From Microvirga lenta (GTDB lineage Bacteria > Pseudomonadota > Alphaproteobacteria > Rhizobiales > Beijerinckiaceae), in NCBI RefSeq assembly GCF_020532555.1, contig NZ_JAJBBR010000009.1:1-64000 (forward strand): a DNA stretch of 64,000 nucleotides. Reading direction: 5' to 3'. Positions 1 to 64,000 of this stretch are shown here, piece by piece. Each line of letters begins with the position of its first letter. Position 1 is the first letter of the stretch. The translations under genes were made by a program, and so were the position numbers. The notes under the pieces were generated by a model, which made no database searches, had not been told where the DNA came from, and saw only the letters and a list, made by a program, of their open reading frames with translations.

Positions 1-2
1 TC

Positions 3-383
3 TCGCCGGAGCTGGGCACGGTGGCCTATGGCGAGAACCAGGAGGAGGTGTTCCTGGGCATGTCCATGGGGCGCCAGCAGAACATCTCGGAGGCCACCGC
101 GCAGAAGATCGACTCGGAGGTGCGGCGCCTGGTGGAGGCGGGTCTCAACGACGCGCGGCGGATCCTAACGGAGAAGCAGCAGGATCTGGAGGCGCTGGCG
201 AAGGGCCTTCTGGAGTACGAGACCCTGTCGGGGGACGAGATCCGCAACCTTCTCGACGGGCAGCCGCCGATCCGCGACACCGGCGAGAGCGTCACCGCCA
301 CCCGCGGCTCCGCCGTCCCCACCGCAGGACGCGGAAGGCCGGAGGCCGTCGATGGCCGGCTGCGGCCGCAGCCGGAAGGCTGA
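3..383 (+). CDS. ftsH: FtsH ATP-dependent zinc metalloprotease, C-terminal part (5' end outside window)
   Basis: Membrane-anchored AAA+ protease that extracts and degrades membrane and unstable cytosolic proteins. Only about the last 126 codons are here; the frame is open from base 3. The residues resemble the end of the FtsH peptidase domain: SPELGTVAYG, then the glycine/methionine stretch EEVFLGMSMG and the helix around EVRRLVEAG. The tail LLEYETLSGDEIRNLL is a common FtsH ending and is followed by about 40 residues of low-complexity Pro/Arg/Gly sequence. The AAA module and HEXXH motif lie upstream of the window. A hairpin terminator follows at 401. A second, divergent FtsH lies at 58675-60447, so this copy is probably the housekeeping one (inference). 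Confidence 0.93.
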   Translation, partial: SPELGTVAYGENQEEVFLGMSMGRQQNISEATAQKIDSEVRRLVEAGLNDARRILTEKQQDLEALAKGLLEYETLSGDEIRNLLDGQPPIRDTGESVTATRGSAVPTAGRGRPEAVDGRLRPQPEG

Positions 384-400
384 TGCAATAGTCACGAACC

Positions 401-439
401 AAGGGGCGTGCACCGCAAGGCGCACGCCCCTTCGATTTT
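401..439 (+). terminator. Rho-independent terminator after ftsH
   Basis: An 11-bp perfect stem (AAGGGGCGTGC at 401-411 with its complement at 422-432) encloses a 10-base loop and is followed by CGATTTTA. It begins 18 bases after the ftsH stop codon and would end that transcript. Confidence 0.8.
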
Positions 440-503
440 ACATTCCGAAGATCAGCGTCGGCGTACTCCGCTCAGCCGCAAGGGCGGTCTCCACGCTGCC
501 GCC

Positions 504-713
504 TTAAGCTTGGCCCGAGCAGGCTGGTTCATCGATCGAGATCGCCTGTTCCACAGCTTGCGGCTCGTCTGCATTCCGGTCTGCGGCATGGACCTCGTGC
601 CAACGTGGACCAGGGCCCCGCATATAATGTAGCTCCGGCCGATAGGGGTCTCTGACCTCCCGAATGATCTCCCGCAACCCATCGCCCAGATATCCGAAGA
701 GAGTCGTGAACAT
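504..713 (-). CDS. Small hypothetical protein (69 aa)
   Basis: I do not recognise this family. The frame encodes 69 residues, starting MFTTLFGYLGDGLREIIREV and rich in charged and aromatic residues, with no signal peptide or membrane span. The ATG at 713 is preceded by GGGAG at a 9-base spacing, which is the main support for a real gene. It lies convergent to the end of ftsH and alone on its strand. A longer overlapping frame (to 895) is open in another phase on the same strand, so the choice of frame is uncertain. Confidence 0.45.
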   Translation of the reverse strand: MFTTLFGYLGDGLREIIREVRDPYRPELHYMRGPGPRWHEVHAADRNADEPQAVEQAISIDEPACSGQA

Positions 714-1189
714 CGGTGCCGTCTCCCGTTGTCGGCCAGTCGGAAAAGGCCCTCTGGAACATCATCGATATCCGTGAGAGTGCCGACCCAAGCCGTGACA
801 TTCCCGTTCCCAAGTCGCGGGTGCCGAGTAGAAGATGCTTGCTCCGAAAGCTGCTTGAGGTGCGCCTGAGCACATGGACAGGGTGCAAGAGCCAAGTGTT
901 AGGGATTACCTCCTTGGGTGAAAGGCCGGGCAAAAGCCATGATGTCGACCGGGTATCGCTTGCGGCTCACATTGGGGCCGGCAATGTGCTCGGGAGGCGT
1001 GACCGTGATATTGGACGACGTGGACAGAAGAAGGAACCGATACCCAACTTGGCCGTTAGGATTACGACCTTCACGATGTTCCCTCTGGATGAACTTGGGG
1101 CCTGACAGACAACTCTGTCAGGCTTTTTCTTTCGACTTCCGAATCCCTCGGCCTTCAACCTCGATGGGGCTCGACGATGTCGGCGACCC
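714..1189. other. Region without a convincing gene
   Basis: About 475 bases with no frame I trust. One plus-strand frame (716-1105) ends with a protein-like stretch (PNLAVRITTFTMFPLDELGA), and its stop codon sits inside the terminator hairpin at 1100. Its start has no ribosome-binding site, and a second plus-strand frame from 918 is equally open. The terminator implies that some transcript reads rightwards here, so a degraded gene or a small RNA is possible. Confidence 0.3.
1100..1130 (+). terminator. Rho-independent terminator, plus strand
   Basis: A 10-bp perfect stem (GCCTGACAGA at 1100-1109 with 1114-1123), loop CAAC, followed directly by TTTTTCTTTC. This is a textbook intrinsic terminator with no obvious gene in front of it. 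It also lies downstream of the convergent gene ending at 1190, but the T-tract is on the plus strand. Confidence 0.75.
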
Positions 1190-1564
1190 TTATCGCCTCC
1201 GGAGGCGTTCGATCGCATCCCGATGCGCTGCGGCGTCGACTCCGTACAGGCCGGCGAGCCGCTCGATCTCGGCCTGCCTCTCCTCGGAAGAGAGGCGGGG
1301 AGACAGACTTGAAACAGCAGCGACGAATGAGGCGCCCGCCAGCACAGGATCGCGTCGCATCGCCGTCTGCTCCTGCTCTTTCTTCAGATCCGCCTGGCGC
1401 TGCTTGTAGGTCTCCAGAGGTCCGAGTGCGCGGATAGCCCGATTCCGCAGGGCCGGAGCAGAGAGACCATGCTCTTCGGCAATGTCGGAGAGACTCTGGT
1501 CCAGATCCTCATCGGAGAGGAGCGCCTCAGCAAGTTCTTCAATGGCAGGAACAAACGGGTCCAT
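1190..1564 (-). CDS. Hypothetical protein with helix-turn-helix-like segment (124 aa)
   Basis: Cytosolic, acidic N-terminal half followed by a basic C-terminal half. The segment LDQSLSDIAEEHGLSAPALR near residues 20-40 has the spacing of a simple helix-turn-helix, and a Lys/Glu-rich probable coiled coil (TYKQRQADLKKEQEQ) follows. I chose the ATG at 1564 because GAGG lies six bases upstream; an in-frame ATG at 1576 is the alternative. The gene lies 88 bases downstream of, and on the same strand as, the next small gene (1653-1916), so the two may be cotranscribed. A small DNA-binding protein is plausible but not shown. Confidence 0.6.
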   Translation of the reverse strand: MDPFVPAIEELAEALLSDEDLDQSLSDIAEEHGLSAPALRNRAIRALGPLETYKQRQADLKKEQEQTAMRRDPVLAGASFVAAVSSLSPRLSSEERQAEIERLAGLYGVDAAAHRDAIERLRRR

Positions 1565-1652
1565 CTCTAACCTCATCTGATCTCGTTCATCATCTAACAG
1601 ACGCGCACCCGTTCGGTTCACGACCGACTGATCAGGCCGAGACCCGGGACTG

Positions 1653-1916
1653 CTAACGAGACTTCGTCCGGTTGCTCTCCTCACCAAGGGCTTGGTGGAG
1701 TGCGAACAGATTTTCAAAAGCTCTATAGGCCAAACGGTAAAGATCCGGACAGGCGGCAACAGCCGGATGACCCGCCAGATGATCGTCGACGGCTTTCATT
1801 AGAACCGAGGCGGAATGACTGGCTTCGGGGAGAGCGTGCGGCATTCCGTTCAGGAGGGTCCTCATGCGCTCGCGGCGAGTTGCCTCGATAATTTCATCAG
1901 GATCTGGCTGGAGCAT
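1653..1916 (-). CDS. Hypothetical protein (87 aa)
   Basis: A small soluble, mostly helical protein beginning MLQPDPDEIIEATRRERMR. No family recognised. The ATG at 1916 has AGGAAAG seven bases upstream, a good site, and the frame shows no signal peptide or membrane span. It precedes the 124-aa gene at 1190-1564 on the same strand and is separated by about 120 bases from the spermidine-synthase-like gene upstream. Confidence 0.6.
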   Translation of the reverse strand: MLQPDPDEIIEATRRERMRTLLNGMPHALPEASHSASVLMKAVDDHLAGHPAVAACPDLYRLAYRAFENLFALHQALGEESNRTKSR

Positions 1917-2038
1917 TGATTTTCTTTCCTGACGGGCACTTCCGCCGACTCGTGCTGGTTTCCATCCCATCTCTATCGGCAAACCGTTAACCATACATTC
2001 CTGCAGGAATCATCAGCGCCGAAACGGTTCGTTCTGGG

Positions 2039-3430
2039 TCAGTAATCGAGAAACGACCGGTTCCGGTTATCCGTGTAGATCTCATATGGCTCACCCTCGT
2101 GCCCGCCTCCGAGGTAAAGCACACTTGCGACGCTGCCGACTTGGGTCTGCGGCAGGACATGGCGGCTGACAAAGGGAAAGACGCTGCGAATGGTTGCATC
2201 GATGCTGCGGCTGAAGCGATCCTCAAAGGTGGGCGAGGTTATGACGTTCATGATCACCCGGCCTCCTGGGGCAAGCGCTTGTTCGACCGCCATGAATGCT
2301 TCGCGCGTGATAAGGTCCGGCGGCAGGTTCAAGCGGTTCGTGAAGGCATCGAGTACAACAACGTCGTAAGTCTGATTGTTGCGCCGCAGAAATGCGCGGG
2401 CGGATTCGGGCACAAAGGTCTTGTTGGGAGTGAGAGGCCGGCGCAGAAAATGCTCTTCGCTTACCTCTCGAAGTGCGGGGTCGATATCGACATAGGTGTA
2501 GGTGTTGACGCGATCCTCAAGGCCGATGGTGAACCCTCCAGCGCCGATCACGAGAATGCGGTGAGGCCGAGCCGGGTCCAGCTTCTCGAGTACCTCCTTC
2601 TCAATGAATTTCACGTAAGCGAAGCGGTGTTCAGGATGAGCCGCCACCTTGGAGGACGGACTGTTGTTGATCACCATAAGGCGGCTGTTCTCTGCAGGAT
2701 TGGTGACCACCCGCACCTCGCTGTAGAGATTGTTGCTGACGATCCCATAGGCCTGCATCACCGCCGGGCTGTTGATTGCCACGATGTAGAGGCCGAGTGC
2801 GCCGGCAGCCGGAACAAGCTTGTTCCGGCTCTCCGTCCGCCAGCCGATGAGAGCGGCGAGCAGCACCAGAAGCCCGAGGGTAAATGCCACTGTGATGTGG
2901 ACCCCCAGGAAGGTCATGAACACGAGGGTCGACACCACAGAACCTAGAAACGACCCAAAGGTAGACAGGAACAGCATCAGTCCCGTGGAGCGCGGCAGGC
3001 TGCCCCCGGTCGAGCAATAGGCAACCAGCGGAATGGTCTGGCCCATGAGGTAGATCGGGTAGACCAGGAACAGGGACGTATGGGCTGCTGCCTGGGCAAG
3101 GCGATGTGTCAGTCCAATTCCATCAAGGATCTGGAAGAAGGTTACCAGAAAGGGGTGCGACAGGCCGAAGCTGAGGATAAGCGAAGCAACGAGCAGGTTG
3201 CGGGTGAGCCGCCGGCGGATGCCTGCCTCGTCCCCGGAAGCGAATTCGGCCCGTCCTCCGGCCTCGTAGCCGAAGGCGAGGGGCAGGAGGACCGCCGCGA
3301 TGACGATGGCGACCGTGTCTGTCGCATTGCCCACGTATGGCGTGAGTTGGCGGATGGCGAGGAGTTCCACCGCGAGGACGGCATAGCCCTCAATGGCAAC
3401 TGCACCGAGCAAGAGCGGGGAGGAAAACAT
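2039..3430 (-). CDS. Membrane-anchored spermidine-synthase-like protein
   Basis: Fusion of a membrane domain (about residues 5-225, seven or so hydrophobic helices) with a spermidine-synthase/methyltransferase-fold domain (about 235-463). The nucleotide-binding glycine loop VIGAGGFTIG (294-303) is followed by the acidic motif YVDIDPAL at 313-320 and by VVVLDAF, as in polyamine synthases and Rossmann methyltransferases. The family is widespread, and the substrate of fused members is mostly unproven; aminopropyl transfer is not established. The ATG at 3430 has no clear Shine-Dalgarno. It stands alone, about 150 bases downstream of the M28 pseudogene on the same strand. Confidence 0.85.
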   Translation of the reverse strand: MFSSPLLLGAVAIEGYAVLAVELLAIRQLTPYVGNATDTVAIVIAAVLLPLAFGYEAGGRAEFASGDEAGIRRRLTRNLLVASLILSFGLSHPFLVTFFQILDGIGLTHRLAQAAAHTSLFLVYPIYLMGQTIPLVAYCSTGGSLPRSTGLMLFLSTFGSFLGSVVSTLVFMTFLGVHITVAFTLGLLVLLAALIGWRTESRNKLVPAAGALGLYIVAINSPAVMQAYGIVSNNLYSEVRVVTNPAENSRLMVINNSPSSKVAAHPEHRFAYVKFIEKEVLEKLDPARPHRILVIGAGGFTIGLEDRVNTYTYVDIDPALREVSEEHFLRRPLTPNKTFVPESARAFLRRNNQTYDVVVLDAFTNRLNLPPDLITREAFMAVEQALAPGGRVIMNVITSPTFEDRFSRSIDATIRSVFPFVSRHVLPQTQVGSVASVLYLGGGHEGEPYEIYTDNRNRSFLDY

Positions 3431-3584
3431 GAGTGGTCATGAGCCTTTGGACATTGGGCTTTCGAAACCGGAACGATGCGCGAACGGCCGACAGCCTAGA
3501 ACCCGCCCACCAAGCTCGCAAGCTGGCGGAATGAAAGGCGAGGCCGGAGGTGCCTATCGGAATGCTTACGCGGCGCACCCGATC

Positions 3585-5005
3585 TTAATGCGGCGGGGGA
3601 GTGAGGCGGCGTAGAGCGGACGTGAGGGCATCGGTGATTTGCTCCAGCACCTGTCGATCGACATTCTGCTCCGTATCGCAGGCCTTGTGATAGCAGGGGT
3701 CGAAAGGCTGTCCCGCAGTGCCGCCGAACCGCTGAGCATGAGCGGCATCCTTCGTGCCACCCGCTCCCGTGAACAGGCTGACCGTCGGGATGCCCTTGGT
3801 GGCAAAAGATGCGTTATCCGAGCTGAAGCCTCGAGGAGAGCCGATCCGCTCCTCCACGGGGAGGTTGTTCTCTCTGAAATAGTCGGTGAGAAACCCCACA
3901 GTGCTTGCCACGAAGGCGTTATTGGTATCCTGCGTGAGCTGAATGAAGCGCCCGAAATTAGGGGAGCCAACCATGTCCAGGTTGATGTAGAGCACGATGC
4001 GGCGGCGCTCTTCCTCGGAAAGGGTATCCAAATGGTGCCGCGAGCCGAGGAGACCGCGCTCCTCTGCGCCCCAAAAGGCGAACCGGATCGGCATGTCCGT
4101 TGCAGGCTCGCCCGCAAGCCGCAATGCTGCTTCCAAGACGGCTGCCGAGCCGCTGGCGTTGTCGTTCATGCCGGGACCCTCCGATACGCTGTCGAGGTGA
4201 GCTCCTACGACAACGAGGGAGCCGTCCGTCTTACCTCGCTCTGCCGCACATTATGCGTGGAACGGGTTCCCGCCTCTGCATCGATCCGCAAGCGGACCTC
4301 GATGCCGTTTGCCTCCCGGCCGGCCACAGCGAGCTTGCTCCCGACCTCTGTCGTTACACCGAGTACTGGGACTGCGGCTGGGGTCGTCAATGTTCCAGTA
4401 AAGGCCCCGGTCTGCCCCTCGGTTCCTTGGTTCATGATGATCACGCCAGCCGCTCCGGCTGCTTGGGCATGTTCGACTTTGGCTTGAAATGGACATGTTC
4501 CGCGCCGGATGAGCGCGATGTTTCCCCGTGCAAACCCTGCAAAATCCTCCTGTCGACAACCACTGGTGGACGGCCGCGCGGGTCCTTCATCCAAGTCCAG
4601 GGCGACCTCCTGGAGACGAGCCATCACGTCACCCGAGCCGGAGTTTCGCAAGGTCCGCAGCGCCTCCGGTGGGGGCGTGTAAGACCCTGGACTGGTGAGA
4701 TCGGCTGCGAGAACTGGCGGAGACCGCTCTTTGAAGAATGGGAATGTGAATTCCTCGAGCTGGACCGTATAACCTGCACTGCGAAGCTGATCCGCGACGT
4801 ATTCGGCCGACCGGTCGTAGCCGGAAGTCCCCGCTGCCCTGTTGTTCCCATTCGCGGCCGCGATTCCCTGCAAGGCCTGGATGTGGCGAAATGGGCCACC
4901 CTCGAGTCCGGAAGCAGGGCGAACGTCTGCTCGAACCGCGACTGGGCCACAATGCAGGAGAATGGCTGCGGTCAGTATTCGGCAGGTACTGAGAATGAGG
5001 GGCAA
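3585..5005 (-). pseudogene. M28 family zinc aminopeptidase, exported, with one frameshift
   Basis: Two frames on the minus strand make one gene. The first (5005 to about 4235) has a TTG start with GGAAGG five bases upstream, a signal peptide and a PA-type insert (GNIALIRRGTCPFQAKVEHA) typical of secreted M28 peptidases. It runs through STHNV, then leaves the family pattern and stops at 4205. The family sequence resumes in another frame from about 4235: GKTDGSLVVVGAHLDSV, NDNASG, FWGAEERGLLG, YINLDMVG and the final His in PCYHKACD. These hold all expected zinc ligands and the catalytic Glu. A single missing base near 4230-4250 explains it. It is either a recent inactivating mutation or a sequencing error; all catalytic residues survive. 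Confidence 0.85.
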
Positions 5006-5242
5006 TACGTCCTTCCCGGCGCAGGCAACGCACGTTTGGTCCTAGGCTCAAGGAAAATGGTAAGCCTTCCCAAGGGCTAAGTACATCGTCGGCGATGTCA
5101 CATGGGTGTGAAGAGCCTCGGTGCTAAAGGCGCCGAACGCGTGCGGTCGAGCCGTGGCTGCGAGGACGCGAGAAACTGAAATTCTATCCATCCTGCTCGT
5201 CGACCGTTGCTATTCGGCCATGCCATTCCCAAATTCCTGTCG

Positions 5243-6160
5243 ATGCATGACATTGCCCTTCTGCCTGAGGCGCTCAATCCCCCGATCCTGAAACGGGCGG
5301 ATGGAAAGCTGCGGCAGGTGGGCCTGGAAATCGAGTTCCTAGGAGCGAGCGTCAGCGGCGCAGCACGGGCCATTAGCCGTAACTTCGGCGGATCCGTCGA
5401 GGTAGAGGATCCCCACGCTTTCAGAATCTGCGGCTCTCGGTTGGGCGACATGTCGATCGAGATGGATCTCCGGCATATTCATCCTGAGCGTCATCCCAAC
5501 CTACGTCCGAGATTGAACCGCTATGCCGCTGCATGGCTCGGCACTGTCATCTCTCCATTCGTTCCGCGCGAACTCATCACATCGCCCATGCCCGTCACGC
5601 AGCTTCCAGAGATGGACGAAGTCGTCCAAACTCTGAGGGAAGCCGGCGCTCGCGGTCGGGGAGCCGTGCTCCTGGATTCCCTTGGATTGCACCTCAATAT
5701 CGATCCGCCACGTCTCGATGTGGCCACGATAACGGCCTTTCTGAAGGCACTGCTCCTCGTCGATAGGCGCCTTCGACGGGAAACAGCGCGCGGAAGTGTT
5801 CGGCTTACTCTTGCCCTCCCGCCCGAGTATCCCAAGGCCTATGTGCAGCGCGTGTTGTCTCCGGATTACTGGCCCGATCTCACGCGTTTCACGGCGGACT
5901 ACCTGGAAGCAAACCCGACCCGGGACCGGGCTCTCGATCTCCTACCGCTTCTCACCTACCTTGATGAGGAGCACGTTCGCTCGGTCCTCCCCCATGAGAA
6001 GATCAACCCGCGACCGGCCTTTCACTACCGCCTGCCGCAGGCTCACCTGAGTGACCCGAACTGGAGCATTCTTCCTGATTGGGAGCGCTGGCTCATCGTG
6101 GAACGTCTCGCGGCCACTCCCGACCACCTTTGGGAAGCCGGCAAGGCCGAGGCAAGCTGA
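5243..6160 (+). CDS. Putative amidoligase (Amidoligase_2 family)
   Basis: Resembles the putative amidoligase family, ATP-dependent carboxylate-amine ligases with a glutamine-synthetase/GCS-like fold that would form amide bonds on small molecules or peptides. The N-terminal GLEIEF motif (27-32) matches the metal/ATP-binding GxExE strand, and FGGSVEVEDPH, DMSIEMDL and LLDSLGLHLNID are other family blocks. I chose the ATG at 5243; an in-frame TTG at 5207 is also open and neither has a strong ribosome site. In many genomes this family sits beside a class I glutamine amidotransferase, but none is near here. Product and substrate unknown. Confidence 0.75.
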   Translation: MHDIALLPEALNPPILKRADGKLRQVGLEIEFLGASVSGAARAISRNFGGSVEVEDPHAFRICGSRLGDMSIEMDLRHIHPERHPNLRPRLNRYAAAWLGTVISPFVPRELITSPMPVTQLPEMDEVVQTLREAGARGRGAVLLDSLGLHLNIDPPRLDVATITAFLKALLLVDRRLRRETARGSVRLTLALPPEYPKAYVQRVLSPDYWPDLTRFTADYLEANPTRDRALDLLPLLTYLDEEHVRSVLPHEKINPRPAFHYRLPQAHLSDPNWSILPDWERWLIVERLAATPDHLWEAGKAEAS

Positions 6161-6199
6161 CCGCCAGCTCGCGGAGTCTGAGACAGTCAAACCTGCGCC

Positions 6200-7261
6200 C
6201 TAGGAGCCTGCCCAGACCTGTCCCGGACGCATGGCGATGAAGCGGCGAGGAGAGATGCTCAAGTTCTGCAGCGCAGCGGCAAGGTCCCGCAGCGGTTGGT
6301 CGACCGCCTCGTTCGTCATCTTGAAGGTTCCCCAGTGGAAGCCAAGCGCATACTTGGCCTTGAGAATGCGGAAGGCCCGAACGGCATCTTCCGGGTTCAT
6401 GTGCTGTGGTGCCATGAACCAGCGCGGCTCATAGGCGCCAATCGGCAGAAGGGCTATGTCCAGGCTCCGATGCCGTTCGCCAATTTCCTGGAAGTGCCGA
6501 CCGCCGCCGAAGCCGGTATCGCCCGCGAAGTAAATGGAGCGGCCTGCGCTGCGCAGGACAAAGGAAGCCCAGAGAGCATGGTTCCGGTCGTTGGTGGCTC
6601 GTGCCGACCAATGATGGGCAGGCTTAGCGAATACCTGAAGGCCGGGCGCGAGCTCGATATCTTCACCCCAATCGAGAGCCGTGACCTCAACTCTCGGATC
6701 ATGTGTTCGGATGATGGTGTCATTTCCGAGCGGAGCCACAATTCTCGGCCGGTCGCGCTGCCAGAGACGTACAAGGGTGTGAACGTCCAAGTGATCGTAG
6801 TGGTTGTGCGAGATGAGCACCGCATCGATGGGAGGCAAATTGTCGAAGGAGATGCCGGGTGGATTGTATCGTCGTGGGCCGGCGAACGGCACCGGGCTGG
6901 CTCGCTCCGACCAAATGGGATCCGTCAGGATGTTTCGGTTGCCTGTCTGGATCAGGAAAGTAGCGTGTCCCACGAAGCTGATACGAAGATCGTGCTTTCC
7001 TACGCGGGGCGGTGGAACGTCCTGGAACGGGCTCGGGTAGTCCTCCGGCCAAGGCTCGGAACGCTCGGATAACCGCCAGCGTAGGAAGTCGCCAAAGCCC
7101 CTGGGGCGATCCCCACCAGGGTTGAAGAAACGGCGCCCATCGAAGTGGTCGCTCAATGGGCCCTTGTAGTAGAAGCTGCCCGGATTGGCGCGAGCGGTCG
7201 ACGTGGCGCCAAGATACGGAAGCGCTGCAGCCAGCGTGAGGAAGTGTCTACGGGATAGCAC
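6200..7261 (-). CDS. Exported metallo-beta-lactamase-fold hydrolase (NAPE-PLD/UlaG-like)
   Basis: 353-residue metal-dependent hydrolase. The GTG at 7261 is preceded by AGGAGG and gives a twin-arginine-like start (MLSRRHFLTLAAALPYLGAT), so export as a folded protein is likely. The metal-binding motif HNHYDH is at 152-157, followed by the His in KPAHHWSAR, the bridging Asp in IYFAGDTGFGG and a terminal His in LGFHWGTF. The region RYNPPGISFDNLPPIDAVLI is typical of the group that includes NAPE-hydrolysing phospholipase D. Phosphodiester or lactone substrates are both possible. Divergent from the aldo/keto reductase, with a 238-base gap holding no gene. Confidence 0.85.
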   Translation of the reverse strand: MLSRRHFLTLAAALPYLGATSTARANPGSFYYKGPLSDHFDGRRFFNPGGDRPRGFGDFLRWRLSERSEPWPEDYPSPFQDVPPPRVGKHDLRISFVGHATFLIQTGNRNILTDPIWSERASPVPFAGPRRYNPPGISFDNLPPIDAVLISHNHYDHLDVHTLVRLWQRDRPRIVAPLGNDTIIRTHDPRVEVTALDWGEDIELAPGLQVFAKPAHHWSARATNDRNHALWASFVLRSAGRSIYFAGDTGFGGGRHFQEIGERHRSLDIALLPIGAYEPRWFMAPQHMNPEDAVRAFRILKAKYALGFHWGTFKMTNEAVDQPLRDLAAALQNLSISPRRFIAMRPGQVWAGS

Positions 7262-7499
7262 GCGTTGTCCTCCTACCGGGATTCTGGTGCGGCAGCTTGG
7301 CTTAGGAAGCCGGTCCACGTGAATATTCCAAAAGGCTCCTGCGCACCAAATGCCGATGAAATCGAACATCGCATCATGTCTTTGCCGGCAGTGCCGAGAT
7401 CGTCCACAATGGGCCGGCTGATCACGAATCGCGACGGGCCTGCGCCCGCCGGGCGTCTTTGCAGGTCGCAATACGCGGTCCGCAACCAGGGGAGCCAGC

Positions 7500-8333
7500 G
7501 TGAAGGAAATCGTGCTGACGGATGGTGAGGCTGTTCCGGTGCTCGGGCAGGGGACTTGGCAGATGGCCGAGGATGCCAGCCGGAGGAGGGAGGAAATCGA
7601 GGCGCTGCGCCTCGGTATCGACCTCGGGATGTCGCTCGTCGACACGGCGGAGATGTATGGCGAAGGGGCTGCAGAACAGCTCGTGGGCGAAGCCATCGCC
7701 GGACGGCGCGATCGGGTTTTCCTCGTCAGCAAGGTCTATCCGCACAATGCAAGCCATGACGGTGTCATTCGGGCCTGCGAACGCAGTCTCAAGAGGCTGG
7801 GAACGGACCGGCTCGATCTCTACCTCCTGCATTGGCGCGGGGGAGTTCCGCTTGAGGATACCGTTGCCGGATTCGAGGAGCTGCGCCGTTCCGGCAAGAT
7901 CCGGCATTGGGGCGTCAGCAACTTCGACACAGGCGACATGGAGGAACTGGATCAGATCGAGGGTGGCGCCCGCTGCGCCACCAACCAGGTGCTCTACAAC
8001 GTGACGCGACGCGGTCCGGAGTTCGATCTGCTGCCATGGATGGCGGATCGCCGGATGCCGCTGATGGCCTACAGCCCCATCGAGCAGGGCCGGCTTCCGT
8101 GGTCTGGCACGCTGCAGGCGATCGGAGACAAGCACGGAGCCAGCCGGTTTCAAGTTGCCCTTGCATGGCTGCTTCAGCGCGGGGGCGTGATCGCCATTCC
8201 CAAAGCGGGTACCTTGGCCCACGTAAGGAACAATCATCGCGCTCTGGAGATCAAGCTCGACCTGGAGGATCTGCAGGCGATCGACGCGAGGTTCCCGCCC
8301 CCGGACCGTAAGCGTCCCCTTGAGATGATCTGA
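7500..8333 (+). CDS. Aldo/keto reductase
   Basis: NADPH-dependent carbonyl reductase with a TIM barrel, cytosolic. The catalytic tetrad is intact: Asp48, Tyr53 (VDTAEMYGEG), Lys78 (VSKVYP) and His111 (LLHWRG). C-terminal AIPKAGTLAHVRNN is the usual NADP-binding segment. The start is GTG with GGGGAG upstream, and the length (277 aa) is normal for bacterial family members. The substrate cannot be told. It precedes the MFS exporter by 309 bases, and the TTGCG array between them makes a shared operon unlikely. Confidence 0.9.
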   Translation: MKEIVLTDGEAVPVLGQGTWQMAEDASRRREEIEALRLGIDLGMSLVDTAEMYGEGAAEQLVGEAIAGRRDRVFLVSKVYPHNASHDGVIRACERSLKRLGTDRLDLYLLHWRGGVPLEDTVAGFEELRRSGKIRHWGVSNFDTGDMEELDQIEGGARCATNQVLYNVTRRGPEFDLLPWMADRRMPLMAYSPIEQGRLPWSGTLQAIGDKHGASRFQVALAWLLQRGGVIAIPKAGTLAHVRNNHRALEIKLDLEDLQAIDARFPPPDRKRPLEMI

Positions 8334-8642
8334 CCCGCTCATGGGAACCGAGGCACCCTGAGGTCCAGATTGCGACAAGTGGAGCGAAGGTATCGCAGAG
8401 GACCCTGCTTCCAGCCACGGGACACCGCTAGCACAAGCAGCCTGAGCCGGCCTTCCGTTTTCACTCCTCGGGCTGTCGCATCCCTCCTGCCGCTGCAGCC
8501 GAAGCATGGTAGCATTGCGTCGGTTGCGCAAACTTGCGCTACCATTGCGCCGTTTGCGAGCTAGGTTGTGTGACGGGAATGAACCTCCAGAGGCTCTGTT
8601 CTCCTCATCGGCGGAAGCCATCCTGCGGAATGTCCGGAAGTT
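8334..8642. other. Intergenic region upstream of MFS exporter
   Basis: 309 bases without a gene. Its only clear structure is the cluster of phased TTGCG motifs at 8515-8558. I saw no terminator with a T-tract after the aldo/keto reductase. Confidence 0.6.
8515..8558. promoter_or_regulatory. Array of five phased TTGCG motifs
   Basis: TTGCG occurs at 8515, 8524, 8534, 8545 and 8554, spaced 9, 10, 11 and 9 bases, so the copies lie on nearly one face of the helix. Two 15-base blocks (8514-8528 and 8544-8558) match at 13 positions and are 30 bases apart. The array ends 84 bases before the MFS exporter start. This looks like a regulator-binding array; the regulator is unknown and not adjacent. Confidence 0.5.
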
Positions 8643-9863
8643 ATGACCCAAATCAGCGCCATCGCGACACCGTCAGTCGCCAAGCCTTCCTTTATCGCGC
8701 TGCTAATTGCCGTATCAGCGGTGAGCCCGCTCGGCATCAATATGTATCTTCCTTCGATGCCTGGCATGGCACGGGCATTCGGGGTCGATTTCACCACGAT
8801 CCAGCTGACCCTTTCGCTCTATCTTGCCGCCATGGCGCTCGGGCAGTTGATCATCGGGCCGATATCGGACCGGTTCGGCCGACGTCCTGTGCTGCTGATC
8901 GGCCTCACCGTCTTCATCATCGGCTCTCTCATCTGCTTCCTGGCGCAGAATGTCGGCCTCTTGATCTTCGGTCGTGTCGTACAAGCCATGGGCGGCTGCG
9001 CAGGGATCACCCTCAGCCGTGCCATCGTCCGCGATCTCTACGGGCGGAATCAGGTGGCTAGCATGATCGGCTACGTCACCATGGGCATGGCGGTCGCGCC
9101 CATGGTCGCGCCGACCATCGGCGGTCTTCTCGACACGTTTTACGGGTGGCGTGCCTCCTTTGCCTTTCTGATCGCATTCGGCGGTCTCGCCCTGCTCTTC
9201 GCCGCTTGGCAACTCCCCGAGACGAACCACAACCGCGGCTCAGGGGGCGCAGGCCGCGAGCTTCTGTATAGTTATTCCATTCTCTTTCGCTCCCGCCTGT
9301 TCTGGGGCTACACGCTCGCCGCCAGCTTCATCTCGGCGGTGTTCTTCGCCTTCCTGGCAGGTGCACCCTTCGTGATGATCGAGCTGATGGGGCGGAGCGC
9401 TGCGGAGTATGGGTTCTATTTCGCCCTCGTCCCCGGCGGTTACATTCTGGGCAACTTTGCCTCCGGTCGGTTCGCCGCCCGGGTCGGTCCGAACAGGATG
9501 ATTCTGGCGGGCACGTTCATGGCTCTGGCCAGTGTCGCAGCCATGGCCGTGATTTTCGCTGTCGGGTTCATGCATCCGGCGGCCTTGTTCGGCCCTATGT
9601 TCTTCATCGGCCTGGGAAACGGATTGGTCCTCCCGAGCGGGATTGCGGGCGCCGTGAGCGTCAAGCCGGATGTCGCGGGCGCAGCGGCCGGCTTGTCAGG
9701 GAGCCTTCAGATCGGGTTCGGTGCGCTCGTAGCTCCCTTGATCGGTGCTACACTCAGCACCACCATATGGCCGCTGATCGCCATCATGACAGCCTGCTCA
9801 TTGCTGGCGATCGCCTCGTTCGGCTTGGTCGCAGGGCAGCACAGGCCAGAGGCTGGAAACTGA
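8643..9863 (+). CDS. Bcr/CflA-type MFS multidrug exporter
   Basis: 406-residue inner-membrane proton-coupled exporter with twelve predicted spans. It has the DHA1 loop motif after helix 2 (GPISDRFGRRPVLLIG), the helix-4 pattern RVVQAMGGCAGITLSRAIVRD and motif C-like VAPMVAPTIGG, all typical of the Bcr/CflA subfamily (bicyclomycin, florfenicol and cysteine efflux). ATG at 8643 follows GGAAG with a short spacer. It is the likely target of control through the TTGCG array upstream. The next gene is convergent. Confidence 0.9.
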   Translation: MTQISAIATPSVAKPSFIALLIAVSAVSPLGINMYLPSMPGMARAFGVDFTTIQLTLSLYLAAMALGQLIIGPISDRFGRRPVLLIGLTVFIIGSLICFLAQNVGLLIFGRVVQAMGGCAGITLSRAIVRDLYGRNQVASMIGYVTMGMAVAPMVAPTIGGLLDTFYGWRASFAFLIAFGGLALLFAAWQLPETNHNRGSGGAGRELLYSYSILFRSRLFWGYTLAASFISAVFFAFLAGAPFVMIELMGRSAAEYGFYFALVPGGYILGNFASGRFAARVGPNRMILAGTFMALASVAAMAVIFAVGFMHPAALFGPMFFIGLGNGLVLPSGIAGAVSVKPDVAGAAAGLSGSLQIGFGALVAPLIGATLSTTIWPLIAIMTACSLLAIASFGLVAGQHRPEAGN

Positions 9864-10039
9864 GCGGGGATTTCGTCGATTTTGGCTCGCCATTACCTTG
9901 GCCGTTCCAGGCAGGCACTCCTCGAGCCTCTCGGCAATTGCGTTCAGGTCTCAAGTTGAGGCGTACTCATTCCAGCAGACGCCTTCCGGGTCAGGGCTGG
10001 ATCGCCGCAAGAAAGACGCCTGCATTTCGATCGTGTTCT

Positions 10040-10615
10040 TCATGGACGCCCAGGGATTTCCCGCCGTTGGCGAGTTGCGGAACCCCCCGCCATGATTCCA
10101 TCGGTGAGTGGGTCGAAGCTCGTGAGACGGCTGTAATCGCGTCCGGCTCCGTATCCACCCCGTAAGGCCGTTCCAATCGGATCGACGCCGGTGATGACGA
10201 TCCGAGTGTTGTCGGGTCCCTCCGCCATGACGAGGTTGAAAAGGATCCTGGCATTTCCCGGCGATAACCGAATGCAGCCATGCGAGGCCGGTGAGCCCAG
10301 GCGGCTCGTGGCATGGCTTCCATGGATGGCGTGCCCGGCATCGGTGAAGAAGATGGAATAAGGCATGGGAGCGTTGTCCCACTCCCTGGAATAGTGCTGC
10401 TTCACCAAGCGTGAGGGTGTGAATGCGCCGGTGGGCGTCGCATAATCAGCCATGCCGGTCGACACAGGCCAGGAATACCGTTCCTCTCCATCGACGGAAA
10501 CCGTCATGCGCTGGGCCGTCTTATCGATAGAAATGGCGATCTCGGCGCCAATCCCCGGGGAAGACAGGACAACCATTCCGACAAACAAAACGACAGATGA
10601 GGTCGATCCTCGCAT
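10040..10615 (-). CDS. L,D-transpeptidase, YkuD domain, periplasmic
   Basis: Periplasmic enzyme that makes 3-3 cross-links in peptidoglycan or attaches proteins to it. The ATG at 10615 follows GGAGG and opens a signal peptide ending near GIGA (residue 24). The YkuD core has substrate-strand residues ATPTGAFTPSRL, His98 (AIHGSH) and the catalytic Ser-His-Gly-Cys at 111-114 (Cys114) followed by IRLSPGNA. Length (191 aa) fits the short single-domain group. It is one of three YkuD-domain genes in the window and the only simple one. It lies downstream of the J-domain gene on the same strand with a gap of 153 bases. Confidence 0.92.
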   Translation of the reverse strand: MRGSTSSVVLFVGMVVLSSPGIGAEIAISIDKTAQRMTVSVDGEERYSWPVSTGMADYATPTGAFTPSRLVKQHYSREWDNAPMPYSIFFTDAGHAIHGSHATSRLGSPASHGCIRLSPGNARILFNLVMAEGPDNTRIVITGVDPIGTALRGGYGAGRDYSRLTSFDPLTDGIMAGGSATRQRREIPGRP

Positions 10616-10768
10616 CAGCCTGCCTCCGCTTGGTGTCCGGGGTCTCCGATGAGGAGCCGCACAAGGATGACGACCATCAAAGGCTAAGGTTCCAAGCCGG
10701 TCGAACCCACAGGTCCCCTGCATGGTGCCGGTGAGCCAGAAAGGAGGGCAGGTGGCGTGCAGTTCCGC

Positions 10769-11479
10769 TTATGAACTGCGGGAGCCGAGCAGGACCTCTT
10801 TGGCCTGGTTCACTCGGGCCGCGAGATAGGTCGAACCTCCCTGATCAGGATGGAGCTTCTTCATAAGGGTCCTGTGTGCCTGCCGGACCTCGTCGGGACC
10901 GGCACCCGGCTGAAGCCCCAGGACTTGGTAAGCCTCCTCGCGCGTCATGGCGCCGGATGAGGATTGAGCCGCCGAATGCGCCTTCTCCTCGCTCTGGCTG
11001 CTTCCGCGCCAATCTGGAAACCTGCGGTCAAGATAGGCCTCCAGGAGACGGGCGCCGTCCGTGTCCTGAGCGCGGCACTCGGTCAGGAGGTGCAGCAGGC
11101 TGGCTTCATCGAGCGAGTCGAGCCGCTGCCCCGCGAAGACGCCGGCGAGCACGGAACCGTCCATGGCCCCCGTATCGTGATCGAGTTCCATCTCAATCAT
11201 GCTGGAGCGGACCCGGGAGGTATTGCCCGGCGACGGCTGTGCCGATCCGCTCGCACCTGAGAAACCGAGGCCGCTCCACCCGAGGAGCCAGGCTCCAAGA
11301 CTTGCGAGGAGGAGGGCCATGTCGATCCGCCCCCTGAACCCGAGCAGCGCGGCTGCCCCAAGAGCCATGATGCCGCCGGTCACCTTGAGAAGCTTTGCGA
11401 GGCTGGCCGTATTCGCCTGCGCAAAGTTGCTCAGGAAGAACAGCAGAATGGCAACGGCGGCGATGCCGTAGAGCAGCAT
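10769..11479 (-). CDS. Membrane-anchored protein with C-terminal J domain
   Basis: 236 residues. N-terminal hydrophobic segments (about 1-20, 32-48, 53-72) anchor it in the membrane. A variable middle is followed by a C-terminal J domain from about residue 180, with the HPD motif at 210-212 (KKLHPDQGGSTYLAARVNQAKE). This layout is the TIM14/Pam18-like DnaJ type common in alphaproteobacteria, which would stimulate an Hsp70 at the membrane. The ATG at 11479 overlaps the stop codon of the VWA gene upstream (GTGATG, TGA in the overlap), so the two are probably translationally coupled. A GTG one codon earlier is an alternative start. Confidence 0.85.
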   Translation of the reverse strand: MLLYGIAAVAILLFFLSNFAQANTASLAKLLKVTGGIMALGAAALLGFRGRIDMALLLASLGAWLLGWSGLGFSGASGSAQPSPGNTSRVRSSMIEMELDHDTGAMDGSVLAGVFAGQRLDSLDEASLLHLLTECRAQDTDGARLLEAYLDRRFPDWRGSSQSEEKAHSAAQSSSGAMTREEAYQVLGLQPGAGPDEVRQAHRTLMKKLHPDQGGSTYLAARVNQAKEVLLGSRSS

Positions 11480-12207
11480 CACGGTTTGCGTCCGGTCATT
11501 GCGGTGAAGAGACCGCGAGCCTGTTCGCTGCTCGGCGCCAGCCGGGTCAATCCTTCGACGCCGCTCGTGGCGTAAACGGCAGCAGCGCGCAGAAGCGCGG
11601 AGAGGGTCTGCGGCGCCCCCGCATCGAAATGCGCATAAGCCCCACCGGTCAGACGGGCGATCTCCTTGAATGCCCGGGCTGCGTCAGGATCCTGCCCCTC
11701 ATGGAACATGAATGCCTTGATGCCGAGGAGGCCGAGCTCACCCGCGACGGCGCAGAGATCATCGATGGGCTCTTCCATGGCATCTCCGACATAGACGAGC
11801 ACCTTCAGCGGGGCCTTGCCTGCTTCTGCCCGAACGTGACGGAGCACGCGCCCGATCTGGGTCTGGCCGCCCCGGCAGCTGATCTTCGTCATGAGATCGG
11901 TGAGGGCGCGCGGGTCTGCGACCCAGCGGGAGGAGCGACACTCGTCGAAACCTCTGAAATAGACCAATTGGACCGAGAGGCCCCCTGCATGGCTCGCTGC
12001 TGCGAACATCTCACTCTGGACACGGCAGGCGAGATCCCAGGTGGGTTGCCGGCTCATCGTGGCATCGAGAGCAAAGACGAGCCGCGCCCGGGGTGCGCCG
12101 CTCTCCAATGGTCCGAGACGTTTCGCCTCCGTCAGGAAGGAGTCGATCATGGAATCCGGACTGCCGATGATCGAGGACGACCGGGTGAGATCCTTCTTGT
12201 CGGGCAT
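11479..12207 (-). CDS. VWA domain protein
   Basis: 242-residue soluble protein. A von Willebrand factor A-like Rossmann core starts with ARLVFALDATMS (42-52), a MIDAS-type metal site of the form DxTxS. Further strands are VQLVYFRG and KVLVYVGDAMEEP (second acidic MIDAS-like position). The ATG at 12207 is preceded by GGGAGG. Its stop overlaps the start of the J-domain protein, pointing to joint action, perhaps a chaperone-assisted assembly pair (inference). I saw no protease, AAA or kinase domain and no secretion signal. Confidence 0.82.
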   Translation of the reverse strand: MPDKKDLTRSSSIIGSPDSMIDSFLTEAKRLGPLESGAPRARLVFALDATMSRQPTWDLACRVQSEMFAAASHAGGLSVQLVYFRGFDECRSSRWVADPRALTDLMTKISCRGGQTQIGRVLRHVRAEAGKAPLKVLVYVGDAMEEPIDDLCAVAGELGLLGIKAFMFHEGQDPDAARAFKEIARLTGGAYAHFDAGAPQTLSALLRAAAVYATSGVEGLTRLAPSSEQARGLFTAMTGRKP

Positions 12208-12437
12208 GATACCTCCCTTGGCCTATGATGTGGGTTTTGGGGGAGGGATTGCAAATCCGGACCAGGCTAAGGCGCAGCTTTTCCTCATCGGGGTCGGCCT
12301 CTGCTGCACCTGGCTCATCGTGTCAGCGGGGCCTGGCCGACACCGAATGCGGCTGTCGGTACTCCACGTCCAAGGATCCGAAAGCCAGGCGGTGGAGGCG
12401 CCGCCTCCGGAGGCTCCTTAAAGTGTTTTCGTGGACG

Positions 12438-12680
12438 TCACAGGTTCAGGATTGGCAAGGCCTTTGCGCTTCCATGGGCCTGAAGGTCGAGGCCATGTTC
12501 CCGAACCTCTTCATCCGTAAGTTCACGTAGCGTTTCAGCGTGCGAGTTCGGTCCCGCCGCCTTCTCGGCGACGAGCTCGGCATCCCGTTCGTCCTTGGCG
12601 ACCACCACCAGAGGTGCGGTCTTCGACTTTCCGCTCCCTGGATGCGCCACCGTTACAGTCACGCCAAACCCCTTGTTCAT
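12438..12680 (-). CDS. Hypothetical protein (80 aa)
   Basis: Short soluble protein starting MNKGFGVTVTVAHPGSGKSK. The GxGKSK resembles a P-loop but the product is far too short for an NTPase. The rest is charged (ELVAEKAAG, ETLRELTDEEVREHGLDLQ). ATG at 12680 has GGGGTG upstream. No family recognised. It lies alone between the VWA gene and the small helix-turn-helix gene, all on the minus strand. Confidence 0.5.
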   Translation of the reverse strand: MNKGFGVTVTVAHPGSGKSKTAPLVVVAKDERDAELVAEKAAGPNSHAETLRELTDEEVREHGLDLQAHGSAKALPILNL

Positions 12681-12835
12681 CCACGTACACCCCTGGCATC
12701 TCGACCACAAACCATATGGCACCAGCCCATTCGATAGACGGCCAATCCCCTGGGCAGGTTCCAAGCCGCCGCGATCCGGTTAGCGTCTGCGGTTGCCGTT
12801 TGGAGAGTGGTTCGTCCCTGCGAGGCGGGTTCCTG

Positions 12836-13078
12836 CTAGACGACAGGCTTCTGGAGCCGCACTCCAGGGCCGGCTTCTCCCGACGGGATCAGCAGCGCTC
12901 CGCCGCTTTCCAACGCTGCGACGACCTGGGCTGCCGTTCCTGGATGGAGGCAATGCCGACCGTTCTCGAAGTCACGGATGGTGCTGCGCGACACGCCTGC
13001 ATTCCCGGCGAGCTCCTCTTGGGTCCAGTCCAGGAGACCACGGGCGGCTCGGCATTGTTCAGGCGATAACAGCGGCAT
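12836..13078 (-). CDS. XRE-family helix-turn-helix regulator (80 aa)
   Basis: Single-domain DNA-binding protein of the Cro/CI type. LSPEQCRAARGLLDWTQEEL, then AGNAGVSRSTIRDFENG, is the typical five-helix XRE fold covering nearly the whole chain; the tail SGGALLIPSGEAGPGVRLQ matches small alphaproteobacterial XRE regulators that often sit beside transporters. The ATG at 13078 is the family-like start; the ribosome site is weak (AAGAG). It is divergent from the cation antiporter, with starts 118 bases apart, so it may control itself and that gene (inference). Confidence 0.85.
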   Translation of the reverse strand: MPLLSPEQCRAARGLLDWTQEELAGNAGVSRSTIRDFENGRHCLHPGTAAQVVAALESGGALLIPSGEAGPGVRLQKPVV

Positions 13079-13196
13079 TGAGAATGCTCTTGCATTGGCG
13101 CACCAAGGTCGCCCATTATGGTTGAGATTAGGCCGGCTTGGCGCCGTGCGCAAGGCGCCGCCATAAGTGCCTTACATCTCACGCGATCGGGAGCGC

Positions 13197-15128
13197 ATGC
13201 CGCATCACACGCCGCTCATCACCACCATTGTCGTCGGCCTTGGTCTGGCATTCATCCTCGGGGCTGTGGCCAACCGGCTGCGCATGTCACCGCTGGTCGG
13301 CTATCTCATCGCAGGCATCCTGATCGGGCCGTTTACCCCCGGCTATGTGGCGGATCAGGGGCTGGCGCTGCAACTGGCGGAGATCGGTGTCATCCTGCTG
13401 ATGTTCGGTGTGGGTCTCCACTTCTCGGTGGCGGACCTGCTGTCGGTCAGGGCTATCGCCGTTCCCGGCGCCCTGGGCCAGATCGCGCTTGCGACATTGA
13501 TGGGACTAGGGCTCGCGCTGCTCCTCGGCTGGACCGTGGGGGCAGGGCTTGTGTTCGGTCTGGCGCTCTCCGTTGCCAGCACCGTCGTGCTGCTGCGAGC
13601 CATGCAGGAGAGGCGGCTGATCAAAAGTAATCAGGGCCGCATCGCAGTAGGGTGGCTCATCGTCGAGGATCTGGCGATGGTCCTCACATTGGTCCTCCTT
13701 CCTGCCATAGCCGGGTTCTTGGGTGGGCGCAGCGACATGCAGACGTCGCAGGTCGATCTCGGCGGCCTCGCCAATTGGCTCAACTTGGACACCATTTGGG
13801 GCACCCTGGCCTTCACGGTTCTGAAGCTCGGGGCCTTTGGGGTCGTCATGCTCGTGGTCGGGCGCAGGGTGATACCCTGGATGCTGCACTACGTGGCGCA
13901 TACAGGCTCGCGCGAGCTGTTCCGGCTGTCGGTACTCGCAACAGCGCTCGGCGTGGCCTTCGGATCGGCGGAGCTGTTCGGGGTTTCCTTCGCTCTGGGG
14001 GCGTTCTTCGCCGGAATGATCATGGCCGAGTCCCAGCTCAGCCACCAGGCCGCGCAGGAGACGCTGCCGCTGCGCGATGCCTTTGCCGTGCTGTTCTTCG
14101 TATCTGTCGGCATGCTGTTCGATCCGAGCATTCTCCTGCGCGAGCCTGTGGCGGTCTTGGTCACGGTTCTGATCATCGTCGTCGGCAAATCCATTGCCGC
14201 GTTCCTGATCGTCAGGGCCTTTCGCCATCCGCTCAGCATTGCTCTCACGATCTCTGCCAGCCTGGCGCAGATCGGCGAGTTCTCCTTCATCCTCGCAGGG
14301 CTTGGGATCTCGCTAGGGCTTCTTCCAGAGGCAGGACGGGATCTGATCCTGGCCGGGGCGCTCCTGTCGATCCTGATCAACCCCTTGTTCTTCTATATGG
14401 CCGACCGGATCAGCCTCAGGTTCGAGGAGAGGGAACGGGCAGGTGGCCCGGCGAGGTCCGCTACGGACCACCAAGTGCATATCGCCGAGCCAGTCGCGCC
14501 ACCGCCGGTGCCGGAGACCGAGTTTCCAAGGACAAATCTGCGCGGGCACACTGTTTTGGTGGGTTACGGTCGTGTCGGGAGCCTCGTCGGGCAGGCCCTG
14601 CGAGAGAAGGGGTCTCCTTTCCTCGTTATCGAGGAGCGCCAAGAGGTGGTGGATCGTCTACGTGCGGAGGGCATCGAGGCCATACACGGCGAAGCCGGAC
14701 AGCCCGGCCTCCTCGAGGCGGTCAACTTCGCGGAGGCCAGCTACTTGATCAGCGCCATTCCAAGCCCCTTCGAGGCAAGCAATCTGATCCAGACGGCCCG
14801 CGCCGCGAACCCCGATCTGCAGATCATTGCCCGAGCTCACAGTGATGCCGAGATCGAGCACCTCTACAAGTATGGCGCCAGTCTGGTGATCATGGGTGAG
14901 CAGGAAATTGCGCGTGGCATGCTCTCCGCGATCCTGGGCTCCCGATTCGGGTCTGGCAGCGAGCCCCCGGACGAGGCACGCACCCGGAGCGTTTCCGGAT
15001 CATCGCTCGACGCATTCGAGACGGCCCAAACAGAACCCGGAAACAAGACGGAAGACGACATGGAAGAAAAGACGGATCCTGAGGGATCTGGTCTTCCTGC
15101 ATCCTCTCGTTCTGAAAGCCCCCGGTGA
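13197..15128 (+). CDS. Monovalent cation:proton antiporter, KefB/YbaL type (CPA2)
   Basis: 643-residue inner-membrane protein. The N-terminal 400 residues form 12-13 spans of a CPA2 exchanger (GYLIAGILIGPFTPG, LLMFGVGLHFS, FALGAFFAGMIMAE). A cytosolic Rossmann TrkA-N domain follows from about residue 450 (VLVGYGRVGSLVGQALREKG), which binds a nucleotide and gates K+/H+ exchange. The start at 13197 (MPHHTPLITTIVVGL) follows GGGAG and matches the beginning of E. coli YbaL. The about 70-residue acidic C-terminal tail is poorly conserved in general. Transcribed away from the XRE regulator. Confidence 0.92.
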   Translation: MPHHTPLITTIVVGLGLAFILGAVANRLRMSPLVGYLIAGILIGPFTPGYVADQGLALQLAEIGVILLMFGVGLHFSVADLLSVRAIAVPGALGQIALATLMGLGLALLLGWTVGAGLVFGLALSVASTVVLLRAMQERRLIKSNQGRIAVGWLIVEDLAMVLTLVLLPAIAGFLGGRSDMQTSQVDLGGLANWLNLDTIWGTLAFTVLKLGAFGVVMLVVGRRVIPWMLHYVAHTGSRELFRLSVLATALGVAFGSAELFGVSFALGAFFAGMIMAESQLSHQAAQETLPLRDAFAVLFFVSVGMLFDPSILLREPVAVLVTVLIIVVGKSIAAFLIVRAFRHPLSIALTISASLAQIGEFSFILAGLGISLGLLPEAGRDLILAGALLSILINPLFFYMADRISLRFEERERAGGPARSATDHQVHIAEPVAPPPVPETEFPRTNLRGHTVLVGYGRVGSLVGQALREKGSPFLVIEERQEVVDRLRAEGIEAIHGEAGQPGLLEAVNFAEASYLISAIPSPFEASNLIQTARAANPDLQIIARAHSDAEIEHLYKYGASLVIMGEQEIARGMLSAILGSRFGSGSEPPDEARTRSVSGSSLDAFETAQTEPGNKTEDDMEEKTDPEGSGLPASSRSESPR

Positions 15129-15268
15129 TCCTGCTGAATACCGGAGTTGCGCCATTTTTCCCGACAGGGGTGTATGGAATGGATCCGGGTCACCAGAAAG
15201 CGCGGCCTGCCTTGATTCTGCCTCACCCATTCGTAGCCTGATGGGATGGCTTAGGGCGAAAGGAACAG

Positions 15269-15517
15269 ATGAGTACACTCACCCTTCTCGTTGATGATCG
15301 AGAGTTGAGTACGATCCGCGCTGCGCTCCTCCTCCTGCAAGAGCAGGCCGATATGCTTCCCGAAGATCTCGCGGAGATGGTACGGGAAAACGGACCTGCA
15401 TTGACCGATACCGAAATTAGGCAGCTCACCAGCCGCCTCGCCGGGCAGCCGAAAGAGTTCGGCGACAAACCTCGTGAACAGCCATCAGACTTCGGAGCCC
15501 TGTTCGAGATGAGATGA
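15269..15517 (+). CDS. Hypothetical protein (82 aa)
   Basis: Small soluble protein beginning MSTLTLLVDDRELSTIRAAL, with two likely helices and a charged C terminus. AAGGAAC precedes the ATG at good spacing, and codon use resembles the neighbours. No family recognised. It stands alone 140 bases downstream of the antiporter on the same strand. Confidence 0.6.
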   Translation: MSTLTLLVDDRELSTIRAALLLLQEQADMLPEDLAEMVRENGPALTDTEIRQLTSRLAGQPKEFGDKPREQPSDFGALFEMR

Positions 15518-15731
15518 AGCGCTGACGCTGCCTTCGCTCCCCAATAAGGGCAGAGAAGCCCTCGCATGTCTGGGTCGGCGGCATATATCTTGTGCAGGAA
15601 CTGCAGGGGCGGCCGTTAGGCCGCACTGAATGAAGCTTTCCCTAGCGATAGTTTAGAGATAAACGATTCCGTGCATTGAGGCTCTGGCGGCTAATGCCAA
15701 GCCGACCACTTACCAACAATATGGATTCAGT

Positions 15732-16910
15732 ATGAGTTCTGCGACATCTCCCAAGCAGCGGCCGCAGGAGGATCATCACGACCATGACGATATCGTCTAC
15801 CCGCAGACCATCCCCTTCATCCTCGTTCACCTGGCTTGTTTCGCTGCCGTCTGGACTGGTGTGACCTGGGAGGCCGTGGTCATCGGCATCACGCTCTATT
15901 GGGTGCGCATGTTCGGGATTACGGCTGGCTATCACCGCTATTTCTCTCACCGTTCGTACGCGACAAGCCGTGCCTTTCAGTTCATCCTCGCCTGCTTGGC
16001 ACAGAGTACGGCCCAGAAAAGCGTTCTGTGGTGGGCCGCCAAGCATCGGCACCATCATCTGTTTTCGGATACGGAGCACGACGCACATTCGCCCAGGCAC
16101 GACGGCTTCCTTTTTGCCCATGTGGGCTGGATCTTTTCGCGCAGGCATGACACGGCGGATCTCGTGAAGGTCGGGGACTTCACGAAGTACCCGGAACTCA
16201 TGTGGCTTCACAAATACGAGCTGGCGCCCGCTGCCGTGCTCGCCTCGATCACCTTCTTGGTCGGTGGCTGGCCGGGACTTGTGGTCGGTTTCTTCTGGAG
16301 CACGGTGGCCGTCTATCATGCCACCTTCTGCATCAACTCGCTCGCTCATGTGCATGGCTCGAAGCGCTACGTGACGGGCGACGACTCCCGCAACAACTGG
16401 CTTCTCGCCTTCTTTACGATGGGCGAAGGCTGGCACAACAACCACCATGCGTACCAGGCGAGCGTGCGCCAGGGATTCCGCTGGTGGGAAATCGACCCGA
16501 CCTTCTACATCATCAAGGTGCTCTCTTGGGCTGGCATCGTATGGGATCTCAAGAGCCCGCCAGAGGCGGTGCTCAGGAACGAGCAGAGGCTCGGCTCAAG
16601 GGTGATCGACCGGGCGGCCGGTGATCTCGTGGCCACCTTCAATATCGAAAGCATCTCTACCAAGCTGAACCATGCTCTCGAAACCACCCCCAGCTTGGCA
16701 GATCTTCGGGCAAGATTGTCGGCTGCGGAGAACAAGGCGCACGAGGTTCTGGTGCAGGTGCAACTGCCCCATCTTCCCACCAGGGAGGAGGTTTGGGCGC
16801 GTGCCGCGAGCATGTTCGCGAAAACACGCTCCCTGGACGATATCGTTGAACGGGCGCACCGGATGATCCTGGAAGCGGTAGGAACCCGGTTGGCCATCGC
16901 AGGACATTGA
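15732..16910 (+). CDS. Acyl-CoA/acyl-lipid desaturase (DesC-like delta-9)
   Basis: Integral membrane di-iron desaturase that puts a cis double bond into fatty acyl chains to adjust membrane fluidity. The three histidine boxes are clear: HRYFSH at 68-73, HRHHH at 105-109 and HNNHH at 235-239. Four hydrophobic spans flank them. Unlike the usual about 300-residue enzyme, this one carries a C-terminal extension of about 100 residues (from 290), predicted helical and charged (RARLSAAENKAHEVLVQVQ), of unknown use. A strong terminator follows directly, so it is probably monocistronic. Confidence 0.92.
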   Translation: MSSATSPKQRPQEDHHDHDDIVYPQTIPFILVHLACFAAVWTGVTWEAVVIGITLYWVRMFGITAGYHRYFSHRSYATSRAFQFILACLAQSTAQKSVLWWAAKHRHHHLFSDTEHDAHSPRHDGFLFAHVGWIFSRRHDTADLVKVGDFTKYPELMWLHKYELAPAAVLASITFLVGGWPGLVVGFFWSTVAVYHATFCINSLAHVHGSKRYVTGDDSRNNWLLAFFTMGEGWHNNHHAYQASVRQGFRWWEIDPTFYIIKVLSWAGIVWDLKSPPEAVLRNEQRLGSRVIDRAAGDLVATFNIESISTKLNHALETTPSLADLRARLSAAENKAHEVLVQVQLPHLPTREEVWARAASMFAKTRSLDDIVERAHRMILEAVGTRLAIAGH

Positions 16911-16921
16911 TGGAAAGAACG

Positions 16922-16948
16922 AAAAGGGCCGCATTATGCGGCCCTTTT
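16922..16948 (+). terminator. Rho-independent terminator after desaturase
   Basis: A 12-bp perfect stem (AAAAGGGCCGCA at 16922-16933 with 16937-16948) and loop TTA. The stem ends in four T, and its A-rich base makes it work in both directions. It lies 12 bases after the desaturase stop. Confidence 0.88.
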
Positions 16949-17089
16949 CATAGCGAGGCCCGCGGTCGGGATGCGTCATTCCCACCATAGCCCAGTCATT
17001 CCGCAGGCGGGCTCTTCAGAACTCCGGCCATGGCGCCGAATGCTGCGCGTCCCGGAGAGCGAAACTGCTGTGCATGTGCAGAGTTATGA

Positions 17090-17710
17090 ATGCAGATGCA
17101 GCGGAATGCGCTTGTGACTCATCCGGCCGATATCGTCTTTCTTGATTTTGAAGCGTCCTCCTTGGGAAAGCACGGCTATCCCATCGAAGTCGCCTGGGTT
17201 TTCGCGAGCGGCGGTGAGGAGAGCCACCTCATCAGGCCGCATTCGTCCTGGACCGACTGGTCTGCGGAGGCTGAGGCCGTTCATGGAATTCCCCGTCAAG
17301 TACTGATGGAAGAGGGTATGCCGCTTGAAGAGGTTGCCCAGCGTATGACCACGGTCCTCACGGGGCGCGCTCTTTATGCGAGCGCTCCCTCATGGGACGG
17401 CCAATGGCTCAGCAAGCTCCTGCGCGCGGCCGGCTTGCCTCGTCACTCCCTCCGGCTCCAGGATACCAGCCTTGTACAAAGGGAGACCGTATTGGGCGTG
17501 CTGCAGGCCGCAGAAGTGCCGGCGGACCGTCACGAGGGCATCCTTCAGGACATCCTGGCACAGGTTGAACGCTGGGACGATCAACAGGGCCCCCCGGCTC
17601 ACCGGGCGCTCGCCGACGCACAGCGCGAAAGGCAGCTCTGGAACAAAGTTCGCCTTCATGCACAGGAAATTGTCGCTTCGGGCATCCTTCGCGAGCCTGC
17701 TCCTGAATAG
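17090..17710 (+). CDS. DEDDh 3'-5' exonuclease family protein
   Basis: 206-residue nuclease of the RNase T/DnaQ superfamily. All five catalytic residues are visible: Asp19 and Glu21 (FLDFEASS), Asp103 (SWDGQW), His171 and Asp176 (HRALADA). The middle block AEAVHGIPR matches the usual ExoII region. Single domain, so it is not a polymerase proofreading subunit with extra modules; it could trim RNA or single-stranded DNA. The ATG at 17090 has no strong Shine-Dalgarno; ATG at 17096 is also possible. It stands alone. Confidence 0.85.
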   Translation: MQMQRNALVTHPADIVFLDFEASSLGKHGYPIEVAWVFASGGEESHLIRPHSSWTDWSAEAEAVHGIPRQVLMEEGMPLEEVAQRMTTVLTGRALYASAPSWDGQWLSKLLRAAGLPRHSLRLQDTSLVQRETVLGVLQAAEVPADRHEGILQDILAQVERWDDQQGPPAHRALADAQRERQLWNKVRLHAQEIVASGILREPAPE

Positions 17711-17858
17711 TCGAGGCTGTCGCTGCGCCGGATCGTGCGGTCTCCTGGGAAGAAGACCTGATCGAGAGGAACCGAATATTGGCTGGAGCCGAAGTGGTGA
17801 AATATAGCTGCTCCTGCGGCTTGGGCTATGTTTCGACTTTGATCCGACGGGGGCACTC

Positions 17859-18905
17859 ATGAGCGTAGGCTTGATTGCGTTGCTGGATGACATCGCCGGT
17901 CTGGCGAAGGTCGCAGCAGCCTCCTTGGACGATATCACCGCACAGGCCACAAGGGCTGGAGCCAAGGCAGCGGGTGTCGTCATAGACGACGCTGCCGTTA
18001 CGCCCCGCTATGTTGTAGGCTTTACCGCGGCGCGTGAATTACCGATCGTCGGCAAGATTTCCCTCGGCTCGCTAAAGAACAAGTTGCTGTATCTTTTGCC
18101 GGCAGCCCTCGTGCTGAGTCTGCTCGCGCCTTGGGCCATCACCCCGCTGCTGATGTTCGGTGGAGCGTACCTTTGCTACGAAGGAACGGAAAAGGTCTAC
18201 GAAGCGCTTTGGCCCCATCATGCCCACGAGCATGAGAAGGCGGTCGCGGCGGTGGACCCGAACCCGCAGAAGTTCGAGGATGAAAAGGTCAGGGGCGCGA
18301 TCAAGACGGATTTCATTCTCTCCGCTGAGATCATGGCGATCACCTTGGCGACGGTTCCCGAAGCCCCTTTCTGGATGCAGGCTCTGGTGTTAGCCGTCGT
18401 CGGCGCGGGGATCACGGCGCTGGTGTACGGCGGCGTCGCTCTGATCGTGAAGGCGGACGACGCTGGGGTCGCGCTTGCCGGTAACAGTCGGCCGGTCTCC
18501 AGCCTGCTGGGGATGCGGCCGCGAGGGCTGGAGAGCTCTTCTCGATCCTACGCCGATCGCATGACGGCGCCTCTGACACAAGGGCTGGGCCGAGGTCTGG
18601 TGCTGGGAATGCCGGTGTTTCTCAAGGTCCTCGGCGTCGTGGGAACTGCAGCTATGGTGTGGGTCGGCGGCGGCATCTTCGTCCACGGCCTGGAAGAATA
18701 TGGCCTCCCAGCGTTCGGGCACGTCATCCATTCCATGGCCGAGGCCGCCGCTCATGCTCTTCCGGCCGTGCAAGGAGCCGTGGAGTGGCTCGTTTCCGCA
18801 GCCGGCTCAGGCCTCTTCGGCCTTCTGGTCGGGGCCGCCATCATCCCGGTCCTGCAGTATGTGGTCATGCCCATCCGGAGAAAGCTGCAGAGGAAAGCGG
18901 CCTAA
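17859..18905 (+). CDS. DUF808 family inner-membrane protein (YedI-like)
   Basis: 348-residue membrane protein. The N terminus MSVGLIALLDDIAGLAKVAA and the next blocks (KAAGVVIDDAAVTPRYVVGF, KNKLLYLLPAALVLS) are the signature of DUF808. Six or more hydrophobic segments are spread over the chain, with a charged cytosolic loop at about 110-150 (HAHEHEKAVAAVDPNPQKFE). Function unknown; E. coli YedI is the best-known member. Monocistronic by context. Confidence 0.9.
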   Translation: MSVGLIALLDDIAGLAKVAAASLDDITAQATRAGAKAAGVVIDDAAVTPRYVVGFTAARELPIVGKISLGSLKNKLLYLLPAALVLSLLAPWAITPLLMFGGAYLCYEGTEKVYEALWPHHAHEHEKAVAAVDPNPQKFEDEKVRGAIKTDFILSAEIMAITLATVPEAPFWMQALVLAVVGAGITALVYGGVALIVKADDAGVALAGNSRPVSSLLGMRPRGLESSSRSYADRMTAPLTQGLGRGLVLGMPVFLKVLGVVGTAAMVWVGGGIFVHGLEEYGLPAFGHVIHSMAEAAAHALPAVQGAVEWLVSAAGSGLFGLLVGAAIIPVLQYVVMPIRRKLQRKAA

Positions 18906-18995
18906 CGGCTGCGACCTTGGCGTGTACGGCTGAGCTTGGATAAAGCCTCTCGCTGCGCAATAATGCAGCACAGCATGTCGGAATGGAGTCGCATC

Positions 18996-19586
18996 ATGTC
19001 ACCGACCCGCCGCACGATCTTGACCGCTTTTCTCGCAGCCCCCGCCCTTTCGGTCTTGGGAGATGTTCCCGGCCTTGCCCAAGGGGAGCAGTTGTCATTG
19101 CCGCGAACGCCCGCCTGCGATGATGAGCATGAGCTTACGACAGCGCAGACCGAGGGGCCGTATTTCAAGCCTGATGCACCCCTGAGGCACGATCTGGTGT
19201 CTCACTCTCCTGTGGCGGAATCCATCATCATCGCAGGCTTCGTTCTCGACACCGCTTGCCGGCCGGTACCGGGGGCGCTTGTACAGGTCTGGCATGCGGA
19301 CAGCACTGGGGCATATGACAATGCCGGTTACCGGTTCCGGGGCTTCCATTATGCCGACGAGAGAGGACGCTGGTGGTTCTCGACCATTGTTCCCGCCGCC
19401 TATCCAGGGCGGACCCGGCACTATCATTTCAAAGTTCAGAGGCCTGGAGATCGTATCCTCACCACGCAACTCTACTTTCCGGATGAGGCGCTGAACCGAA
19501 GGGACCGATTGTTCGACGAACGATTGCTGCTCCGACTCCAGAAAGCAGCCGACGGCAGGTTCGGGCGGTACGACTTCATCGTCTGA
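18996..19586 (+). CDS. Exported intradiol ring-cleavage dioxygenase-like protein
   Basis: Non-haem Fe(III) dioxygenase fold as in catechol 1,2- and protocatechuate 3,4-dioxygenases. It starts with a twin-arginine-like signal (MSPTRRTILTAFLAAPALSV), so a folded metalloprotein is probably exported. Iron ligands are conserved: Tyr in GAYDN, Tyr in AAYPGR, and the two His in RHYHFKV. The EGPYFKPDAP block matches the family's substrate-loop start. Length (196 aa) is near the minimum, without the N-terminal dimer helices of the catabolic enzymes, so the substrate may not be free catechol. GGAG precedes the ATG at 18996. Confidence 0.87.
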   Translation: MSPTRRTILTAFLAAPALSVLGDVPGLAQGEQLSLPRTPACDDEHELTTAQTEGPYFKPDAPLRHDLVSHSPVAESIIIAGFVLDTACRPVPGALVQVWHADSTGAYDNAGYRFRGFHYADERGRWWFSTIVPAAYPGRTRHYHFKVQRPGDRILTTQLYFPDEALNRRDRLFDERLLLRLQKAADGRFGRYDFIV

Positions 19587-19624
19587 GGGTCGAAGGGGCG
19601 TGAGTGCAATTTCTGAGAGCCGGG

Positions 19625-19846
19625 CTACTGCACCTTCTGAAAGATATCCGAGCCCGTGATGCGTACACAGACGAAATGGCGGTATCCCTGTTCGTACGAA
19701 GCCTTACCCTCCTGGTCCAGCTGGTCGGGAACAGCCTTGGCGACAGCCGCCTCGCACGCCTCCTTGGTCTTGTGAATCTCATCGCCCACGACAAGAGCGG
19801 TTGGACCATTCAGCGCGTACAACATCACCACAACTGGTGCCCACAT
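19625..19846 (-). CDS. Small exported hypothetical protein (73 aa)
   Basis: Hydrophobic N terminus MWAPVVVMLYALNGPTALVV, which could be a short signal sequence or anchor, followed by a small charged domain with two cysteines (KEACEAAV, HFVCVRITG) that could pair in the periplasm. AGGGAGG precedes the ATG at 19846, so I trust the start. Family not recognised. It is convergent to the dioxygenase-like gene. Confidence 0.65.
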   Translation of the reverse strand: MWAPVVVMLYALNGPTALVVGDEIHKTKEACEAAVAKAVPDQLDQEGKASYEQGYRHFVCVRITGSDIFQKVQ

Positions 19847-20053
19847 GGATGCCTCCCTGAGATTGGTGTGGGCGCACCCTAGCGAAAGGCTCCGCCTGGG
19901 AGAACTGTCAGAGTGAGGTCATGGTGAACGGGTGCCGCGTATCTGCAGGCTGATCGTAGATTCCAAATCGGCAGCGTAGCTCGCAGATTGATAAGATTCT
20001 CCATTAATCTTCCAAGCAGCACAAGGTTGTAGTGTCAAACGAGGGCAGGCACA

Positions 20054-20100
20054 CTTCACATGCTGTTCGACATGAGGGCCATGTCGAACAGCATGTGAAG
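20054..20100. repeat. Perfect 21-bp inverted repeat with 5-base spacer
   Basis: Left arm 20054-20074 (ending TGCTGTTCGACATG), spacer AGGGC, right arm 20080-20100, with all 21 positions complementary. No T-tract follows, so it is not a standard intrinsic terminator. It lies 26 bases upstream of the diguanylate cyclase start. It could be a large operator or an RNA stem in the leader. Confidence 0.7.
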
Positions 20101-20126
20101 CAGACCGGTGCAACAGACTTCGTGCA

Positions 20127-20966
20127 GTGAAAATGTGTTCCCCTTCTAAGTTGGCAGTGGGCGTCAAACACCACCGGTGGAACCGGAGGCGGACTGCTCA
20201 GGATCTCTTTGTCGTCGTATCGGCATTCATGATTCTCGCCTGGGTGGCTTATGAGATCCAGATCGTGAGCGCTCTCGAAGGCGAGCTACGGTCCGACAAG
20301 CGCATCGATCTCTACGAATCGACGCTCCTGGGAGCCTTTCTGTGCGGATGTCTGTGGATCTTCGGCTTGCGAAGACTGCGCGATCTCCGTCGTGAGATGA
20401 CGAGGCTTGCAGAGGCCGAGAAACGCGCGGTCGAGGCCGAGTCTCAGGCGCGCCGGGATCATCTGACGGAACTTGGCAATCGGATCGTGTTCGATGAAAG
20501 CCTGTCTGCTCTGACCGCAGAGGGCGAAGCGGCGGCCCTGATCTTGCTCGATCTGAATCATTTCAAGCAGATCAATGACAGGCTGGGCCACCCGGTGGGA
20601 GACCGAGTTCTCAAGATCGTCTCGCAGCGGCTACGGTTCAGCACGCGCAAAGGTGATACATTGAGCCGCCTCGGTGGAGACGAGTTCGCTCTTATCGCAT
20701 ACGGACTTTTCGACGCCAATGCGGGCTCCGGGTCGGCCAGGCACATTGCCGAGAATATCATTCGTGCCATCGATCAGCCGATGAACGTCGGCGGGCATTC
20801 CATCACTACCGGCGTTTCCATTGGAATAGCGTACTATCCACAGGACGGCAGAACTCCCCAGGAGCTGTTCGAGAAGGCCGACAAGGCGCTTTATGCCGCA
20901 AAAGAGGCGGCTCGAACGGAACTGCGCTCTGTCTATAGGATTGCTGCGGAAGCGAACCTCTGTTGA
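20127..20966 (+). CDS. Diguanylate cyclase with two N-terminal membrane spans
   Basis: Makes cyclic di-GMP from two GTP. Two hydrophobic spans (about 28-46 and 68-84) are followed by a coiled linker and a GGDEF domain (about 110-275). The active-site loop is RLGGDEF, and an inhibitory I-site RKGD lies exactly five residues before it, so product feedback is expected. LLDLNHFKQINDRLGHPVGD is the canonical substrate-binding block. No EAL domain. The start may be the GTG at 20127 or the ATG two codons later. The 21-bp inverted repeat sits just upstream and may act in its control. Confidence 0.92.
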   Translation: MKMCSPSKLAVGVKHHRWNRRRTAQDLFVVVSAFMILAWVAYEIQIVSALEGELRSDKRIDLYESTLLGAFLCGCLWIFGLRRLRDLRREMTRLAEAEKRAVEAESQARRDHLTELGNRIVFDESLSALTAEGEAAALILLDLNHFKQINDRLGHPVGDRVLKIVSQRLRFSTRKGDTLSRLGGDEFALIAYGLFDANAGSGSARHIAENIIRAIDQPMNVGGHSITTGVSIGIAYYPQDGRTPQELFEKADKALYAAKEAARTELRSVYRIAAEANLC

Positions 20967-21022
20967 TCGGGTAGCCTAACGTTCGTCTCGCGGAGTCGGC
21001 TCGCCTCGTTTCTCGATGACGA

Positions 21023-21610
21023 TCAGCCTCGCCCCAATCCATAGAATTCTGGATTCGGCCGCATGCTGGTGACATTCGCAAGCCGGTTCGACATGGCAAA
21101 AAAGGCTGCAATTGCAGCGATGTCCCAGGCATCCTCCTCAGTGAAGCCGTGGGATTTCAGCGTTTCGATTTCCGCATCCCCTACGGCGTAGGCCTCGAGC
21201 GCCACCCTCATGGCAAAGTCGAGCATCGCCTTCTGCCTGTCCGTGATGTCAGCCTTTCGATAATTGATAGCGACCTGATCCGCGATCAGAGGATCCTTCG
21301 CCCTTATCCGCAATATCGCACCGTGGGCTACAACGCAGTACTGACACTGGTTTGCGCCGCTCGTCGCGACGACGATCATTTCACGCTCGGCCTTGGACAG
21401 ATTGCCGGGTTTCTCCATGAGTGCGTCGTGATAGGCAAAGAAGGCTCGGAACTCGTCAGGACGACGAGCAAGGACCAGAAAGACATTCGGTACGAAGCCG
21501 GACTTTTGTTGAACTGCAAGAATCCGTTCACGAATATCGTCTGGGAGTTCGGCGATAGCGGGAACCGTAAATCGACTGACCGGACTGGACGTCAAGATGA
21601 TATCTCCCAA
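21023..21610 (-). CDS. AhpD-like peroxidase-related protein
   Basis: 195-residue all-helical protein of the carboxymuconolactone decarboxylase/AhpD superfamily. The redox motif is Cys89-x-x-Cys92 with His96 (NQCQYCVVAH), and the upstream AEREMIVVATSGAN is typical. It matches the 'uncharacterised peroxidase-related' group with an extra N-terminal block (FVPNVFLVLARRPDEFRAF). Likely a thiol peroxidase or disulfide reductase, cytosolic. Convergent with the diguanylate cyclase; its own upstream neighbour (21853) is divergent. Confidence 0.88.
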   Translation of the reverse strand: MGDIILTSSPVSRFTVPAIAELPDDIRERILAVQQKSGFVPNVFLVLARRPDEFRAFFAYHDALMEKPGNLSKAEREMIVVATSGANQCQYCVVAHGAILRIRAKDPLIADQVAINYRKADITDRQKAMLDFAMRVALEAYAVGDAEIETLKSHGFTEEDAWDIAAIAAFFAMSNRLANVTSMRPNPEFYGLGRG

Positions 21611-21852
21611 TGGATAGCTCGAGGGAACACCGCGAAACCTTGGCTGTTAGGAACGACCCGGCCTAGAATATGGCACCGCGACCATGTTTCATATTATCAT
21701 AGCTCACTTGGACCTCGGACGAAACGTGCTCTAACGTCTTCAGGATTTCTGGGAGTCTCGTGAACTTCAAGTGCCTTTGACGTAGAGAATAGAGTAGCCG
21801 ATGCCGGCCGGTCGGGCCGAGATAAGGCTGCGAAGCTGGAGGAAAATGGATC

Positions 21853-22653
21853 ATGGATACATCGCCCTTGGCCACACATGAGGATGTTCTGCTGCGCGAG
21901 GATGACGGGGGCGTTGTCGTGCTGACGCTCAACCGGCCGGCGCAGTTCAATGCTCTTTCGGAAGAAGTGCTCTCGGCACTGCAGACCGCGCTGGACGAGA
22001 TTGCATCCGATGAGCGCGTCCGTTGCGTCGTCATTGCCGCCGCCGGCCGGGCATTCTGCGCTGGGCATGATCTGAAGCAGATGCGTGCCAACCCCAGCCA
22101 GGATTATTACGAGACCTTGTTCGCGAAATGCAGCCGGGTCATGCAGGGCATCGTCAATCTGCCTGTGCCGGTCATTGCGAAGGTGCAGGGAATGGCCACC
22201 GCGGCCGGGTGTCAGCTGGTGGCGTCCTGTGACCTCGCGGTTGCTGCGAGGAGTGCGACATTTGCCGTTTCCGGCATAAATGTCGGGTTGTTCTGCTCGA
22301 CGCCTGCCGTTGCTCTCTCCCGCAATATTCCTCCGAAGCGAGCTTTCGACATGCTGGTCACCGGACGCTTCATCAGTGCCGACGAAGCTCTCTCGAGCGG
22401 TCTTGTCAGTACCGTCGTTCCGGATGCTGAGCTGAATGCCGCCGTTGCGACTCTTACCGATGAAATCTGTTCGAAGAGTCCGGTCGCCATACGAACCGGA
22501 AAGGCTATGTTTGGCCAGCAGCGCACAATGAGTCTCGAGGAGGCATACCGCTATGCCGGTAACATCATGGCATGCAACATGATGGCCGAGGACGCTGCCG
22601 AGGGAATTGACGCCTTCATCGAGAGGCGCAAGCCTATCTGGAAAGGGCATTGA
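21853..22653 (+). CDS. Enoyl-CoA hydratase/isomerase family protein, ECHDC3-like
   Basis: Crotonase fold, 266 aa, binding an acyl-CoA. Oxyanion-hole segments AGHDLKQM and GMATAAGCQL are present. The two catalytic glutamates of true enoyl-CoA hydratases are replaced: Gln121 in AAGCQL and Gly141 in AVSGINVGLF. This combination, with SCDLAVAARS and GLFCSTPAVAL, matches the ECHDC3 group, whose reaction is not settled, so plain hydration should not be assumed. It is convergent with two acyl-CoA ligases whose CoA esters it could use. Confidence 0.88.
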   Translation: MDTSPLATHEDVLLREDDGGVVVLTLNRPAQFNALSEEVLSALQTALDEIASDERVRCVVIAAAGRAFCAGHDLKQMRANPSQDYYETLFAKCSRVMQGIVNLPVPVIAKVQGMATAAGCQLVASCDLAVAARSATFAVSGINVGLFCSTPAVALSRNIPPKRAFDMLVTGRFISADEALSSGLVSTVVPDAELNAAVATLTDEICSKSPVAIRTGKAMFGQQRTMSLEEAYRYAGNIMACNMMAEDAAEGIDAFIERRKPIWKGH

Positions 22654-22732
22654 AAAGTCTTGGATGTCTCGCCGGTTCGTCACCTGCCTGTTTCGGACTA
22701 CCAGGTCGGCATCTTCTCCAAGGGCCACACAT

Positions 22733-24364
22733 TCAAGGTCTCGCCCTCGCCATTTCCCGCAGGCGAAATTTCTGGATTTTTCCGGTGGAGGTCTTCGGGA
22801 GCTCGGTGAACACCACGTTGCGGGGGCACTTGAATGGTGCAAGATGCTGTCTGCACCACGCGATGATGTCCTCTGCGGAGACGGCCTCTTCCGGCTTGAG
22901 TTCGATGAAGGCGCAAGGGGTCTCGCCCCATTTTTCATCCGGCATGGCGACCACTGCAGCTGCCTGAACGGCAGGGTGCTTGTAGAGAGCATCCTCCACT
23001 TCGATGGACGAGATGTTCTCGCCACCGGAGATGATGATGTCCTTGGACCGATCCTTCAGTTGGATGTACCCATCCGGGTACTTAACGCCGAGATCGCCGG
23101 AGTGAAACCAACCACCCTCGAATGCCTTGGCCGTGGCGGCCGGGTTCTTTAGGTAACCCTTCATCACCACGTTGCCGCGGAACATCACCTCGCCGAGCGT
23201 AATCCCATCGGCAGGCACAGGCTGCATAGTTTCAGGATCGAGGACGTCCAGAGTTTCGAGAACGGGATAGCGCACACCTTGGCGGGCCTTGCGTGCAGCG
23301 TACTCTGCCGCCGGGAGGTCATCCCAGTCCTGATGCCACTCATTGACCACAGCCGGTCCGTAAACCTCCGTCAATCCGTAAAGGTGGGTCACATCGAAAC
23401 CTGCCTTCTGCATTGCGGCCAGCACCGCTTCGGGTGGAGGCGCCGCGGCCGTCATGAACCGAACCGCCTGGCGAGGTGTGCGCTTCTCGTTGGAAGGGGC
23501 GTTGAGCAGGGTCGACATCACGATGGGAGCACCGCACAGATGTGTTACCCCATGATCGGCTATGGCGTCATACATGGGCTTCGCTCTCACCGCGCGCAGG
23601 CAGACATGGGTGCCTGCAACGATCGAAAGCGACCATGGAAAGCACCAGCCATTGCAGTGGAACATGGGGAGGGTCCAGAGGTAAACCGGGTGCTGGCCCA
23701 TGCTGCTCGTGATGATGTTTCCCATGGCGAGCAGATAGGCACCGCGATGGTGATAAACGACACCTTTGGGATCCCCGGTGGTTCCGGAGGTGTAGTTGAG
23801 CGCAATAGCGTCCCACTCGTCCTGAGGTGGAATCCACGAGAACTCAGGATCGCCCTCGGCCAGGAATTCCTCATACTCCATTGTCCCCAGGCGCTCGCCA
23901 GAACCTGTGAATTCAGGGTCGTCGTAGTCGATGACCAGCGGCCTGACGGCCAAATGCTCCAGGGCGGCGTTTACAACAGAGGAGTATTCCCGGTCTGTTA
24001 TCAATACTTTGGCGCCGCTGTGCTCAAGGGAGAAGGCGATGACCCGCGCATCGAGGCGCGTGTTGAGGGTGTTGAGAACCGCTCCTGCCATCGGAACACC
24101 ATAGTGGCATTCGAGCATGGCGGGTGTATTGGGGAGCACGACCGAGACCGTATCCCCGCGCCCGATGCCTCTGCGGGCTAATGCCGAGGCAAGTCGGCGG
24201 GTGCGGGTATAGAAGTCGCGGTAATTCCGTCTCAAGGGGCCGTGAATGATCGCGATCCGGTCCGGATGCACACAAGCCGCTCTCTCCAAGAAAGTGAGTG
24301 GCGTCAGAGGCTGGAAGTTCGCCGGATTTTTTCCCAAGTCTTTACTGTAGACATTGTCGATCAC
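22733..24364 (-). CDS. Acyl-CoA synthetase (AMP-forming), DmdB-like
   Basis: 543-residue adenylate-forming ligase that activates a carboxylic acid with ATP and joins it to CoA. P-loop NYTSGTTGDPKGV, the acceptor motif LYGLTEVYGP, hinge LKDRSKDIIISGGENIS and the C-terminal catalytic Lys in PKTSTGKIQK are all present. The acyl-pocket region (TLPMFHCNGWCFPWS, EWHQDWDDLP) is the one found in medium/short-chain and methylmercaptopropionate-CoA ligases. GTG start at 24364 with GGAG eight bases upstream. It lies 51 bases after the second ligase, probably in the same operon behind the IclR regulator. Confidence 0.92.
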   Translation of the reverse strand: MIDNVYSKDLGKNPANFQPLTPLTFLERAACVHPDRIAIIHGPLRRNYRDFYTRTRRLASALARRGIGRGDTVSVVLPNTPAMLECHYGVPMAGAVLNTLNTRLDARVIAFSLEHSGAKVLITDREYSSVVNAALEHLAVRPLVIDYDDPEFTGSGERLGTMEYEEFLAEGDPEFSWIPPQDEWDAIALNYTSGTTGDPKGVVYHHRGAYLLAMGNIITSSMGQHPVYLWTLPMFHCNGWCFPWSLSIVAGTHVCLRAVRAKPMYDAIADHGVTHLCGAPIVMSTLLNAPSNEKRTPRQAVRFMTAAAPPPEAVLAAMQKAGFDVTHLYGLTEVYGPAVVNEWHQDWDDLPAAEYAARKARQGVRYPVLETLDVLDPETMQPVPADGITLGEVMFRGNVVMKGYLKNPAATAKAFEGGWFHSGDLGVKYPDGYIQLKDRSKDIIISGGENISSIEVEDALYKHPAVQAAAVVAMPDEKWGETPCAFIELKPEEAVSAEDIIAWCRQHLAPFKCPRNVVFTELPKTSTGKIQKFRLREMARARP

Positions 24365-24415
24365 AGCGGTGTCTCCGGTGCGAGAGGACCTGTTCCCTGG
24401 CGGTATCCAGTTCCG

Positions 24416-26047
24416 CTAGGCTGATGCTTCGATATGTTGGTCAAGCGGCAAATCTCCTCGGGCTTCAAGCTCTGCCCGTATGTTCTTTTTCGTGATTTTG
24501 CCGTAAGCGGATTTCGGCAGCTCCTCCCAAAAGAAGACCCGCTTGGGAAGCTTGTAACGGGCAACCTTGCCGTCCAGCCAGGTCAGGAGTTCGTGCTCGT
24601 TCAAAACGGCCTCGGACCGCATAACGCAGACGGCCACGCCCACCTCTCCCCAAACCTTATCGGGTACGCCTAGAACTGCCGCCTCAGCGACCGCAGGGTG
24701 GGTGAGCAGCTTCTCCTCGATTTCGCGAGGGTAGACGTTTGAGCCGCCGGATATGTACATGTCGGAGGCGCGACCGGTAATATAGAGAAAGCCCTCGTCG
24801 TCCATGTGACCCAGGTCGCCTGTCCTGAACCAGCCATTTCTAAACGCCTTCTCGTTGGCCTCCGGATTGTTGTAGTAGCCGGCGAATACCGCAGGGCCGC
24901 AAACGCAGATCTCGCCCGTCATCCCATGTGGGACCTCGCGCCCTTCGTCGTTTTGAATGGAGACCTGCATCCCCGTGCGCTCATAGCCGCAGGTTCCGAT
25001 TCTGGTGCCAAAGCCGTCTTCAGGCTCATGAAGGGCAGGGGGCAGGACGGTGATGTTGCCCGTGACCTCCCCCAGGCCGAAATATTGAACCAGAACCTTG
25101 CCGAGCTTCTTCAACGCGTGCTTTTGATCTTCCCGATACATCGGGGCGCCGGCGTAGATGACGTAACGCAATGAAGAGTGGTCGTGCTTATCGACGGATG
25201 GGTGCTCGGTCAGCAACTTCACGATTGTTGGAACGGTGAACATGTTCGTAATCCGCCACCGGGCTACCAATGACCACGCCTCATCGATGTCGAAGCGGTC
25301 GCCCGAGAGGAGGACTGTCTTGGCACCTCGCGCTACTTGAACGAGTTGGTGGATGCCTGCTCCATGCGAGAGTGGAGCCACGACCAGAGAGGCATCTTCG
25401 TGCGTTGTGCCAGGCATCAGGTCGCAAAGATGGTTCGTGATCACGAACGCCATCTGGCCGTGGGTCAGGACAGCTGCTTTCGGGCGACCGGTCGTTCCGG
25501 AGGTAAAGAAGAACCAGCATGGGTCGTCATGCTGCACTTCGGCTGTCGGAGCCTGTTGCCCGGCATGCCGCGCAACCACCTCGTCGTAATCATCCCCGAA
25601 GCCCGACCGACCTATGGAAAGGACGAACCGAATGCCCGCCGCTGCCTCACGAGCGGCGATTGCATGTTCGGGAAAGTCGCAGTGGCAGATCATGGCGGAG
25701 GCACCGCTCGCCTCTGCCAGATAGGCAACCTCGCTCGGGGTTTGGCGAAAATTCGTCGGCACCCAGACTGCGCCGATCCGAAAGCATGCGAACATGGACT
25801 CGAACATCTGGTTGCAGTTCTTTGACTGAACCAGCACCCGATCTCCTTTCCTGATTCCTCTTGCCGCTAAAGCCACGGCCATGGCGTCGGCGCGCTGATC
25901 GATCTCGGCCCAAGTCAGTGCCAAATCGCCCCATACGAAACCGATTTCTCTGCCATGTCGCCGCGCCGTTTGGCGGAGAAAATAGGAAAGATTCATAACC
26001 CGTCTTGAAACAGGCACTATCCCGCCCAGCGGCTCAGGGGTGGTCAT
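24416..26047 (-). CDS. Acyl-CoA synthetase (AMP-forming), long-chain/benzoate-type
   Basis: Second adenylate-forming ligase. WFFFTSGTTGRPKAAVLTHG is the P-loop, YFGLGEVTGNITVL the A5 block, YITGRASDMYISGGSNVYP the hinge, and the lysine in KSAYGKITKKN the catalytic one. The start is uncertain: ATG at 26047 lies four bases after the IclR stop, which suggests coupling, while ATG at 25996 (MNLSYFLRQTARRHG) looks like the usual family start. Middle of the likely operon IclR - ligase - ligase. The substrate is probably an organic acid brought in by the neighbouring TRAP systems (inference). Confidence 0.9.
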   Translation of the reverse strand: MTTPEPLGGIVPVSRRVMNLSYFLRQTARRHGREIGFVWGDLALTWAEIDQRADAMAVALAARGIRKGDRVLVQSKNCNQMFESMFACFRIGAVWVPTNFRQTPSEVAYLAEASGASAMICHCDFPEHAIAAREAAAGIRFVLSIGRSGFGDDYDEVVARHAGQQAPTAEVQHDDPCWFFFTSGTTGRPKAAVLTHGQMAFVITNHLCDLMPGTTHEDASLVVAPLSHGAGIHQLVQVARGAKTVLLSGDRFDIDEAWSLVARWRITNMFTVPTIVKLLTEHPSVDKHDHSSLRYVIYAGAPMYREDQKHALKKLGKVLVQYFGLGEVTGNITVLPPALHEPEDGFGTRIGTCGYERTGMQVSIQNDEGREVPHGMTGEICVCGPAVFAGYYNNPEANEKAFRNGWFRTGDLGHMDDEGFLYITGRASDMYISGGSNVYPREIEEKLLTHPAVAEAAVLGVPDKVWGEVGVAVCVMRSEAVLNEHELLTWLDGKVARYKLPKRVFFWEELPKSAYGKITKKNIRAELEARGDLPLDQHIEASA

Positions 26048-26051
26048 CGTT

Positions 26052-26900
26052 CTATCCATTCCAGGCGCGAGATCTCTCAGGGTCCATGCTTCGTTTCGGA
26101 GTAGGGGCGAACATCCTGTGGAGCTTGGCTTCGATACGTTCCTTCTCGAGGCGCAGATGGCGGACAAGCTCGGGCTGCCGTTCAGCGGAGACCCGGCTAT
26201 CGATCGCGGCCAGGCTGAGTGCGCCGGCGACCCTTCCATCCGGGAAGTTTATGGCGACGCCAATGCCCCAGGATCCGGCGACAATAAGGCCAGGGTTCAG
26301 GGAGTATCCGCGCTCACGTGTCTCGGCGACGCCTAGGCGAACCTCCTTTGAGGAGAAGCCGGGATACTGCGCATCGAGCACTTTCTGGTTTGCCGTAAGA
26401 ACATTCTCGATATCGCCGTCGGGTAATGCGGCCAGAATTGCAAGCGATCCCGCTCCGATCCCAAGGGGATGCTGATCGCCTGTGAGGAGAGCATGGGACC
26501 GAACCGGATAGGAACCTTCCTCCCGATGGAGGCACACCGCGTAGTTCTCGCGTCTGACAGATAGAAAGCTGGTGTCGTTGGTGGCCTTGGAGAGATTGCG
26601 CAGACTCTCCAGCGAGAGCTCAAGCAATCCATGGCGACGGGATGCGAGAGTGCCGAGAACGTAGGCCTCCTCTCCCAGGAAGTAACGCTTTGTGTACGCC
26701 TCCTGCTCGATGAGCCCGGCGCGCATGAGGGCAAGAAGAAGGCGTCTCGCCGTAGGCTTGTTGAGGCCGCTTCCTTCGACGATGTCGCTCAAGCCCGTTC
26801 CGCGCTCAGCCCCGCGCCCTACCAGTGCCAGCAATCGCAACGCCCGATCCACGCTTTGTGAACCAGATGGGTCATGGGTCGTGGGTTGAGCATTTTTCAT
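26052..26900 (-). CDS. IclR-family transcriptional regulator
   Basis: 282 residues: N-terminal winged helix (about 15-75; SQSVDRALRLLALVG, GLNKPTARRLLLALMRAGLI) and C-terminal IclR effector domain (about 90-275; LSVRRENYAVCLHREEG, PLGIGAGSLAILAALPD). It would sense a small carboxylate. Start chosen at ATG 26900; an in-frame ATG at 26927 is also open, but it lies within the repeated GGTCCA elements. It heads the operon with two acyl-CoA ligases and is divergent from the TRAP operon, so it probably controls both sides. Confidence 0.93.
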   Translation of the reverse strand: MKNAQPTTHDPSGSQSVDRALRLLALVGRGAERGTGLSDIVEGSGLNKPTARRLLLALMRAGLIEQEAYTKRYFLGEEAYVLGTLASRRHGLLELSLESLRNLSKATNDTSFLSVRRENYAVCLHREEGSYPVRSHALLTGDQHPLGIGAGSLAILAALPDGDIENVLTANQKVLDAQYPGFSSKEVRLGVAETRERGYSLNPGLIVAGSWGIGVAINFPDGRVAGALSLAAIDSRVSAERQPELVRHLRLEKERIEAKLHRMFAPTPKRSMDPERSRAWNG

Positions 26901-26902
26901 GA

Positions 26903-26932
26903 TGGACCGAGGAATGGTCCATATCATGGACC
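26903..26932. promoter_or_regulatory. Candidate IclR operator: three GGTCCA/TGGACC elements
   Basis: TGGACC at 26903-26908, GGTCCA at 26916-26921 and TGGACC at 26927-26932 alternate in orientation. The last two form a perfect 17-base palindrome, GGTCCATATCATGGACC at 26916-26932. It overlaps the start region of the IclR gene and faces the TRAP operon, fitting autoregulation and divergent control. Confidence 0.5.
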
Positions 26933-27274
26933 TGCAAGTCTCATTTCATAGCCTAATTTGACCGGCAATATATTGCAATGACCTAGCAGACGTGTATCTT
27001 TTCTCGCAAACATAAAGACGAAGATCCACAAGATGGACCCAAACGTGGCCTCATTCGCCATGCGATCAGAGGGAGGATCGGGATGTTTGATGCGAGCGGC
27101 CGGTATTCGAGTTTCTGCTCTACTAAAGCCGATGTATCGGAGCCGATCTTGCTGATCGGTGGCAACATGCGGTCCGGCCTGTCCTTTTTTCCTCACTTGC
27201 GGGACTGATCATTCCTCGCAGCAGGTTTGTTCACCTGGCTGCCGTGAGAAGATTGCCCAGGCTAGGAGAGAAAC
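26933..27274. other. Divergent promoter region between IclR and TRAP operons
   Basis: About 340 bases without a gene. It must hold the promoters for the leftward IclR/ligase operon and the rightward TRAP operon. I found no clear sigma-54 element, and no second copy of the GGTCCA palindrome near the TRAP start. Confidence 0.5.
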
Positions 27275-29143
27275 ATGGCCGCCATTGGTGACGCCATCTC
27301 GGTGTCGAGCTCCGAAGAGGCCGCCGCGCAGGGTCGCGTTGGATCGCTGCTGATACGGCCAATTGAGGTGGTATCGGCATTGCTCCTGTCGCTGATTGTC
27401 GTTCTGCTCCTCGGCGGCGTCGCATCCCGCTACATTTTCTCCATTCCGGTCATCTGGATCGACGAGGTCGCCTCCATCTCCTTTCTGTGGCTCGCAATGC
27501 TTGGCTCCGCCATCGCCATCGATAGGAACGAGCACCTCAGGCTGACCCTCTTCCTTGGAATGTTTCCTGAGAAAGCTCAGGGATTCATCCAGACTCTTGC
27601 CTCGCTGGGCATGGCTACATTTTTGCTCGTCATGCTGCAGCCGGCGATCGAGTACGTGATGGAGGAGTGGTATGTCACATCGGCAGCGCTGAACATTCCC
27701 AACAGCTTTCGCGTATCGGCAATTGCCTTCGGCTTTTTTACGATGCTGCTGCTCGTTCTGTCCTACGTGGTCAGGACGTCCAGGATGCGCGACATCCTCG
27801 CGGCGTCGTTGCTGATTGCAGCCTTCGCCGGAGCATTTTGGCTGCTTTCCCCCACACTCCTGAGACTCGGCCACATCAACATCCTCATCTTTCTGGTCGG
27901 CGTCGTCGCCGTGTGCCTTGCAATGGGGGTTCCGATCGCCTTCTGTTTCGGCATCGGCACGCTTGCATTCCTCGCCTTCAGCACCAGGGTTCCGATCTTC
28001 GTTATGATTGGGCGTATCGATGAAGGCATGTCGAGTATCATCCTTCTCTCTGTGCCTATCTTCGTGCTGCTCGGTTGTGTGCTGGATGCGACGGGCATGG
28101 GCAAGGCCATCGTCGATTTTCTGGCCTCCCTGCTGGGGCATGTCCGGGCAGGAATGTCGTACGTTCTCCTTGGCTCTTTATTCCTCGTATCGGGCATATC
28201 GGGCTCCAAGGTCTCCGATATGGCGACCGTCGCCCCGGCGCTGTTCCCGGAGATGAAAAGGCGAGGCCACAGGCCGAGGGAAATGATCGCACTTCTGGCA
28301 ACGGGCGCCGCAATGGCAGATACCGTACCGCCCAGCATCGTCCTGATCGTCCTTGGTTCTGTCGCCGGTGTGTCCATCGCGGGCTTGTTCACGAGCGGTT
28401 TCGTCGTGGCAATGGTTCTGCTGCTGGTTCTCGCGATCCTCGCACGCTGGAAAGCAGCGCGAGAGAGTCTGGCAGGGGTCAGACGCGCGCCTCTGTCGAC
28501 CATTGGGCGCACGATGCTCATCGCTGCGCCTGCACTCGTCCTGCCTTTCCTTATTCGTAGTGCCGTCGGCGGCGGGATTGCAACGGCGACAGAGGTCTCG
28601 ACCATCGCAGTGCTCTATGCACTCCTCGTCGGGATCTTCCTCTATGGCGGTATCGGCTGGCGCAAATTCTACGGTATGCTGGTTGAGACAGCCGCATTGA
28701 GCGGTGCCATTCTACTGATCCTGGGAACGGCCCTCGCTATGGCGTGGGCCCTCACCCAAACCGGTTTCGCCCAACAGCTCGCAGCCCTGATGACCACTCT
28801 TCCAGGCGGATGGATGAGTTTCATGGCCGTTACTGTCGTGGTCTTCCTGGTCCTGGGTTGTGTGCTCGAGGGGCTGCCGGCCATCGTGCTCATGGCACCT
28901 CTCATGTTCCCTATCGCCAAGAACCTCGGCATCAACGATGTTCATTATGCCATGGTGGTTGTGACTGCCATGAACATCGGCCTCATGACGCCTCCGATCG
29001 GGATCGGATTCTACATTGCGTGCAAGATTGGCGGCGTTTCTCCCGATGAGGCAATGGGTGCGATTTGGCCGTACATCGTCGCTCTTCTCGTCGGGCTCGT
29101 GCTGATAGCCAGCATTCCTGCCATCTCGACTGCCTTCCTATGA
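27275..29143 (+). CDS. TRAP transporter, fused small and large permease subunits (DctQM)
   Basis: 622-residue inner-membrane protein. The first about 180 residues are a DctQ-type four-span subunit (VIWIDEVASISFLWLAMLGS), joined to a DctM-type 12-span ion-coupled permease (SVPIFVLLGCVLDATGMGKA, GAAMADTVPPSIVLIVLGS, LTQTGFAQQLAALMTTLPGG, GLMTPPIGIGFYIAC). It imports a substrate delivered by the DctP protein encoded 47 bases downstream, driven by the sodium gradient. AGGAGAG precedes the ATG. First gene of the rightward catabolic operon. Confidence 0.93.
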   Translation: MAAIGDAISVSSSEEAAAQGRVGSLLIRPIEVVSALLLSLIVVLLLGGVASRYIFSIPVIWIDEVASISFLWLAMLGSAIAIDRNEHLRLTLFLGMFPEKAQGFIQTLASLGMATFLLVMLQPAIEYVMEEWYVTSAALNIPNSFRVSAIAFGFFTMLLLVLSYVVRTSRMRDILAASLLIAAFAGAFWLLSPTLLRLGHINILIFLVGVVAVCLAMGVPIAFCFGIGTLAFLAFSTRVPIFVMIGRIDEGMSSIILLSVPIFVLLGCVLDATGMGKAIVDFLASLLGHVRAGMSYVLLGSLFLVSGISGSKVSDMATVAPALFPEMKRRGHRPREMIALLATGAAMADTVPPSIVLIVLGSVAGVSIAGLFTSGFVVAMVLLLVLAILARWKAARESLAGVRRAPLSTIGRTMLIAAPALVLPFLIRSAVGGGIATATEVSTIAVLYALLVGIFLYGGIGWRKFYGMLVETAALSGAILLILGTALAMAWALTQTGFAQQLAALMTTLPGGWMSFMAVTVVVFLVLGCVLEGLPAIVLMAPLMFPIAKNLGINDVHYAMVVVTAMNIGLMTPPIGIGFYIACKIGGVSPDEAMGAIWPYIVALLVGLVLIASIPAISTAFL

Positions 29144-29189
29144 CCCGCGGAAGATGCCTTTCAACATAACAACCATGAGGGAGAGAAAC

Positions 29190-30200
29190 ATGATCATTTC
29201 ACGTCGGACGATGCTGCAGGGAGCTGCCTCGGTGGCTGTCGCGGGCAGCTTTGGGGCTCGCGCTCAGGCGGCCGAGTATACGTACAAATATGCCAACAAC
29301 CTGCCGGTGACCCACCCAATGAACCTGCGGGCGAAGGAGGCCGCGGACAAGATCAAGCAGGAGACTGGTGGAAGGGTCGAAATTCAGATTTTCCCCAACA
29401 ACCAGCTTGGCTCCGATACCGATATGCTGAGCCAGGTCAGATCGGGCGGCGTCGAGTTCTTCACGCTGTCACCCTTGATTCTGTCGACGCTCGTGCCGAA
29501 TGCCTCCTTGAGCGGCATCGGCTTTGCTTTCCCTAACTACGATGCTGTCTGGAGGGCGATGGACGGCGAACTCGGTGCATATGTGCGGGGTCAGATCGCC
29601 AAGGCAAATCTGGTCGTTATGGACAAGATTTGGGACAATGGCTTCCGACAGATCACCAGCTCCAACAAACCGATCCAGACTCCTGATGATCTCAAGGGCT
29701 TCAAGATCCGCGTTCCTGTCAGTCCTCTTTGGACGTCGATGTTCACGGCTTTCGGTTCTGCCCCCGCCAGCATCAACTTCGCCGAAGTGTACACTGCGCT
29801 GCAGACAAAGGTCGTCGACGGTCAGGAGAATCCGCTCGCAATCATTTCAACGGCGAAGTTGTATGAGGTGCAGAAGTACTGTTCGGTTACGAATCATATG
29901 TGGGACGGCTTTTGGTTCCTGGCCAACCGCCGCGCCTGGGAGCGACTGCCGGAAGATCTTCGAGCTGTCGTCGCAAAACATATGAACGCGGCGGCTGTCG
30001 CGGAACGTGCAGACGTCGCTAAGTTGAATGCCAGTCTCAAGGATGAGCTTGTCTCCAAGGGTATGGTTTTCAACGAGCCCGAGGCTGGACCCTTCCGCGA
30101 AGCGCTTCGAAGTGCAGGCTTTTACGCCGAATGGAAGAAAAAATACGGCGATGAGGCTTGGGCCATCCTTGAGAAGTCAGTTGGCGGTAGCCTGAGCTGA
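29190..30200 (+). CDS. TRAP transporter substrate-binding protein (DctP type)
   Basis: 336-residue periplasmic receptor. It begins with a twin-arginine-like signal (MIISRRTMLQGAASVAVAGS) ending near ARAQA. The mature part has the DctP blocks YKYANNLPVTHPMN, KIKQETGGRVEIQIFPNNQL, the conserved-Arg strand LKGFKIRVPVSPLW, which normally salt-bridges a carboxylate, and VVDGQENPLAII. Substrate is therefore probably an organic acid. ATG at 29190 follows GGGAGAG. Paired with the DctQM fusion upstream. Confidence 0.93.
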   Translation: MIISRRTMLQGAASVAVAGSFGARAQAAEYTYKYANNLPVTHPMNLRAKEAADKIKQETGGRVEIQIFPNNQLGSDTDMLSQVRSGGVEFFTLSPLILSTLVPNASLSGIGFAFPNYDAVWRAMDGELGAYVRGQIAKANLVVMDKIWDNGFRQITSSNKPIQTPDDLKGFKIRVPVSPLWTSMFTAFGSAPASINFAEVYTALQTKVVDGQENPLAIISTAKLYEVQKYCSVTNHMWDGFWFLANRRAWERLPEDLRAVVAKHMNAAAVAERADVAKLNASLKDELVSKGMVFNEPEAGPFREALRSAGFYAEWKKKYGDEAWAILEKSVGGSLS

Positions 30201-30209
30201 TCCAACCTG

Positions 30210-30240
30210 GCCGGCCGTTGGCAATTGGCTGTCGGCCGGC
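30210..30240 (+). promoter_or_regulatory. GC-rich stem-loop after TRAP receptor gene
   Basis: 8-bp perfect stem (GCCGGCCG at 30210-30217 with 30233-30240) and a 15-base loop, 10 bases after the receptor stop, no T-tract. It could protect the receptor mRNA from 3' decay or partly terminate before the dehydrogenase gene. Confidence 0.35.
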
Positions 30241-30401
30241 ATCCGCTGTCAGATTGACTACCCTACTGAACCGGAACGAGCTAATGCCTTAGGCGGCAGG
30301 TCAGTAAGGCTTGCTGTCCGCTCTGAGGCTTCCCGCACGGTATCATCTCTTTCAGTCAACATCGCCGCATTGCGCTTTGCAGCCTGCACCCGGGAGAAAA
30401 G

Positions 30402-31205
30402 ATGGTCGATCGCCTGAAGGGGAAAACGGCAATCGTTTTTGGAGCAGGGTCCTCGGGACCAGGGTGGGGCAACGGCAAGGCGGCAGCGGTTGCATACGCG
30501 CGAGAGGGTGCGCAGGTTGTATGCGGCGATCTCGCTCAGGCGGCGGCGGAAGAAACGGCCGGTATCATCAGGGGGGAGGGCGGAACTGCCATTGCGGTCG
30601 CGGCGGACGTGACAGATAGCAGCTCAATCGAAGGTGCTGTCGCAGAAGCAATCGCACGTTTCGGGCGGATCGACATTCTTCATAACAATGTTGGGGCAAC
30701 TCACATGGGTGGCCCGGTGGAGCTTGGCGAGGAGCAATTCGCAGCATCGCTCGATTTGAACATCGGATCGGTCTATCGTTCCGCGAAGGCCGTCATTCCG
30801 CATATGTTGCGGCAGGGGAACGGCGTCATCATCAATATATCGTCGCTCGCGGCGATCCGGTGGACCGGCTATCCCTACTTTGCCTATTATGCTGCCAAGG
30901 CCGCTGTTAATCAGGCGACCGTCGCGCTCGCAATGCAATACGCACGACGTGGAATACGGGCTAATTGCATCATGCCCGGCCTCATCGACACTCCCTTGAT
31001 CTACAAACAAATTTCCGGGCAATATGCCTCGACCGAGGAGATGGTCGCTGCGCGCAATGCGTTGGTTCCGGTCGGCAAAATGGGAACGGCTTGGGACATC
31101 GCGAATGCGGCCGTCTTCCTTGCCTCCGACGAGGCCCAGTTCATTACCGGTGTATGCCTCCCGGTGGACGGCGGACAAAGTTGCGCCGTATCGGAGTTCC
31201 GCTGA
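30402..31205 (+). CDS. Short-chain dehydrogenase/reductase (SDR)
   Basis: 267-residue NAD(P)-dependent oxidoreductase. The cofactor loop is FGAGSSGPGWGNG, the variant seen in a subgroup of SDRs, instead of TGxxxGxG. NNVG is the structural motif, Ser in IINISSLAAI and Tyr-x-x-x-Lys in YYAAK the catalytic residues. C-terminal FLASDEAQFITGVCLPVDGG is normal. It would oxidise a secondary alcohol of the imported substrate. Third gene of the likely operon, 201 bases after the DctP gene; the DUF296 gene follows after 61 bases. Confidence 0.92.
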   Translation: MVDRLKGKTAIVFGAGSSGPGWGNGKAAAVAYAREGAQVVCGDLAQAAAEETAGIIRGEGGTAIAVAADVTDSSSIEGAVAEAIARFGRIDILHNNVGATHMGGPVELGEEQFAASLDLNIGSVYRSAKAVIPHMLRQGNGVIINISSLAAIRWTGYPYFAYYAAKAAVNQATVALAMQYARRGIRANCIMPGLIDTPLIYKQISGQYASTEEMVAARNALVPVGKMGTAWDIANAAVFLASDEAQFITGVCLPVDGGQSCAVSEFR

Positions 31206-31266
31206 GCAGTCTGATCCGGTGTGGCAGAATGCGCATGAGGAGCAACAGCGGCAGGAGTGGAAGGTA

Positions 31267-32118
31267 ATGAGGCAGATCATTCATCCCGGTCCCGTTGCTG
31301 CAGAGCGCATGATGGCTGTCCCAGGAGAAGCCATCCCGATCCGCTTCACTCTGCAGCAAGGGTGCAGGATCGACGAGGCGATCTCTGAAGGTTTCCGTGC
31401 ATCCGGCTGTATCGGCGGCTTCGTAGCCTTCGTAGGAGGAAAGTGCGAGCCGTTCAAATATGTGATCCCGGCAGCGTCACCTGACGGTCGCCACGCGGCT
31501 TGGTACAGTGATACCTTTCAACCTGACGGCGTCGTGGCCATTCACCGTGCCTGTGCCATCGTGGGCATCCGCGACGGTGGTCCATTCATCCACTGCCATG
31601 GGGTATGGAGCACTCGCGAAGGTCTCCGGATGGGGCACATGCTCGCGCCCGAGACGTTTGCCGCAGAACCGATCGATGTCAGCGGAATCGGATTGAGGAC
31701 GGCGACTTTCGAGGCCATGCCCGACGGCGAGACGAACTTCATACTTTTTGAGCCGGTACAGGTGACTGGAATCGGCGCAGGCAATTCCTATGTTCGGGCA
31801 ATCCTCGCCAAGGTGCGCCCAAACGAAGATATTAGTCTCGCGATCGAGGAGATTTGTTCCACGTGCGATATCGGGCCCGCGACCGTATATGGCATCGGGA
31901 GCCTGAACGAGGTCCGGTTCACCGATGGAACCTCTATCGCATCTCATGCGACGGAGGTTCTGATCCGCCGAGGGGCGGTGAAGGACAGTGACGGCCACCT
32001 CGAAGCGAGACTTGAGGTCGATGTTGTCGATATGGGGGGAAACATTCACTCAGGAGAACTTGTCCGCGGGGACAATCCCGTATGTGTCACCTTCGAACTC
32101 GTGATTGCGCCCGCATAA
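31267..32118 (+). CDS. Tandem DUF296/PPC-domain protein
   Basis: 283 residues with two PPC-like halves: about 20-150 (GCIGGFVAFVGGKCEPFKYV, HCHGVWSTREGLRMGHMLAP) and about 165-280 (GPATVYGIGSLNEVRFTDG, ARLEVDVVDMGGNIHSGELV). DUF296/PPC domains occur in plant AT-hook proteins and as stand-alone bacterial proteins of unclear role, some thought to bind a metal and a small molecule. Here there is no AT-hook. Start at ATG 31267 with AGGAG nine bases upstream. Position within a catabolic operon suggests a metabolic rather than chromatin role (inference). Confidence 0.82.
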   Translation: MRQIIHPGPVAAERMMAVPGEAIPIRFTLQQGCRIDEAISEGFRASGCIGGFVAFVGGKCEPFKYVIPAASPDGRHAAWYSDTFQPDGVVAIHRACAIVGIRDGGPFIHCHGVWSTREGLRMGHMLAPETFAAEPIDVSGIGLRTATFEAMPDGETNFILFEPVQVTGIGAGNSYVRAILAKVRPNEDISLAIEEICSTCDIGPATVYGIGSLNEVRFTDGTSIASHATEVLIRRGAVKDSDGHLEARLEVDVVDMGGNIHSGELVRGDNPVCVTFELVIAPA

Positions 32119-32212
32119 CCCGAAAGCTCCCGCAATCCTACAACGGACCCAGATTGTCCGGAGCCAGCACTGGGACGCTTCGGCTCCGGATGTCGCTGGC
32201 CCAACTCGAGCC

Positions 32213-32977
32213 CTATTCCCTGAAACGTGTGACCAGTTCGTCAGCAGCCTTGCGCAGAAGACCCATATCAGCGCCGACAGCAACAAACGTGAAGCCCCAT
32301 TCCAGATAGCGCTTAGCATCCTCTTCGACTGGCGCTAGAATGCCGGCCGGCTTGCCGAGGCGTCGGCACTTGTCCACTGCTGTCCGAATGGCTGTCTGAA
32401 CGTCCTTGTGCCCCGGGTTGCCGAGATGGCCCAAATCCGCCGCGAGATCGGATGGGCCAACGAAGATGCCGTCAATTCCATCGACTGCTGCAATGGCTTC
32501 GAGACGATCGAGAGCGGCACCGGTCTCAAGTTGCACGAGAAGGCACAATTCGTCGTGTACGCGACGGAAATATTCAGTCACTCTGCCGTAGCGGTTGGCT
32601 CGTGAACTGACTGAAACGCCCCGAATGCCGTGTGGCGGGTAGCGGATCGCCCTCACGGCTCGTTCTGCCTCCTCTTCATTCTGGACGAATGGGATGAGCA
32701 GGGACTGCGCGCCCGCATCGAGGAAGCGTTTGATGAGGACCGGGTCGTTCCAAGCCGGCCGCACCACTGCTTCGGCGGTGCAGCCAACAAGAACTCGCAT
32801 CTGAGCAATGATGTCGGGGAGTTCGCTCGGGGTATGCTCCGTATCCAGTAGGATCCAGTCATAACCTGCATGGCCCAGCATTTCGACCGCGGCAACGCTC
32901 CCGGAGGAGCTCCACAGTCCAATCTGGCGCTGCTGATCGGCAATCGCGCGCTTGAAGGCATTCGCAGGTATTTCCAT
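32213..32977 (-). CDS. HpcH/HpaI family class II aldolase
   Basis: 254-residue divalent-metal aldolase that cleaves or makes 2-keto-4-hydroxy acids, releasing pyruvate or a relative. Family residues line up: His48 (DTEHTPSEL), Arg73 (VVRPAWND), the metal ligands Glu151 (VQLETGAALD) and Asp177 (VGPSDLAADLG). RYPPHGIRGVSVSSRANRYG is the usual substrate loop. ATG at 32977 follows GGAGGGAG. It is transcribed against the SDR/DUF296 genes and divergently from the Ldh-family gene, and fits a pathway of dehydrogenation followed by retro-aldol cleavage. Confidence 0.92.
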   Translation of the reverse strand: MEIPANAFKRAIADQQRQIGLWSSSGSVAAVEMLGHAGYDWILLDTEHTPSELPDIIAQMRVLVGCTAEAVVRPAWNDPVLIKRFLDAGAQSLLIPFVQNEEEAERAVRAIRYPPHGIRGVSVSSRANRYGRVTEYFRRVHDELCLLVQLETGAALDRLEAIAAVDGIDGIFVGPSDLAADLGHLGNPGHKDVQTAIRTAVDKCRRLGKPAGILAPVEEDAKRYLEWGFTFVAVGADMGLLRKAADELVTRFRE

Positions 32978-33311
32978 GGTTCGAGGCTCCCTCCGGCTAC
33001 AGCTCTGTTGGATAGCATCTACAGGCTGGAGGCGACCAGTCATTTGAGGTCTCCAAGTCAGCCTTCCGCTGGGTTCGCTGGCGTCATCCGTCGGGAATGA
33101 CTTATGCCATAAAGTGAAAAGGTATTGCCTTCCCAAAGTATGGGTAGATGAGAGCTCAACTTGACAAGTTTCTATTGGGGTGGAACGCTTGCGGTAACTC
33201 GCGGACACCGACGATCATAGGAGTACCCTATGGGACAGCAACGGTCCCCGGCCGCTTGGAAAGCGCTTTCTTCCCCGCCCTATAGGGCAGTGGGGCAGGT
33301 GGGTTAGCGCG
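32978..33311. promoter_or_regulatory. Divergent promoter region between aldolase and Ldh-family genes
   Basis: 334 bases without a gene. At 33216-33232 there is a palindrome, CATAGG-AGTAC-CCTATG, 80 bases before the Ldh-family start. It is a possible operator but short enough to arise by chance. Confidence 0.3.
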
Positions 33312-34394
33312 TTGACCCAGAAGCACCTCACGGTTCCCGCAAAGCTCCTGCAGCAGCAAATGGCGCTGGTTTTCGAAGCTTGGGGGCTGCCGGAGGCAGA
33401 TGCAGACATTACGGCCGAGGTGCTGACACGAGCCGATCTGATGGGGATCGATAGCCACGGTATTACTTTACTGCCCCTCTACGATGAGCTGATCCGAACC
33501 GGCCGCTTGGAGCCTCGGGCCAAGATCGGGATCGATCGCTCCTTCGGCGCGATCGCGGTGATCGATGGAGGCGGCGGGTTCGGCCAAGTTCCGTCCGTTC
33601 GCGCCATGGACCTTGCCATTGAGAAGGCCCATGCCTTCGGGATCGGCGCGGTCGGGGTGCGCAACTCGAATCACTATGGCGCTGCGGGAGTTTATGCTCT
33701 CCGCGCTGCGGAGAGAGGCCTTATAGGGCTCTCCACGTCCGCCGTTTACAAACCATCCATTGTTCCCATTTTCGGGCGTGAGCCAAGGCTTGGCACGAAC
33801 CCTCTCGCCTTTGCGGCGCCCGGGCGACACAACAGGCCTTTCCTTCTCGATATGGCGACGAGCACGATAGCCATCGGCAAACTGAAACTTGCCGCGCGCG
33901 AAGGTAGGCGGCTGCCCGAGGGATGGGCCTTGGATGCTCATGGGCAACCCCAAGAGGACCCGTCCCAGGCGCTTCTGGACCGTCTGATGACGCCTCTCGG
34001 TGGTTCACGGATGATGGGCGGACACAAAGGTTATGGCCTTGCGGCAATGGTGGAGGTGCTGTCGACCCTTCTGCCTGGCGCAAGCTATGCACCGCTTCGC
34101 GCCCCTGATGCCGCGCGCTTTGACGTTGGACATTTTCATATGGCCCTTCATCCGGATGCTTTCCGTGACTCCGGTGCGTTCCTGGATGACCTCGATGCCT
34201 TCATCGATTGTCTTCACGCAACACACCCCGCTGATCCTGATGAGCCCGTGAGAGTTCCAGGTGACCCGGAGCACGAAACCTTCGAGCGGCGCTCACGCGA
34301 GGGCGTGCCCGTTCCTCATTCGCTGGTTCAGGCCGTTGCGGCCATCGCTCGCGAATGCGGCGCAGACTTTCTGTTGGCCCAGCCAGCAGAATGA
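33312..34394 (+). CDS. Ldh-family (MDH2) NAD(P)-dependent oxidoreductase
   Basis: 360-residue enzyme of the malate/L-lactate/ureidoglycolate dehydrogenase family, unrelated to classical Rossmann LDH. Catalytic His49 sits in RADLMGIDSHGI; NSNHYGAAGVYA and GREPRLGTNPLAFAAPG bind the cofactor and substrate; MMGGHKGYGLAAMVEVL is the C-terminal signature. It oxidises a 2-hydroxy acid to a 2-keto acid. The TTG start at 33312 is the only early one in frame and has GGTGGG upstream. Probably operonic with the TAXI TRAP genes, beginning 50 bases downstream. Confidence 0.9.
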   Translation: MTQKHLTVPAKLLQQQMALVFEAWGLPEADADITAEVLTRADLMGIDSHGITLLPLYDELIRTGRLEPRAKIGIDRSFGAIAVIDGGGGFGQVPSVRAMDLAIEKAHAFGIGAVGVRNSNHYGAAGVYALRAAERGLIGLSTSAVYKPSIVPIFGREPRLGTNPLAFAAPGRHNRPFLLDMATSTIAIGKLKLAAREGRRLPEGWALDAHGQPQEDPSQALLDRLMTPLGGSRMMGGHKGYGLAAMVEVLSTLLPGASYAPLRAPDAARFDVGHFHMALHPDAFRDSGAFLDDLDAFIDCLHATHPADPDEPVRVPGDPEHETFERRSREGVPVPHSLVQAVAAIARECGADFLLAQPAE

Positions 34395-34443
34395 AAGGCC
34401 GTGACGGCTCGATCCGTTGCGGGACAATGACATGGAGGAAACG

Positions 34444-35391
34444 ATGATGTTACGCACGATGCTGGCTGCCACCACGGCCTCAATGATTGCTCTTGGCGCA
34501 CAGGCTGCTGACCTGAAACTGATGACAGGGCCGCAGGGTGGTGTGTGGGTGCCGCTAGGCGGCCAATTGAAGGAAATCTGGGAACAGGCCATTCCAGGCA
34601 CGAACGTGCAGCCTTTGCCTGGGGCGGGCATCGCAAACGTCCGTGGTATCGAGGAAGGCAAGGCCGATGTCGGGTTCGGAAACTCGATCTCGACCGTTGA
34701 CGGACTGGCGGGCAACGCACCGTTCAACAAGCCGCACACCAATGTGTGCAACGTCGCAACCCTTTACCCCCAGTATTTCCAGATGCTCGTACCGGCCAAT
34801 TCGGGAATCGAGAAGGTCACCGACCTTAAAGGAAAAGCCATAACGACGCAGCCGCGCGGCAATACCGGCGAGCTGATTACCCAGCAGCTCCTTAAGGCTC
34901 ACGGAATGAGCTACGACGACGTGAAGGTCAGCTACGTTTCGTACACCGACTCGGTCGAGCAAATGAAGGATGGACATGCTCAGGCCTTCACGCTCGGAAC
35001 GGCCATACCTTCCGGCGCCGTGATGGATCTGGCCTCGGCTCGAGACGTGAAGCTTCTGGATCTGTCCGGCAGTCTGCCCGAGATGAAGAAGATGAATCCA
35101 GGGTACACCCTCGTGACTGTCCCGAAGAATACCTACCCGAAACAGGACAGCGACGTGAAGGTGATCGGCTATGCCACGCACCTCGTCGCATCCTGCGATT
35201 TGCCTGAGGATGTCGTTTACAAGATGACCAAGGCCGTCGCGGACAATGTCTCCTCTCTGGCAGCCACCAGCAAGGCGATATCCGGATTGACGCCTAAGGA
35301 AATGGCTGAAGATGTTGGAGTGCCCTTCCACCCAGGGGCTGCCAAGTTCTACAAGGAGCAGGGTATCTCCGTGCAGGCTAAGAGCTCCTGA
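34444..35391 (+). CDS. TAXI-family TRAP substrate-binding protein
   Basis: 315-residue periplasmic receptor with a signal peptide ending near LGAQAA. Family features: TGPQGGVWVPLGGQLKEIWE, GAGIANVRGIEEGKADVGFG, QPRGNTGELITQQLLKAHGM, SYTDSVEQMKDGHAQAFTLG. TAXI receptors work with 4TM/12TM fused permeases, and one follows. The ATG at 34444 is preceded by GGAGG. It is unrelated to the DctP protein at 29190 and so probably binds a different ligand or works under different conditions. Confidence 0.92.
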   Translation: MMLRTMLAATTASMIALGAQAADLKLMTGPQGGVWVPLGGQLKEIWEQAIPGTNVQPLPGAGIANVRGIEEGKADVGFGNSISTVDGLAGNAPFNKPHTNVCNVATLYPQYFQMLVPANSGIEKVTDLKGKAITTQPRGNTGELITQQLLKAHGMSYDDVKVSYVSYTDSVEQMKDGHAQAFTLGTAIPSGAVMDLASARDVKLLDLSGSLPEMKKMNPGYTLVTVPKNTYPKQDSDVKVIGYATHLVASCDLPEDVVYKMTKAVADNVSSLAATSKAISGLTPKEMAEDVGVPFHPGAAKFYKEQGISVQAKSS

Positions 35392-35415
35392 CGAGGGGCT
35401 TCTGAGAGAAGCTCG

Positions 35416-35448
35416 CCGTTCCCCTCGCTGCTTCGGTGAGGGGGACGG
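35416..35448 (+). promoter_or_regulatory. Stem-loop between TAXI receptor and permease genes
   Basis: 11-bp stem (35416-35426 with 35438-35448, one G-T pair), 25 bases after the receptor stop and without a T-tract. Such hairpins commonly keep the receptor message more abundant than the permease message. Confidence 0.4.
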
Positions 35449-35490
35449 CTCTCCAAGGCGTTTGAGACCTGAGCACGCGAGACCGCTTCT

Positions 35491-37374
35491 ATGAACCAGT
35501 ATCTGACGCACGGTAGCATCGTTCGCTGGGCCGCCGGAATTATCGGCGTAGCCATGGCCGCTTATCACATGTGGGTTATCGTGTCCGGTACGCCGGAGGC
35601 GATCATCTTTCGAGGCACTCACCTGCTGTTCGCGCTGACGCTCACATTTCTGGTCGTTCGGCGCAGTCAGACCCATGAGGGGCAGCCGCCCTCCGTCTGG
35701 GATTATGGCTTGCTCGCTCTAGCCGTCTCGCCCGTTCTCTATCTTTTTGTGTTCTACGACTACGTCGTCAATCGCATCTACTACATCGATGACCTGACCT
35801 GGCTCGACATGGCGATGGGAACTCTCCTCGTCGTCATGATCCTGGAGGCGACAAGGCGCCTCATCGGATGGGCGCTCCCTATCACCGCTTTGGTGTTCCT
35901 GGCTTATGGAATCGTCTATGTCGGTGTCGAACCGATGCGTCTGCTCGACCAGCTCTACATGACGACAGAGGGCATCTTCGGGATGCCGCTCGGGGTTTCC
36001 GCGTCCTATGTCATGATTTTCGTTCTGTTCGGTTCGTTCATGGAGAGAACCGGAACGGGACAGTTGTTCATGGACTTCGCCATGAGCCTGACCGGGCATA
36101 CTGCCGGCGGGCCGGGAAAGGTGTCCGTCGTCAGTTCGAGCCTGTTCGGCACCATCTCGGGCTCAGCGGTCGCCAATGTCATGGTGGATGGACCCATTTC
36201 CATCCCTCTCATGAAGCGGACCGGCTTCCGGCCCCACTTTGCAGCCGGCGTCGAGGCCGTGGCTTCAACCGGAGGGCAGATCATGCCGCCCATCATGGGA
36301 GCTGCGGCCTTCGTCATGGCCGAGTTCATGCAAGTCTCCTATGGCCAGGTGGTCATCTGGGCTCTAATTCCCGCGGTGCTGTACTATCTTGCATGTTTCG
36401 GAGCGGTTCATTTCGAAGCCAAGCGCTTGGGACTGGCAGGTATGCCGCGCTCTGACCTGCCCCGCTTAGGCACCGTGCTGCGCGAGCGCGGCCATCTGTT
36501 CATTCCTGTCCTGACGATCCTCTTCATCATGTACTCGGGTTACAGCGCACCTATGGCCGCGCTCGCCGGCACTCTCGCCTGTTTCCCGGTGGCAGCACTG
36601 CGCGCCTCGACCCGCCAGAACGTGACCCTGCGTAATGTCGTGGAGGCGATGATCGATGGGGCCCGGAATGCATTGCCCGTCGCACTCGCTTGCGCGTGCG
36701 CAGGCATCATCATTGGGGTCGTCTCGCTCACCGGAGCAGGAATCGTCTTCACCCAGGTCGTCCTTCATCTCGCTCAAAGTACATTGCTGCTGGCTCTCGT
36801 TCTGACCATGTTCGCCGGAATCGTTCTTGGCATGGGCATGCCCACGACACCGGCATACATCATCATGACGGCTCTCCTCGTGCCGGCGCTCATCAAGCTC
36901 GGTGTTGTCGAGCCAGCCGCGCATATGTTTGCTTTCTACTTCGCCATTCTTTCGGCCATCACTCCGCCTGTCGCGTTGGCTACATTCGCGGCAGCGGGCC
37001 TCGCAAAGGCGGACCTGTGGAAGAGCGGCGTGGCCTCAGTCAAGATCGGTGCGGCAGGATTTATCGTCCCGTTTATGTTTGTTTATGAGCCTGCTTTGCT
37101 CATGATCGGCGATTGGCCCTTGATCGTCACTGCAACGGTAACGGCTGCAGCCGGGGCGCTCTTGCTGGCTGCCGGCCTGCACGGCTACCTTCTACAGACT
37201 GCGAATGCCTGGGAACGGGTGTTCCTTGTCGCTGCCGCTTTCTGCCTCATCAAACCTGGCATTCTTACGGACGTTGCCGGTGCAACATTTGCCGGAACCG
37301 TTATTCTCAGCCAGCTCACCAGAAGTCGCAAGATCATGAATCCACTAGGAGTGAAGAAGCCTGGAACGTCGTAG
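35491..37374 (+). CDS. TRAP transporter permease, 4TM/12TM fusion
   Basis: 627-residue inner-membrane permease of the TAXI TRAP type. The N-terminal four-span part covers about residues 1-150. It is followed by the DctM-like core: FGSFMERTGTGQLFMDFAMS, SGSAVANVMVDGPISIPLMK, EAVASTGGQIMPPIMGAAAF, LGMGMPTTPAYIIMTALLVP, ITPPVALATFAAAGLAKAD. These are the hairpin loops that form the substrate and ion sites. ATG at 35491. It completes the receptor-permease pair with the gene upstream. Confidence 0.93.
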   Translation: MNQYLTHGSIVRWAAGIIGVAMAAYHMWVIVSGTPEAIIFRGTHLLFALTLTFLVVRRSQTHEGQPPSVWDYGLLALAVSPVLYLFVFYDYVVNRIYYIDDLTWLDMAMGTLLVVMILEATRRLIGWALPITALVFLAYGIVYVGVEPMRLLDQLYMTTEGIFGMPLGVSASYVMIFVLFGSFMERTGTGQLFMDFAMSLTGHTAGGPGKVSVVSSSLFGTISGSAVANVMVDGPISIPLMKRTGFRPHFAAGVEAVASTGGQIMPPIMGAAAFVMAEFMQVSYGQVVIWALIPAVLYYLACFGAVHFEAKRLGLAGMPRSDLPRLGTVLRERGHLFIPVLTILFIMYSGYSAPMAALAGTLACFPVAALRASTRQNVTLRNVVEAMIDGARNALPVALACACAGIIIGVVSLTGAGIVFTQVVLHLAQSTLLLALVLTMFAGIVLGMGMPTTPAYIIMTALLVPALIKLGVVEPAAHMFAFYFAILSAITPPVALATFAAAGLAKADLWKSGVASVKIGAAGFIVPFMFVYEPALLMIGDWPLIVTATVTAAAGALLLAAGLHGYLLQTANAWERVFLVAAAFCLIKPGILTDVAGATFAGTVILSQLTRSRKIMNPLGVKKPGTS

Positions 37375-37381
37375 TCATCCA

Positions 37382-38269
37382 TTGAATTCCGAGCATGGTG
37401 CAGATGAAGGATGGGGCGCTCATCCTGAGATTCCGCGCCCTTGGTCTGATGCGGCGCTCCGCATCGCTGACCTCGCAGCATCTCGCGTTTTCGTGTTCGG
37501 TCCCACGGATGTGGGCAAGAGTACGTTTTGCGGCCTGCTCCTGAAAGCAATGTGTGATACTCGACAGGAGGCGAGCCTGCTTGATGCCGATCTGGGGCAG
37601 AAGATGATCGGCCCCCCAGCCTGCGTTACCTTGGGAAATGCACTACCAGAAGGAGTTATCGGCTTATCAGGATTGGCCTTCGTCGGGACGACGGATCCGC
37701 TTCGAGGCTGGCGAGGTCTCATAAACGGAATAAGGCGCCTCAGCACAAAAGTCTCCAGTGGACCCCTCGTCATCAACACCGGCGGCCTCGTCCACGGCCC
37801 GGGCCTCCGTCTAAAAGCAGAGAAAGTCAAAGCCTTGGAGCCAGACCTGCTGGTCCTTATCGGAGAGGTCCGCGCTCTCGAACCGGATTGGATCAGTCAC
37901 ACGCAGGTTATCGAACTGCCTCCATCGCCTCATGCCCGTCGCAAACCAGAGGGTCAACGTCGTGCGGCCCGACGCCATGCCTTTCGGTCCTATTTCCAGA
38001 ACTCCAAGGAGACGCTCTTCGATCTGTCGAAGGTTGCACTCGGCAGTCCCGATGATTCCGATCTGTTGCTGCGGAACAGATTATTGATCGGTCTTTCCGA
38101 CGATGCCGGTGAGGATTTGGGGCTAGGTATCGTAACAGCATTCGATGCTCAGGCGCGAACCGTGACTTGCCTAACTCCTATCGACGTGAGTGCAGTTGTG
38201 CAGCTACGCTGGGGCAATCTTCTGCTTGGCGAAGACTTCTCGGAGAACACCTTGGCAGTGGCCTTATAG
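37382..38269 (+). CDS. Clp1/Grc3-like P-loop polynucleotide kinase family protein
   Basis: 295 residues. Walker A FGPTDVGKSTFCG (39-51) is followed after 17 residues by SLLDADLGQKMIG (66-78); this DxDxGQ strand is the hallmark of the Clp1/Grc3/Nol9 group of RNA/polynucleotide 5'-kinases. TTDPLRGW resembles their TSP region, and LVINTGGLVHGPGLRLKAEK is the NTxGW-like block. The C-terminal half carries a basic patch (HARRKPEGQRRAARRHAFR) that could bind nucleic acid. The TTG start, seven bases after the TRAP permease stop, is the only early one and lacks a clear Shine-Dalgarno. Kinase activity is inference. Confidence 0.78.
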   Translation: MNSEHGADEGWGAHPEIPRPWSDAALRIADLAASRVFVFGPTDVGKSTFCGLLLKAMCDTRQEASLLDADLGQKMIGPPACVTLGNALPEGVIGLSGLAFVGTTDPLRGWRGLINGIRRLSTKVSSGPLVINTGGLVHGPGLRLKAEKVKALEPDLLVLIGEVRALEPDWISHTQVIELPPSPHARRKPEGQRRAARRHAFRSYFQNSKETLFDLSKVALGSPDDSDLLLRNRLLIGLSDDAGEDLGLGIVTAFDAQARTVTCLTPIDVSAVVQLRWGNLLLGEDFSENTLAVAL

Positions 38270-38697
38270 AGCTGTTCGTGCAGTCCGGTCGCGCGCTCAA
38301 CCGTGCGTCTCCGCACTAACCATTCAAGCGACTACATGTGGGCGACAATCTTCAGAGCCGATGCGACGAAGATCTTGTAGAGCGATTCCGATAGACGGGG
38401 AGGGGCATCGCGCATGAAACCTCGGTGATCTGCCTGATGCTCCTCTGCGGGAGCGGCCATCGAAGGTGGTTGCATTCGGTCCTGGAGGCGTCGTGGCAAC
38501 GACCAAGCTCCAAATGCGTCGCTTTGGCAGTTGGAGCGATCTGTGGCTGTTGCAACAAATCCAGCGACCTGACGTTTTTCCCGGGAATCGATTGCAAAAG
38601 CACGCGTCGGGGAACCGGTGGGGCTGGGAGGGGTGCCTTCTGGCCGTTGGCTCTCCATCCCGATGAACTAGCCCTCTAGTGATACAGGATTGCGCCG
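38270..38697. other. Region without a convincing gene
   Basis: 428 bases between the Clp1-like and Cdc48-like genes. Two short frames look protein-like but lack ribosome sites: a plus-strand GTG frame at 38466-38666 (66 aa, contains WSDLWLLQQIQRPDVFPG) and a minus-strand frame at 38332-38658 whose end reads SESLYKIFVASALKIVAHM. They overlap, so at most one is real. No terminator seen. Confidence 0.35.
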
Positions 38698-40974
38698 ATG
38701 ACAGACGATGGGCAGGTCATACGCCTTCAGGTCGCCAATGCACGGCCGGGAGACTCCGGACGGGGTGTTGCACGGGTGAGCCGCAAGGCACTGAGCGAGC
38801 TTGGCCTTCAAGAAGGTCAAGCCATCGAAATCATCGGCAAAAGGCACACCACGGCCATAGCTGTTACTCCTTATGCCGAGGACGAAGGGCTGAACATCAT
38901 CAGGATCGATGGGCTTCAGCGTGTCAACGCCGGTGTTGGAAGCGGTGACTATGTCGAGGTTAAGCCAGCCGAGGTTCGTCCGGCTACTCGCGTCGTCCTG
39001 GCGCCGGCTCAGAAGGGGCTTCGGCTCCAGGGTTCGGGCGAGGCCCTGAAGCGCACGTTTTACCAACGCCCACTGACAGCCGGAGACGTAATTTCGACGT
39101 CGGTACATTCCCCGCGCGCTACAGATCCGAGATTGCCGGAAGAACTGCGTGGCCTTCTGAACATTCCAGCCTATGGTCTGCAGGAGATCCGGCTCGTCGT
39201 TGTTTCGACGCAACCTCGCGGGATCGTGCAGGTCACTGCCGAGACTGAAATCGAACTTCGCCCGCAGTTCGAGGAGCCGAAGGAAGCTCGAAGGGCAGAT
39301 GTCACGTATGACGACATCGGAGGTCTTGGGAATACGGTCGATCAAGTTCGCGAGATGGTGGAACTCCCACTGCGCCACCCGGAACTCTTCCAGCGCCTCG
39401 GGATCGATCCCCCGAAGGGCGTTCTGCTCTACGGCCCTCCTGGCACCGGCAAGACGCTGCTGGCGCGGGCGGTTGCCAACGAGACGGAGGCGCAGTTCTT
39501 TCACATTGCCGGTCCTGAAATCATGGGACGCCATTATGGAGAATCTGAGCAGCGTCTGAGACAGGTTTTTCAGGAGGCCCAGCAGAATGCCCCCGCAATC
39601 ATCTTCATCGACGAGATCGATAGCATCGCACTCAAGCGCGAGGAAGTAACGGGCGAGGTGGAGCGCCGGATCGTGGCGCAGCTTCTCACGCTCATGGATG
39701 GGTTGGAGCCGCGACAGAACATCGTCGTGATTGGAGCCACGAACCGGCGTGAAGCCATCGACGAAGCCTTGCGCCGCCCTGGTCGGTTCGATCGTGAAAT
39801 CGTCATCGGCGTCCCGGACGAGCCTGGACGGCGTGAGGTTCTGGCGATCCACACCCGTGGAATGCCGCTTGCAGAAGATGTGAACTTGGATGAGGTGGCG
39901 CGTACCACGTACGGGTTTGTCGGAGCGGATCTGTCTGCCCTAGCTCGCGAAGCGGCAATGGATTCGCTGCGTCGGATCCTGCCGAACGTCAACCTCAAGG
40001 ATGGAATACCTGCTGAGGTGCTTGATAACCTTCAGGTCACGCGGATGGACTTCATCAATGCGATGAAACGCATACAACCCTCTGCGCTTCGAGAGATCAT
40101 GATCCAGGTCCCAAATGTCACCTGGGACGATATCGGCGGTGTGGAGGAGGCTCGTACCCGTCTGCAGGAGGGCGTCGAGCTCCCTCTCAAGAGTCCGGAG
40201 TCCTTCCGGCGCATCGGTATCCGCCCGGCCAAGGGATTCCTTCTGTTCGGACCTCCGGGCACTGGAAAAACCCTTCTCGCGAAAGCAGTCGCTAGGGAGG
40301 CTCAGGCTAATTTCGTGGCGACGAAATCGTCCGATCTCTTGTCCAAGTGGTATGGGGAATCGGAGCAGCAGGTGTCACGTCTCTTTGCTCGAGCCCGCCA
40401 AGTGGCGCCGACGGTGATCTTCATCGATGAGATCGATTCACTTGCACCCGTGCGGGGCGGCGGGCTTGGCGAGCCTGCAGTGACGGAGCGCGTGGTGAAC
40501 ACGATCCTGGCTGAGATGGATGGACTTGAAGAGTTGCAGGGCGTCGTAGTGATGGCTGCAACCAATCGCCCGAATCTCGTCGATCCTGCCCTCCTGCGCC
40601 CGGGCCGGTTCGACGAATTGATCTACGTTCCGGTGCCGGATGCTAAGGGCCGAAGGCATATTCTTGGCATCCATACCAAAAATATGCCCTTGGCGGAGAA
40701 CGTGAACCTCGACATCTTGGCGGAGCGGACCAACCGTTTCACGGGCGCAGACCTGGAAGATCTGACACGTAGGGCGGGGCTGCTCGCCCTCAGGGAATCT
40801 ATCGAGGCTCAGCTCGTCACGATGAATCATTTCGAACAGGCTCTTAGAGAAACAAGACCTTCCGTCACGCCGGAGATGGAGCGCGAGTATGAGGACATGC
40901 TCCGAACGTTGAAACAGGAGGGGCCGCAGCGCCAACCTATCGGCTTCATTCCTGTTAGACAGGCTGCCGAATAA
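38698..40974 (+). CDS. Cdc48/p97 (VAT)-type double AAA+ ATPase
   Basis: 758-residue unfoldase with the full eukaryotic/archaeal layout. The N domain (1-190) begins with a double-psi barrel (VIRLQVANARPGDSGRGVAR). D1 has Walker A 246-253 (GPPGTGKT) and Walker B 303-308 (FIDEID), then PGRFDREI. D2 has Walker A 518-525, Walker B 575-580 and PGRFDELIYVPVPD. Both DDIGG blocks precede the ATPase domains and both arginine-finger regions are present. It forms hexamers that pull proteins from complexes; bacterial partners are unknown. The C terminus (IGFIPVRQAAE) lacks the HbYX proteasome-docking tail. Confidence 0.95.
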   Translation: MTDDGQVIRLQVANARPGDSGRGVARVSRKALSELGLQEGQAIEIIGKRHTTAIAVTPYAEDEGLNIIRIDGLQRVNAGVGSGDYVEVKPAEVRPATRVVLAPAQKGLRLQGSGEALKRTFYQRPLTAGDVISTSVHSPRATDPRLPEELRGLLNIPAYGLQEIRLVVVSTQPRGIVQVTAETEIELRPQFEEPKEARRADVTYDDIGGLGNTVDQVREMVELPLRHPELFQRLGIDPPKGVLLYGPPGTGKTLLARAVANETEAQFFHIAGPEIMGRHYGESEQRLRQVFQEAQQNAPAIIFIDEIDSIALKREEVTGEVERRIVAQLLTLMDGLEPRQNIVVIGATNRREAIDEALRRPGRFDREIVIGVPDEPGRREVLAIHTRGMPLAEDVNLDEVARTTYGFVGADLSALAREAAMDSLRRILPNVNLKDGIPAEVLDNLQVTRMDFINAMKRIQPSALREIMIQVPNVTWDDIGGVEEARTRLQEGVELPLKSPESFRRIGIRPAKGFLLFGPPGTGKTLLAKAVAREAQANFVATKSSDLLSKWYGESEQQVSRLFARARQVAPTVIFIDEIDSLAPVRGGGLGEPAVTERVVNTILAEMDGLEELQGVVVMAATNRPNLVDPALLRPGRFDELIYVPVPDAKGRRHILGIHTKNMPLAENVNLDILAERTNRFTGADLEDLTRRAGLLALRESIEAQLVTMNHFEQALRETRPSVTPEMEREYEDMLRTLKQEGPQRQPIGFIPVRQAAE

Positions 40975-41064
40975 ACCTACATCAGCAGGCGATATCCCGT
41001 TTCTCGTCCGTGATACGGCTGTCTTTACCCATCGGCTGTCGGCGCTGGGCTAGGTACTGGCTCT

Positions 41065-41712
41065 TCAGAGACCGAACGTGAGCTTAATCTCGGAGAGGCG
41101 GGCGCTTAGAAGCGGGGTGTAATTACCCAAGAAGCGGAGAGGGCTGTGAGTTGCGAAGTGCCACTCGGCCCTTCCCGTCTCGATGCGCGCCGAAGCACGG
41201 GCGCGAGACAGTCTCACTCCTTCCTCATGTGCCTGAACTATGCTCGTTCGGAGGGGCCAGCGTCCCGGAAGTGAGACGCGCGGACGAAAATTGAGCGATG
41301 CGAATACGTTATCGCCATGCGCCGCTGAGGCTTCGAAGCTGTCATCGGTGATCCTCTTGCCAAAAGACGCGAATTCCTTCGGGATGCCCCACATTGCCCG
41401 GGCTCCCGCGACCGAGGCAGGACTGTCAACCCAGATGAGCGGTACGTACGTGCATGTCCTGTTGTCCGACTGCACACGGAGCGCAACCAGGAGTTCGTCA
41501 TAGGAGAGAGTGCCGGGAGGCTCATAAACGGCCCATGCCGTTCCGATCAGGGTCCTCCCGTAGAGGGTGAGTGGACGGGTGCCGGGAGGCAGTGGCAAGG
41601 GGAGATCTTTCAGAGGTATGGACCAGAGGGAAGCGTAAAGGGTTCCAACGAGATGCCAGGGGGCTGGAGGATAGGGCAGGTCCGCATCTTTGGAGGTGCT
41701 ACCAGTCGACAA
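41065..41712 (-). CDS. Acetoacetate decarboxylase family protein
   Basis: 215-residue protein with the ADC beta-barrel pattern. Lys112 in MWGIPKEFASF is at the position of the Schiff-base lysine, though the family's acidic neighbours are not obvious. SYDELLVALRV and YVPLIWVDSPASVAGARAMW are other family blocks. Members of this superfamily do aldol, dehydratase or decarboxylase chemistry, so acetoacetate is only a guess. TTG start at 41712 with GAGAGG upstream. It is convergent with the Cdc48 gene. Confidence 0.75.
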   Translation of the reverse strand: MSTGSTSKDADLPYPPAPWHLVGTLYASLWSIPLKDLPLPLPPGTRPLTLYGRTLIGTAWAVYEPPGTLSYDELLVALRVQSDNRTCTYVPLIWVDSPASVAGARAMWGIPKEFASFGKRITDDSFEASAAHGDNVFASLNFRPRVSLPGRWPLRTSIVQAHEEGVRLSRARASARIETGRAEWHFATHSPLRFLGNYTPLLSARLSEIKLTFGL

Positions 41713-42054
41713 CGTTGCCTCTCGTGAGACAGACCAGGGACGTTTCGATGCATAGGTAGCCCTCGATGGCGCGGAAGCAACCGGCCGTAGATGAATATGG
41801 GCTGTTAGGAAAGTGTGGGCCTGCAGTCAGGAACCTTGAGTGGACAACAACCCGATGGAGGTACTTTGGTCGAGGCCGATGCTCGCCCAAAATTGCCGCC
41901 ACGCCGGGGCCCATAGGTTCTAAGCTGCGATAAGGAACGGTCGCTCACGCATGAATCGGCTCGCTCCGGACGCACATTACTCGCTTCAGTTTCGCTCTGG
42001 AGTTATGCCTGCCCCGCGCATCCAAGGGCTGCGGGGCCAACACCAGCCGAAGGG
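41713..42054. other. Region without a convincing gene
   Basis: 342 bases between divergent genes. No frame with a ribosome site, no palindrome and no terminator stood out. It must contain the promoters for both neighbours. Confidence 0.5.
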
Positions 42055-43386
42055 ATGTCGCCTGTGGTCCAATCTTTGCGATTGCCTACTCTCCTTCTCA
42101 TCGGAGCCCTTGCTTTCGGTTCCACTGTCCTGCACGTGCGGCCGGTCCTGGCAGAGAGCGACGCCAGCCCGCAGCAACTGTCCACTGGAGACCGTGTCCA
42201 GATAACTGTGTTTCAGCAGCCCGAACTCTCCGGAGATTTCGTTGTCGATAGATCGGGGGCGGTGATCCTTCCCCTTGTGGGTGCCATACCGGTGCAGGAT
42301 CTGACACTTGTCGAAGCCGAGAAGCGGATCGCGGCGCGACTCGCCGACGGGTACATGGATCGAGCGGTCGTCAGCCTCAAGATCAACGAACAGCGGCCGA
42401 TCCACATTCTCGGAGATGTGCGGTCACCGGGGAGCTACCCATATCGTTACGGTGCATCCGTTCTGAGTGCTGTCGCGCTGGCTGGTGGAATCGGTGCAGC
42501 GGAACAGGCAGCCGCTGGTAACAGGTCAGAGCTCCTGCAAGCGGACGAGCGTTTACAAGTTCTTCAAGCAACACACCGCGCACTTTATGTCCGGCGGGCG
42601 CGACTGGAGGCGCAAAGAGCGGGCTCGCCAAAGGTCGTTCTGCCGGAAGGCGCTCCCTATGCGAGCGACGATCCGGACGTAGCACGGATCCTCAAGGAGG
42701 AGCAGGATATCCTCTCGGTCCAGAGGGTAGGGCATGAGCAAACTCTACGGCTGCTCCGCGATCAGAAGCCCCGTCTTACAGCGGAGATCGCTGGAGTGAA
42801 GGCTCAGTCGGACGCTGAGGAAAAGCAGTTGCAACTCCTTCAGGAGCATATCGCAGATTACAACAAGCTGGTGTCCACCGGCTTGGCACGCAGGTACGCC
42901 ATGATTGAACTGCAGCGTGAAGAGGCTCGCCATAAGGGCAATCTCGCGCGCTTCGCGGCCGATATCGCACGTCTAGAAATTAGCATCGGCGAAATCGGGG
43001 TACGAATCCAGGAGGCTGAAAACGAGTATATGCGACGCACGATCACCGAATTGCAGGAGGCTCGTGCACGCATGCAGGAAATGGAGATCACGATTCCGCT
43101 TGCTCAAGAGGTGCGAGCGGCGCGCCTCACCCAGAGTCGGACTGCTCTTATGGGGGCGGCCGGTGATGCGACCTACACGGTTGCGATCTTAAGATCCCGC
43201 AGCGGAAAAGAAGAACTCATTCAAGGTGATATGAGGACGCGCCTCGCTCCAGGAGACATCATTGAGGTGCGGCAACAAGGATCTGGAGGTCCTGCACCTG
43301 CATCGCTGATCGGTAGCCTGGTTGTCCAGGCCCAGAATGCTGCAACGAAACCGGTCGAAGAGGTCCCCGTTGGGGAGACACAATAG
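42055..43386 (+). CDS. Polysaccharide biosynthesis/export protein (ExoF/Wza-like)
   Basis: 443 residues: signal peptide (to about 33, VRPVLAE), Poly_export domain (LSTGDRVQITVFQQPELSG, VDRSGAVILPLVGAIPVQDL), SLBB-type domain (HILGDVRSPGSYPYRYGASV), then a long coiled coil (about 160-370) and a C-terminal SLBB-like end (RTRLAPGDIIEVRQQG). This resembles rhizobial ExoF more than E. coli Wza. It would sit at the periplasmic face and help carry an exopolysaccharide out. No glycosyltransferase or polymerase gene is nearby, so the partner cluster lies elsewhere. GTG at 42064 has the better Shine-Dalgarno spacing and may be the true start. Confidence 0.88.
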   Translation: MSPVVQSLRLPTLLLIGALAFGSTVLHVRPVLAESDASPQQLSTGDRVQITVFQQPELSGDFVVDRSGAVILPLVGAIPVQDLTLVEAEKRIAARLADGYMDRAVVSLKINEQRPIHILGDVRSPGSYPYRYGASVLSAVALAGGIGAAEQAAAGNRSELLQADERLQVLQATHRALYVRRARLEAQRAGSPKVVLPEGAPYASDDPDVARILKEEQDILSVQRVGHEQTLRLLRDQKPRLTAEIAGVKAQSDAEEKQLQLLQEHIADYNKLVSTGLARRYAMIELQREEARHKGNLARFAADIARLEISIGEIGVRIQEAENEYMRRTITELQEARARMQEMEITIPLAQEVRAARLTQSRTALMGAAGDATYTVAILRSRSGKEELIQGDMRTRLAPGDIIEVRQQGSGGPAPASLIGSLVVQAQNAATKPVEEVPVGETQ

Positions 43387-43534
43387 CAGTTCGGACCTTT
43401 GGCATCATTGCTCGCGTTGCAGAGCATGTGCCTAATCCTTCAGGAGGCATCAGATAGCTCTTTATTCAGTTGGAAGTCGAGCTGCTGCTGACTAATCTCC
43501 GCAAAGCTTGATAATCATTGGCGGAGCTGGTCTT

Positions 43535-44575
43535 GTGAACGATGATACTTCCGGCAGGCAGAACATGCAGGCTGCCGTCGATCAGCTCAGCGATGGTCCA
43601 GGCGTCTCTCATATCGATGATTCCGATCCAGCAGCTCCTTACTATCGGCTGCTCGCGAAGATGCGGACACCTCTGACACTGCGTGACATCATGATCCGGC
43701 CTGTCCGGAGCGGCTATATCAGCGAGGATATCAATCCTGCGGATCTGCCTCCGAGTGCCGATGAACTCTATCCGCAAGTCACTGTTTCGCAGATCTACGT
43801 GCCTTCATCTCTCGGGCCCATTCGCTGTCAGGTCTATAGGCCTGCGGGCGCCGAACTGCTTCCGATCATGCTGTATGCGCATGGAGGCGGCTTTACTGTC
43901 GGTCGATCAGAGGACACCGCATATATCACCAGCCGCATAGCGTGGGAGGGCAGGGTGGTCGTGGTGAGCGTCAACTATCGGTTGGCGCCGGAATGGCCGT
44001 TCCCTGCAGGTCTTGAGGATTGCTGCACTGTCTTCCGCTGGCTGCGCAAGCATGGAGGCGAACTCGGAGGCGTTCCCTCCTGGATAGCGGTGGCAGGAGA
44101 TTCTGCCGGCGGGAATATGGCAGCTGCTCTGCCGATAAAGCTGCGCGATGAGGGCGATGTCCCACCTGAGGCTGCCGTCCTGATGTGCCCGATTACGGAT
44201 TTCCATGTAGAAGAGTACGACTCCTTCGAGCGTCTCGCGCCGCTCGGGATTATCTATGACACAGCCTTCGTCGGTTACATTCGCGGCGCCTATGTCGTCC
44301 ATGGCAGGAACTGGTCTCACCCTCACGTGAGTCCATCCCGCGCGGACCTTGCCGGTTACCCTCCTACGATCATCATCTCCGGCTCGGCTGACCCGATAGT
44401 CGATGACAATCGTTTCTTTGTAAGAAAGTTGCAGGATGGCGGCAGGGAAGTCGTTCACTTCGTGCGGGAAGGAATGCCTCATGGTTATTACTTCTTCCCA
44501 GGTCTGTTGAAGGAGGGAGATGAGGCTTTCGAAGCCATTGCCAGTTTCCTGACCGCGCAGACGGCAAATCGTTAA
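43535..44575 (+). CDS. Alpha/beta hydrolase, hormone-sensitive-lipase type
   Basis: 346-residue esterase. The oxyanion-hole motif HGGG is at 116-119 and the nucleophile motif GDSAGG at 188-193 (Ser190). Asp in SGSADPIVDD and His in REGMPHGYYFF complete the triad. VNYRLAPEWPFPAGLEDC is the family's central block. No signal peptide, so it is cytosolic. The GTG at 43535 has GGAG at a spacing of eight; ATG at 43565 is another choice. Likely acts on short-chain esters. Confidence 0.9.
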   Translation: MNDDTSGRQNMQAAVDQLSDGPGVSHIDDSDPAAPYYRLLAKMRTPLTLRDIMIRPVRSGYISEDINPADLPPSADELYPQVTVSQIYVPSSLGPIRCQVYRPAGAELLPIMLYAHGGGFTVGRSEDTAYITSRIAWEGRVVVVSVNYRLAPEWPFPAGLEDCCTVFRWLRKHGGELGGVPSWIAVAGDSAGGNMAAALPIKLRDEGDVPPEAAVLMCPITDFHVEEYDSFERLAPLGIIYDTAFVGYIRGAYVVHGRNWSHPHVSPSRADLAGYPPTIIISGSADPIVDDNRFFVRKLQDGGREVVHFVREGMPHGYYFFPGLLKEGDEAFEAIASFLTAQTANR

Positions 44576-44612
44576 CCTATCGCACCACCCTTAAAATGAA
44601 GCAGATTTATCT

Positions 44613-44918
44613 ATGGCGCTCTCACTGAAATCGCTTGCCCTTGCGGCCGCTGGAGTTTCTCTGGCATCGTCCAGCTTCGCACAGGAGCGGCAACTGAGTT
44701 TGATCCAGTCCGAGACGACGCGAGGCGAGGTGCTGGAACAGCAGGACCGGAAGCACCGCCGTATCGAGGCGAGGAATATGCGCGCTCAGAAAAGCATCTG
44801 CGAGAATGGATGCAGGGATTCGGGACTGGGGCGGAGGACGCAGCCGGCCGATCCGTTTGAGCAGCTGCCCAGTTGGGACGATCCTCCCGTCGTGGAGACG
44901 CAATCATCGGACGAGTGA
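44613..44918 (+). CDS. Small exported hypothetical protein (101 aa)
   Basis: Signal peptide MALSLKSLALAAAGVSLASS, cleaved near SSFAQE, then a short, highly charged mature protein with one close cysteine pair (ICENGCRD) and a Pro/Asp-rich end. No family recognised. It follows the esterase by 37 bases on the same strand and may share its transcript. Confidence 0.65.
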   Translation: MALSLKSLALAAAGVSLASSSFAQERQLSLIQSETTRGEVLEQQDRKHRRIEARNMRAQKSICENGCRDSGLGRRTQPADPFEQLPSWDDPPVVETQSSDE

Positions 44919-44960
44919 CGACGGGCGACCCATGACGAACAGATGCAGTCTCCTGCGCGG

Positions 44961-45101
44961 CTACATGAGTGTCGCCGCTATGCCCCAGGCGCAGAGAGCA
45001 AGCCCGCCGATCAGTCCCACCCACCGCAGCACGTGCGCCGCGCTGTCGTTAGCGGGGGTTGTTTCATGAACTTCAAGGAGACGTTCGCTTTCGTCATGCA
45101 C
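44961..45101 (-). CDS. Small single-span membrane protein (46 aa)
   Basis: A 46-codon frame starting at a GTG (45101) with AGGAG six bases upstream. A charged N terminus (MHDESERLLEVHETTPANDS) is followed by one hydrophobic span, VLRWVGLIGGLALCAWGIAA, ending TLM just before the stop, so N-in topology with almost no tail. The good ribosome site and the clean soluble/membrane split support a real gene. Function unknown. Confidence 0.6.
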   Translation of the reverse strand: MHDESERLLEVHETTPANDSAAHVLRWVGLIGGLALCAWGIAATLM

Positions 45102-45207
45102 GTCGCGCTCCTGTCGTTTCGGACATCTGGCGGCAGACGCTTCACCTCATCGCGTATCGCTCCATCTACGACAGAAGGACTTCGCTCAATAAGGTTGGCT
45201 GTCATCC

Positions 45208-45573
45208 TTAGTGGACGGTATCCTCTTCCAACCAGCAGAACCGCTCCTTGAACGCTTCCAGATGACCGAAGCTTAAGGTCGCCTCGGTGGGCAGAGCTCT
45301 TTCCGGTACAACATCGAAGCCTTTGAAGAGAGCGAGATGGTCTTCCGTCGGCAGGCTCAGGTAGACGTCGGAGCGACCGTCATTCGGGCGAGGCGTTGAA
45401 ACCATGAGCATGTCGAAAGGCAAACCTAAGCTGTTCGAGAGCTGATTATACTGTTGCTTCAACTGCGCCCATTCAGAGCTGTTGGCGTTCTTTCTGACCC
45501 AGATCATTGTGGCCTCTAGTCCGTCTGCAATATCTCCTGTCATATTCATACCCATGTCTGATGCCTTGGGCAT
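45208..45573 (-). CDS. Hypothetical protein (121 aa)
   Basis: Soluble protein of mixed structure; central block GLPFDMLMVSTPRPNDGRSD and an aromatic end (FKERFCWLEEDTVH). No family recognised. The ATG at 45573 has no clear ribosome site; in-frame ATGs follow at the seventh, ninth and eleventh codons. It lies 68 bases downstream of the L,D-transpeptidase on the same strand. Confidence 0.6.
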   Translation of the reverse strand: MPKASDMGMNMTGDIADGLEATMIWVRKNANSSEWAQLKQQYNQLSNSLGLPFDMLMVSTPRPNDGRSDVYLSLPTEDHLALFKGFDVVPERALPTEATLSFGHLEAFKERFCWLEEDTVH

Positions 45574-45641
45574 GATTTCATAAGGGGTACTTCACGAGAA
45601 CGAAGCCGCACCGCGAGCCTTCGAGCTTCAGCGTTTCTCCG

Positions 45642-46967
45642 TCAGGAGCGCCTGGGGGCAATCGAGGAGGTTGCCGGCACGTCGAGGGTTTTAGCATCCG
45701 GTTCGAGCTTGAGATCATCAAGCCCATAAACATCTTTCCTGAAATGTACCGTTCCATCCTTGGTGGCATACCCGGTGAGATACACCCAGGTGACCGGGAC
45801 CGGCTTCTCAAGTCTGATGTCTTGTCGAACTGTCGAAGAAATTGCAGTCTCGATTGCGGCTTTCGTCCAACCGCCTGCGGGGCCCGATGTGTCGCGCAGC
45901 AACCACTCCGCAAAGCTGGCGATATCCGCGACACGAACACAGCCCGATGAATGGAAGCGTGAATCCTGCGCAAAGAGCCGCTTCGTAGGCGTGTCGTGCA
46001 TATAGACCGCTTCCTTATTCGGCATGTCGATGCGCATCTGGCCGAGTGAGTTGAGCACACCCGGATCCTGCCGCAGGGTATAGCTGGCCACCTTCTGGGT
46101 CGACCAGTCGAGAGACTGCGGATCGATCTCCTGCCCCTTCGCGTCCAGAATGCGAATCTTCATCTTGTCGAGATAGGAAGGATCCCTGCGCACATGCGGA
46201 ATGATATCCTTCTTGATCAGAGATACTGGAACCGTCCATGTCGGGTTGAGATTGACGGCGGAAATGCGGGTTTCGAGCGTCGGGGAGGGTCTGTCAGCTT
46301 TTCCCACGATTGCGACGTAGCGCCTCGAAACCTGGCCACTCTCGACGGCCTCGACCGTGGCGGAAGGAATATTGACCACGACATAGCGTTCGCCGAATGG
46401 GAAAGTCGTGCCCATCAGTCTCTGGGCCGATGCCGCGAGCTGCCGGTGTCGGGTGAGCGCAGACACGTTCAACGCCTCAAGGGTCTTTTCACGCATAGCG
46501 CCGGACTCGGGTAAGCCATGACGCGCCTGGAACCGCTTGATGGCTGCTGTAAGCTCGGCGTCGACAACATCGCTGCCGATCTTGTCAGATGGCAGGTCTC
46601 CCTCGAGTGAAAGTCGTTTGCGGAGAACGGCGACCAGGGGATTCTTGTCCCCGCTCTTCAGTACCGTGTTGGGGGGCAAGACCGGCCAACCGCCTGCTTC
46701 GGCGATGCGCTTGTATGTCCATGCTGCCCGCATCGTATTGATGAAGGTTGTCGCATCCAGAGTCGGGCGAGGATCCTGTGAAATCGAGACAGGAGCAGGA
46801 ATTGGCCTGCTCCTGTCGGGCGCTTGAACTTCCCGCATCGCTACGGAAGTAGGCAAGACGGATTCCTGCGGTGCAGCGGCTGGCGTGCTCTCACGGGAGA
46901 GGGCAGGTGCTGCCATGAAACAGGTGCAGCATAGAAAGCTTGAAACCAGAACATGATGAAATTTCAT
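45642..46967 (-). CDS. L,D-transpeptidase, YcbB/LdtD type
   Basis: 441-residue periplasmic enzyme that makes 3-3 peptidoglycan cross-links. Signal peptide to about residue 22 (FMAAPALS), a peptidoglycan-binding domain at about 100-170 (LRKRLSLEGDLPSD, AIKRFQARHGLPESG), and a YkuD catalytic domain at about 190-390. Key residues are His324 in VYMHDTP and the Ser-Gly-Cys with Cys343 in FHSSGCVRV. This is the beta-lactam-bypass class of LDT. It is shorter than E. coli YcbB and lacks most of its N-terminal scaffold. Monocistronic or followed by the 121-aa unknown. Confidence 0.92.
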   Translation of the reverse strand: MKFHHVLVSSFLCCTCFMAAPALSRESTPAAAPQESVLPTSVAMREVQAPDRSRPIPAPVSISQDPRPTLDATTFINTMRAAWTYKRIAEAGGWPVLPPNTVLKSGDKNPLVAVLRKRLSLEGDLPSDKIGSDVVDAELTAAIKRFQARHGLPESGAMREKTLEALNVSALTRHRQLAASAQRLMGTTFPFGERYVVVNIPSATVEAVESGQVSRRYVAIVGKADRPSPTLETRISAVNLNPTWTVPVSLIKKDIIPHVRRDPSYLDKMKIRILDAKGQEIDPQSLDWSTQKVASYTLRQDPGVLNSLGQMRIDMPNKEAVYMHDTPTKRLFAQDSRFHSSGCVRVADIASFAEWLLRDTSGPAGGWTKAAIETAISSTVRQDIRLEKPVPVTWVYLTGYATKDGTVHFRKDVYGLDDLKLEPDAKTLDVPATSSIAPRRS

Positions 46968-47049
46968 TATAATGACCCTGCGTCACCGTCCGACTATGGC
47001 TGACGAGGGTTTATAAAACGCTGCGATATTCCGTGAGGTGCTCCAAGGA

Positions 47050-47964
47050 TTAAAGAACTTCCTCTATCCTCCGCCTGATGTCGGTGAGAGACGCCATGCA
47101 GTACTCTCCGAACCGCCTCGCCAAATCGGGATACTGCCTGTTCGCCGGTCTGTATATTCCAATTACATATGGAATGGACACCGACAGGCGGCGCAGTTCT
47201 ATATCTTTATCCAGGGAATAAAGTGCGCTGATTGGATTGATGATGGAAACCCCAAGGCCTTGGGAGACGAGGGAGCAGATAGAGGTGGCTGTGGTCGCTT
47301 CGACACGCAGGCGCCGAGTGACAGCATGCTGCTGGAAAATGTCATCGACCGTTCTCCGGTAAGCGTCGTCTGCAGAAAAATAGATGAAATCTTCGCCTTC
47401 GAAGTCGCACGGCTCAAGAACGGCTTTCCTGGTCAAAGGATGACCTTTCGGTAGAATGCAGAGCTCCTCGCCAACGTCGATAATGGTGGATTCTATTCCT
47501 TCCAAAGCTGGGGCAGCCTCAAGGATACCGATGTCGTAGTGGCCAGTGGAAAGGCCGGTTGCGATTGCCCCCTGCTCAACGGAGTGGATGCTGAGACGAA
47601 GGGCATCGTGACTGCCGAGAAAGCTGCGGCACACGGGAGGAAGCAATGTGGAGCCGTAAGCCGGTAGACAGGCGATTTTGATGTGCGCGGAGGCATTCGC
47701 ACGGATGGCATCGGCGGTGCGAGTTATTTCCTCGAGCCCTACGAAAGAGCGTCTTACCTCGGCGTGCAATGAGAGCGCGGCCTCGGTTGGAAGAAGGCGT
47801 CTGCCTTTGCGGGTGAAGAGTGGGAAGCCGACGAGTCTCTCAAGCTCCTTCAGCTCCCGGCTCACGGTAGGCTGAGACGTACGCAGGAGATTGGCCGCCT
47901 GAGTGGCGCCACCCGCCGACATAACGGCATGAAAAACCTCTACGTGACGGAGAGATAATGTCAC
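47050..47964 (-). CDS. LysR-family transcriptional regulator
   Basis: 304 residues: winged helix at 1-60 (LRHVEVFHAVMSAGGATQAA, QPTVSRELKELERLVG) and a periplasmic-binding-protein-like effector domain at about 90-295. GTG start at 47964 with GAGGGAA upstream; the longer ATG frame from 47985 is less likely. It is transcribed divergently from the M81 peptidase gene (48148), the classical layout for a LysR regulator and its target, so it probably controls the operon 48148-58494. Confidence 0.93.
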   Translation of the reverse strand: MTLSLRHVEVFHAVMSAGGATQAANLLRTSQPTVSRELKELERLVGFPLFTRKGRRLLPTEAALSLHAEVRRSFVGLEEITRTADAIRANASAHIKIACLPAYGSTLLPPVCRSFLGSHDALRLSIHSVEQGAIATGLSTGHYDIGILEAAPALEGIESTIIDVGEELCILPKGHPLTRKAVLEPCDFEGEDFIYFSADDAYRRTVDDIFQQHAVTRRLRVEATTATSICSLVSQGLGVSIINPISALYSLDKDIELRRLSVSIPYVIGIYRPANRQYPDLARRFGEYCMASLTDIRRRIEEVL

Positions 47965-47974
47965 AGTTCCCTCT

Positions 47975-47993
47975 ATCCATATCAAAAATGGAT
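47975..47993. promoter_or_regulatory. Candidate LysR-binding palindrome
   Basis: ATCCAT-N7-ATGGAT, a 19-base dyad 10 bases upstream of the LysR start and in the intergenic region facing the M81 gene. A wider dyad, ATATCA at 47979 with TGATAT at 48009, overlaps it. Position and symmetry fit a LysR box, but no binding data exist. Confidence 0.4.
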
Positions 47994-48147
47994 CGATTGA
48001 GTGAAAGATGATATTTGGAGAATTCTTTCTCGTTTGTCACCATCCGCGAAAATGAGTTCCGAAGAAACTCGGGTTGACGCAACAAAGTGTCGCTTGGGTT
48101 CAGGGCGCCGCACTTTTCGTGTGGCTGATATAAGGGGATGGGCGGAG

Positions 48148-49620
48148 ATGGGACGGCGCGTTCTGGTTGCAGAATTCATGCATGAGACGAACACGTTCAG
48201 TGTTCAGCTGACGGACGAGAAAGCTTTCAAGAACTCCAGCTACTATCTTGGCGACGAAATCCCGCCGGCATTTCGTGGGACGCGGACATCCATCGGTGCG
48301 GCCCTTGAAGCGGCGGAGAAGTTCGGGTGGGACGTCGTTCACCCAGTCGCTGCTTCGGCCAATCCATCTGGCAGGGTGACCGACGAGTGTTTCGAAGCCC
48401 TGACGAAGCGAATCTTGGATGCTTGCGATGGCATGGACGGAATTCTGCTTCACCTTCATGGCTCGATGTCCACTCAAAGCCACGATGATGGCGAGGGTGA
48501 GTTGCTCGCCCGCATCCGGTCGCGTGTCGGGCCTGACGTGCCCGTTATCGCCGTGCTCGACCTCCATGCGACCGTGACGCAGCGAATGGCCGACAATGCA
48601 AACTCGCTGATTTCATACCGGACCTATCCCCACATCGATCAGTACGAACGAACTTGGCAGGCTGCGGAGCTTCTGGAGAAGGCCATGGCAGGTGTAGTAA
48701 CGCCTCGAGTAGCTCTTGCCCGCCGCCCCATCCTGTATGCCCTGGATGGAGGGCGCACCACGTCCCCTCCCATGATGGAACTGCTCCGAAGAGGTGACCA
48801 GATAGAGGTGTCAGGAAAGGCTCTTGTCGTCAGCGTCCAAGCCGGATTCTCCTCTGCCGACGTTCACGACATCGGACCGTCCATTGCCGTCACTGGCAAT
48901 GATCGAGCCTCGGCCCAGATAATCGCCGAGGAGCTCATGAACTATGCCTGGGAGCAGAGAACATTCTCGTCGATCCATTTCACGCCACTCGCTGAGGCCA
49001 TCGCCAAGGCGAAAGCCGAAGAGGCTGGAGCCGTAAAGCCTCTGATCATTGCAGATTACTCCGACAATCCCGGCTCCGGCGCTTATGGGGATGCCACCGC
49101 TCTTCTCAAGGCCGTGCTCGAGGCGGATCTCCAGAATGTCGGCTTCCATGCCATCTGCGATCCCGAGGCGGTGCAGCAGGCGCAGGCGGCTGGGGTTGGC
49201 AATCGGGTGAGGCTCGAACTGGGAGGAAAGACCGATCCGACGATGGGAGGAGGTCCTCTCAAGATCACCGGCCATGTCGCTGCAATCACCGATGGATCCT
49301 TCATCGCCTACGGCCCGATGGGGGGCGGTGCCCGTCGCAATTATGGTCTGAGCCTTTTGCTCCGGGTCGGTGGAGTGGAAATCATCGTGATCAGTCATAA
49401 CGGTCAAGCCACTGACCTTGGGCAGTTCACGTCCCTCGGAGTCGATCCAACTCGAAAATCGACTCTCATCGTGAAGTCGATGCAGCACTTCCGTGCAGCC
49501 TTCGAGCCGATTGCGCGAGAGGTCCTTGAAGTCGATACCGGTGCGTTGTCGACGCGCAATTTCAAGGAGCGCCCCTACAAGAACATCAGACGTCCGATTT
49601 GGCCTCTGGACGCCATTTGA
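48148..49620 (+). CDS. M81 family metallopeptidase (MlrC-like)
   Basis: 490-residue zinc hydrolase of the family whose type member, MlrC, finishes microcystin breakdown by cleaving linear peptides. Family blocks: VLVAEFMHETNTFS (5-18), LHLHGSM (101-107), LDLHATVT (137-144), SYRTYPHIDQYE (156-167), with His140 and His162 likely zinc ligands, and ADYSDNPGSGAYGDATALL. No signal peptide, so it acts in the cytosol. ATG at 48148 with GGGCGGAG upstream. First gene of the LysR-linked operon, which imports peptides or amides. Confidence 0.88.
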   Translation: MGRRVLVAEFMHETNTFSVQLTDEKAFKNSSYYLGDEIPPAFRGTRTSIGAALEAAEKFGWDVVHPVAASANPSGRVTDECFEALTKRILDACDGMDGILLHLHGSMSTQSHDDGEGELLARIRSRVGPDVPVIAVLDLHATVTQRMADNANSLISYRTYPHIDQYERTWQAAELLEKAMAGVVTPRVALARRPILYALDGGRTTSPPMMELLRRGDQIEVSGKALVVSVQAGFSSADVHDIGPSIAVTGNDRASAQIIAEELMNYAWEQRTFSSIHFTPLAEAIAKAKAEEAGAVKPLIIADYSDNPGSGAYGDATALLKAVLEADLQNVGFHAICDPEAVQQAQAAGVGNRVRLELGGKTDPTMGGGPLKITGHVAAITDGSFIAYGPMGGGARRNYGLSLLLRVGGVEIIVISHNGQATDLGQFTSLGVDPTRKSTLIVKSMQHFRAAFEPIAREVLEVDTGALSTRNFKERPYKNIRRPIWPLDAI

Positions 49621-49690
49621 GGACATCTTGCCGTGGACCGCCGGAAGGAAGCATCATTCCCCGGCCGACGTCAGTAACCAGGAAGCTTGC

Positions 49691-51373
49691 ATGAATATCG
49701 CTGTTAGCCAGTCCCTCGCATCCGATCGGTCGGGAGAAGCAACTGCTCGCCCAATCGCGGACATCATACTCAGAAACGGTCCGATCTGGTGCGGCCGAAA
49801 TGAGGGTGTCGTGGAGGCGGTCGCAATCTGGCAGGACCGGATTCTGGCGTCCGGGCGCGATGCTGACATCGCCAGTCTAGCCGGCCCGGCAACGCGTATA
49901 ATCGACCTGAAAGGTCGTCTCGCCACACCCGGACTAAACGACTCGCATCTCCACCTGATCTCCCTCGGAATGATGATGGACTGGGTGGATGCAAAGCCAA
50001 CAACCGCACCGACGCTTGAATCGCTTCTTTCCGCGATCAAGGAGCGGGCTTCGAAGACACGTCCCGGCGAATGGATCCTCGCCCGCGGCTACGATCAGAC
50101 GAAGCTTGATGTAGAGCGCCATCCCCATCGGAGCGAACTCGATCAGGCGGCTCCAGACCATCCTATGATGCTGGTACGCACCTGCGGACATATCTCGATC
50201 TGCAATTCCAAGGCCCTGGAATTGGCAGGAATCGATGAGAGTTCGCCGACGCCTCCGGGAGGTCTGATCGAGCAGCAGAATGGCCGCCTCACAGGTCTGC
50301 TGGCGGAGAACGCCCGTGCGCCTGTTTGGGCAGTCATTCCTCCGCCAACGCAGGACGAACTCGTCGCCGCCATCGAGCGAGGTGGCCGTCACCTCTTGTC
50401 GTACGGCATCACCAGCTGCATGGATGCGGCTGTCGGACAACGGGGCGGTTTCGGCGAGATTGCGGCTTACCACAGAGCAAAACGCGAAGGCCGGCTTCCC
50501 GTCCGTACCTGGCTGGCGCTGCTGGGCGATCCTGACAAGACGATCGTTCCGCAATGCTATGAAGCTGGACTGATCTCGGGTACGGGAGATGACATGCTGA
50601 TGGTCGGAGCCATCAAGTTCTTCCTCGATGGTTCCGCCGGCGGCCGCACTGCTTGGATGTCGAAGCCCTACCTGGGCGAGGATGCCACGACCGGTGTTCA
50701 GATGATGTCCGACGACGAACTGAATGAACTTGTCATGGACGCTCACGCCAAGGGGTATCAACTAGCCTGTCATGCTATTGGAGATGCGGCGATCGAGCAG
50801 TTGATCACCGCCTATGAGCGAGCTCTTGCCGCGTTTCCCGACCCGAACAGGCGTCACCGGATTGAGCACTCCGGATTCTCCACGCCGGAGCAGCACGACC
50901 GGATGGTGAAAGCTGGTATCTATCCATGCCCGCAACAGGTATTCGTCTATGACTTCGGAGACGCCTATGTTTCCGTGCTCGGCGAAGAGCGGGGATTGAA
51001 GAGCTATCCGTTCAAGACGTGGATCAATCTCGGCCTGAAGCCTGCGACCGGCAGCGATGCGCCGGTCTGCGAACCTGATCCGTTCCCGAATTTCTATGCA
51101 ATGCTGACACGCAAGACATGGAAGGGAACAGTGATGGATGCGAGCGAGTGCATCTCGATAGAGGAGGCGCTTCAGGCTTACACCGAGTATGGCGCATTCT
51201 CGCAGAAGATGGAGAACGTGAAAGGGCGCCTGGTGCCGGGTCAGTTGGCGGACATCGCAGTCTTCTCGCGAAATCTTCTGACCGCCTCGCCAGAGGATAT
51301 TCTTGACAACACCCAATGCGATCTTACGATCCGAGGAGGTTCGATCGTTCATGATCGTCTAGGCGTCTCTTAG
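49691..51373 (+). CDS. YtcJ-like metal-dependent amidohydrolase
   Basis: 560-residue member of the amidohydrolase superfamily (YtcJ/N-substituted formamide deformylase group). Metal ligands: Asp84-x-His86-x-His88 in GLNDSHLHL, Lys in GAIKFFLDGSAGGR, His in LACHAIGD, His in RHRIEHSGF, Asp in ATGSDAPV. It would cleave an N-acyl, formyl or cyclic amide bond. ATG at 49691 after AGGAAG. It follows the M81 gene by 70 bases and precedes the ABC transporter by 114, consistent with one operon. Confidence 0.9.
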   Translation: MNIAVSQSLASDRSGEATARPIADIILRNGPIWCGRNEGVVEAVAIWQDRILASGRDADIASLAGPATRIIDLKGRLATPGLNDSHLHLISLGMMMDWVDAKPTTAPTLESLLSAIKERASKTRPGEWILARGYDQTKLDVERHPHRSELDQAAPDHPMMLVRTCGHISICNSKALELAGIDESSPTPPGGLIEQQNGRLTGLLAENARAPVWAVIPPPTQDELVAAIERGGRHLLSYGITSCMDAAVGQRGGFGEIAAYHRAKREGRLPVRTWLALLGDPDKTIVPQCYEAGLISGTGDDMLMVGAIKFFLDGSAGGRTAWMSKPYLGEDATTGVQMMSDDELNELVMDAHAKGYQLACHAIGDAAIEQLITAYERALAAFPDPNRRHRIEHSGFSTPEQHDRMVKAGIYPCPQQVFVYDFGDAYVSVLGEERGLKSYPFKTWINLGLKPATGSDAPVCEPDPFPNFYAMLTRKTWKGTVMDASECISIEEALQAYTEYGAFSQKMENVKGRLVPGQLADIAVFSRNLLTASPEDILDNTQCDLTIRGGSIVHDRLGVS

Positions 51374-51487
51374 AACATAAAGGGGAACGCGCCTGGACGT
51401 CGAACTGCATCGACGGGTGTATGAACTATTTGCGGGCCGGCATATCGCCGGCGCGTCCGCAGATGTCACAGCTTTGGAGGATCAGCC

Positions 51488-53077
51488 GTGCTCAAGAAAT
51501 TCGTCATCACCACAGCGCTTGCTCTTACCATGAGTGCCGGCGCCTATGCCGAAACACCGCGTCAGGGCGGTACGATCCGCTTCACGGCGCCGTATGGATC
51601 GAGCTTCGCGAACCTCGACATCCACACGTCCAATCGGGCTCAGGACGAGATCTGGGCGAAGGCCATCCATCGGGCGCTCTACAACTGGGACGCAAACGCC
51701 AATAAGCCGGTTCTCGAACTGGCGAAGGAGGTCACGGTTTCAGGCGACGGTCTCGTGCATACCTTCAAGCTGCGAGACGACGCATTCTTTCATCACGGGC
51801 GTAAAATGACCGCCGACGATGTCATCTGGACCTTCACCAGATTGATGGATGGCGCAAAGGCCTATCCCGGCGCGCGCTACGTGCGCATCATCAAGGGTGC
51901 CATCGACGTCGAGAAGGGGCAGGCGAAGGAAATCTCCGGTCTCAAGAAAATCGACGACTTCACCATCGAAATGACCCTGACCGAAAAGGTTGATCCTGGC
52001 TTCAATTTCTACCAGGCCATGACCTCCATCTATCCTGCGGACGAGGCAGGCAAGGACAGTTTCAACTCCAAGCCTATCGGGTTGGGGCCCTACAAGTTCG
52101 TCGAGTACGTCCCCGGATCGCGCTTGGTCGCGGAGCGCTGGGAGAAGTTCTATAAGCCCGGCAAGCCTCATGCCGACAGGGTGACGATCTCGATCATGGG
52201 CGAAGCTTCGGCACGTGACGTCGCATTCCGGAACAAGGAGATCGACGCGTCGATCCTCGGGCCAACCCAGTATGTCGCCTACAAGGCGGATCCGGAGCTC
52301 TCGAAGGGCATTCTCGAGGTTCCCGAGGTCTATACCCGCATCATGGGAATGAACCCGAACTTCAAGCCATTCTCCGATAAGCGTGTCCGTCAGGCCATCA
52401 ATCACGCCATTGATGCGGACCTCATCATCAAGCGGCTCGTGAAGGACAAGGCCTACCGCGCGACGAGCTGGCTTCCGATCTCATCGCCGGCATACGACAA
52501 GGATATGAAGCCTTACGCCTACGACCCTGAGAAGGCGAAGAAGCTGCTCGCGGAGGCGGGGTATCCGGAAGGCTTCGAGTTCGAATGGACGGCAACATCG
52601 AATGAGAGCTGGGGAATTCCGATCGTCGAAGCCGTCATTCCCATGCTCGAAAAGGTGGGAGTCAAGGTCAGGATCAAGCCGGTCGAGGGCACTGTGCTGT
52701 CGGAGGTGGCACGTAGCGGCGATTACCAGGCCTTCATCTGGTCTAACACCTCGGGTCCGGACCCGCTGACCTCGCTCAAGTGCTTCCACTCGGCGACGCC
52801 GCAAACGGCCTGCAACTACACCCAGTTCAAGAATGCCGAGTTCGACAGGCTTCTCGATGAAGCAGCCGCGACGGACGATGCCGCAAAGCGGATTGACAAC
52901 TTGAAAAAGGCCAATGCGATCCTCCGTGAAGAAGCGCCTATGTGGTGGTTCAACTACAACAAGGCTGTCATGGCGTATCAGCCTTGGATCAAGGGATTGC
53001 AGCCGAACGCAACCGAACTGGCGATCCAGAACTACGAGGACATCTGGGTCGAGGCGTCCTCGCCAGCCGCAAAGTAA
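51488..53077 (+). CDS. ABC transporter substrate-binding protein, dipeptide/oligopeptide type
   Basis: 529-residue periplasmic receptor of the SBP_bac_5 family. Signal peptide MLKKFVITTALALTMSAGAY, mature from about AETPRQGG. Blocks AIHRALYNWDAN, HTFKLRDDAFFHHGRKMTAD, GLGPYKFVEYVPGS, FSDKRVRQAINHAIDADLII and AYDPEKAKKLLAEAGYPEGF are typical of DppA-like receptors. GTG start with GGAGG upstream. It delivers ligand to the two permeases encoded next; the hydrolases before it suggest a peptide- or amide-type ligand. Confidence 0.93.
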   Translation: MLKKFVITTALALTMSAGAYAETPRQGGTIRFTAPYGSSFANLDIHTSNRAQDEIWAKAIHRALYNWDANANKPVLELAKEVTVSGDGLVHTFKLRDDAFFHHGRKMTADDVIWTFTRLMDGAKAYPGARYVRIIKGAIDVEKGQAKEISGLKKIDDFTIEMTLTEKVDPGFNFYQAMTSIYPADEAGKDSFNSKPIGLGPYKFVEYVPGSRLVAERWEKFYKPGKPHADRVTISIMGEASARDVAFRNKEIDASILGPTQYVAYKADPELSKGILEVPEVYTRIMGMNPNFKPFSDKRVRQAINHAIDADLIIKRLVKDKAYRATSWLPISSPAYDKDMKPYAYDPEKAKKLLAEAGYPEGFEFEWTATSNESWGIPIVEAVIPMLEKVGVKVRIKPVEGTVLSEVARSGDYQAFIWSNTSGPDPLTSLKCFHSATPQTACNYTQFKNAEFDRLLDEAAATDDAAKRIDNLKKANAILREEAPMWWFNYNKAVMAYQPWIKGLQPNATELAIQNYEDIWVEASSPAAK

Positions 53078-53115
53078 GCGGCAGGTTTCGCAAGCACTCA
53101 CAGTAAACTGCAGAT

Positions 53116-53150
53116 CCTGACGCTCTGGGACCAAACACCAGAGCGTCAGG
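53116..53150 (+). promoter_or_regulatory. Intra-operon hairpin between receptor and permease genes
   Basis: 13-bp perfect stem (CCTGACGCTCTGG at 53116-53128 with 53138-53150) and a 9-base loop, no T-tract. It ends just before the GGAG that serves the first permease (53163). It could both stabilise the receptor mRNA and lower downstream expression. Confidence 0.6.
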
Positions 53151-53162
53151 CCGGAGCGTTGT

Positions 53163-54098
53163 ATGCTGTCTTTCATCGTGCGGCGATTGCTGCAGACATT
53201 GCCTATCATTCTGGCTGTTGCAGCTCTGATCTTCGTGATGTTCAGTGTCATTCCGGGCACTTTCGCATCGAGCATGAGCGACGACGGACGGAGTGTCCTG
53301 GACGCCGAAGTCATGACGCGGATGAACAAGGAGTTCGGTCTCGACGATCCGGTTTACGTCCGCTTCGGCAAATACATCGCCCAGTTGGCGACGTTCGATC
53401 TAGGAACCTCTTTCAGGACGCGCCAGCCGGTCGCGGATGTCATTGCCGAGCGCCTTTGGCCTACCGCTCAGCTCGCGATTGCATCCATGTTGTTCGCGAT
53501 AGCCGTCGGAGTGCCGTTGGGGTTCATCGCAGCCCTGCGGCCCGGCGGATGGATCGATACACTTTCCATGATCGGTGCCGTGTCGGGATTGTCACTTCCG
53601 AAGTTCTGGCTTGGCCTGATGCTGATGTATCTCTTCGCGCTCGTGCTCGGTTGGCTGCCGAGCTTCGGCTATGGAGACGGCAGCATCCGCTATCTGATCT
53701 TGCCTGCCGTCGCCCTTGGTGTCGCGCCATTGGCGCTTCTGGCGCGTACAACACGGGCTGCGGTGCTTGAAATCATGAACGCTGATTTCGTCCGCACGGC
53801 TCGCGCCAAAGGAATGAGCGAGAGCAAGGTCGTGCGATGGCATCTTACCCGGAACACCCTTGTGATCGTACTGACGACGATCGGTCTTCAGTTCGGTACC
53901 GTTATCGGTCAGGCTGTGGTCGTCGAGAAGCTGTTCTCCTGGCCTGGGCTCGGTTCGTTGCTGGTCGACAGCGTCACTCTGCGGGACATCCCTGTCGTTC
54001 AGGGTTCGATTCTCGTGATCGTCCTGCTGTTCCTTCTCATCAACATGCTCGTCGATGTGCTTTGTGCCGTCATCGATCCGCGCATCAAGTATACCTGA
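53163..54098 (+). CDS. ABC transporter permease, DppB-like
   Basis: 311-residue inner-membrane subunit with six spans. MLSFIVRRLLQTLPIILAVA is the classic N terminus of the DppB/OppB group, and the EAA loop (ARAKGMSESKVVRWHLTRNT) contacts the ATPases. GGAG precedes the ATG. Pairs with the DppC-like subunit encoded nine bases downstream. Confidence 0.95.
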   Translation: MLSFIVRRLLQTLPIILAVAALIFVMFSVIPGTFASSMSDDGRSVLDAEVMTRMNKEFGLDDPVYVRFGKYIAQLATFDLGTSFRTRQPVADVIAERLWPTAQLAIASMLFAIAVGVPLGFIAALRPGGWIDTLSMIGAVSGLSLPKFWLGLMLMYLFALVLGWLPSFGYGDGSIRYLILPAVALGVAPLALLARTTRAAVLEIMNADFVRTARAKGMSESKVVRWHLTRNTLVIVLTTIGLQFGTVIGQAVVVEKLFSWPGLGSLLVDSVTLRDIPVVQGSILVIVLLFLLINMLVDVLCAVIDPRIKYT

Positions 54099-54107
54099 GG
54101 CTATGAC

Positions 54108-54929
54108 ATGAAGCTCAGAGCCAACCTCCTGATTGGAGGCGTGCTTTTCGCCGGTGTAGTCATTGCCGGAATCTTCGCTCCCTGGCTGGCTCACACCGAC
54201 CCGGTGATGGATGCCAATCTGATGTATGCGGAGGAGCCGCCTGGCCAGGAATTCTGGTTCGGCACCGATGCCCAAGGTCGCGATATCTATAGTCGTGTTC
54301 TCTACGGAGCTCGTATTTCGCTCACGGTCGGCATCGTGTCGCAGCTCATCAATACCGTCATCGGCGTGTGCCTCGGTCTTTCCGCCGGCTACTGGGGTGG
54401 CTGGTGGGACGACTTTGTGAATGGCCTGACCAACATGATGCTGGCCATTCCCTCCCTGATCTTCGCTCTTGCAATCATGGCGATCCTGAACCCTGGATTG
54501 ACGAGCTTGTTGATCGCGCTCGGCCTCACGAACTGGTCGTTTACCTGCCGGCTCGCGCGCGCATCGGCTCTCTCGCTGAAGAGCCAAGGCTATGTGCAGG
54601 CGGCAAAGGTGCTGGGATATGGTGATCTGCGCATCATGCTGACGCAGCTCCTGCCCAATATGCTCGGTCCCATCATCGTCATCGGCACCCTCGGCATGGG
54701 CGGTGCGGTGCTCGCCGAAGCTGCGCTGTCCTTCCTTGGCCTCGGCATCCGCCCACCTTACCCCAGCTGGGGCAGCATGTTGTCGGATGCCCGGGATCAG
54801 ATCACTACGGCCCCATGGATCTCTATTTTCCCCGGGCTCGCGATTTTCATGACCGTCTTGGGCTTGAACCTGCTAGGTGACGGGCTGCGCGATATCCTCG
54901 ATCCTCAAGCGAGGGCACGACGCGCATGA
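54108..54929 (+). CDS. ABC transporter permease, DppC-like
   Basis: 273-residue partner permease. An N-terminal span is followed by the DppC block HTDPVMDANLM and FGTDAQGRDIYSRVLYGARI, then five more spans and the EAA loop (YVQAAKVLGYGDLRIMLTQL). GAGG lies before the ATG. Its stop overlaps the ATPase start by four bases (ATGA), indicating coupling. Confidence 0.95.
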   Translation: MKLRANLLIGGVLFAGVVIAGIFAPWLAHTDPVMDANLMYAEEPPGQEFWFGTDAQGRDIYSRVLYGARISLTVGIVSQLINTVIGVCLGLSAGYWGGWWDDFVNGLTNMMLAIPSLIFALAIMAILNPGLTSLLIALGLTNWSFTCRLARASALSLKSQGYVQAAKVLGYGDLRIMLTQLLPNMLGPIIVIGTLGMGGAVLAEAALSFLGLGIRPPYPSWGSMLSDARDQITTAPWISIFPGLAIFMTVLGLNLLGDGLRDILDPQARARRA

Positions 54930-55906
54930 CGGCTAAACCCCTTCTCGAGGTTGAGAACCTCAGGATCGATCTTGCTCTCGGCAACAAGAAGTTTGCCGCC
55001 GTGCAGGATGTCTCCTTCACGATCGGGCACGGTGAGACGCTGGGACTCGTCGGTGAGTCTGGCTGCGGCAAAAGCATCACCGCTCTGGCGCTCATCGGCC
55101 TCCTGCGTGATCCGCTCGCCATTGGTGGTGGAACCATTCGCTTCGATGGACGCGAGATCCAAAGCCTTTCAGCTTCCGAGATGCGGAAACTGCGTGGCAA
55201 TCGCATTTCGATGATCTTTCAGGAGCCGATGACGGCGCTCAACCCCCTGTCTCCCGTGGGGAGGCAGATCGCGGAAATGTTCGTGCTGCACAAAGGGGCC
55301 AGCTGGCGGGAGGCCGAGCGGCTCGCTGTCGAGGCGCTGGCAAGCGTGCGGGTTCCGGCACCGGACCGGAGGGTCGAAGATTACCCTCATCAACTGTCCG
55401 GCGGCATGCGCCAGCGGGTCATGATTGCGATTGCCTTGGCCTGCGGGCCGGATCTTCTGCTCGCGGACGAGCCGACGACAGCCCTGGACGTGACGGTTCA
55501 GGCCGAGATACTCGACCTTATCCGTGACCTGTCCGCCGCCAAGGGAACGGCGGTGCTGATGATCAGCCACGATCTGGGCCTGATCGCGAATATGTGTCGC
55601 CGGGTCGGAGTCATGTACGCGGGAAAGCTCGTTGAGGAACGTGCTGCCGAGGATGTGTTCCGGGCTCCGAGCCACCCTTACACAAGTGGGCTCGTAGCCT
55701 CCCTGCCGCTGCTCGGTGCAAGGGCTCGGCATGGCCGGCAACGTCTCAAGGAAATTTCTGGCGTCGTTCCACCCGTTGCGGCATTTCCGACCGGGTGTCG
55801 CTTCAATCCCCGTTGCTACGCGGCCAGCGATATCTGCAGAGCCAACGATCCTGCAGCGACCCCACTGAACAGTGGCGGTTTCGTACGGTGCCACCATCAT
55901 GAATGA
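54926..55906 (+). CDS. ABC transporter ATP-binding protein, DppD-like
   Basis: 326-residue ATPase. Walker [10 protein letters not shown]-loop [14 protein letters not shown], signature [15 protein letters not shown], Walker [13 protein letters not shown] and the H-loop [12 protein letters not shown] are intact. The C-terminal oligopeptide-transporter domain carries [20 protein letters not shown], the cysteine cluster that binds an iron-sulfur centre in DppD/OppD. Overlaps both neighbours by a few bases. Confidence 0.95.
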
Positions 55907-56906
55907 AAACACTGGCGATACGATCCTGAGGATTGAGGATCTCGCGGTCCACTTTCCGCTTGGCGGCGGCTTGTTCGGCGGACCGAGGCGGCTCCTGCAT
56001 GCAGTGGATGGCGTCGATCTGGAGTTGAAGCGCGGCGAGTGCCTTGGCCTTGTCGGAGAGTCCGGTTGCGGAAAGTCGACCCTTGCGCTGTCCATTCTGG
56101 GACTTCAGGCGCCGACCCGTGGGCGGATCATCCTTGATGGTCAGGATGTTTCAGGAGCGAGTGCGGGGCGGAAGGCGAGGGCGCGCATTGCCCAAATGGT
56201 GTTCCAGGATCCGTATTCCTCGCTCAATCCCCGTCAGACAGTACGCAGGACCCTCGAAGCTCCCCTCCGCCTCCACGGCATTTCGGCATCAAGCGAGATC
56301 GAGGGGCGCGTGGCCGATATTCTCAAGCGGGTCGGTTTGAGGCCGGAGCATGCCGAAAGGTATCCGCATGAGTTCTCGGGAGGGCAGCGTCAGCGCATCG
56401 GCATCGCGCGCGCACTGATCCTGGAGCCGAAGATCATCATCCTGGACGAGCCGGTATCTGCACTCGACGTCTCCATTCGGGCGCAGATCATCAACCTGCT
56501 GCTGGAGCTCAAGGAAACGCTTGGCCTCTCCTACATCATGATCAGCCACGATCTCGGTGTGGTCGAACACATGAGCGACCGGGTCGCTGTCATGTATCTC
56601 GGTCGTATCGTAGAGACGGGAGGCTGGGAGGAAATCTTCACGAATCCGCAGCATCCGTACACGCGGGCCCTCATTTCGGCGATTCCGGACCCGTTCAGAC
56701 GCAGCAGGGGAGCGAAGATCACGGGTGAGATTCCAAACCCGCTCGACCTCCCTACCGGTTGCAGCTTCCACCCACGCTGCCCTGAGGCGCGGGATATTTG
56801 CCGCGCGCCTTCAACACCCGAGTTTCGCCAGGTTGGGAAAGGGCATCTTGTCCGATGCCGACGTGTTGGCGAAATCGGGATGCCGGAGAAGGCACTGCTC
56901 GCGTGA
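55899..56906 (+). CDS. ABC transporter ATP-binding protein, DppF-like
   Basis: 335-residue second ATPase. Walker [11 protein letters not shown]-loop FQDPYSSLNPRQTV, signature FSGGQRQRIGIARAL, Walker B IIILDEPVSALD, and the C-terminal TGCSFHPRCPEARDICRA cysteine block. ATG at 55899 overlaps the DppD-like stop by eight bases. Completes a canonical receptor-B-C-D-F importer. Confidence 0.95.
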   Translation: MNENTGDTILRIEDLAVHFPLGGGLFGGPRRLLHAVDGVDLELKRGECLGLVGESGCGKSTLALSILGLQAPTRGRIILDGQDVSGASAGRKARARIAQMVFQDPYSSLNPRQTVRRTLEAPLRLHGISASSEIEGRVADILKRVGLRPEHAERYPHEFSGGQRQRIGIARALILEPKIIILDEPVSALDVSIRAQIINLLLELKETLGLSYIMISHDLGVVEHMSDRVAVMYLGRIVETGGWEEIFTNPQHPYTRALISAIPDPFRRSRGAKITGEIPNPLDLPTGCSFHPRCPEARDICRAPSTPEFRQVGKGHLVRCRRVGEIGMPEKALLA

Positions 56907-56973
56907 AACCGAAAGACAAGAGCCGGCTGCGTGACGGCAGGTGGTGGACGTTGCTCTTCGAGAGAGACCTGCG

Positions 56974-58494
56974 ATGACGCGCATTCCAAGAATTTATGTT
57001 CGTGCTCCTCGTTCTGGGGAGGCGCCTCACCTCGCTACGCTTACAATCGGGGACTGGACCATCCCGTGCACCATCGGATCTGAAGGGCTCGTTCAGGCCT
57101 CGTTGAAGCGCGAGGGCGACAAGCGGACGCCCATCGGTGTTTTCCCGCTCCGCTATGGGCTTTTCGACCAGACTACGCTGCCCGACTTTCCGCGCGATCT
57201 CGCGTTTCCCTTCGTGCCCTTGTCGGACGATATGGTCTGGGAAGAGGAGGGGCCCGACTATAACCGGCTCGTCTTCTCGCCGAACGATGAACGCATGAAC
57301 GAGAGGTTGGTCCGGCACCGGAGCGAGCGTCTTTTCGACGTGATCGTGCCGATAGGTTTCAACGACTCCATTCCTGAATTCGGGCGCGGTAGCGCCATTT
57401 TCATCCATGCTGCCCGTCCCGATATGAGCGGCACCGCGGGATGCGTCGGCGTTCCCCGGGAAAAGATGCTCGACTTTGCTCGGCGGCTGGAGCCCGGGAT
57501 GGTCATCGATGTCGATTTCGCTGAGACAACGGCGTTCCCAGCCTCCGATCCGGAGGGGCCACTGGAGACGGTGCGCTTCATCGGCATTCAGCCTGGTCCG
57601 AAACTCCTCGTGATGGGTGCGGTCCACGGCAACGAGCCGTGCGGGACACAGGCCATTCTGCGTGCGATTTCCGATTGCCGCACTGGAAAGCTGGCAATCC
57701 GCAGGGGCGAAGTGACGTTCCTGCCGGTCGCTAATCTGAAGGCCTATCGCCAGCGAACCAGGGAAGGCGACCGGAACCTGAACCGCGATCTGCGCGAGAA
57801 GACGATCCCCGAGGACTATGAAGACCGTATCGGCAATCGCCTCTGTGCACTTTTGCGGGAGAATGAGGTTCTGCTCGATATCCACTCGTTCAGAGGTGCC
57901 GGCGAACCATTTGTTTTTGCCGGGCCGCTCAATAATTCCGGTCCTGTGGAGCCATTTCGGTTCGCGGAGGCTGAAGGTGAGCTCGCTGCGAGGCTTGGAA
58001 CGACGGTCGTCATCCATGGCTGGCTTGAAGTGTATGGGCGCTTCCTGAAGGAACGCATTCGGCTCGGCTATTCCAACAGGGCCAGTTCCGAAGGTGTCGG
58101 CACGACGGAATACATGCGCTTTTCAGGCGGGTATGGCGTGACATTGGAATGCGGTTCGCATGACGATCCCAAGGCGGTCGAGGTTGGTTATTCGGCCATC
58201 GTCAGCGCCCTAGCCCATCTCGGCCTCGTCGATGCGCCCGTCCCTAAGGTCACGGCGAACACTGTCATCCAGATCGTCGACGTTCTGATCTGCGAGGCCG
58301 AAGGGGATCGGCTTGAGGGGAATTGGAGGACAGGGGACGCAATAGCGGAGGGGCAAGCCCTGGTCAGAAGGGGCGCGGGGGAGGTTCTGACCGCGCCGCG
58401 TGACGGGTTCATTATCTTTCCGAACGCGAGCGCCAAGCCCGGGGACGGCTTGTGCTATTTCGGCGTGGCGAGCTCCCGCGTTCTGGCCTCATAG
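56974..58494 (+). CDS. Fusion of YkuD (L,D-transpeptidase-like) and AstE/AspA-like zinc deacylase domains
   Basis: 506 residues with two catalytic domains. The N-terminal part (about 5-185) is a COG3786-type YkuD domain: KRTPIGVFPLRYG, DYNRLVF, GSAIFIHAARPDMSGTAGCV, with likely His145 and Cys157. The C-terminal part (about 195-410) matches succinylglutamate desuccinylase/aspartoacylase: MGAVHGNEPCG (zinc ligands His218, Glu221), DRNLNRDL (268 region), LLDIHSF (His304) and TLECG (Glu392), followed by a small beta-rich end. No signal peptide, so both domains face the cytosol, unusual for YkuD. ATG 56974 follows GAGAGAG. Last gene of the dipeptide-type ABC operon. I do not know a described protein with this fusion. 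Confidence 0.85.
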   Translation: MTRIPRIYVRAPRSGEAPHLATLTIGDWTIPCTIGSEGLVQASLKREGDKRTPIGVFPLRYGLFDQTTLPDFPRDLAFPFVPLSDDMVWEEEGPDYNRLVFSPNDERMNERLVRHRSERLFDVIVPIGFNDSIPEFGRGSAIFIHAARPDMSGTAGCVGVPREKMLDFARRLEPGMVIDVDFAETTAFPASDPEGPLETVRFIGIQPGPKLLVMGAVHGNEPCGTQAILRAISDCRTGKLAIRRGEVTFLPVANLKAYRQRTREGDRNLNRDLREKTIPEDYEDRIGNRLCALLRENEVLLDIHSFRGAGEPFVFAGPLNNSGPVEPFRFAEAEGELAARLGTTVVIHGWLEVYGRFLKERIRLGYSNRASSEGVGTTEYMRFSGGYGVTLECGSHDDPKAVEVGYSAIVSALAHLGLVDAPVPKVTANTVIQIVDVLICEAEGDRLEGNWRTGDAIAEGQALVRRGAGEVLTAPRDGFIIFPNASAKPGDGLCYFGVASSRVLAS

Positions 58495-58549
58495 GCGCTG
58501 AGCTCCTGGAAACGGCACTTCCTTTCGCACCTGTGGCAATACGGCATTT

Positions 58550-58563
58550 AGGTATATATACCT
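58550..58563. promoter_or_regulatory. Perfect 14-bp palindrome upstream of second ftsH-like gene
   Basis: AGGTATATATACCT, AT-rich in a GC-rich region, 112 bases before the FtsH-like start. Downstream are two copies of CATTTCGC (58586 and 58604), 18 bases apart. Together these look like a regulated promoter. Confidence 0.35.
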
Positions 58564-58674
58564 CTGTCCTGAAGGGTAACCGTGCCATTTCGCCGTACTG
58601 CGGCATTTCGCAAAACAGACTAGAGAGCGTCTCAGGGACAGTAAGTCCATACCTGCGCTTTGGGGGCTCGGCCT

Positions 58675-60447
58675 GTGACCATCGTTCTGGAAAAAATAAG
58701 AAGAACGCTTCGTCAGAGAAGCGTGGCCGTTTGTTCGGCAATTCTTGTCGCTCTTGCAGTCGTAACTGCGATTGTTGCACCTCGAATGATGTCGGATCCG
58801 GTTGCCGAGATCACTTATTCCGAGTTTGCACGGGACCTGGGCCTTGGAAAGGTCGAACGGGTGCTGATCGAGGAGGGCGGCTTTACCGTTCATCTCTCCG
58901 ATGAAGAAGCCTTCGTGCGCCTCCCCGGTGATCTCCTGAGCGCCTCCTACCTTGACCGTCTGGCATCGTCCGGCGTGGAGGTGGATTTCGCGAAGCCTGG
59001 GATCGATGCATCCGGTATCGCAGGCTTCGTCGTCCCTCTGGTCCTGGTGGTGGCGGTTCTTGCGCTACTCGCCGTCCAGACGGACTTCAACCCGGCGGCC
59101 CGGTGGCCCCGTGTGATCAGGAACATTCCCGATCGCTTCGACGATGTGGCAGGGCAGAACGAGCCGAAGGCGGAATTGCAGGAAGTCATTGCCTTTCTGC
59201 GGGACTCGGAGGCTTTCACGAAGGTGGGCGCCCGCATTCCGCGAGGCCTTCTTATGGTCGGCCCTCCTGGGACAGGCAAAACACTCATCGCAAAGGCGTT
59301 GGCCGGCGAGGCGGGTGTCTCGTTCTTGGCCGTTTCTGGCAGCGATTTCTCGGCCCCACTCATCGGCATCGCCAAGAGCCGCGTTTCGAAGCTGTTCCAG
59401 CAAGCACGCAAGCGGGCCCCGTGTCTGATCTTCATCGACGAGATCGATGCCATCGGGCGCAAGCGAGGGGGAGGGGGATCCGCTGCCGACCGCGAGTTCG
59501 AGTCGACCCTGAATCAACTCCTTGTCGAGATGGACGGGTTCAACACGACGGCTGGAGTCATCGTCATCGGGGCGACCAACCGTGTTGATGTGCTCGATCC
59601 GGCCCTTCTGCGTCCTGGCCGCTTCGACCGCCAGGTTCATATCGGCCTTCCCGATATTGCGGGAAGGGAGGCGATTCTTCAGGTTCACGCCCGAAAAGTA
59701 ACACTCGCAGAGAGTGTCGACCTGAGTTCCATTGCCAAGGGTACGCCCGGCTTCTCCGGTGCCGACCTCGGCAATCTGCTGAACGAGGCCGCCATTTTCG
59801 CTGCACGTGAAGGTAACCTCGCCATCACTCGTGAAAATCTGGAGGCGGCCCGCAACAAGGTCATCATGGGCCTGGAGAGACGATCCCTCGCCGTCACCCG
59901 CGAGGAGCGCAGGCTAGTCGCCGTGCACGAGGCGGGCCACGCCCTCTGTGCCTGCCTGACGCCTGGATCCGACAAGGTTCATAGCGCAACCATCGTGCCT
60001 CATGGACAGGCTCTAGGTCTGGTCATGCGCCTGCCGGATCATGACCGTCACTGCATTCCTGTCGAGAAGCTCGAGGCGGATCTGATCGTTGCTATGGGCG
60101 GCCGGGCTGCCGAGGAAATCGTGTTCGGCCCCAAGAGGGTTACGACCGGCGCGGCCAGCGATATTGCTCATGCTACGGACATTGCGCGAAGAATGGTCAC
60201 CGAATGGGGTATGAGCTCTGCCATTGGCATGGTTCGGGTTTCGCGATCGAACGACAGCTTTCCCCCAGAGGTGGAGCGCGAAATCCGCCGGATTATCGAA
60301 GAGATGTATGCTGCCGCCAAAACGTGCATCGAACACAATCGAGGCGCGCTGGACACTCTCGTGGAGGCGCTGCTGGAGCGCGAAACGATTGATGGCGATG
60401 AGGTTCGTCGCATCGTTTCTCTGGCGGACGAGCGGATGGCCGCTTAA
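58675..60447 (+). CDS. Divergent FtsH-like AAA+ zinc metalloprotease
   Basis: 590-residue second FtsH. Two N-terminal spans flank a short periplasmic part (about 15-36 and 115-134). Then come the AAA module with Walker A GPPGTGKT (196-203), Walker B LIFIDEID, LLRPGRFDRQVHI, and the peptidase with HEAGH (418-422), GGRAAEEIVFG and TEWGMS. The pore loop, normally MFVG followed by GASRVRD, reads APLIGIAKSRVSK, so the conserved aromatic Phe is replaced by Leu229. It is also about 50 residues shorter than usual at the C terminus. GTG at 58675 with GGGGG upstream; a TTG at 58660 is also open. Probably a specialised paralogue. Confidence 0.9.
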   Translation: MTIVLEKIRRTLRQRSVAVCSAILVALAVVTAIVAPRMMSDPVAEITYSEFARDLGLGKVERVLIEEGGFTVHLSDEEAFVRLPGDLLSASYLDRLASSGVEVDFAKPGIDASGIAGFVVPLVLVVAVLALLAVQTDFNPAARWPRVIRNIPDRFDDVAGQNEPKAELQEVIAFLRDSEAFTKVGARIPRGLLMVGPPGTGKTLIAKALAGEAGVSFLAVSGSDFSAPLIGIAKSRVSKLFQQARKRAPCLIFIDEIDAIGRKRGGGGSAADREFESTLNQLLVEMDGFNTTAGVIVIGATNRVDVLDPALLRPGRFDRQVHIGLPDIAGREAILQVHARKVTLAESVDLSSIAKGTPGFSGADLGNLLNEAAIFAAREGNLAITRENLEAARNKVIMGLERRSLAVTREERRLVAVHEAGHALCACLTPGSDKVHSATIVPHGQALGLVMRLPDHDRHCIPVEKLEADLIVAMGGRAAEEIVFGPKRVTTGAASDIAHATDIARRMVTEWGMSSAIGMVRVSRSNDSFPPEVEREIRRIIEEMYAAAKTCIEHNRGALDTLVEALLERETIDGDEVRRIVSLADERMAA

Positions 60448-60504
60448 GCCTCCGCAAAAGACGCACCCTTAGATGGCATAGCATTCGAGCAGACCATGTT
60501 GCTC

Positions 60505-60542
60505 ACGAGCGCGGGGCGGAACATATTCCGCCCCGCGCTCGT
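60505..60542 (+). terminator. GC-rich hairpin after second ftsH-like gene
   Basis: 17-bp perfect stem (60505-60521 with 60526-60542), loop CATA, 58 bases past the stop codon. No T-tract follows, so it may be a terminator of the weak-tail type or a 3'-end stabiliser. Confidence 0.6.
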
Positions 60543-60663
60543 TGATGCCCGAGTGTCTTGTTTTTGAGCGCCCGCTTCTTTTCTGGGCAATAAGCCACTT
60601 CGTTTGGCCAGCTCCTGGCAAAGCCTGCCGATTTACGGCCGAGCCTTCCATCGAAACTCATAC

Positions 60664-60678
60664 TGGCACGTTTCTTGC
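60664..60678 (+). promoter_or_regulatory. Sigma-54 (RpoN) promoter for urt operon
   Basis: TGGCACG-TTTC-TTGC matches the -24/-12 consensus TGGCACG-N4-TTGC exactly, with the invariant GG and GC ten bases apart. Transcription would start near 60690, about 40 bases before urtA. This ties urea uptake to nitrogen limitation through an NtrC-type activator. I did not find a clear NtrC site upstream. A short dyad (GCTGCAC-GCG-GTGCAGC, 60693-60709) lies in the leader. Confidence 0.8.
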
Positions 60679-60728
60679 CTATGTCCTTTGGGGCTGCACG
60701 CGGTGCAGCGCACGCAAGGGAGAGGCTG

Positions 60729-62018
60729 ATGTCGGTATGGAATTTGACTCGACGCAACATGTTGGCGCTGGCGGCAGCCGCGCTCGTATCGGGGGGCGCA
60801 GTCGGCTCCGCGACGGCGCAGGAGACGATCAAGGTCGGCGTCCTGCATTCGTTGTCGGGGACGATGGCAATCAGCGAGACGACGCTCAAGGACGTCATGC
60901 TGATGCTCATCGAGGAGCAGAACAGGAAGGGCGGCCTCCTCGGCAAGAAGCTGGAGGCTGTCGTCGTCGATCCGGCGTCGAATTGGCCGCTCTTTGCCGA
61001 GAAGGCTCGCGAGCTCATCAGCAATGAAAAGGTTGCGGCCGTATTCGGCTGCTGGACCTCCGTCTCCCGCAAATCCGTGCTCCCCGTCTTCAAGGAACTC
61101 AACAGCATCCTCTTCTATCCGGTGCAGTACGAGGGCGAGGAGAGCGAAAGGAACGTCTTCTACACGGGTGCGGCGCCAAACCAGCAGGCGATCCCCGCTG
61201 TCGACTACCTTGCCAAGGAAGAAAATGTGGAGCGTTGGGTCCTGGCGGGCACCGACTACGTCTACCCCCGCACGACCAACAAGATTCTCGAAGCATATCT
61301 GAAGTCCAAGGGCGTGAAATCCGAAGACATCATGATCAACTACACGCCGTTCGGTCACTCCGACTGGCAAACCATTGTCGCGGATATTAAGAAATTCGGG
61401 TCCGCCGGCAAAAAGACAGCTGTCGTCTCCACCATTAACGGCGACGCCAACGTGCCGTTCTACAAGGAACTTGCCAACCAGGGCGTCAAGGCGACGGATA
61501 TTCCGGTGGTGGCTTTCTCGGTGGGTGAAGAGGAACTCGCCGGCATCGACACCAAGCCTCTCGTCGGCCACCTTGCGGCCTGGAACTACTTCCAATCCAT
61601 CGACAATGCCGACAACAAGGCCTTCATCGAGAAATGGAAGGCCTTCACCAAGAACGACAAGCGCGTCACCAACGATCCGATGGAGGCCCATGTGGTCGGC
61701 TTCAACATGTGGGTGAAGGCTGTCGAGAAGGCAGGAACGACGGACCCTGACAAGGTGATCGACGCGATCGTAGGCGTCCAGGTCCCAAACCTCACCGGCG
61801 GCGTTTCCGAAATGCTGCCGAACCATCACATCACCAAGCCCGTGTTCATCGGTGAGATCAAGGACGACGGCCAGTTTGATGTGGTGTGGGAAACCGAAGG
61901 TCTCGTGCCAGGCGATGCGTGGTCGAAGTTCCTGGACGGATCCAAGGACCTGATCGCCGACTGGAAAACCCTGAAGTGCGGCAACTACAACACCGTCACG
62001 AGAAAGTGCGGCGCCTAA
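60729..62018 (+). CDS. urtA: Urea ABC transporter substrate-binding protein
   Basis: 429-residue periplasmic urea receptor of the branched-chain-amino-acid-receptor fold. Twin-arginine-like signal (MSVWNLTRRNMLALAAAALV). Diagnostic UrtA blocks: IKVGVLHSLSGTMAISETTL, ASNWPLFAEKARELI, VFGCWTSVSRKSVLPVFKEL, LFYPVQYEGEESERNVFYTG and GTDYVYPRTTNKILEAYL. ATG at 60729 after GGGAGAGG. First gene behind the sigma-54 promoter. Confidence 0.97.
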   Translation: MSVWNLTRRNMLALAAAALVSGGAVGSATAQETIKVGVLHSLSGTMAISETTLKDVMLMLIEEQNRKGGLLGKKLEAVVVDPASNWPLFAEKARELISNEKVAAVFGCWTSVSRKSVLPVFKELNSILFYPVQYEGEESERNVFYTGAAPNQQAIPAVDYLAKEENVERWVLAGTDYVYPRTTNKILEAYLKSKGVKSEDIMINYTPFGHSDWQTIVADIKKFGSAGKKTAVVSTINGDANVPFYKELANQGVKATDIPVVAFSVGEEELAGIDTKPLVGHLAAWNYFQSIDNADNKAFIEKWKAFTKNDKRVTNDPMEAHVVGFNMWVKAVEKAGTTDPDKVIDAIVGVQVPNLTGGVSEMLPNHHITKPVFIGEIKDDGQFDVVWETEGLVPGDAWSKFLDGSKDLIADWKTLKCGNYNTVTRKCGA

Positions 62019-62081
62019 GTTCTTGAACGCCGGGGGCGGTGATCTCTCCGCCCTCGCAGATCCTCCGTTGAAGCATATTTC

Positions 62082-63674
62082 ATGATCATCTTGCGCCATC
62101 TCTTAGCGGCCTTTGCAGTCCTTATCGGCATGGCCTCCTCTGCCTTCGCCGGCGTCTATGAAGATGCGCTGCCGAAGTTTGCCGCCGACAGCTATGCCGA
62201 GACCGATGCCGCCATTTCTGCTGTTGCGGGAAGCGGTCATCCCCTATCCTTGAAGGTCGTTGAGGCCGTGCGCGATGGTCGGCTTCTCGTCAGCTCCGGA
62301 CAAATCATTATCCGTGAACCGTCTGGTAACCTGATTAGTGCGGTGACGGGGCAGGCTTTCGGGCCAACGCCATCAGGCCTCAAACCGGTCAGGATCAACA
62401 ATCGCGTTCGCCGCGCTATCGAGGCTGCGTTGGGCAGCCTGACACTTCTCAGTTCCGATCCGGCTGCACGACTGCAGGCGGCTCGAGCGGTTTTTCGCTC
62501 CCGCGATGAGACGGCTCTGCCGAATCTGGAAACGGCTATCACACAGGAAACGGATGCAAATGTGAAGGGCGCCCTGCAGATAGCCCGTGCTGCAGTGCTT
62601 CTGGGCGCCTCCGGTACATCTACCGCAGATCGCCTGAAGGCCGTCGAGGCCTTGCAGGCCCGCGGAGACCAGGACGCGCTTGCGCTGTTATCGACGTTGC
62701 CTGTCGGGGTGCAGCCCGAGGTGGCGGACGCGGCAGGGAAGGCCGTTGAGAGCATCCGCTCCCGTCTGGCGTTCTGGAACGCGCTTCAGAATGTCTGGTA
62801 CGGCATTTCCCTCGGGTCGGTCCTCTTGCTGGCTGCGATCGGCCTGGCAATCACCTTCGGTACCATGGGCGTCATCAATATGGCGCACGGTGAGATGGTG
62901 ATGCTGGGTGCCTATACGACTTTCGTCGTTCAGGAGGCGATCCGCACCTATGCACCGGAATTGTTCGGCATCTCGCTGTTCCTATCGCTTCCACTTGCTT
63001 TCGTGGTCGCGGGTGCTGTCGGGATCCTCATCGAGCGTACCGTCATCCGCTTTCTCTACGGGCGCCCGCTGGAAACGCTGCTTGCGACTTGGGGCTTGTC
63101 TCTGATCCTACAGCAGACAGTCCGCACAATCTTCGGGCCGACGAACCGGGAGGTCGGGACACCAGCCTGGATGAGCGGTGCTCTCGAGATCGGGGGACTG
63201 AGCCTCACCTACAATCGCATCGCCATCGTCATCTTCGCGTTTGCGGCATTCGCGACCCTGCTTCTGGTGATGCGCTATACGTCCCTCGGACTCTACATGC
63301 GGGCAGTCACGCAGAACCGCCGCATGGCGGGATCCATGGGTATCCGAACAAACCGGATCGACGCCTTGGCTTTCGGTCTCGGCTCGGGCGTGGCGGGGAT
63401 TGCCGGTGTTGCATTGTCCCAAATCGACAATGTGAGCCCCAATCTTGGTCAGAGCTACATCATCGACAGTTTCATGGTCGTGGTGTTCGGCGGTGTCGGG
63501 AATCTGTGGGGTACTCTGGTCGGAGCGATGACGCTCGGCATCGCGAACAAGTTTCTCGAGCCTTATGCCGGGGCGGTATTGGGCAAAATCGTCCTGCTCG
63601 TTGCGATCATCCTCTTCATTCAAAGGCGACCGCGCGGACTTTTCGCGCTCAGGGGCAGGGCGGTGGAAGCATGA
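62082..63674 (+). CDS. urtB: Urea ABC transporter permease UrtB
   Basis: 530-residue permease. Signal-like N terminus, a periplasmic helical domain (about 25-235) characteristic of UrtB, then the LivH-type permease (about 240-525; GVINMAHGEMVMLGAYTTFV, TQNRRMAGSMGIRTNRIDAL, FMVVVFGGVGNLWGTLVGAM). The long N-terminal domain is normal for UrtB. The stop overlaps the urtC start by four bases. Confidence 0.96.
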   Translation: MIILRHLLAAFAVLIGMASSAFAGVYEDALPKFAADSYAETDAAISAVAGSGHPLSLKVVEAVRDGRLLVSSGQIIIREPSGNLISAVTGQAFGPTPSGLKPVRINNRVRRAIEAALGSLTLLSSDPAARLQAARAVFRSRDETALPNLETAITQETDANVKGALQIARAAVLLGASGTSTADRLKAVEALQARGDQDALALLSTLPVGVQPEVADAAGKAVESIRSRLAFWNALQNVWYGISLGSVLLLAAIGLAITFGTMGVINMAHGEMVMLGAYTTFVVQEAIRTYAPELFGISLFLSLPLAFVVAGAVGILIERTVIRFLYGRPLETLLATWGLSLILQQTVRTIFGPTNREVGTPAWMSGALEIGGLSLTYNRIAIVIFAFAAFATLLLVMRYTSLGLYMRAVTQNRRMAGSMGIRTNRIDALAFGLGSGVAGIAGVALSQIDNVSPNLGQSYIIDSFMVVVFGGVGNLWGTLVGAMTLGIANKFLEPYAGAVLGKIVLLVAIILFIQRRPRGLFALRGRAVEA

Positions 63675-64000
63675 CGACGCAGTCTCTCATCGACAGGCAG
63701 AGCATCATCGTCTTGTCCTTGCTGGCGGCCACCGCTGTTCTGGTTCCCGTTCTGAACACGGTGGCGCCCCCTGGGTCGGCGCTTCATCTGTCCGATTACC
63801 TCGTGCCGCTTCTCGGCAAGTATCTATGCTTTGCTCTGCTGGCGCTCTCGGTCGATCTTATCTGGGGCTTCTGCGGTATTCTTTCGCTTGGTCACGGGGC
63901 ATTCTTCGCTCTCGGCGGTTATGCGATGGGCATGTACCTCATGCGCCAGATCGGCTCGCGCGGGGTCTATGCGGATCCGATCCTGCCCGATTTCATGGTT
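63671..64000 (+). CDS. urtC: Urea ABC transporter permease UrtC, N-terminal part (3' end outside window)
   Basis: ATG at 63671 overlaps the urtB stop (ATGA). 110 codons are visible and open to the edge. Start MTTQSLIDRQSIIVLSLLAA, then hydrophobic spans and YLCFALLALSVDLIWGFCGI followed by LSLGHGAFFALGGYAMGMYL, the LivM/UrtC signature. ATPase genes urtD and urtE would be expected beyond the window. Confidence 0.96.
   Translation, partial: MTTQSLIDRQSIIVLSLLAATAVLVPVLNTVAPPGSALHLSDYLVPLLGKYLCFALLALSVDLIWGFCGILSLGHGAFFALGGYAMGMYLMRQIGSRGVYADPILPDFMV

Follow-up and report, generated by a model that had tools for sequence, protein, structure and literature searches.

A leaderless YkuD domain fused to an AstE/AspA-type zinc hydrolase behind a Dpp-type importer in Microvirga lenta and other Alphaproteobacteria

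Introduction

A single gene of Microvirga lenta, the last in an operon for a Dpp-type peptide importer, encodes a YkuD domain joined in one chain to a zinc hydrolase of the AstE/AspA type. The active-site residues of both halves are conserved, no leader is visible, the importer is linked to the gene in most copies, and the fused YkuD halves form a single clade. Tentatively, the product may be read as a cytosolic hydrolase with two active sites, acting on peptides that the importer brings in, most likely peptides with D-amino acids, the stem peptides of murein being the favourite among them. The gene lies in a stretch of 64,000 nucleotides (positions 1 to 64,000 of contig NZ_JAJBBR010000009.1), here called the window.

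In Agrobacterium and Caulobacter no LdcA or Mpl has been found, and imported stem peptides are suggested to be degraded, as far as the excerpts of the two sources go (PMC9790009, PMC13046382). An importer-linked enzyme with two active sites is a direct candidate for part of stem-peptide degradation in other Alphaproteobacteria. YkuD L,D-carboxypeptidases without a leader are known, and so are hydrolases of the AstE type; as far as the open-licence literature was searched, their fusion behind a peptide importer was not found there.

The fusion gene and its two halves

The gene (56974..58494, plus strand) is a single open frame of 506 amino acids. Its Met has the same position in 15 other fusions of the genus, and two in-frame GTG codons occur earlier, at 56941 and 56944. 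The YkuD domain (PF03734, residues 28-179; 57055..57510, plus strand) scores 36.8 bits in Pfam against a cut-off of 23.4, and the five other fusions scanned score 37 to 51 bits; the zinc hydrolase half (57571..58491, plus strand) has its Pfam core, AstE_AspA_cat (PF24827), at residues 207-305, with 47.2 bits against a cut-off of 25. The original prediction of one chain with a YkuD domain and an AstE/AspA-like deacylase is thus confirmed by the single frame and by two Pfam domains over their cut-offs. A frame or assembly error was considered and is ruled out by the total of 28 full-length copies.

The zinc half falls into the AstE/AspA superfamily by its Pfam score, its zinc ligands (HxxE and a His) and its fold, the nearest solved structures by fold being AstE/AspA proteins and the DoeB/EutE deacetylase. 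The NCBIfam models for the named enzymes score far below their cut-offs: succinylglutamate desuccinylase 23 bits (cut-off 170), aspartoacylase 21.9 bits (cut-off 180) and DoeB 15.9 bits (cut-off 402.7). The zinc half is therefore placed in the superfamily, and the NCBIfam scores do not support an identity as AstE, AspA or DoeB. Compared with the AstE/AspA/DoeB zinc deacylases (PF24827; 3cdx, 6twm), the fusion differs by these sub-cut-off scores and by its YkuD half; the cyanophycin dipeptide hydrolase CphZ (8eip/8ein) has a different substrate, and is likewise without a YkuD half. Both predicted structures are poor over the YkuD half (in one, mean pLDDT 46.7), so no claim on its fold is drawn from them, and matches of this half to PDB profiles are weak.

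The active sites and the YkuD motif

In the YkuD half, the family motif suggests a catalytic role for His145 (57406..57408, plus strand), and Cys157 (57442..57444, plus strand), in the motif T-A-G-C-V-G-V, is conserved in the fusions. In the zinc half, the residues conserved in the fusions are the putative zinc-binding HxxE (His218 and Glu221; 57625..57636, plus strand), the putative zinc-binding His304 (57883..57885, plus strand) and Glu392, a putative general base (58147..58149, plus strand). All six (H145, C157, H218, E221, H304, E392) are unchanged in each of the 24 aligned fusions and in 4 of 4 plasmid copies, and the YkuD His and Cys are present in 23 of 23 aligned YkuD rows, so that the earlier view of two complete active sites stands. 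Nonsynonymous changes per site are fewer than synonymous changes in both halves in 10 of 10 pairs compared (one pair is synonymously saturated, and several are near saturation).

SxGC[IV]R is the active-site motif of cross-linking L,D-transpeptidases. It is present in 13 other YkuD genes of the same genome, whereas the fused YkuD has TAGCVGV, without the Arg. We infer that this difference separates hydrolases from transferases; of the two activities originally proposed for the Cys domain, amide exchange or cleavage, hydrolysis is thereby favoured and exchange becomes less likely. It is improbable that the YkuD half is a cytosolic transferase making or exchanging amide bonds, with the zinc half editing or removing an acyl group: the Cys/His pair is complete, and members of the YkuD family are able to swap the last amino acid of a stem according to the excerpt of PMC10727944, but the motif lacks its Arg, the linkage is to genes of import and degradation, and no acceptor-making genes were noticed in the annotated loci.

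Cellular location

A cross-linking L,D-transpeptidase requires an export signal, and none is visible in the fusion as judged by hydropathy and frame limits. Within the first 40 residues, the highest 12-residue Kyte-Doolittle mean is 0.95. The frame in Microvirga puerhi (L010) opens only 5 codons ahead of the Met, leaving no room for a leader; the copies of family f44 have a possible start 23 codons earlier, the added stretch being not hydrophobic by eye. The fusion is likely, on this prediction, to be cytosolic. Low N-terminal hydropathy and the short upstream frame in L010 bear out the signal-free N-terminus of the original prediction, and the idea of a hidden leader is ruled out by the same two observations.

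Leaderless by hydropathy and frame limits, the fusion resembles in this respect the ElsL class of cytosolic L,D-carboxypeptidases. A cytosolic YkuD without a leader is no novelty in itself: ElsL is a precedent, described in the excerpt of PMC8649774 as a leaderless cytosolic YkuD L,D-carboxypeptidase, and short YkuD proteins are common in the order. Compared by description with that excerpt, ElsL shares with the fusion a leaderless YkuD domain, a catalytic Cys and a link to murein peptides, and differs in being a YkuD domain alone, without fusion partner or importer operon. Two YkuD proteins of Agrobacterium likewise lack a predicted signal (PMC11527210). A short YkuD of about 177 amino acids in the M. 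lenta genome (L002:1468-1998; G000:C14), with the motif TEGCVAV, has no leader by hydropathy; proteins of this type (also loci L042-L054 and L080-L100) are nearly universal in the genus.

The importer operon

In the window, the genes run in the order M81 metallopeptidase, MlrC-like (48001..49620, with a probable start near 48148), Amidohydro_3 amidohydrolase (49493..51373), Dpp-type substrate-binding protein, SBP_bac_5 by Pfam (51488..53077), permease B (53163..54098), permease C (54108..54929), ATPase D (54926..55906) and ATPase F (55872..56906), which adjoins the fusion, the last gene; all are on the plus strand, and a LysR-type regulator (47050..47985, minus strand) lies divergently upstream. 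One SBP_bac_5 protein, two BPD_transp_1 permeases and two ABC ATPases with oligo_HPY make up an importer of the Dpp/Opp type; among the matches listed, no NCBIfam model is over its cut-off for the five importer genes. The fusion does therefore close a peptide-type import operon, as had been predicted, behind a binding protein, two permeases and two ATPases.

In the genus, ATPase F is the gene directly before the fusion in all 16 genomes that carry it, and the importer adjoins 20 of the 28 copies overall. It is not adjacent to the four fusions of genus g449, the three of family f44 and the one on plasmid pT173a (for G934 within a scope of 2.3 kb upstream). Amidohydro_3 precedes the importer in the window and in nine loci with long flanks, and so does M81, except in L111, where M81 is unmatched.

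The same importer also occurs with the zinc half alone, in G008, G173, G844, G348, G413 and 12 of the 13 Bosea-type loci (L011-L022, L024); all 13 of these loci, like G348 and G413, lack an ATPase pair between permease C and the zinc half. Since relatives have this operon without the YkuD half, the two steps of the proposed enzyme are separable. It is possible, if rather unlikely, that the zinc half is the working enzyme, removing an acyl group or cleaving an isopeptide bond in an imported N-acyl compound other than murein, and that the YkuD half is an accessory which widens the substrate range. A zinc half that occupies this place in the operon by itself (Bosea-type loci, G008, G173, G844), the closest folds and the partners M81 and Amidohydro_3, which are also hydrolase families, would fit this, but the YkuD active site shows strict conservation and purifying selection in all the fusions compared, genes for D-amino acids are linked to the fusion, and the AstE, AspA and DoeB models are far below cut-off.

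Several further features of the surroundings were recorded. In the Bosea-type locus L106, an importer without two ATPase genes beside its permeases is followed by another importer, which has ATPases. Among the neighbours of six distant stand-alone deacylases (L122-L127), an inspection of N-termini and a BLAST against the window genes showed no common partner. Directly downstream of the fusion, a gene on the plus strand (58660-60447) encodes an FtsH-family protease of 595 amino acids, just over the cut-off of TIGR01241, which has no match behind the fusion in L004-L010, L110 and L111. Upstream of the operon, a gene on the minus strand (45645-46967) encodes a PG_binding_1 plus YkuD protein like an L,D-transpeptidase, with no match in 10 loci reaching at most about 2.5 kb, and mostly less, upstream of M81.

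Distribution and evolutionary origin

In its own genus, the intact fusion is present in 16 of 48 genomes, M. lenta included, and G008 has the zinc half alone. Outside the genus its occurrence is patchy: within the family, four genomes of another genus, g449; in family f44, 3 of the 18 genomes from genus g76; in family f74, a single genome (locus L154); and, on plasmids of Rhizobiaceae, four places, which belong to Rhizobium sp. ACO-34A, R. daejeonense and, with two plasmids, Ensifer canadensis T173. The samples by rank gave 9 of 248 genomes for the family (five of the nine from the own genus), 4 of 397 for the order, 1 of 385 for the class and 2 of 398 for the phylum, the last three counts including M. 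lenta itself. In the order sample 311 of 397 genomes match, and of the matches listed nearly all are to the YkuD half only; in the phylum sample, three genomes of other classes have a zinc half with no match to YkuD next to it. Among YkuD relatives on viral contigs, two stretches fitted the pattern and none was confirmed.

The annotation of the plasmid records hides the YkuD half: the fusion is named 'succinylglutamate desuccinylase' in one record and 'succinylglutamate desuccinylase/aspartoacylase family protein' in two, and the fourth has no annotated genes at this place. On E. canadensis pT173a (L182:9784-13524), a plasmid typed as conjugative, the fusion lies near an IS6 transposase, with quorum-sensing genes further along.

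In the YkuD tree, 24 fused domains stand on one side of a branch with support 100/100 and 25 stand-alone short YkuD domains on the other; an earlier tree gave the same split with 19 fused and 35 stand-alone domains. In the deacylase tree, families f74 and f44 branch first, g449 next, and then the own genus together with stand-alone Bosea-type proteins, so that the fused rows do not form a single clade there (AU test against a single clade, p 0.0446, a marginal value, with long branches). One old fusion followed by several losses of the YkuD half would fit both trees; a transfer, or the gain of a related YkuD domain more than once, might also have led to this pattern. Loci L003, L012, L014 and L020 were left out of the first deacylase tree, L023, L025 and any row with a stop out of the second, and ten near-alike stand-alone YkuD rows out of the second YkuD tree; no tree includes L184 or any of the four plasmid fusions, and duplicate loci with a core identical to that of their partners (L026, L028-L030, L032, L033, L037, L039, L040) were excluded from trees and counts.

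A YkuD domain of the fused type stands alone on plasmid pRCCGE525c of Rhizobium jaguaris (L184:9004-9600), with 54.9% identity. Just upstream of it, by eye, is a GntR-like frame.

Proposed function

In the proposed mechanism, the importer would bring peptides with D-amino acids into the cytosol, where the YkuD half would act as an L,D-carboxypeptidase: Cys157, activated by His145, may attack the bond that joins an L-centre to a D-residue at the C-terminus (in the case of murein, the mDAP-D-Ala bond), and the thioester would be resolved by water rather than by an amine. The AstE-type half, with a putative zinc ion held by His218, Glu221 and His304 and with Glu392 as presumed base, would then cut the next amide, possibly the gamma-D-Glu-mDAP isopeptide bond. 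We infer what each half does, the sequence of the two steps, the metal and the substrate. Of the two-step enzyme originally proposed, the hydrolase version still offers the best reading, and the version with amide exchange is the less likely one. Counting against this mechanism, Dpp-type importers are promiscuous, eight of the fusions do not adjoin the importer, the YkuD half is dispensable in the same operon, being absent in Bosea-type loci, G008, G173 and G844, and the partners in the window operon, M81 and Amidohydro_3, are not known murein enzymes; the literature search found no relevant paper on a role of M81 in murein metabolism.

Tetrapeptide muropeptides build up in the cytosol of amidase mutants of A. 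tumefaciens and Caulobacter, in the portions of PMC9790009 and PMC13046382 that bear on them; a leaderless YkuD thus need not act on sugar-linked tetrapeptides. In Agrobacterium, which belongs to the same order as the fusion hosts, murein fragments are taken up by an ABC-type system, YejBEF-YepA, a transporter different from that of the fusion, and the ampD mutant accumulates cytosolic tetrapeptide species, again according to the excerpt of PMC9790009.

Pgp1 is the Campylobacter counterpart of Csd4, an M14 zinc carboxypeptidase. A YkuD enzyme and a zinc enzyme acting in succession on murein stems are described in the excerpt of PMC4599014 for Helicobacter and Campylobacter, where the pair consists of the L,D-carboxypeptidase Csd6/Pgp2 and Csd4. 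These are two separate wall-shaping proteins, whereas the fusion is one leaderless chain with a zinc half of the AstE type, to which Csd4/Pgp1 is similar in fold only. A search of the open-licence PMC literature for YkuD with aspartoacylase or with succinylglutamate desuccinylase found no paper, in agreement with the original prediction, which knew of no described protein of this architecture; a known family with the same architecture was sought there and not found, the papers listed by a further search being unrelated.

A wider proposal, which is doubtful, is that the fusion is the missing cytosolic degrader of murein peptides in some Alphaproteobacteria: a serine D,D-peptidase, in the loci that have one, would trim imported stems from the C-terminus in one assembly line with the L,D-carboxypeptidase and the zinc gamma-D-Glu-mDAP amidase of the fusion, and D-amino-acid enzymes would use the products. 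If true, this would to our knowledge be the first L,D-carboxypeptidase and isopeptide amidase in a single chain. S66 of the LdcA type is missing in 19 of 24 fusion genomes (Mpl was examined in the own genome only). S66 and the fusion have no significant inverse link (5 of 16 versus 15 of 30, p 0.35), and the idea that the fusion replaces LdcA was set aside on this ground.

Serine hydrolase and D-amino-acid genes near the fusion

A serine hydrolase of the Beta-lactamase2 family, with the motifs SxxK, SSN and KAG and no leader by eye, precedes the importer in family f74 (L154:2673-3617) and in three Rhizobiaceae loci (L180:2390-3331, L181:2494-3408, L183:5441-6337); Pfam also identifies all of them but that of L180, which was found by similarity to that of L154. 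Behind the fusion of L154 lie an amino oxidase and an M55 D-aminopeptidase; beyond a LysR gene, there follow a D-amino-acid transaminase (352.4 bits with NF005209, cut-off 320), an ABC importer for amino acids, a peptidase of family S58 and another M55. The D-amino-acid gene group, made up of both M55 genes, the transaminase, the S58 peptidase and the amino-acid importer, spans L154:12285-19714. This is the one genome in which D-amino-acid genes adjoin the fusion. A cluster of M55, D-transaminase, SBP and S58 genes with 57-68% identity lies elsewhere in the genomes G012, G016 and G038 (L172, L171, L173). In G022, G023, G030 and G040 a similar M55 has different neighbours; the same 18 kb of G040 also contain a second importer and a match to Amidohydro_3.

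Within the genus, 8 of 16 fusion genomes have M55, versus 2 of 30 genomes without fusion or deacylase (Fisher p 0.0015, a test that ignores kinship). Against a link with the fusion, M55 is present in just one of the four g449 genomes and also in G008, which is without the YkuD half; it is absent from the M. lenta genome, from 3 of 3 genomes of f44 and from 7 of 7 genomes of the Bosea-type genus g7. The S66 and M55 surveys covered 62 genomes, G034 of the 48-genome genus being left out.

It is very improbable that the imported compounds are beta-lactam-like or other non-ribosomal D-peptides that are detoxified or catabolized, the serine hydrolase opening the lactam and the fusion trimming the rest. 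A beta-lactamase-fold gene heads four fusion operons and an AAT-family gene lies about 8 kb from the fusion operon in Rhizobium sp. ACO-34A, but the AAT gene was noted in one locus only, the serine hydrolase may equally be a D,D-peptidase, and the D-aminopeptidase and D-transaminase fit plain D-peptides. The AAT-family (6-aminopenicillanic acid acyltransferase) gene itself (L180:18236-19372) adjoins a peptide importer of its own.
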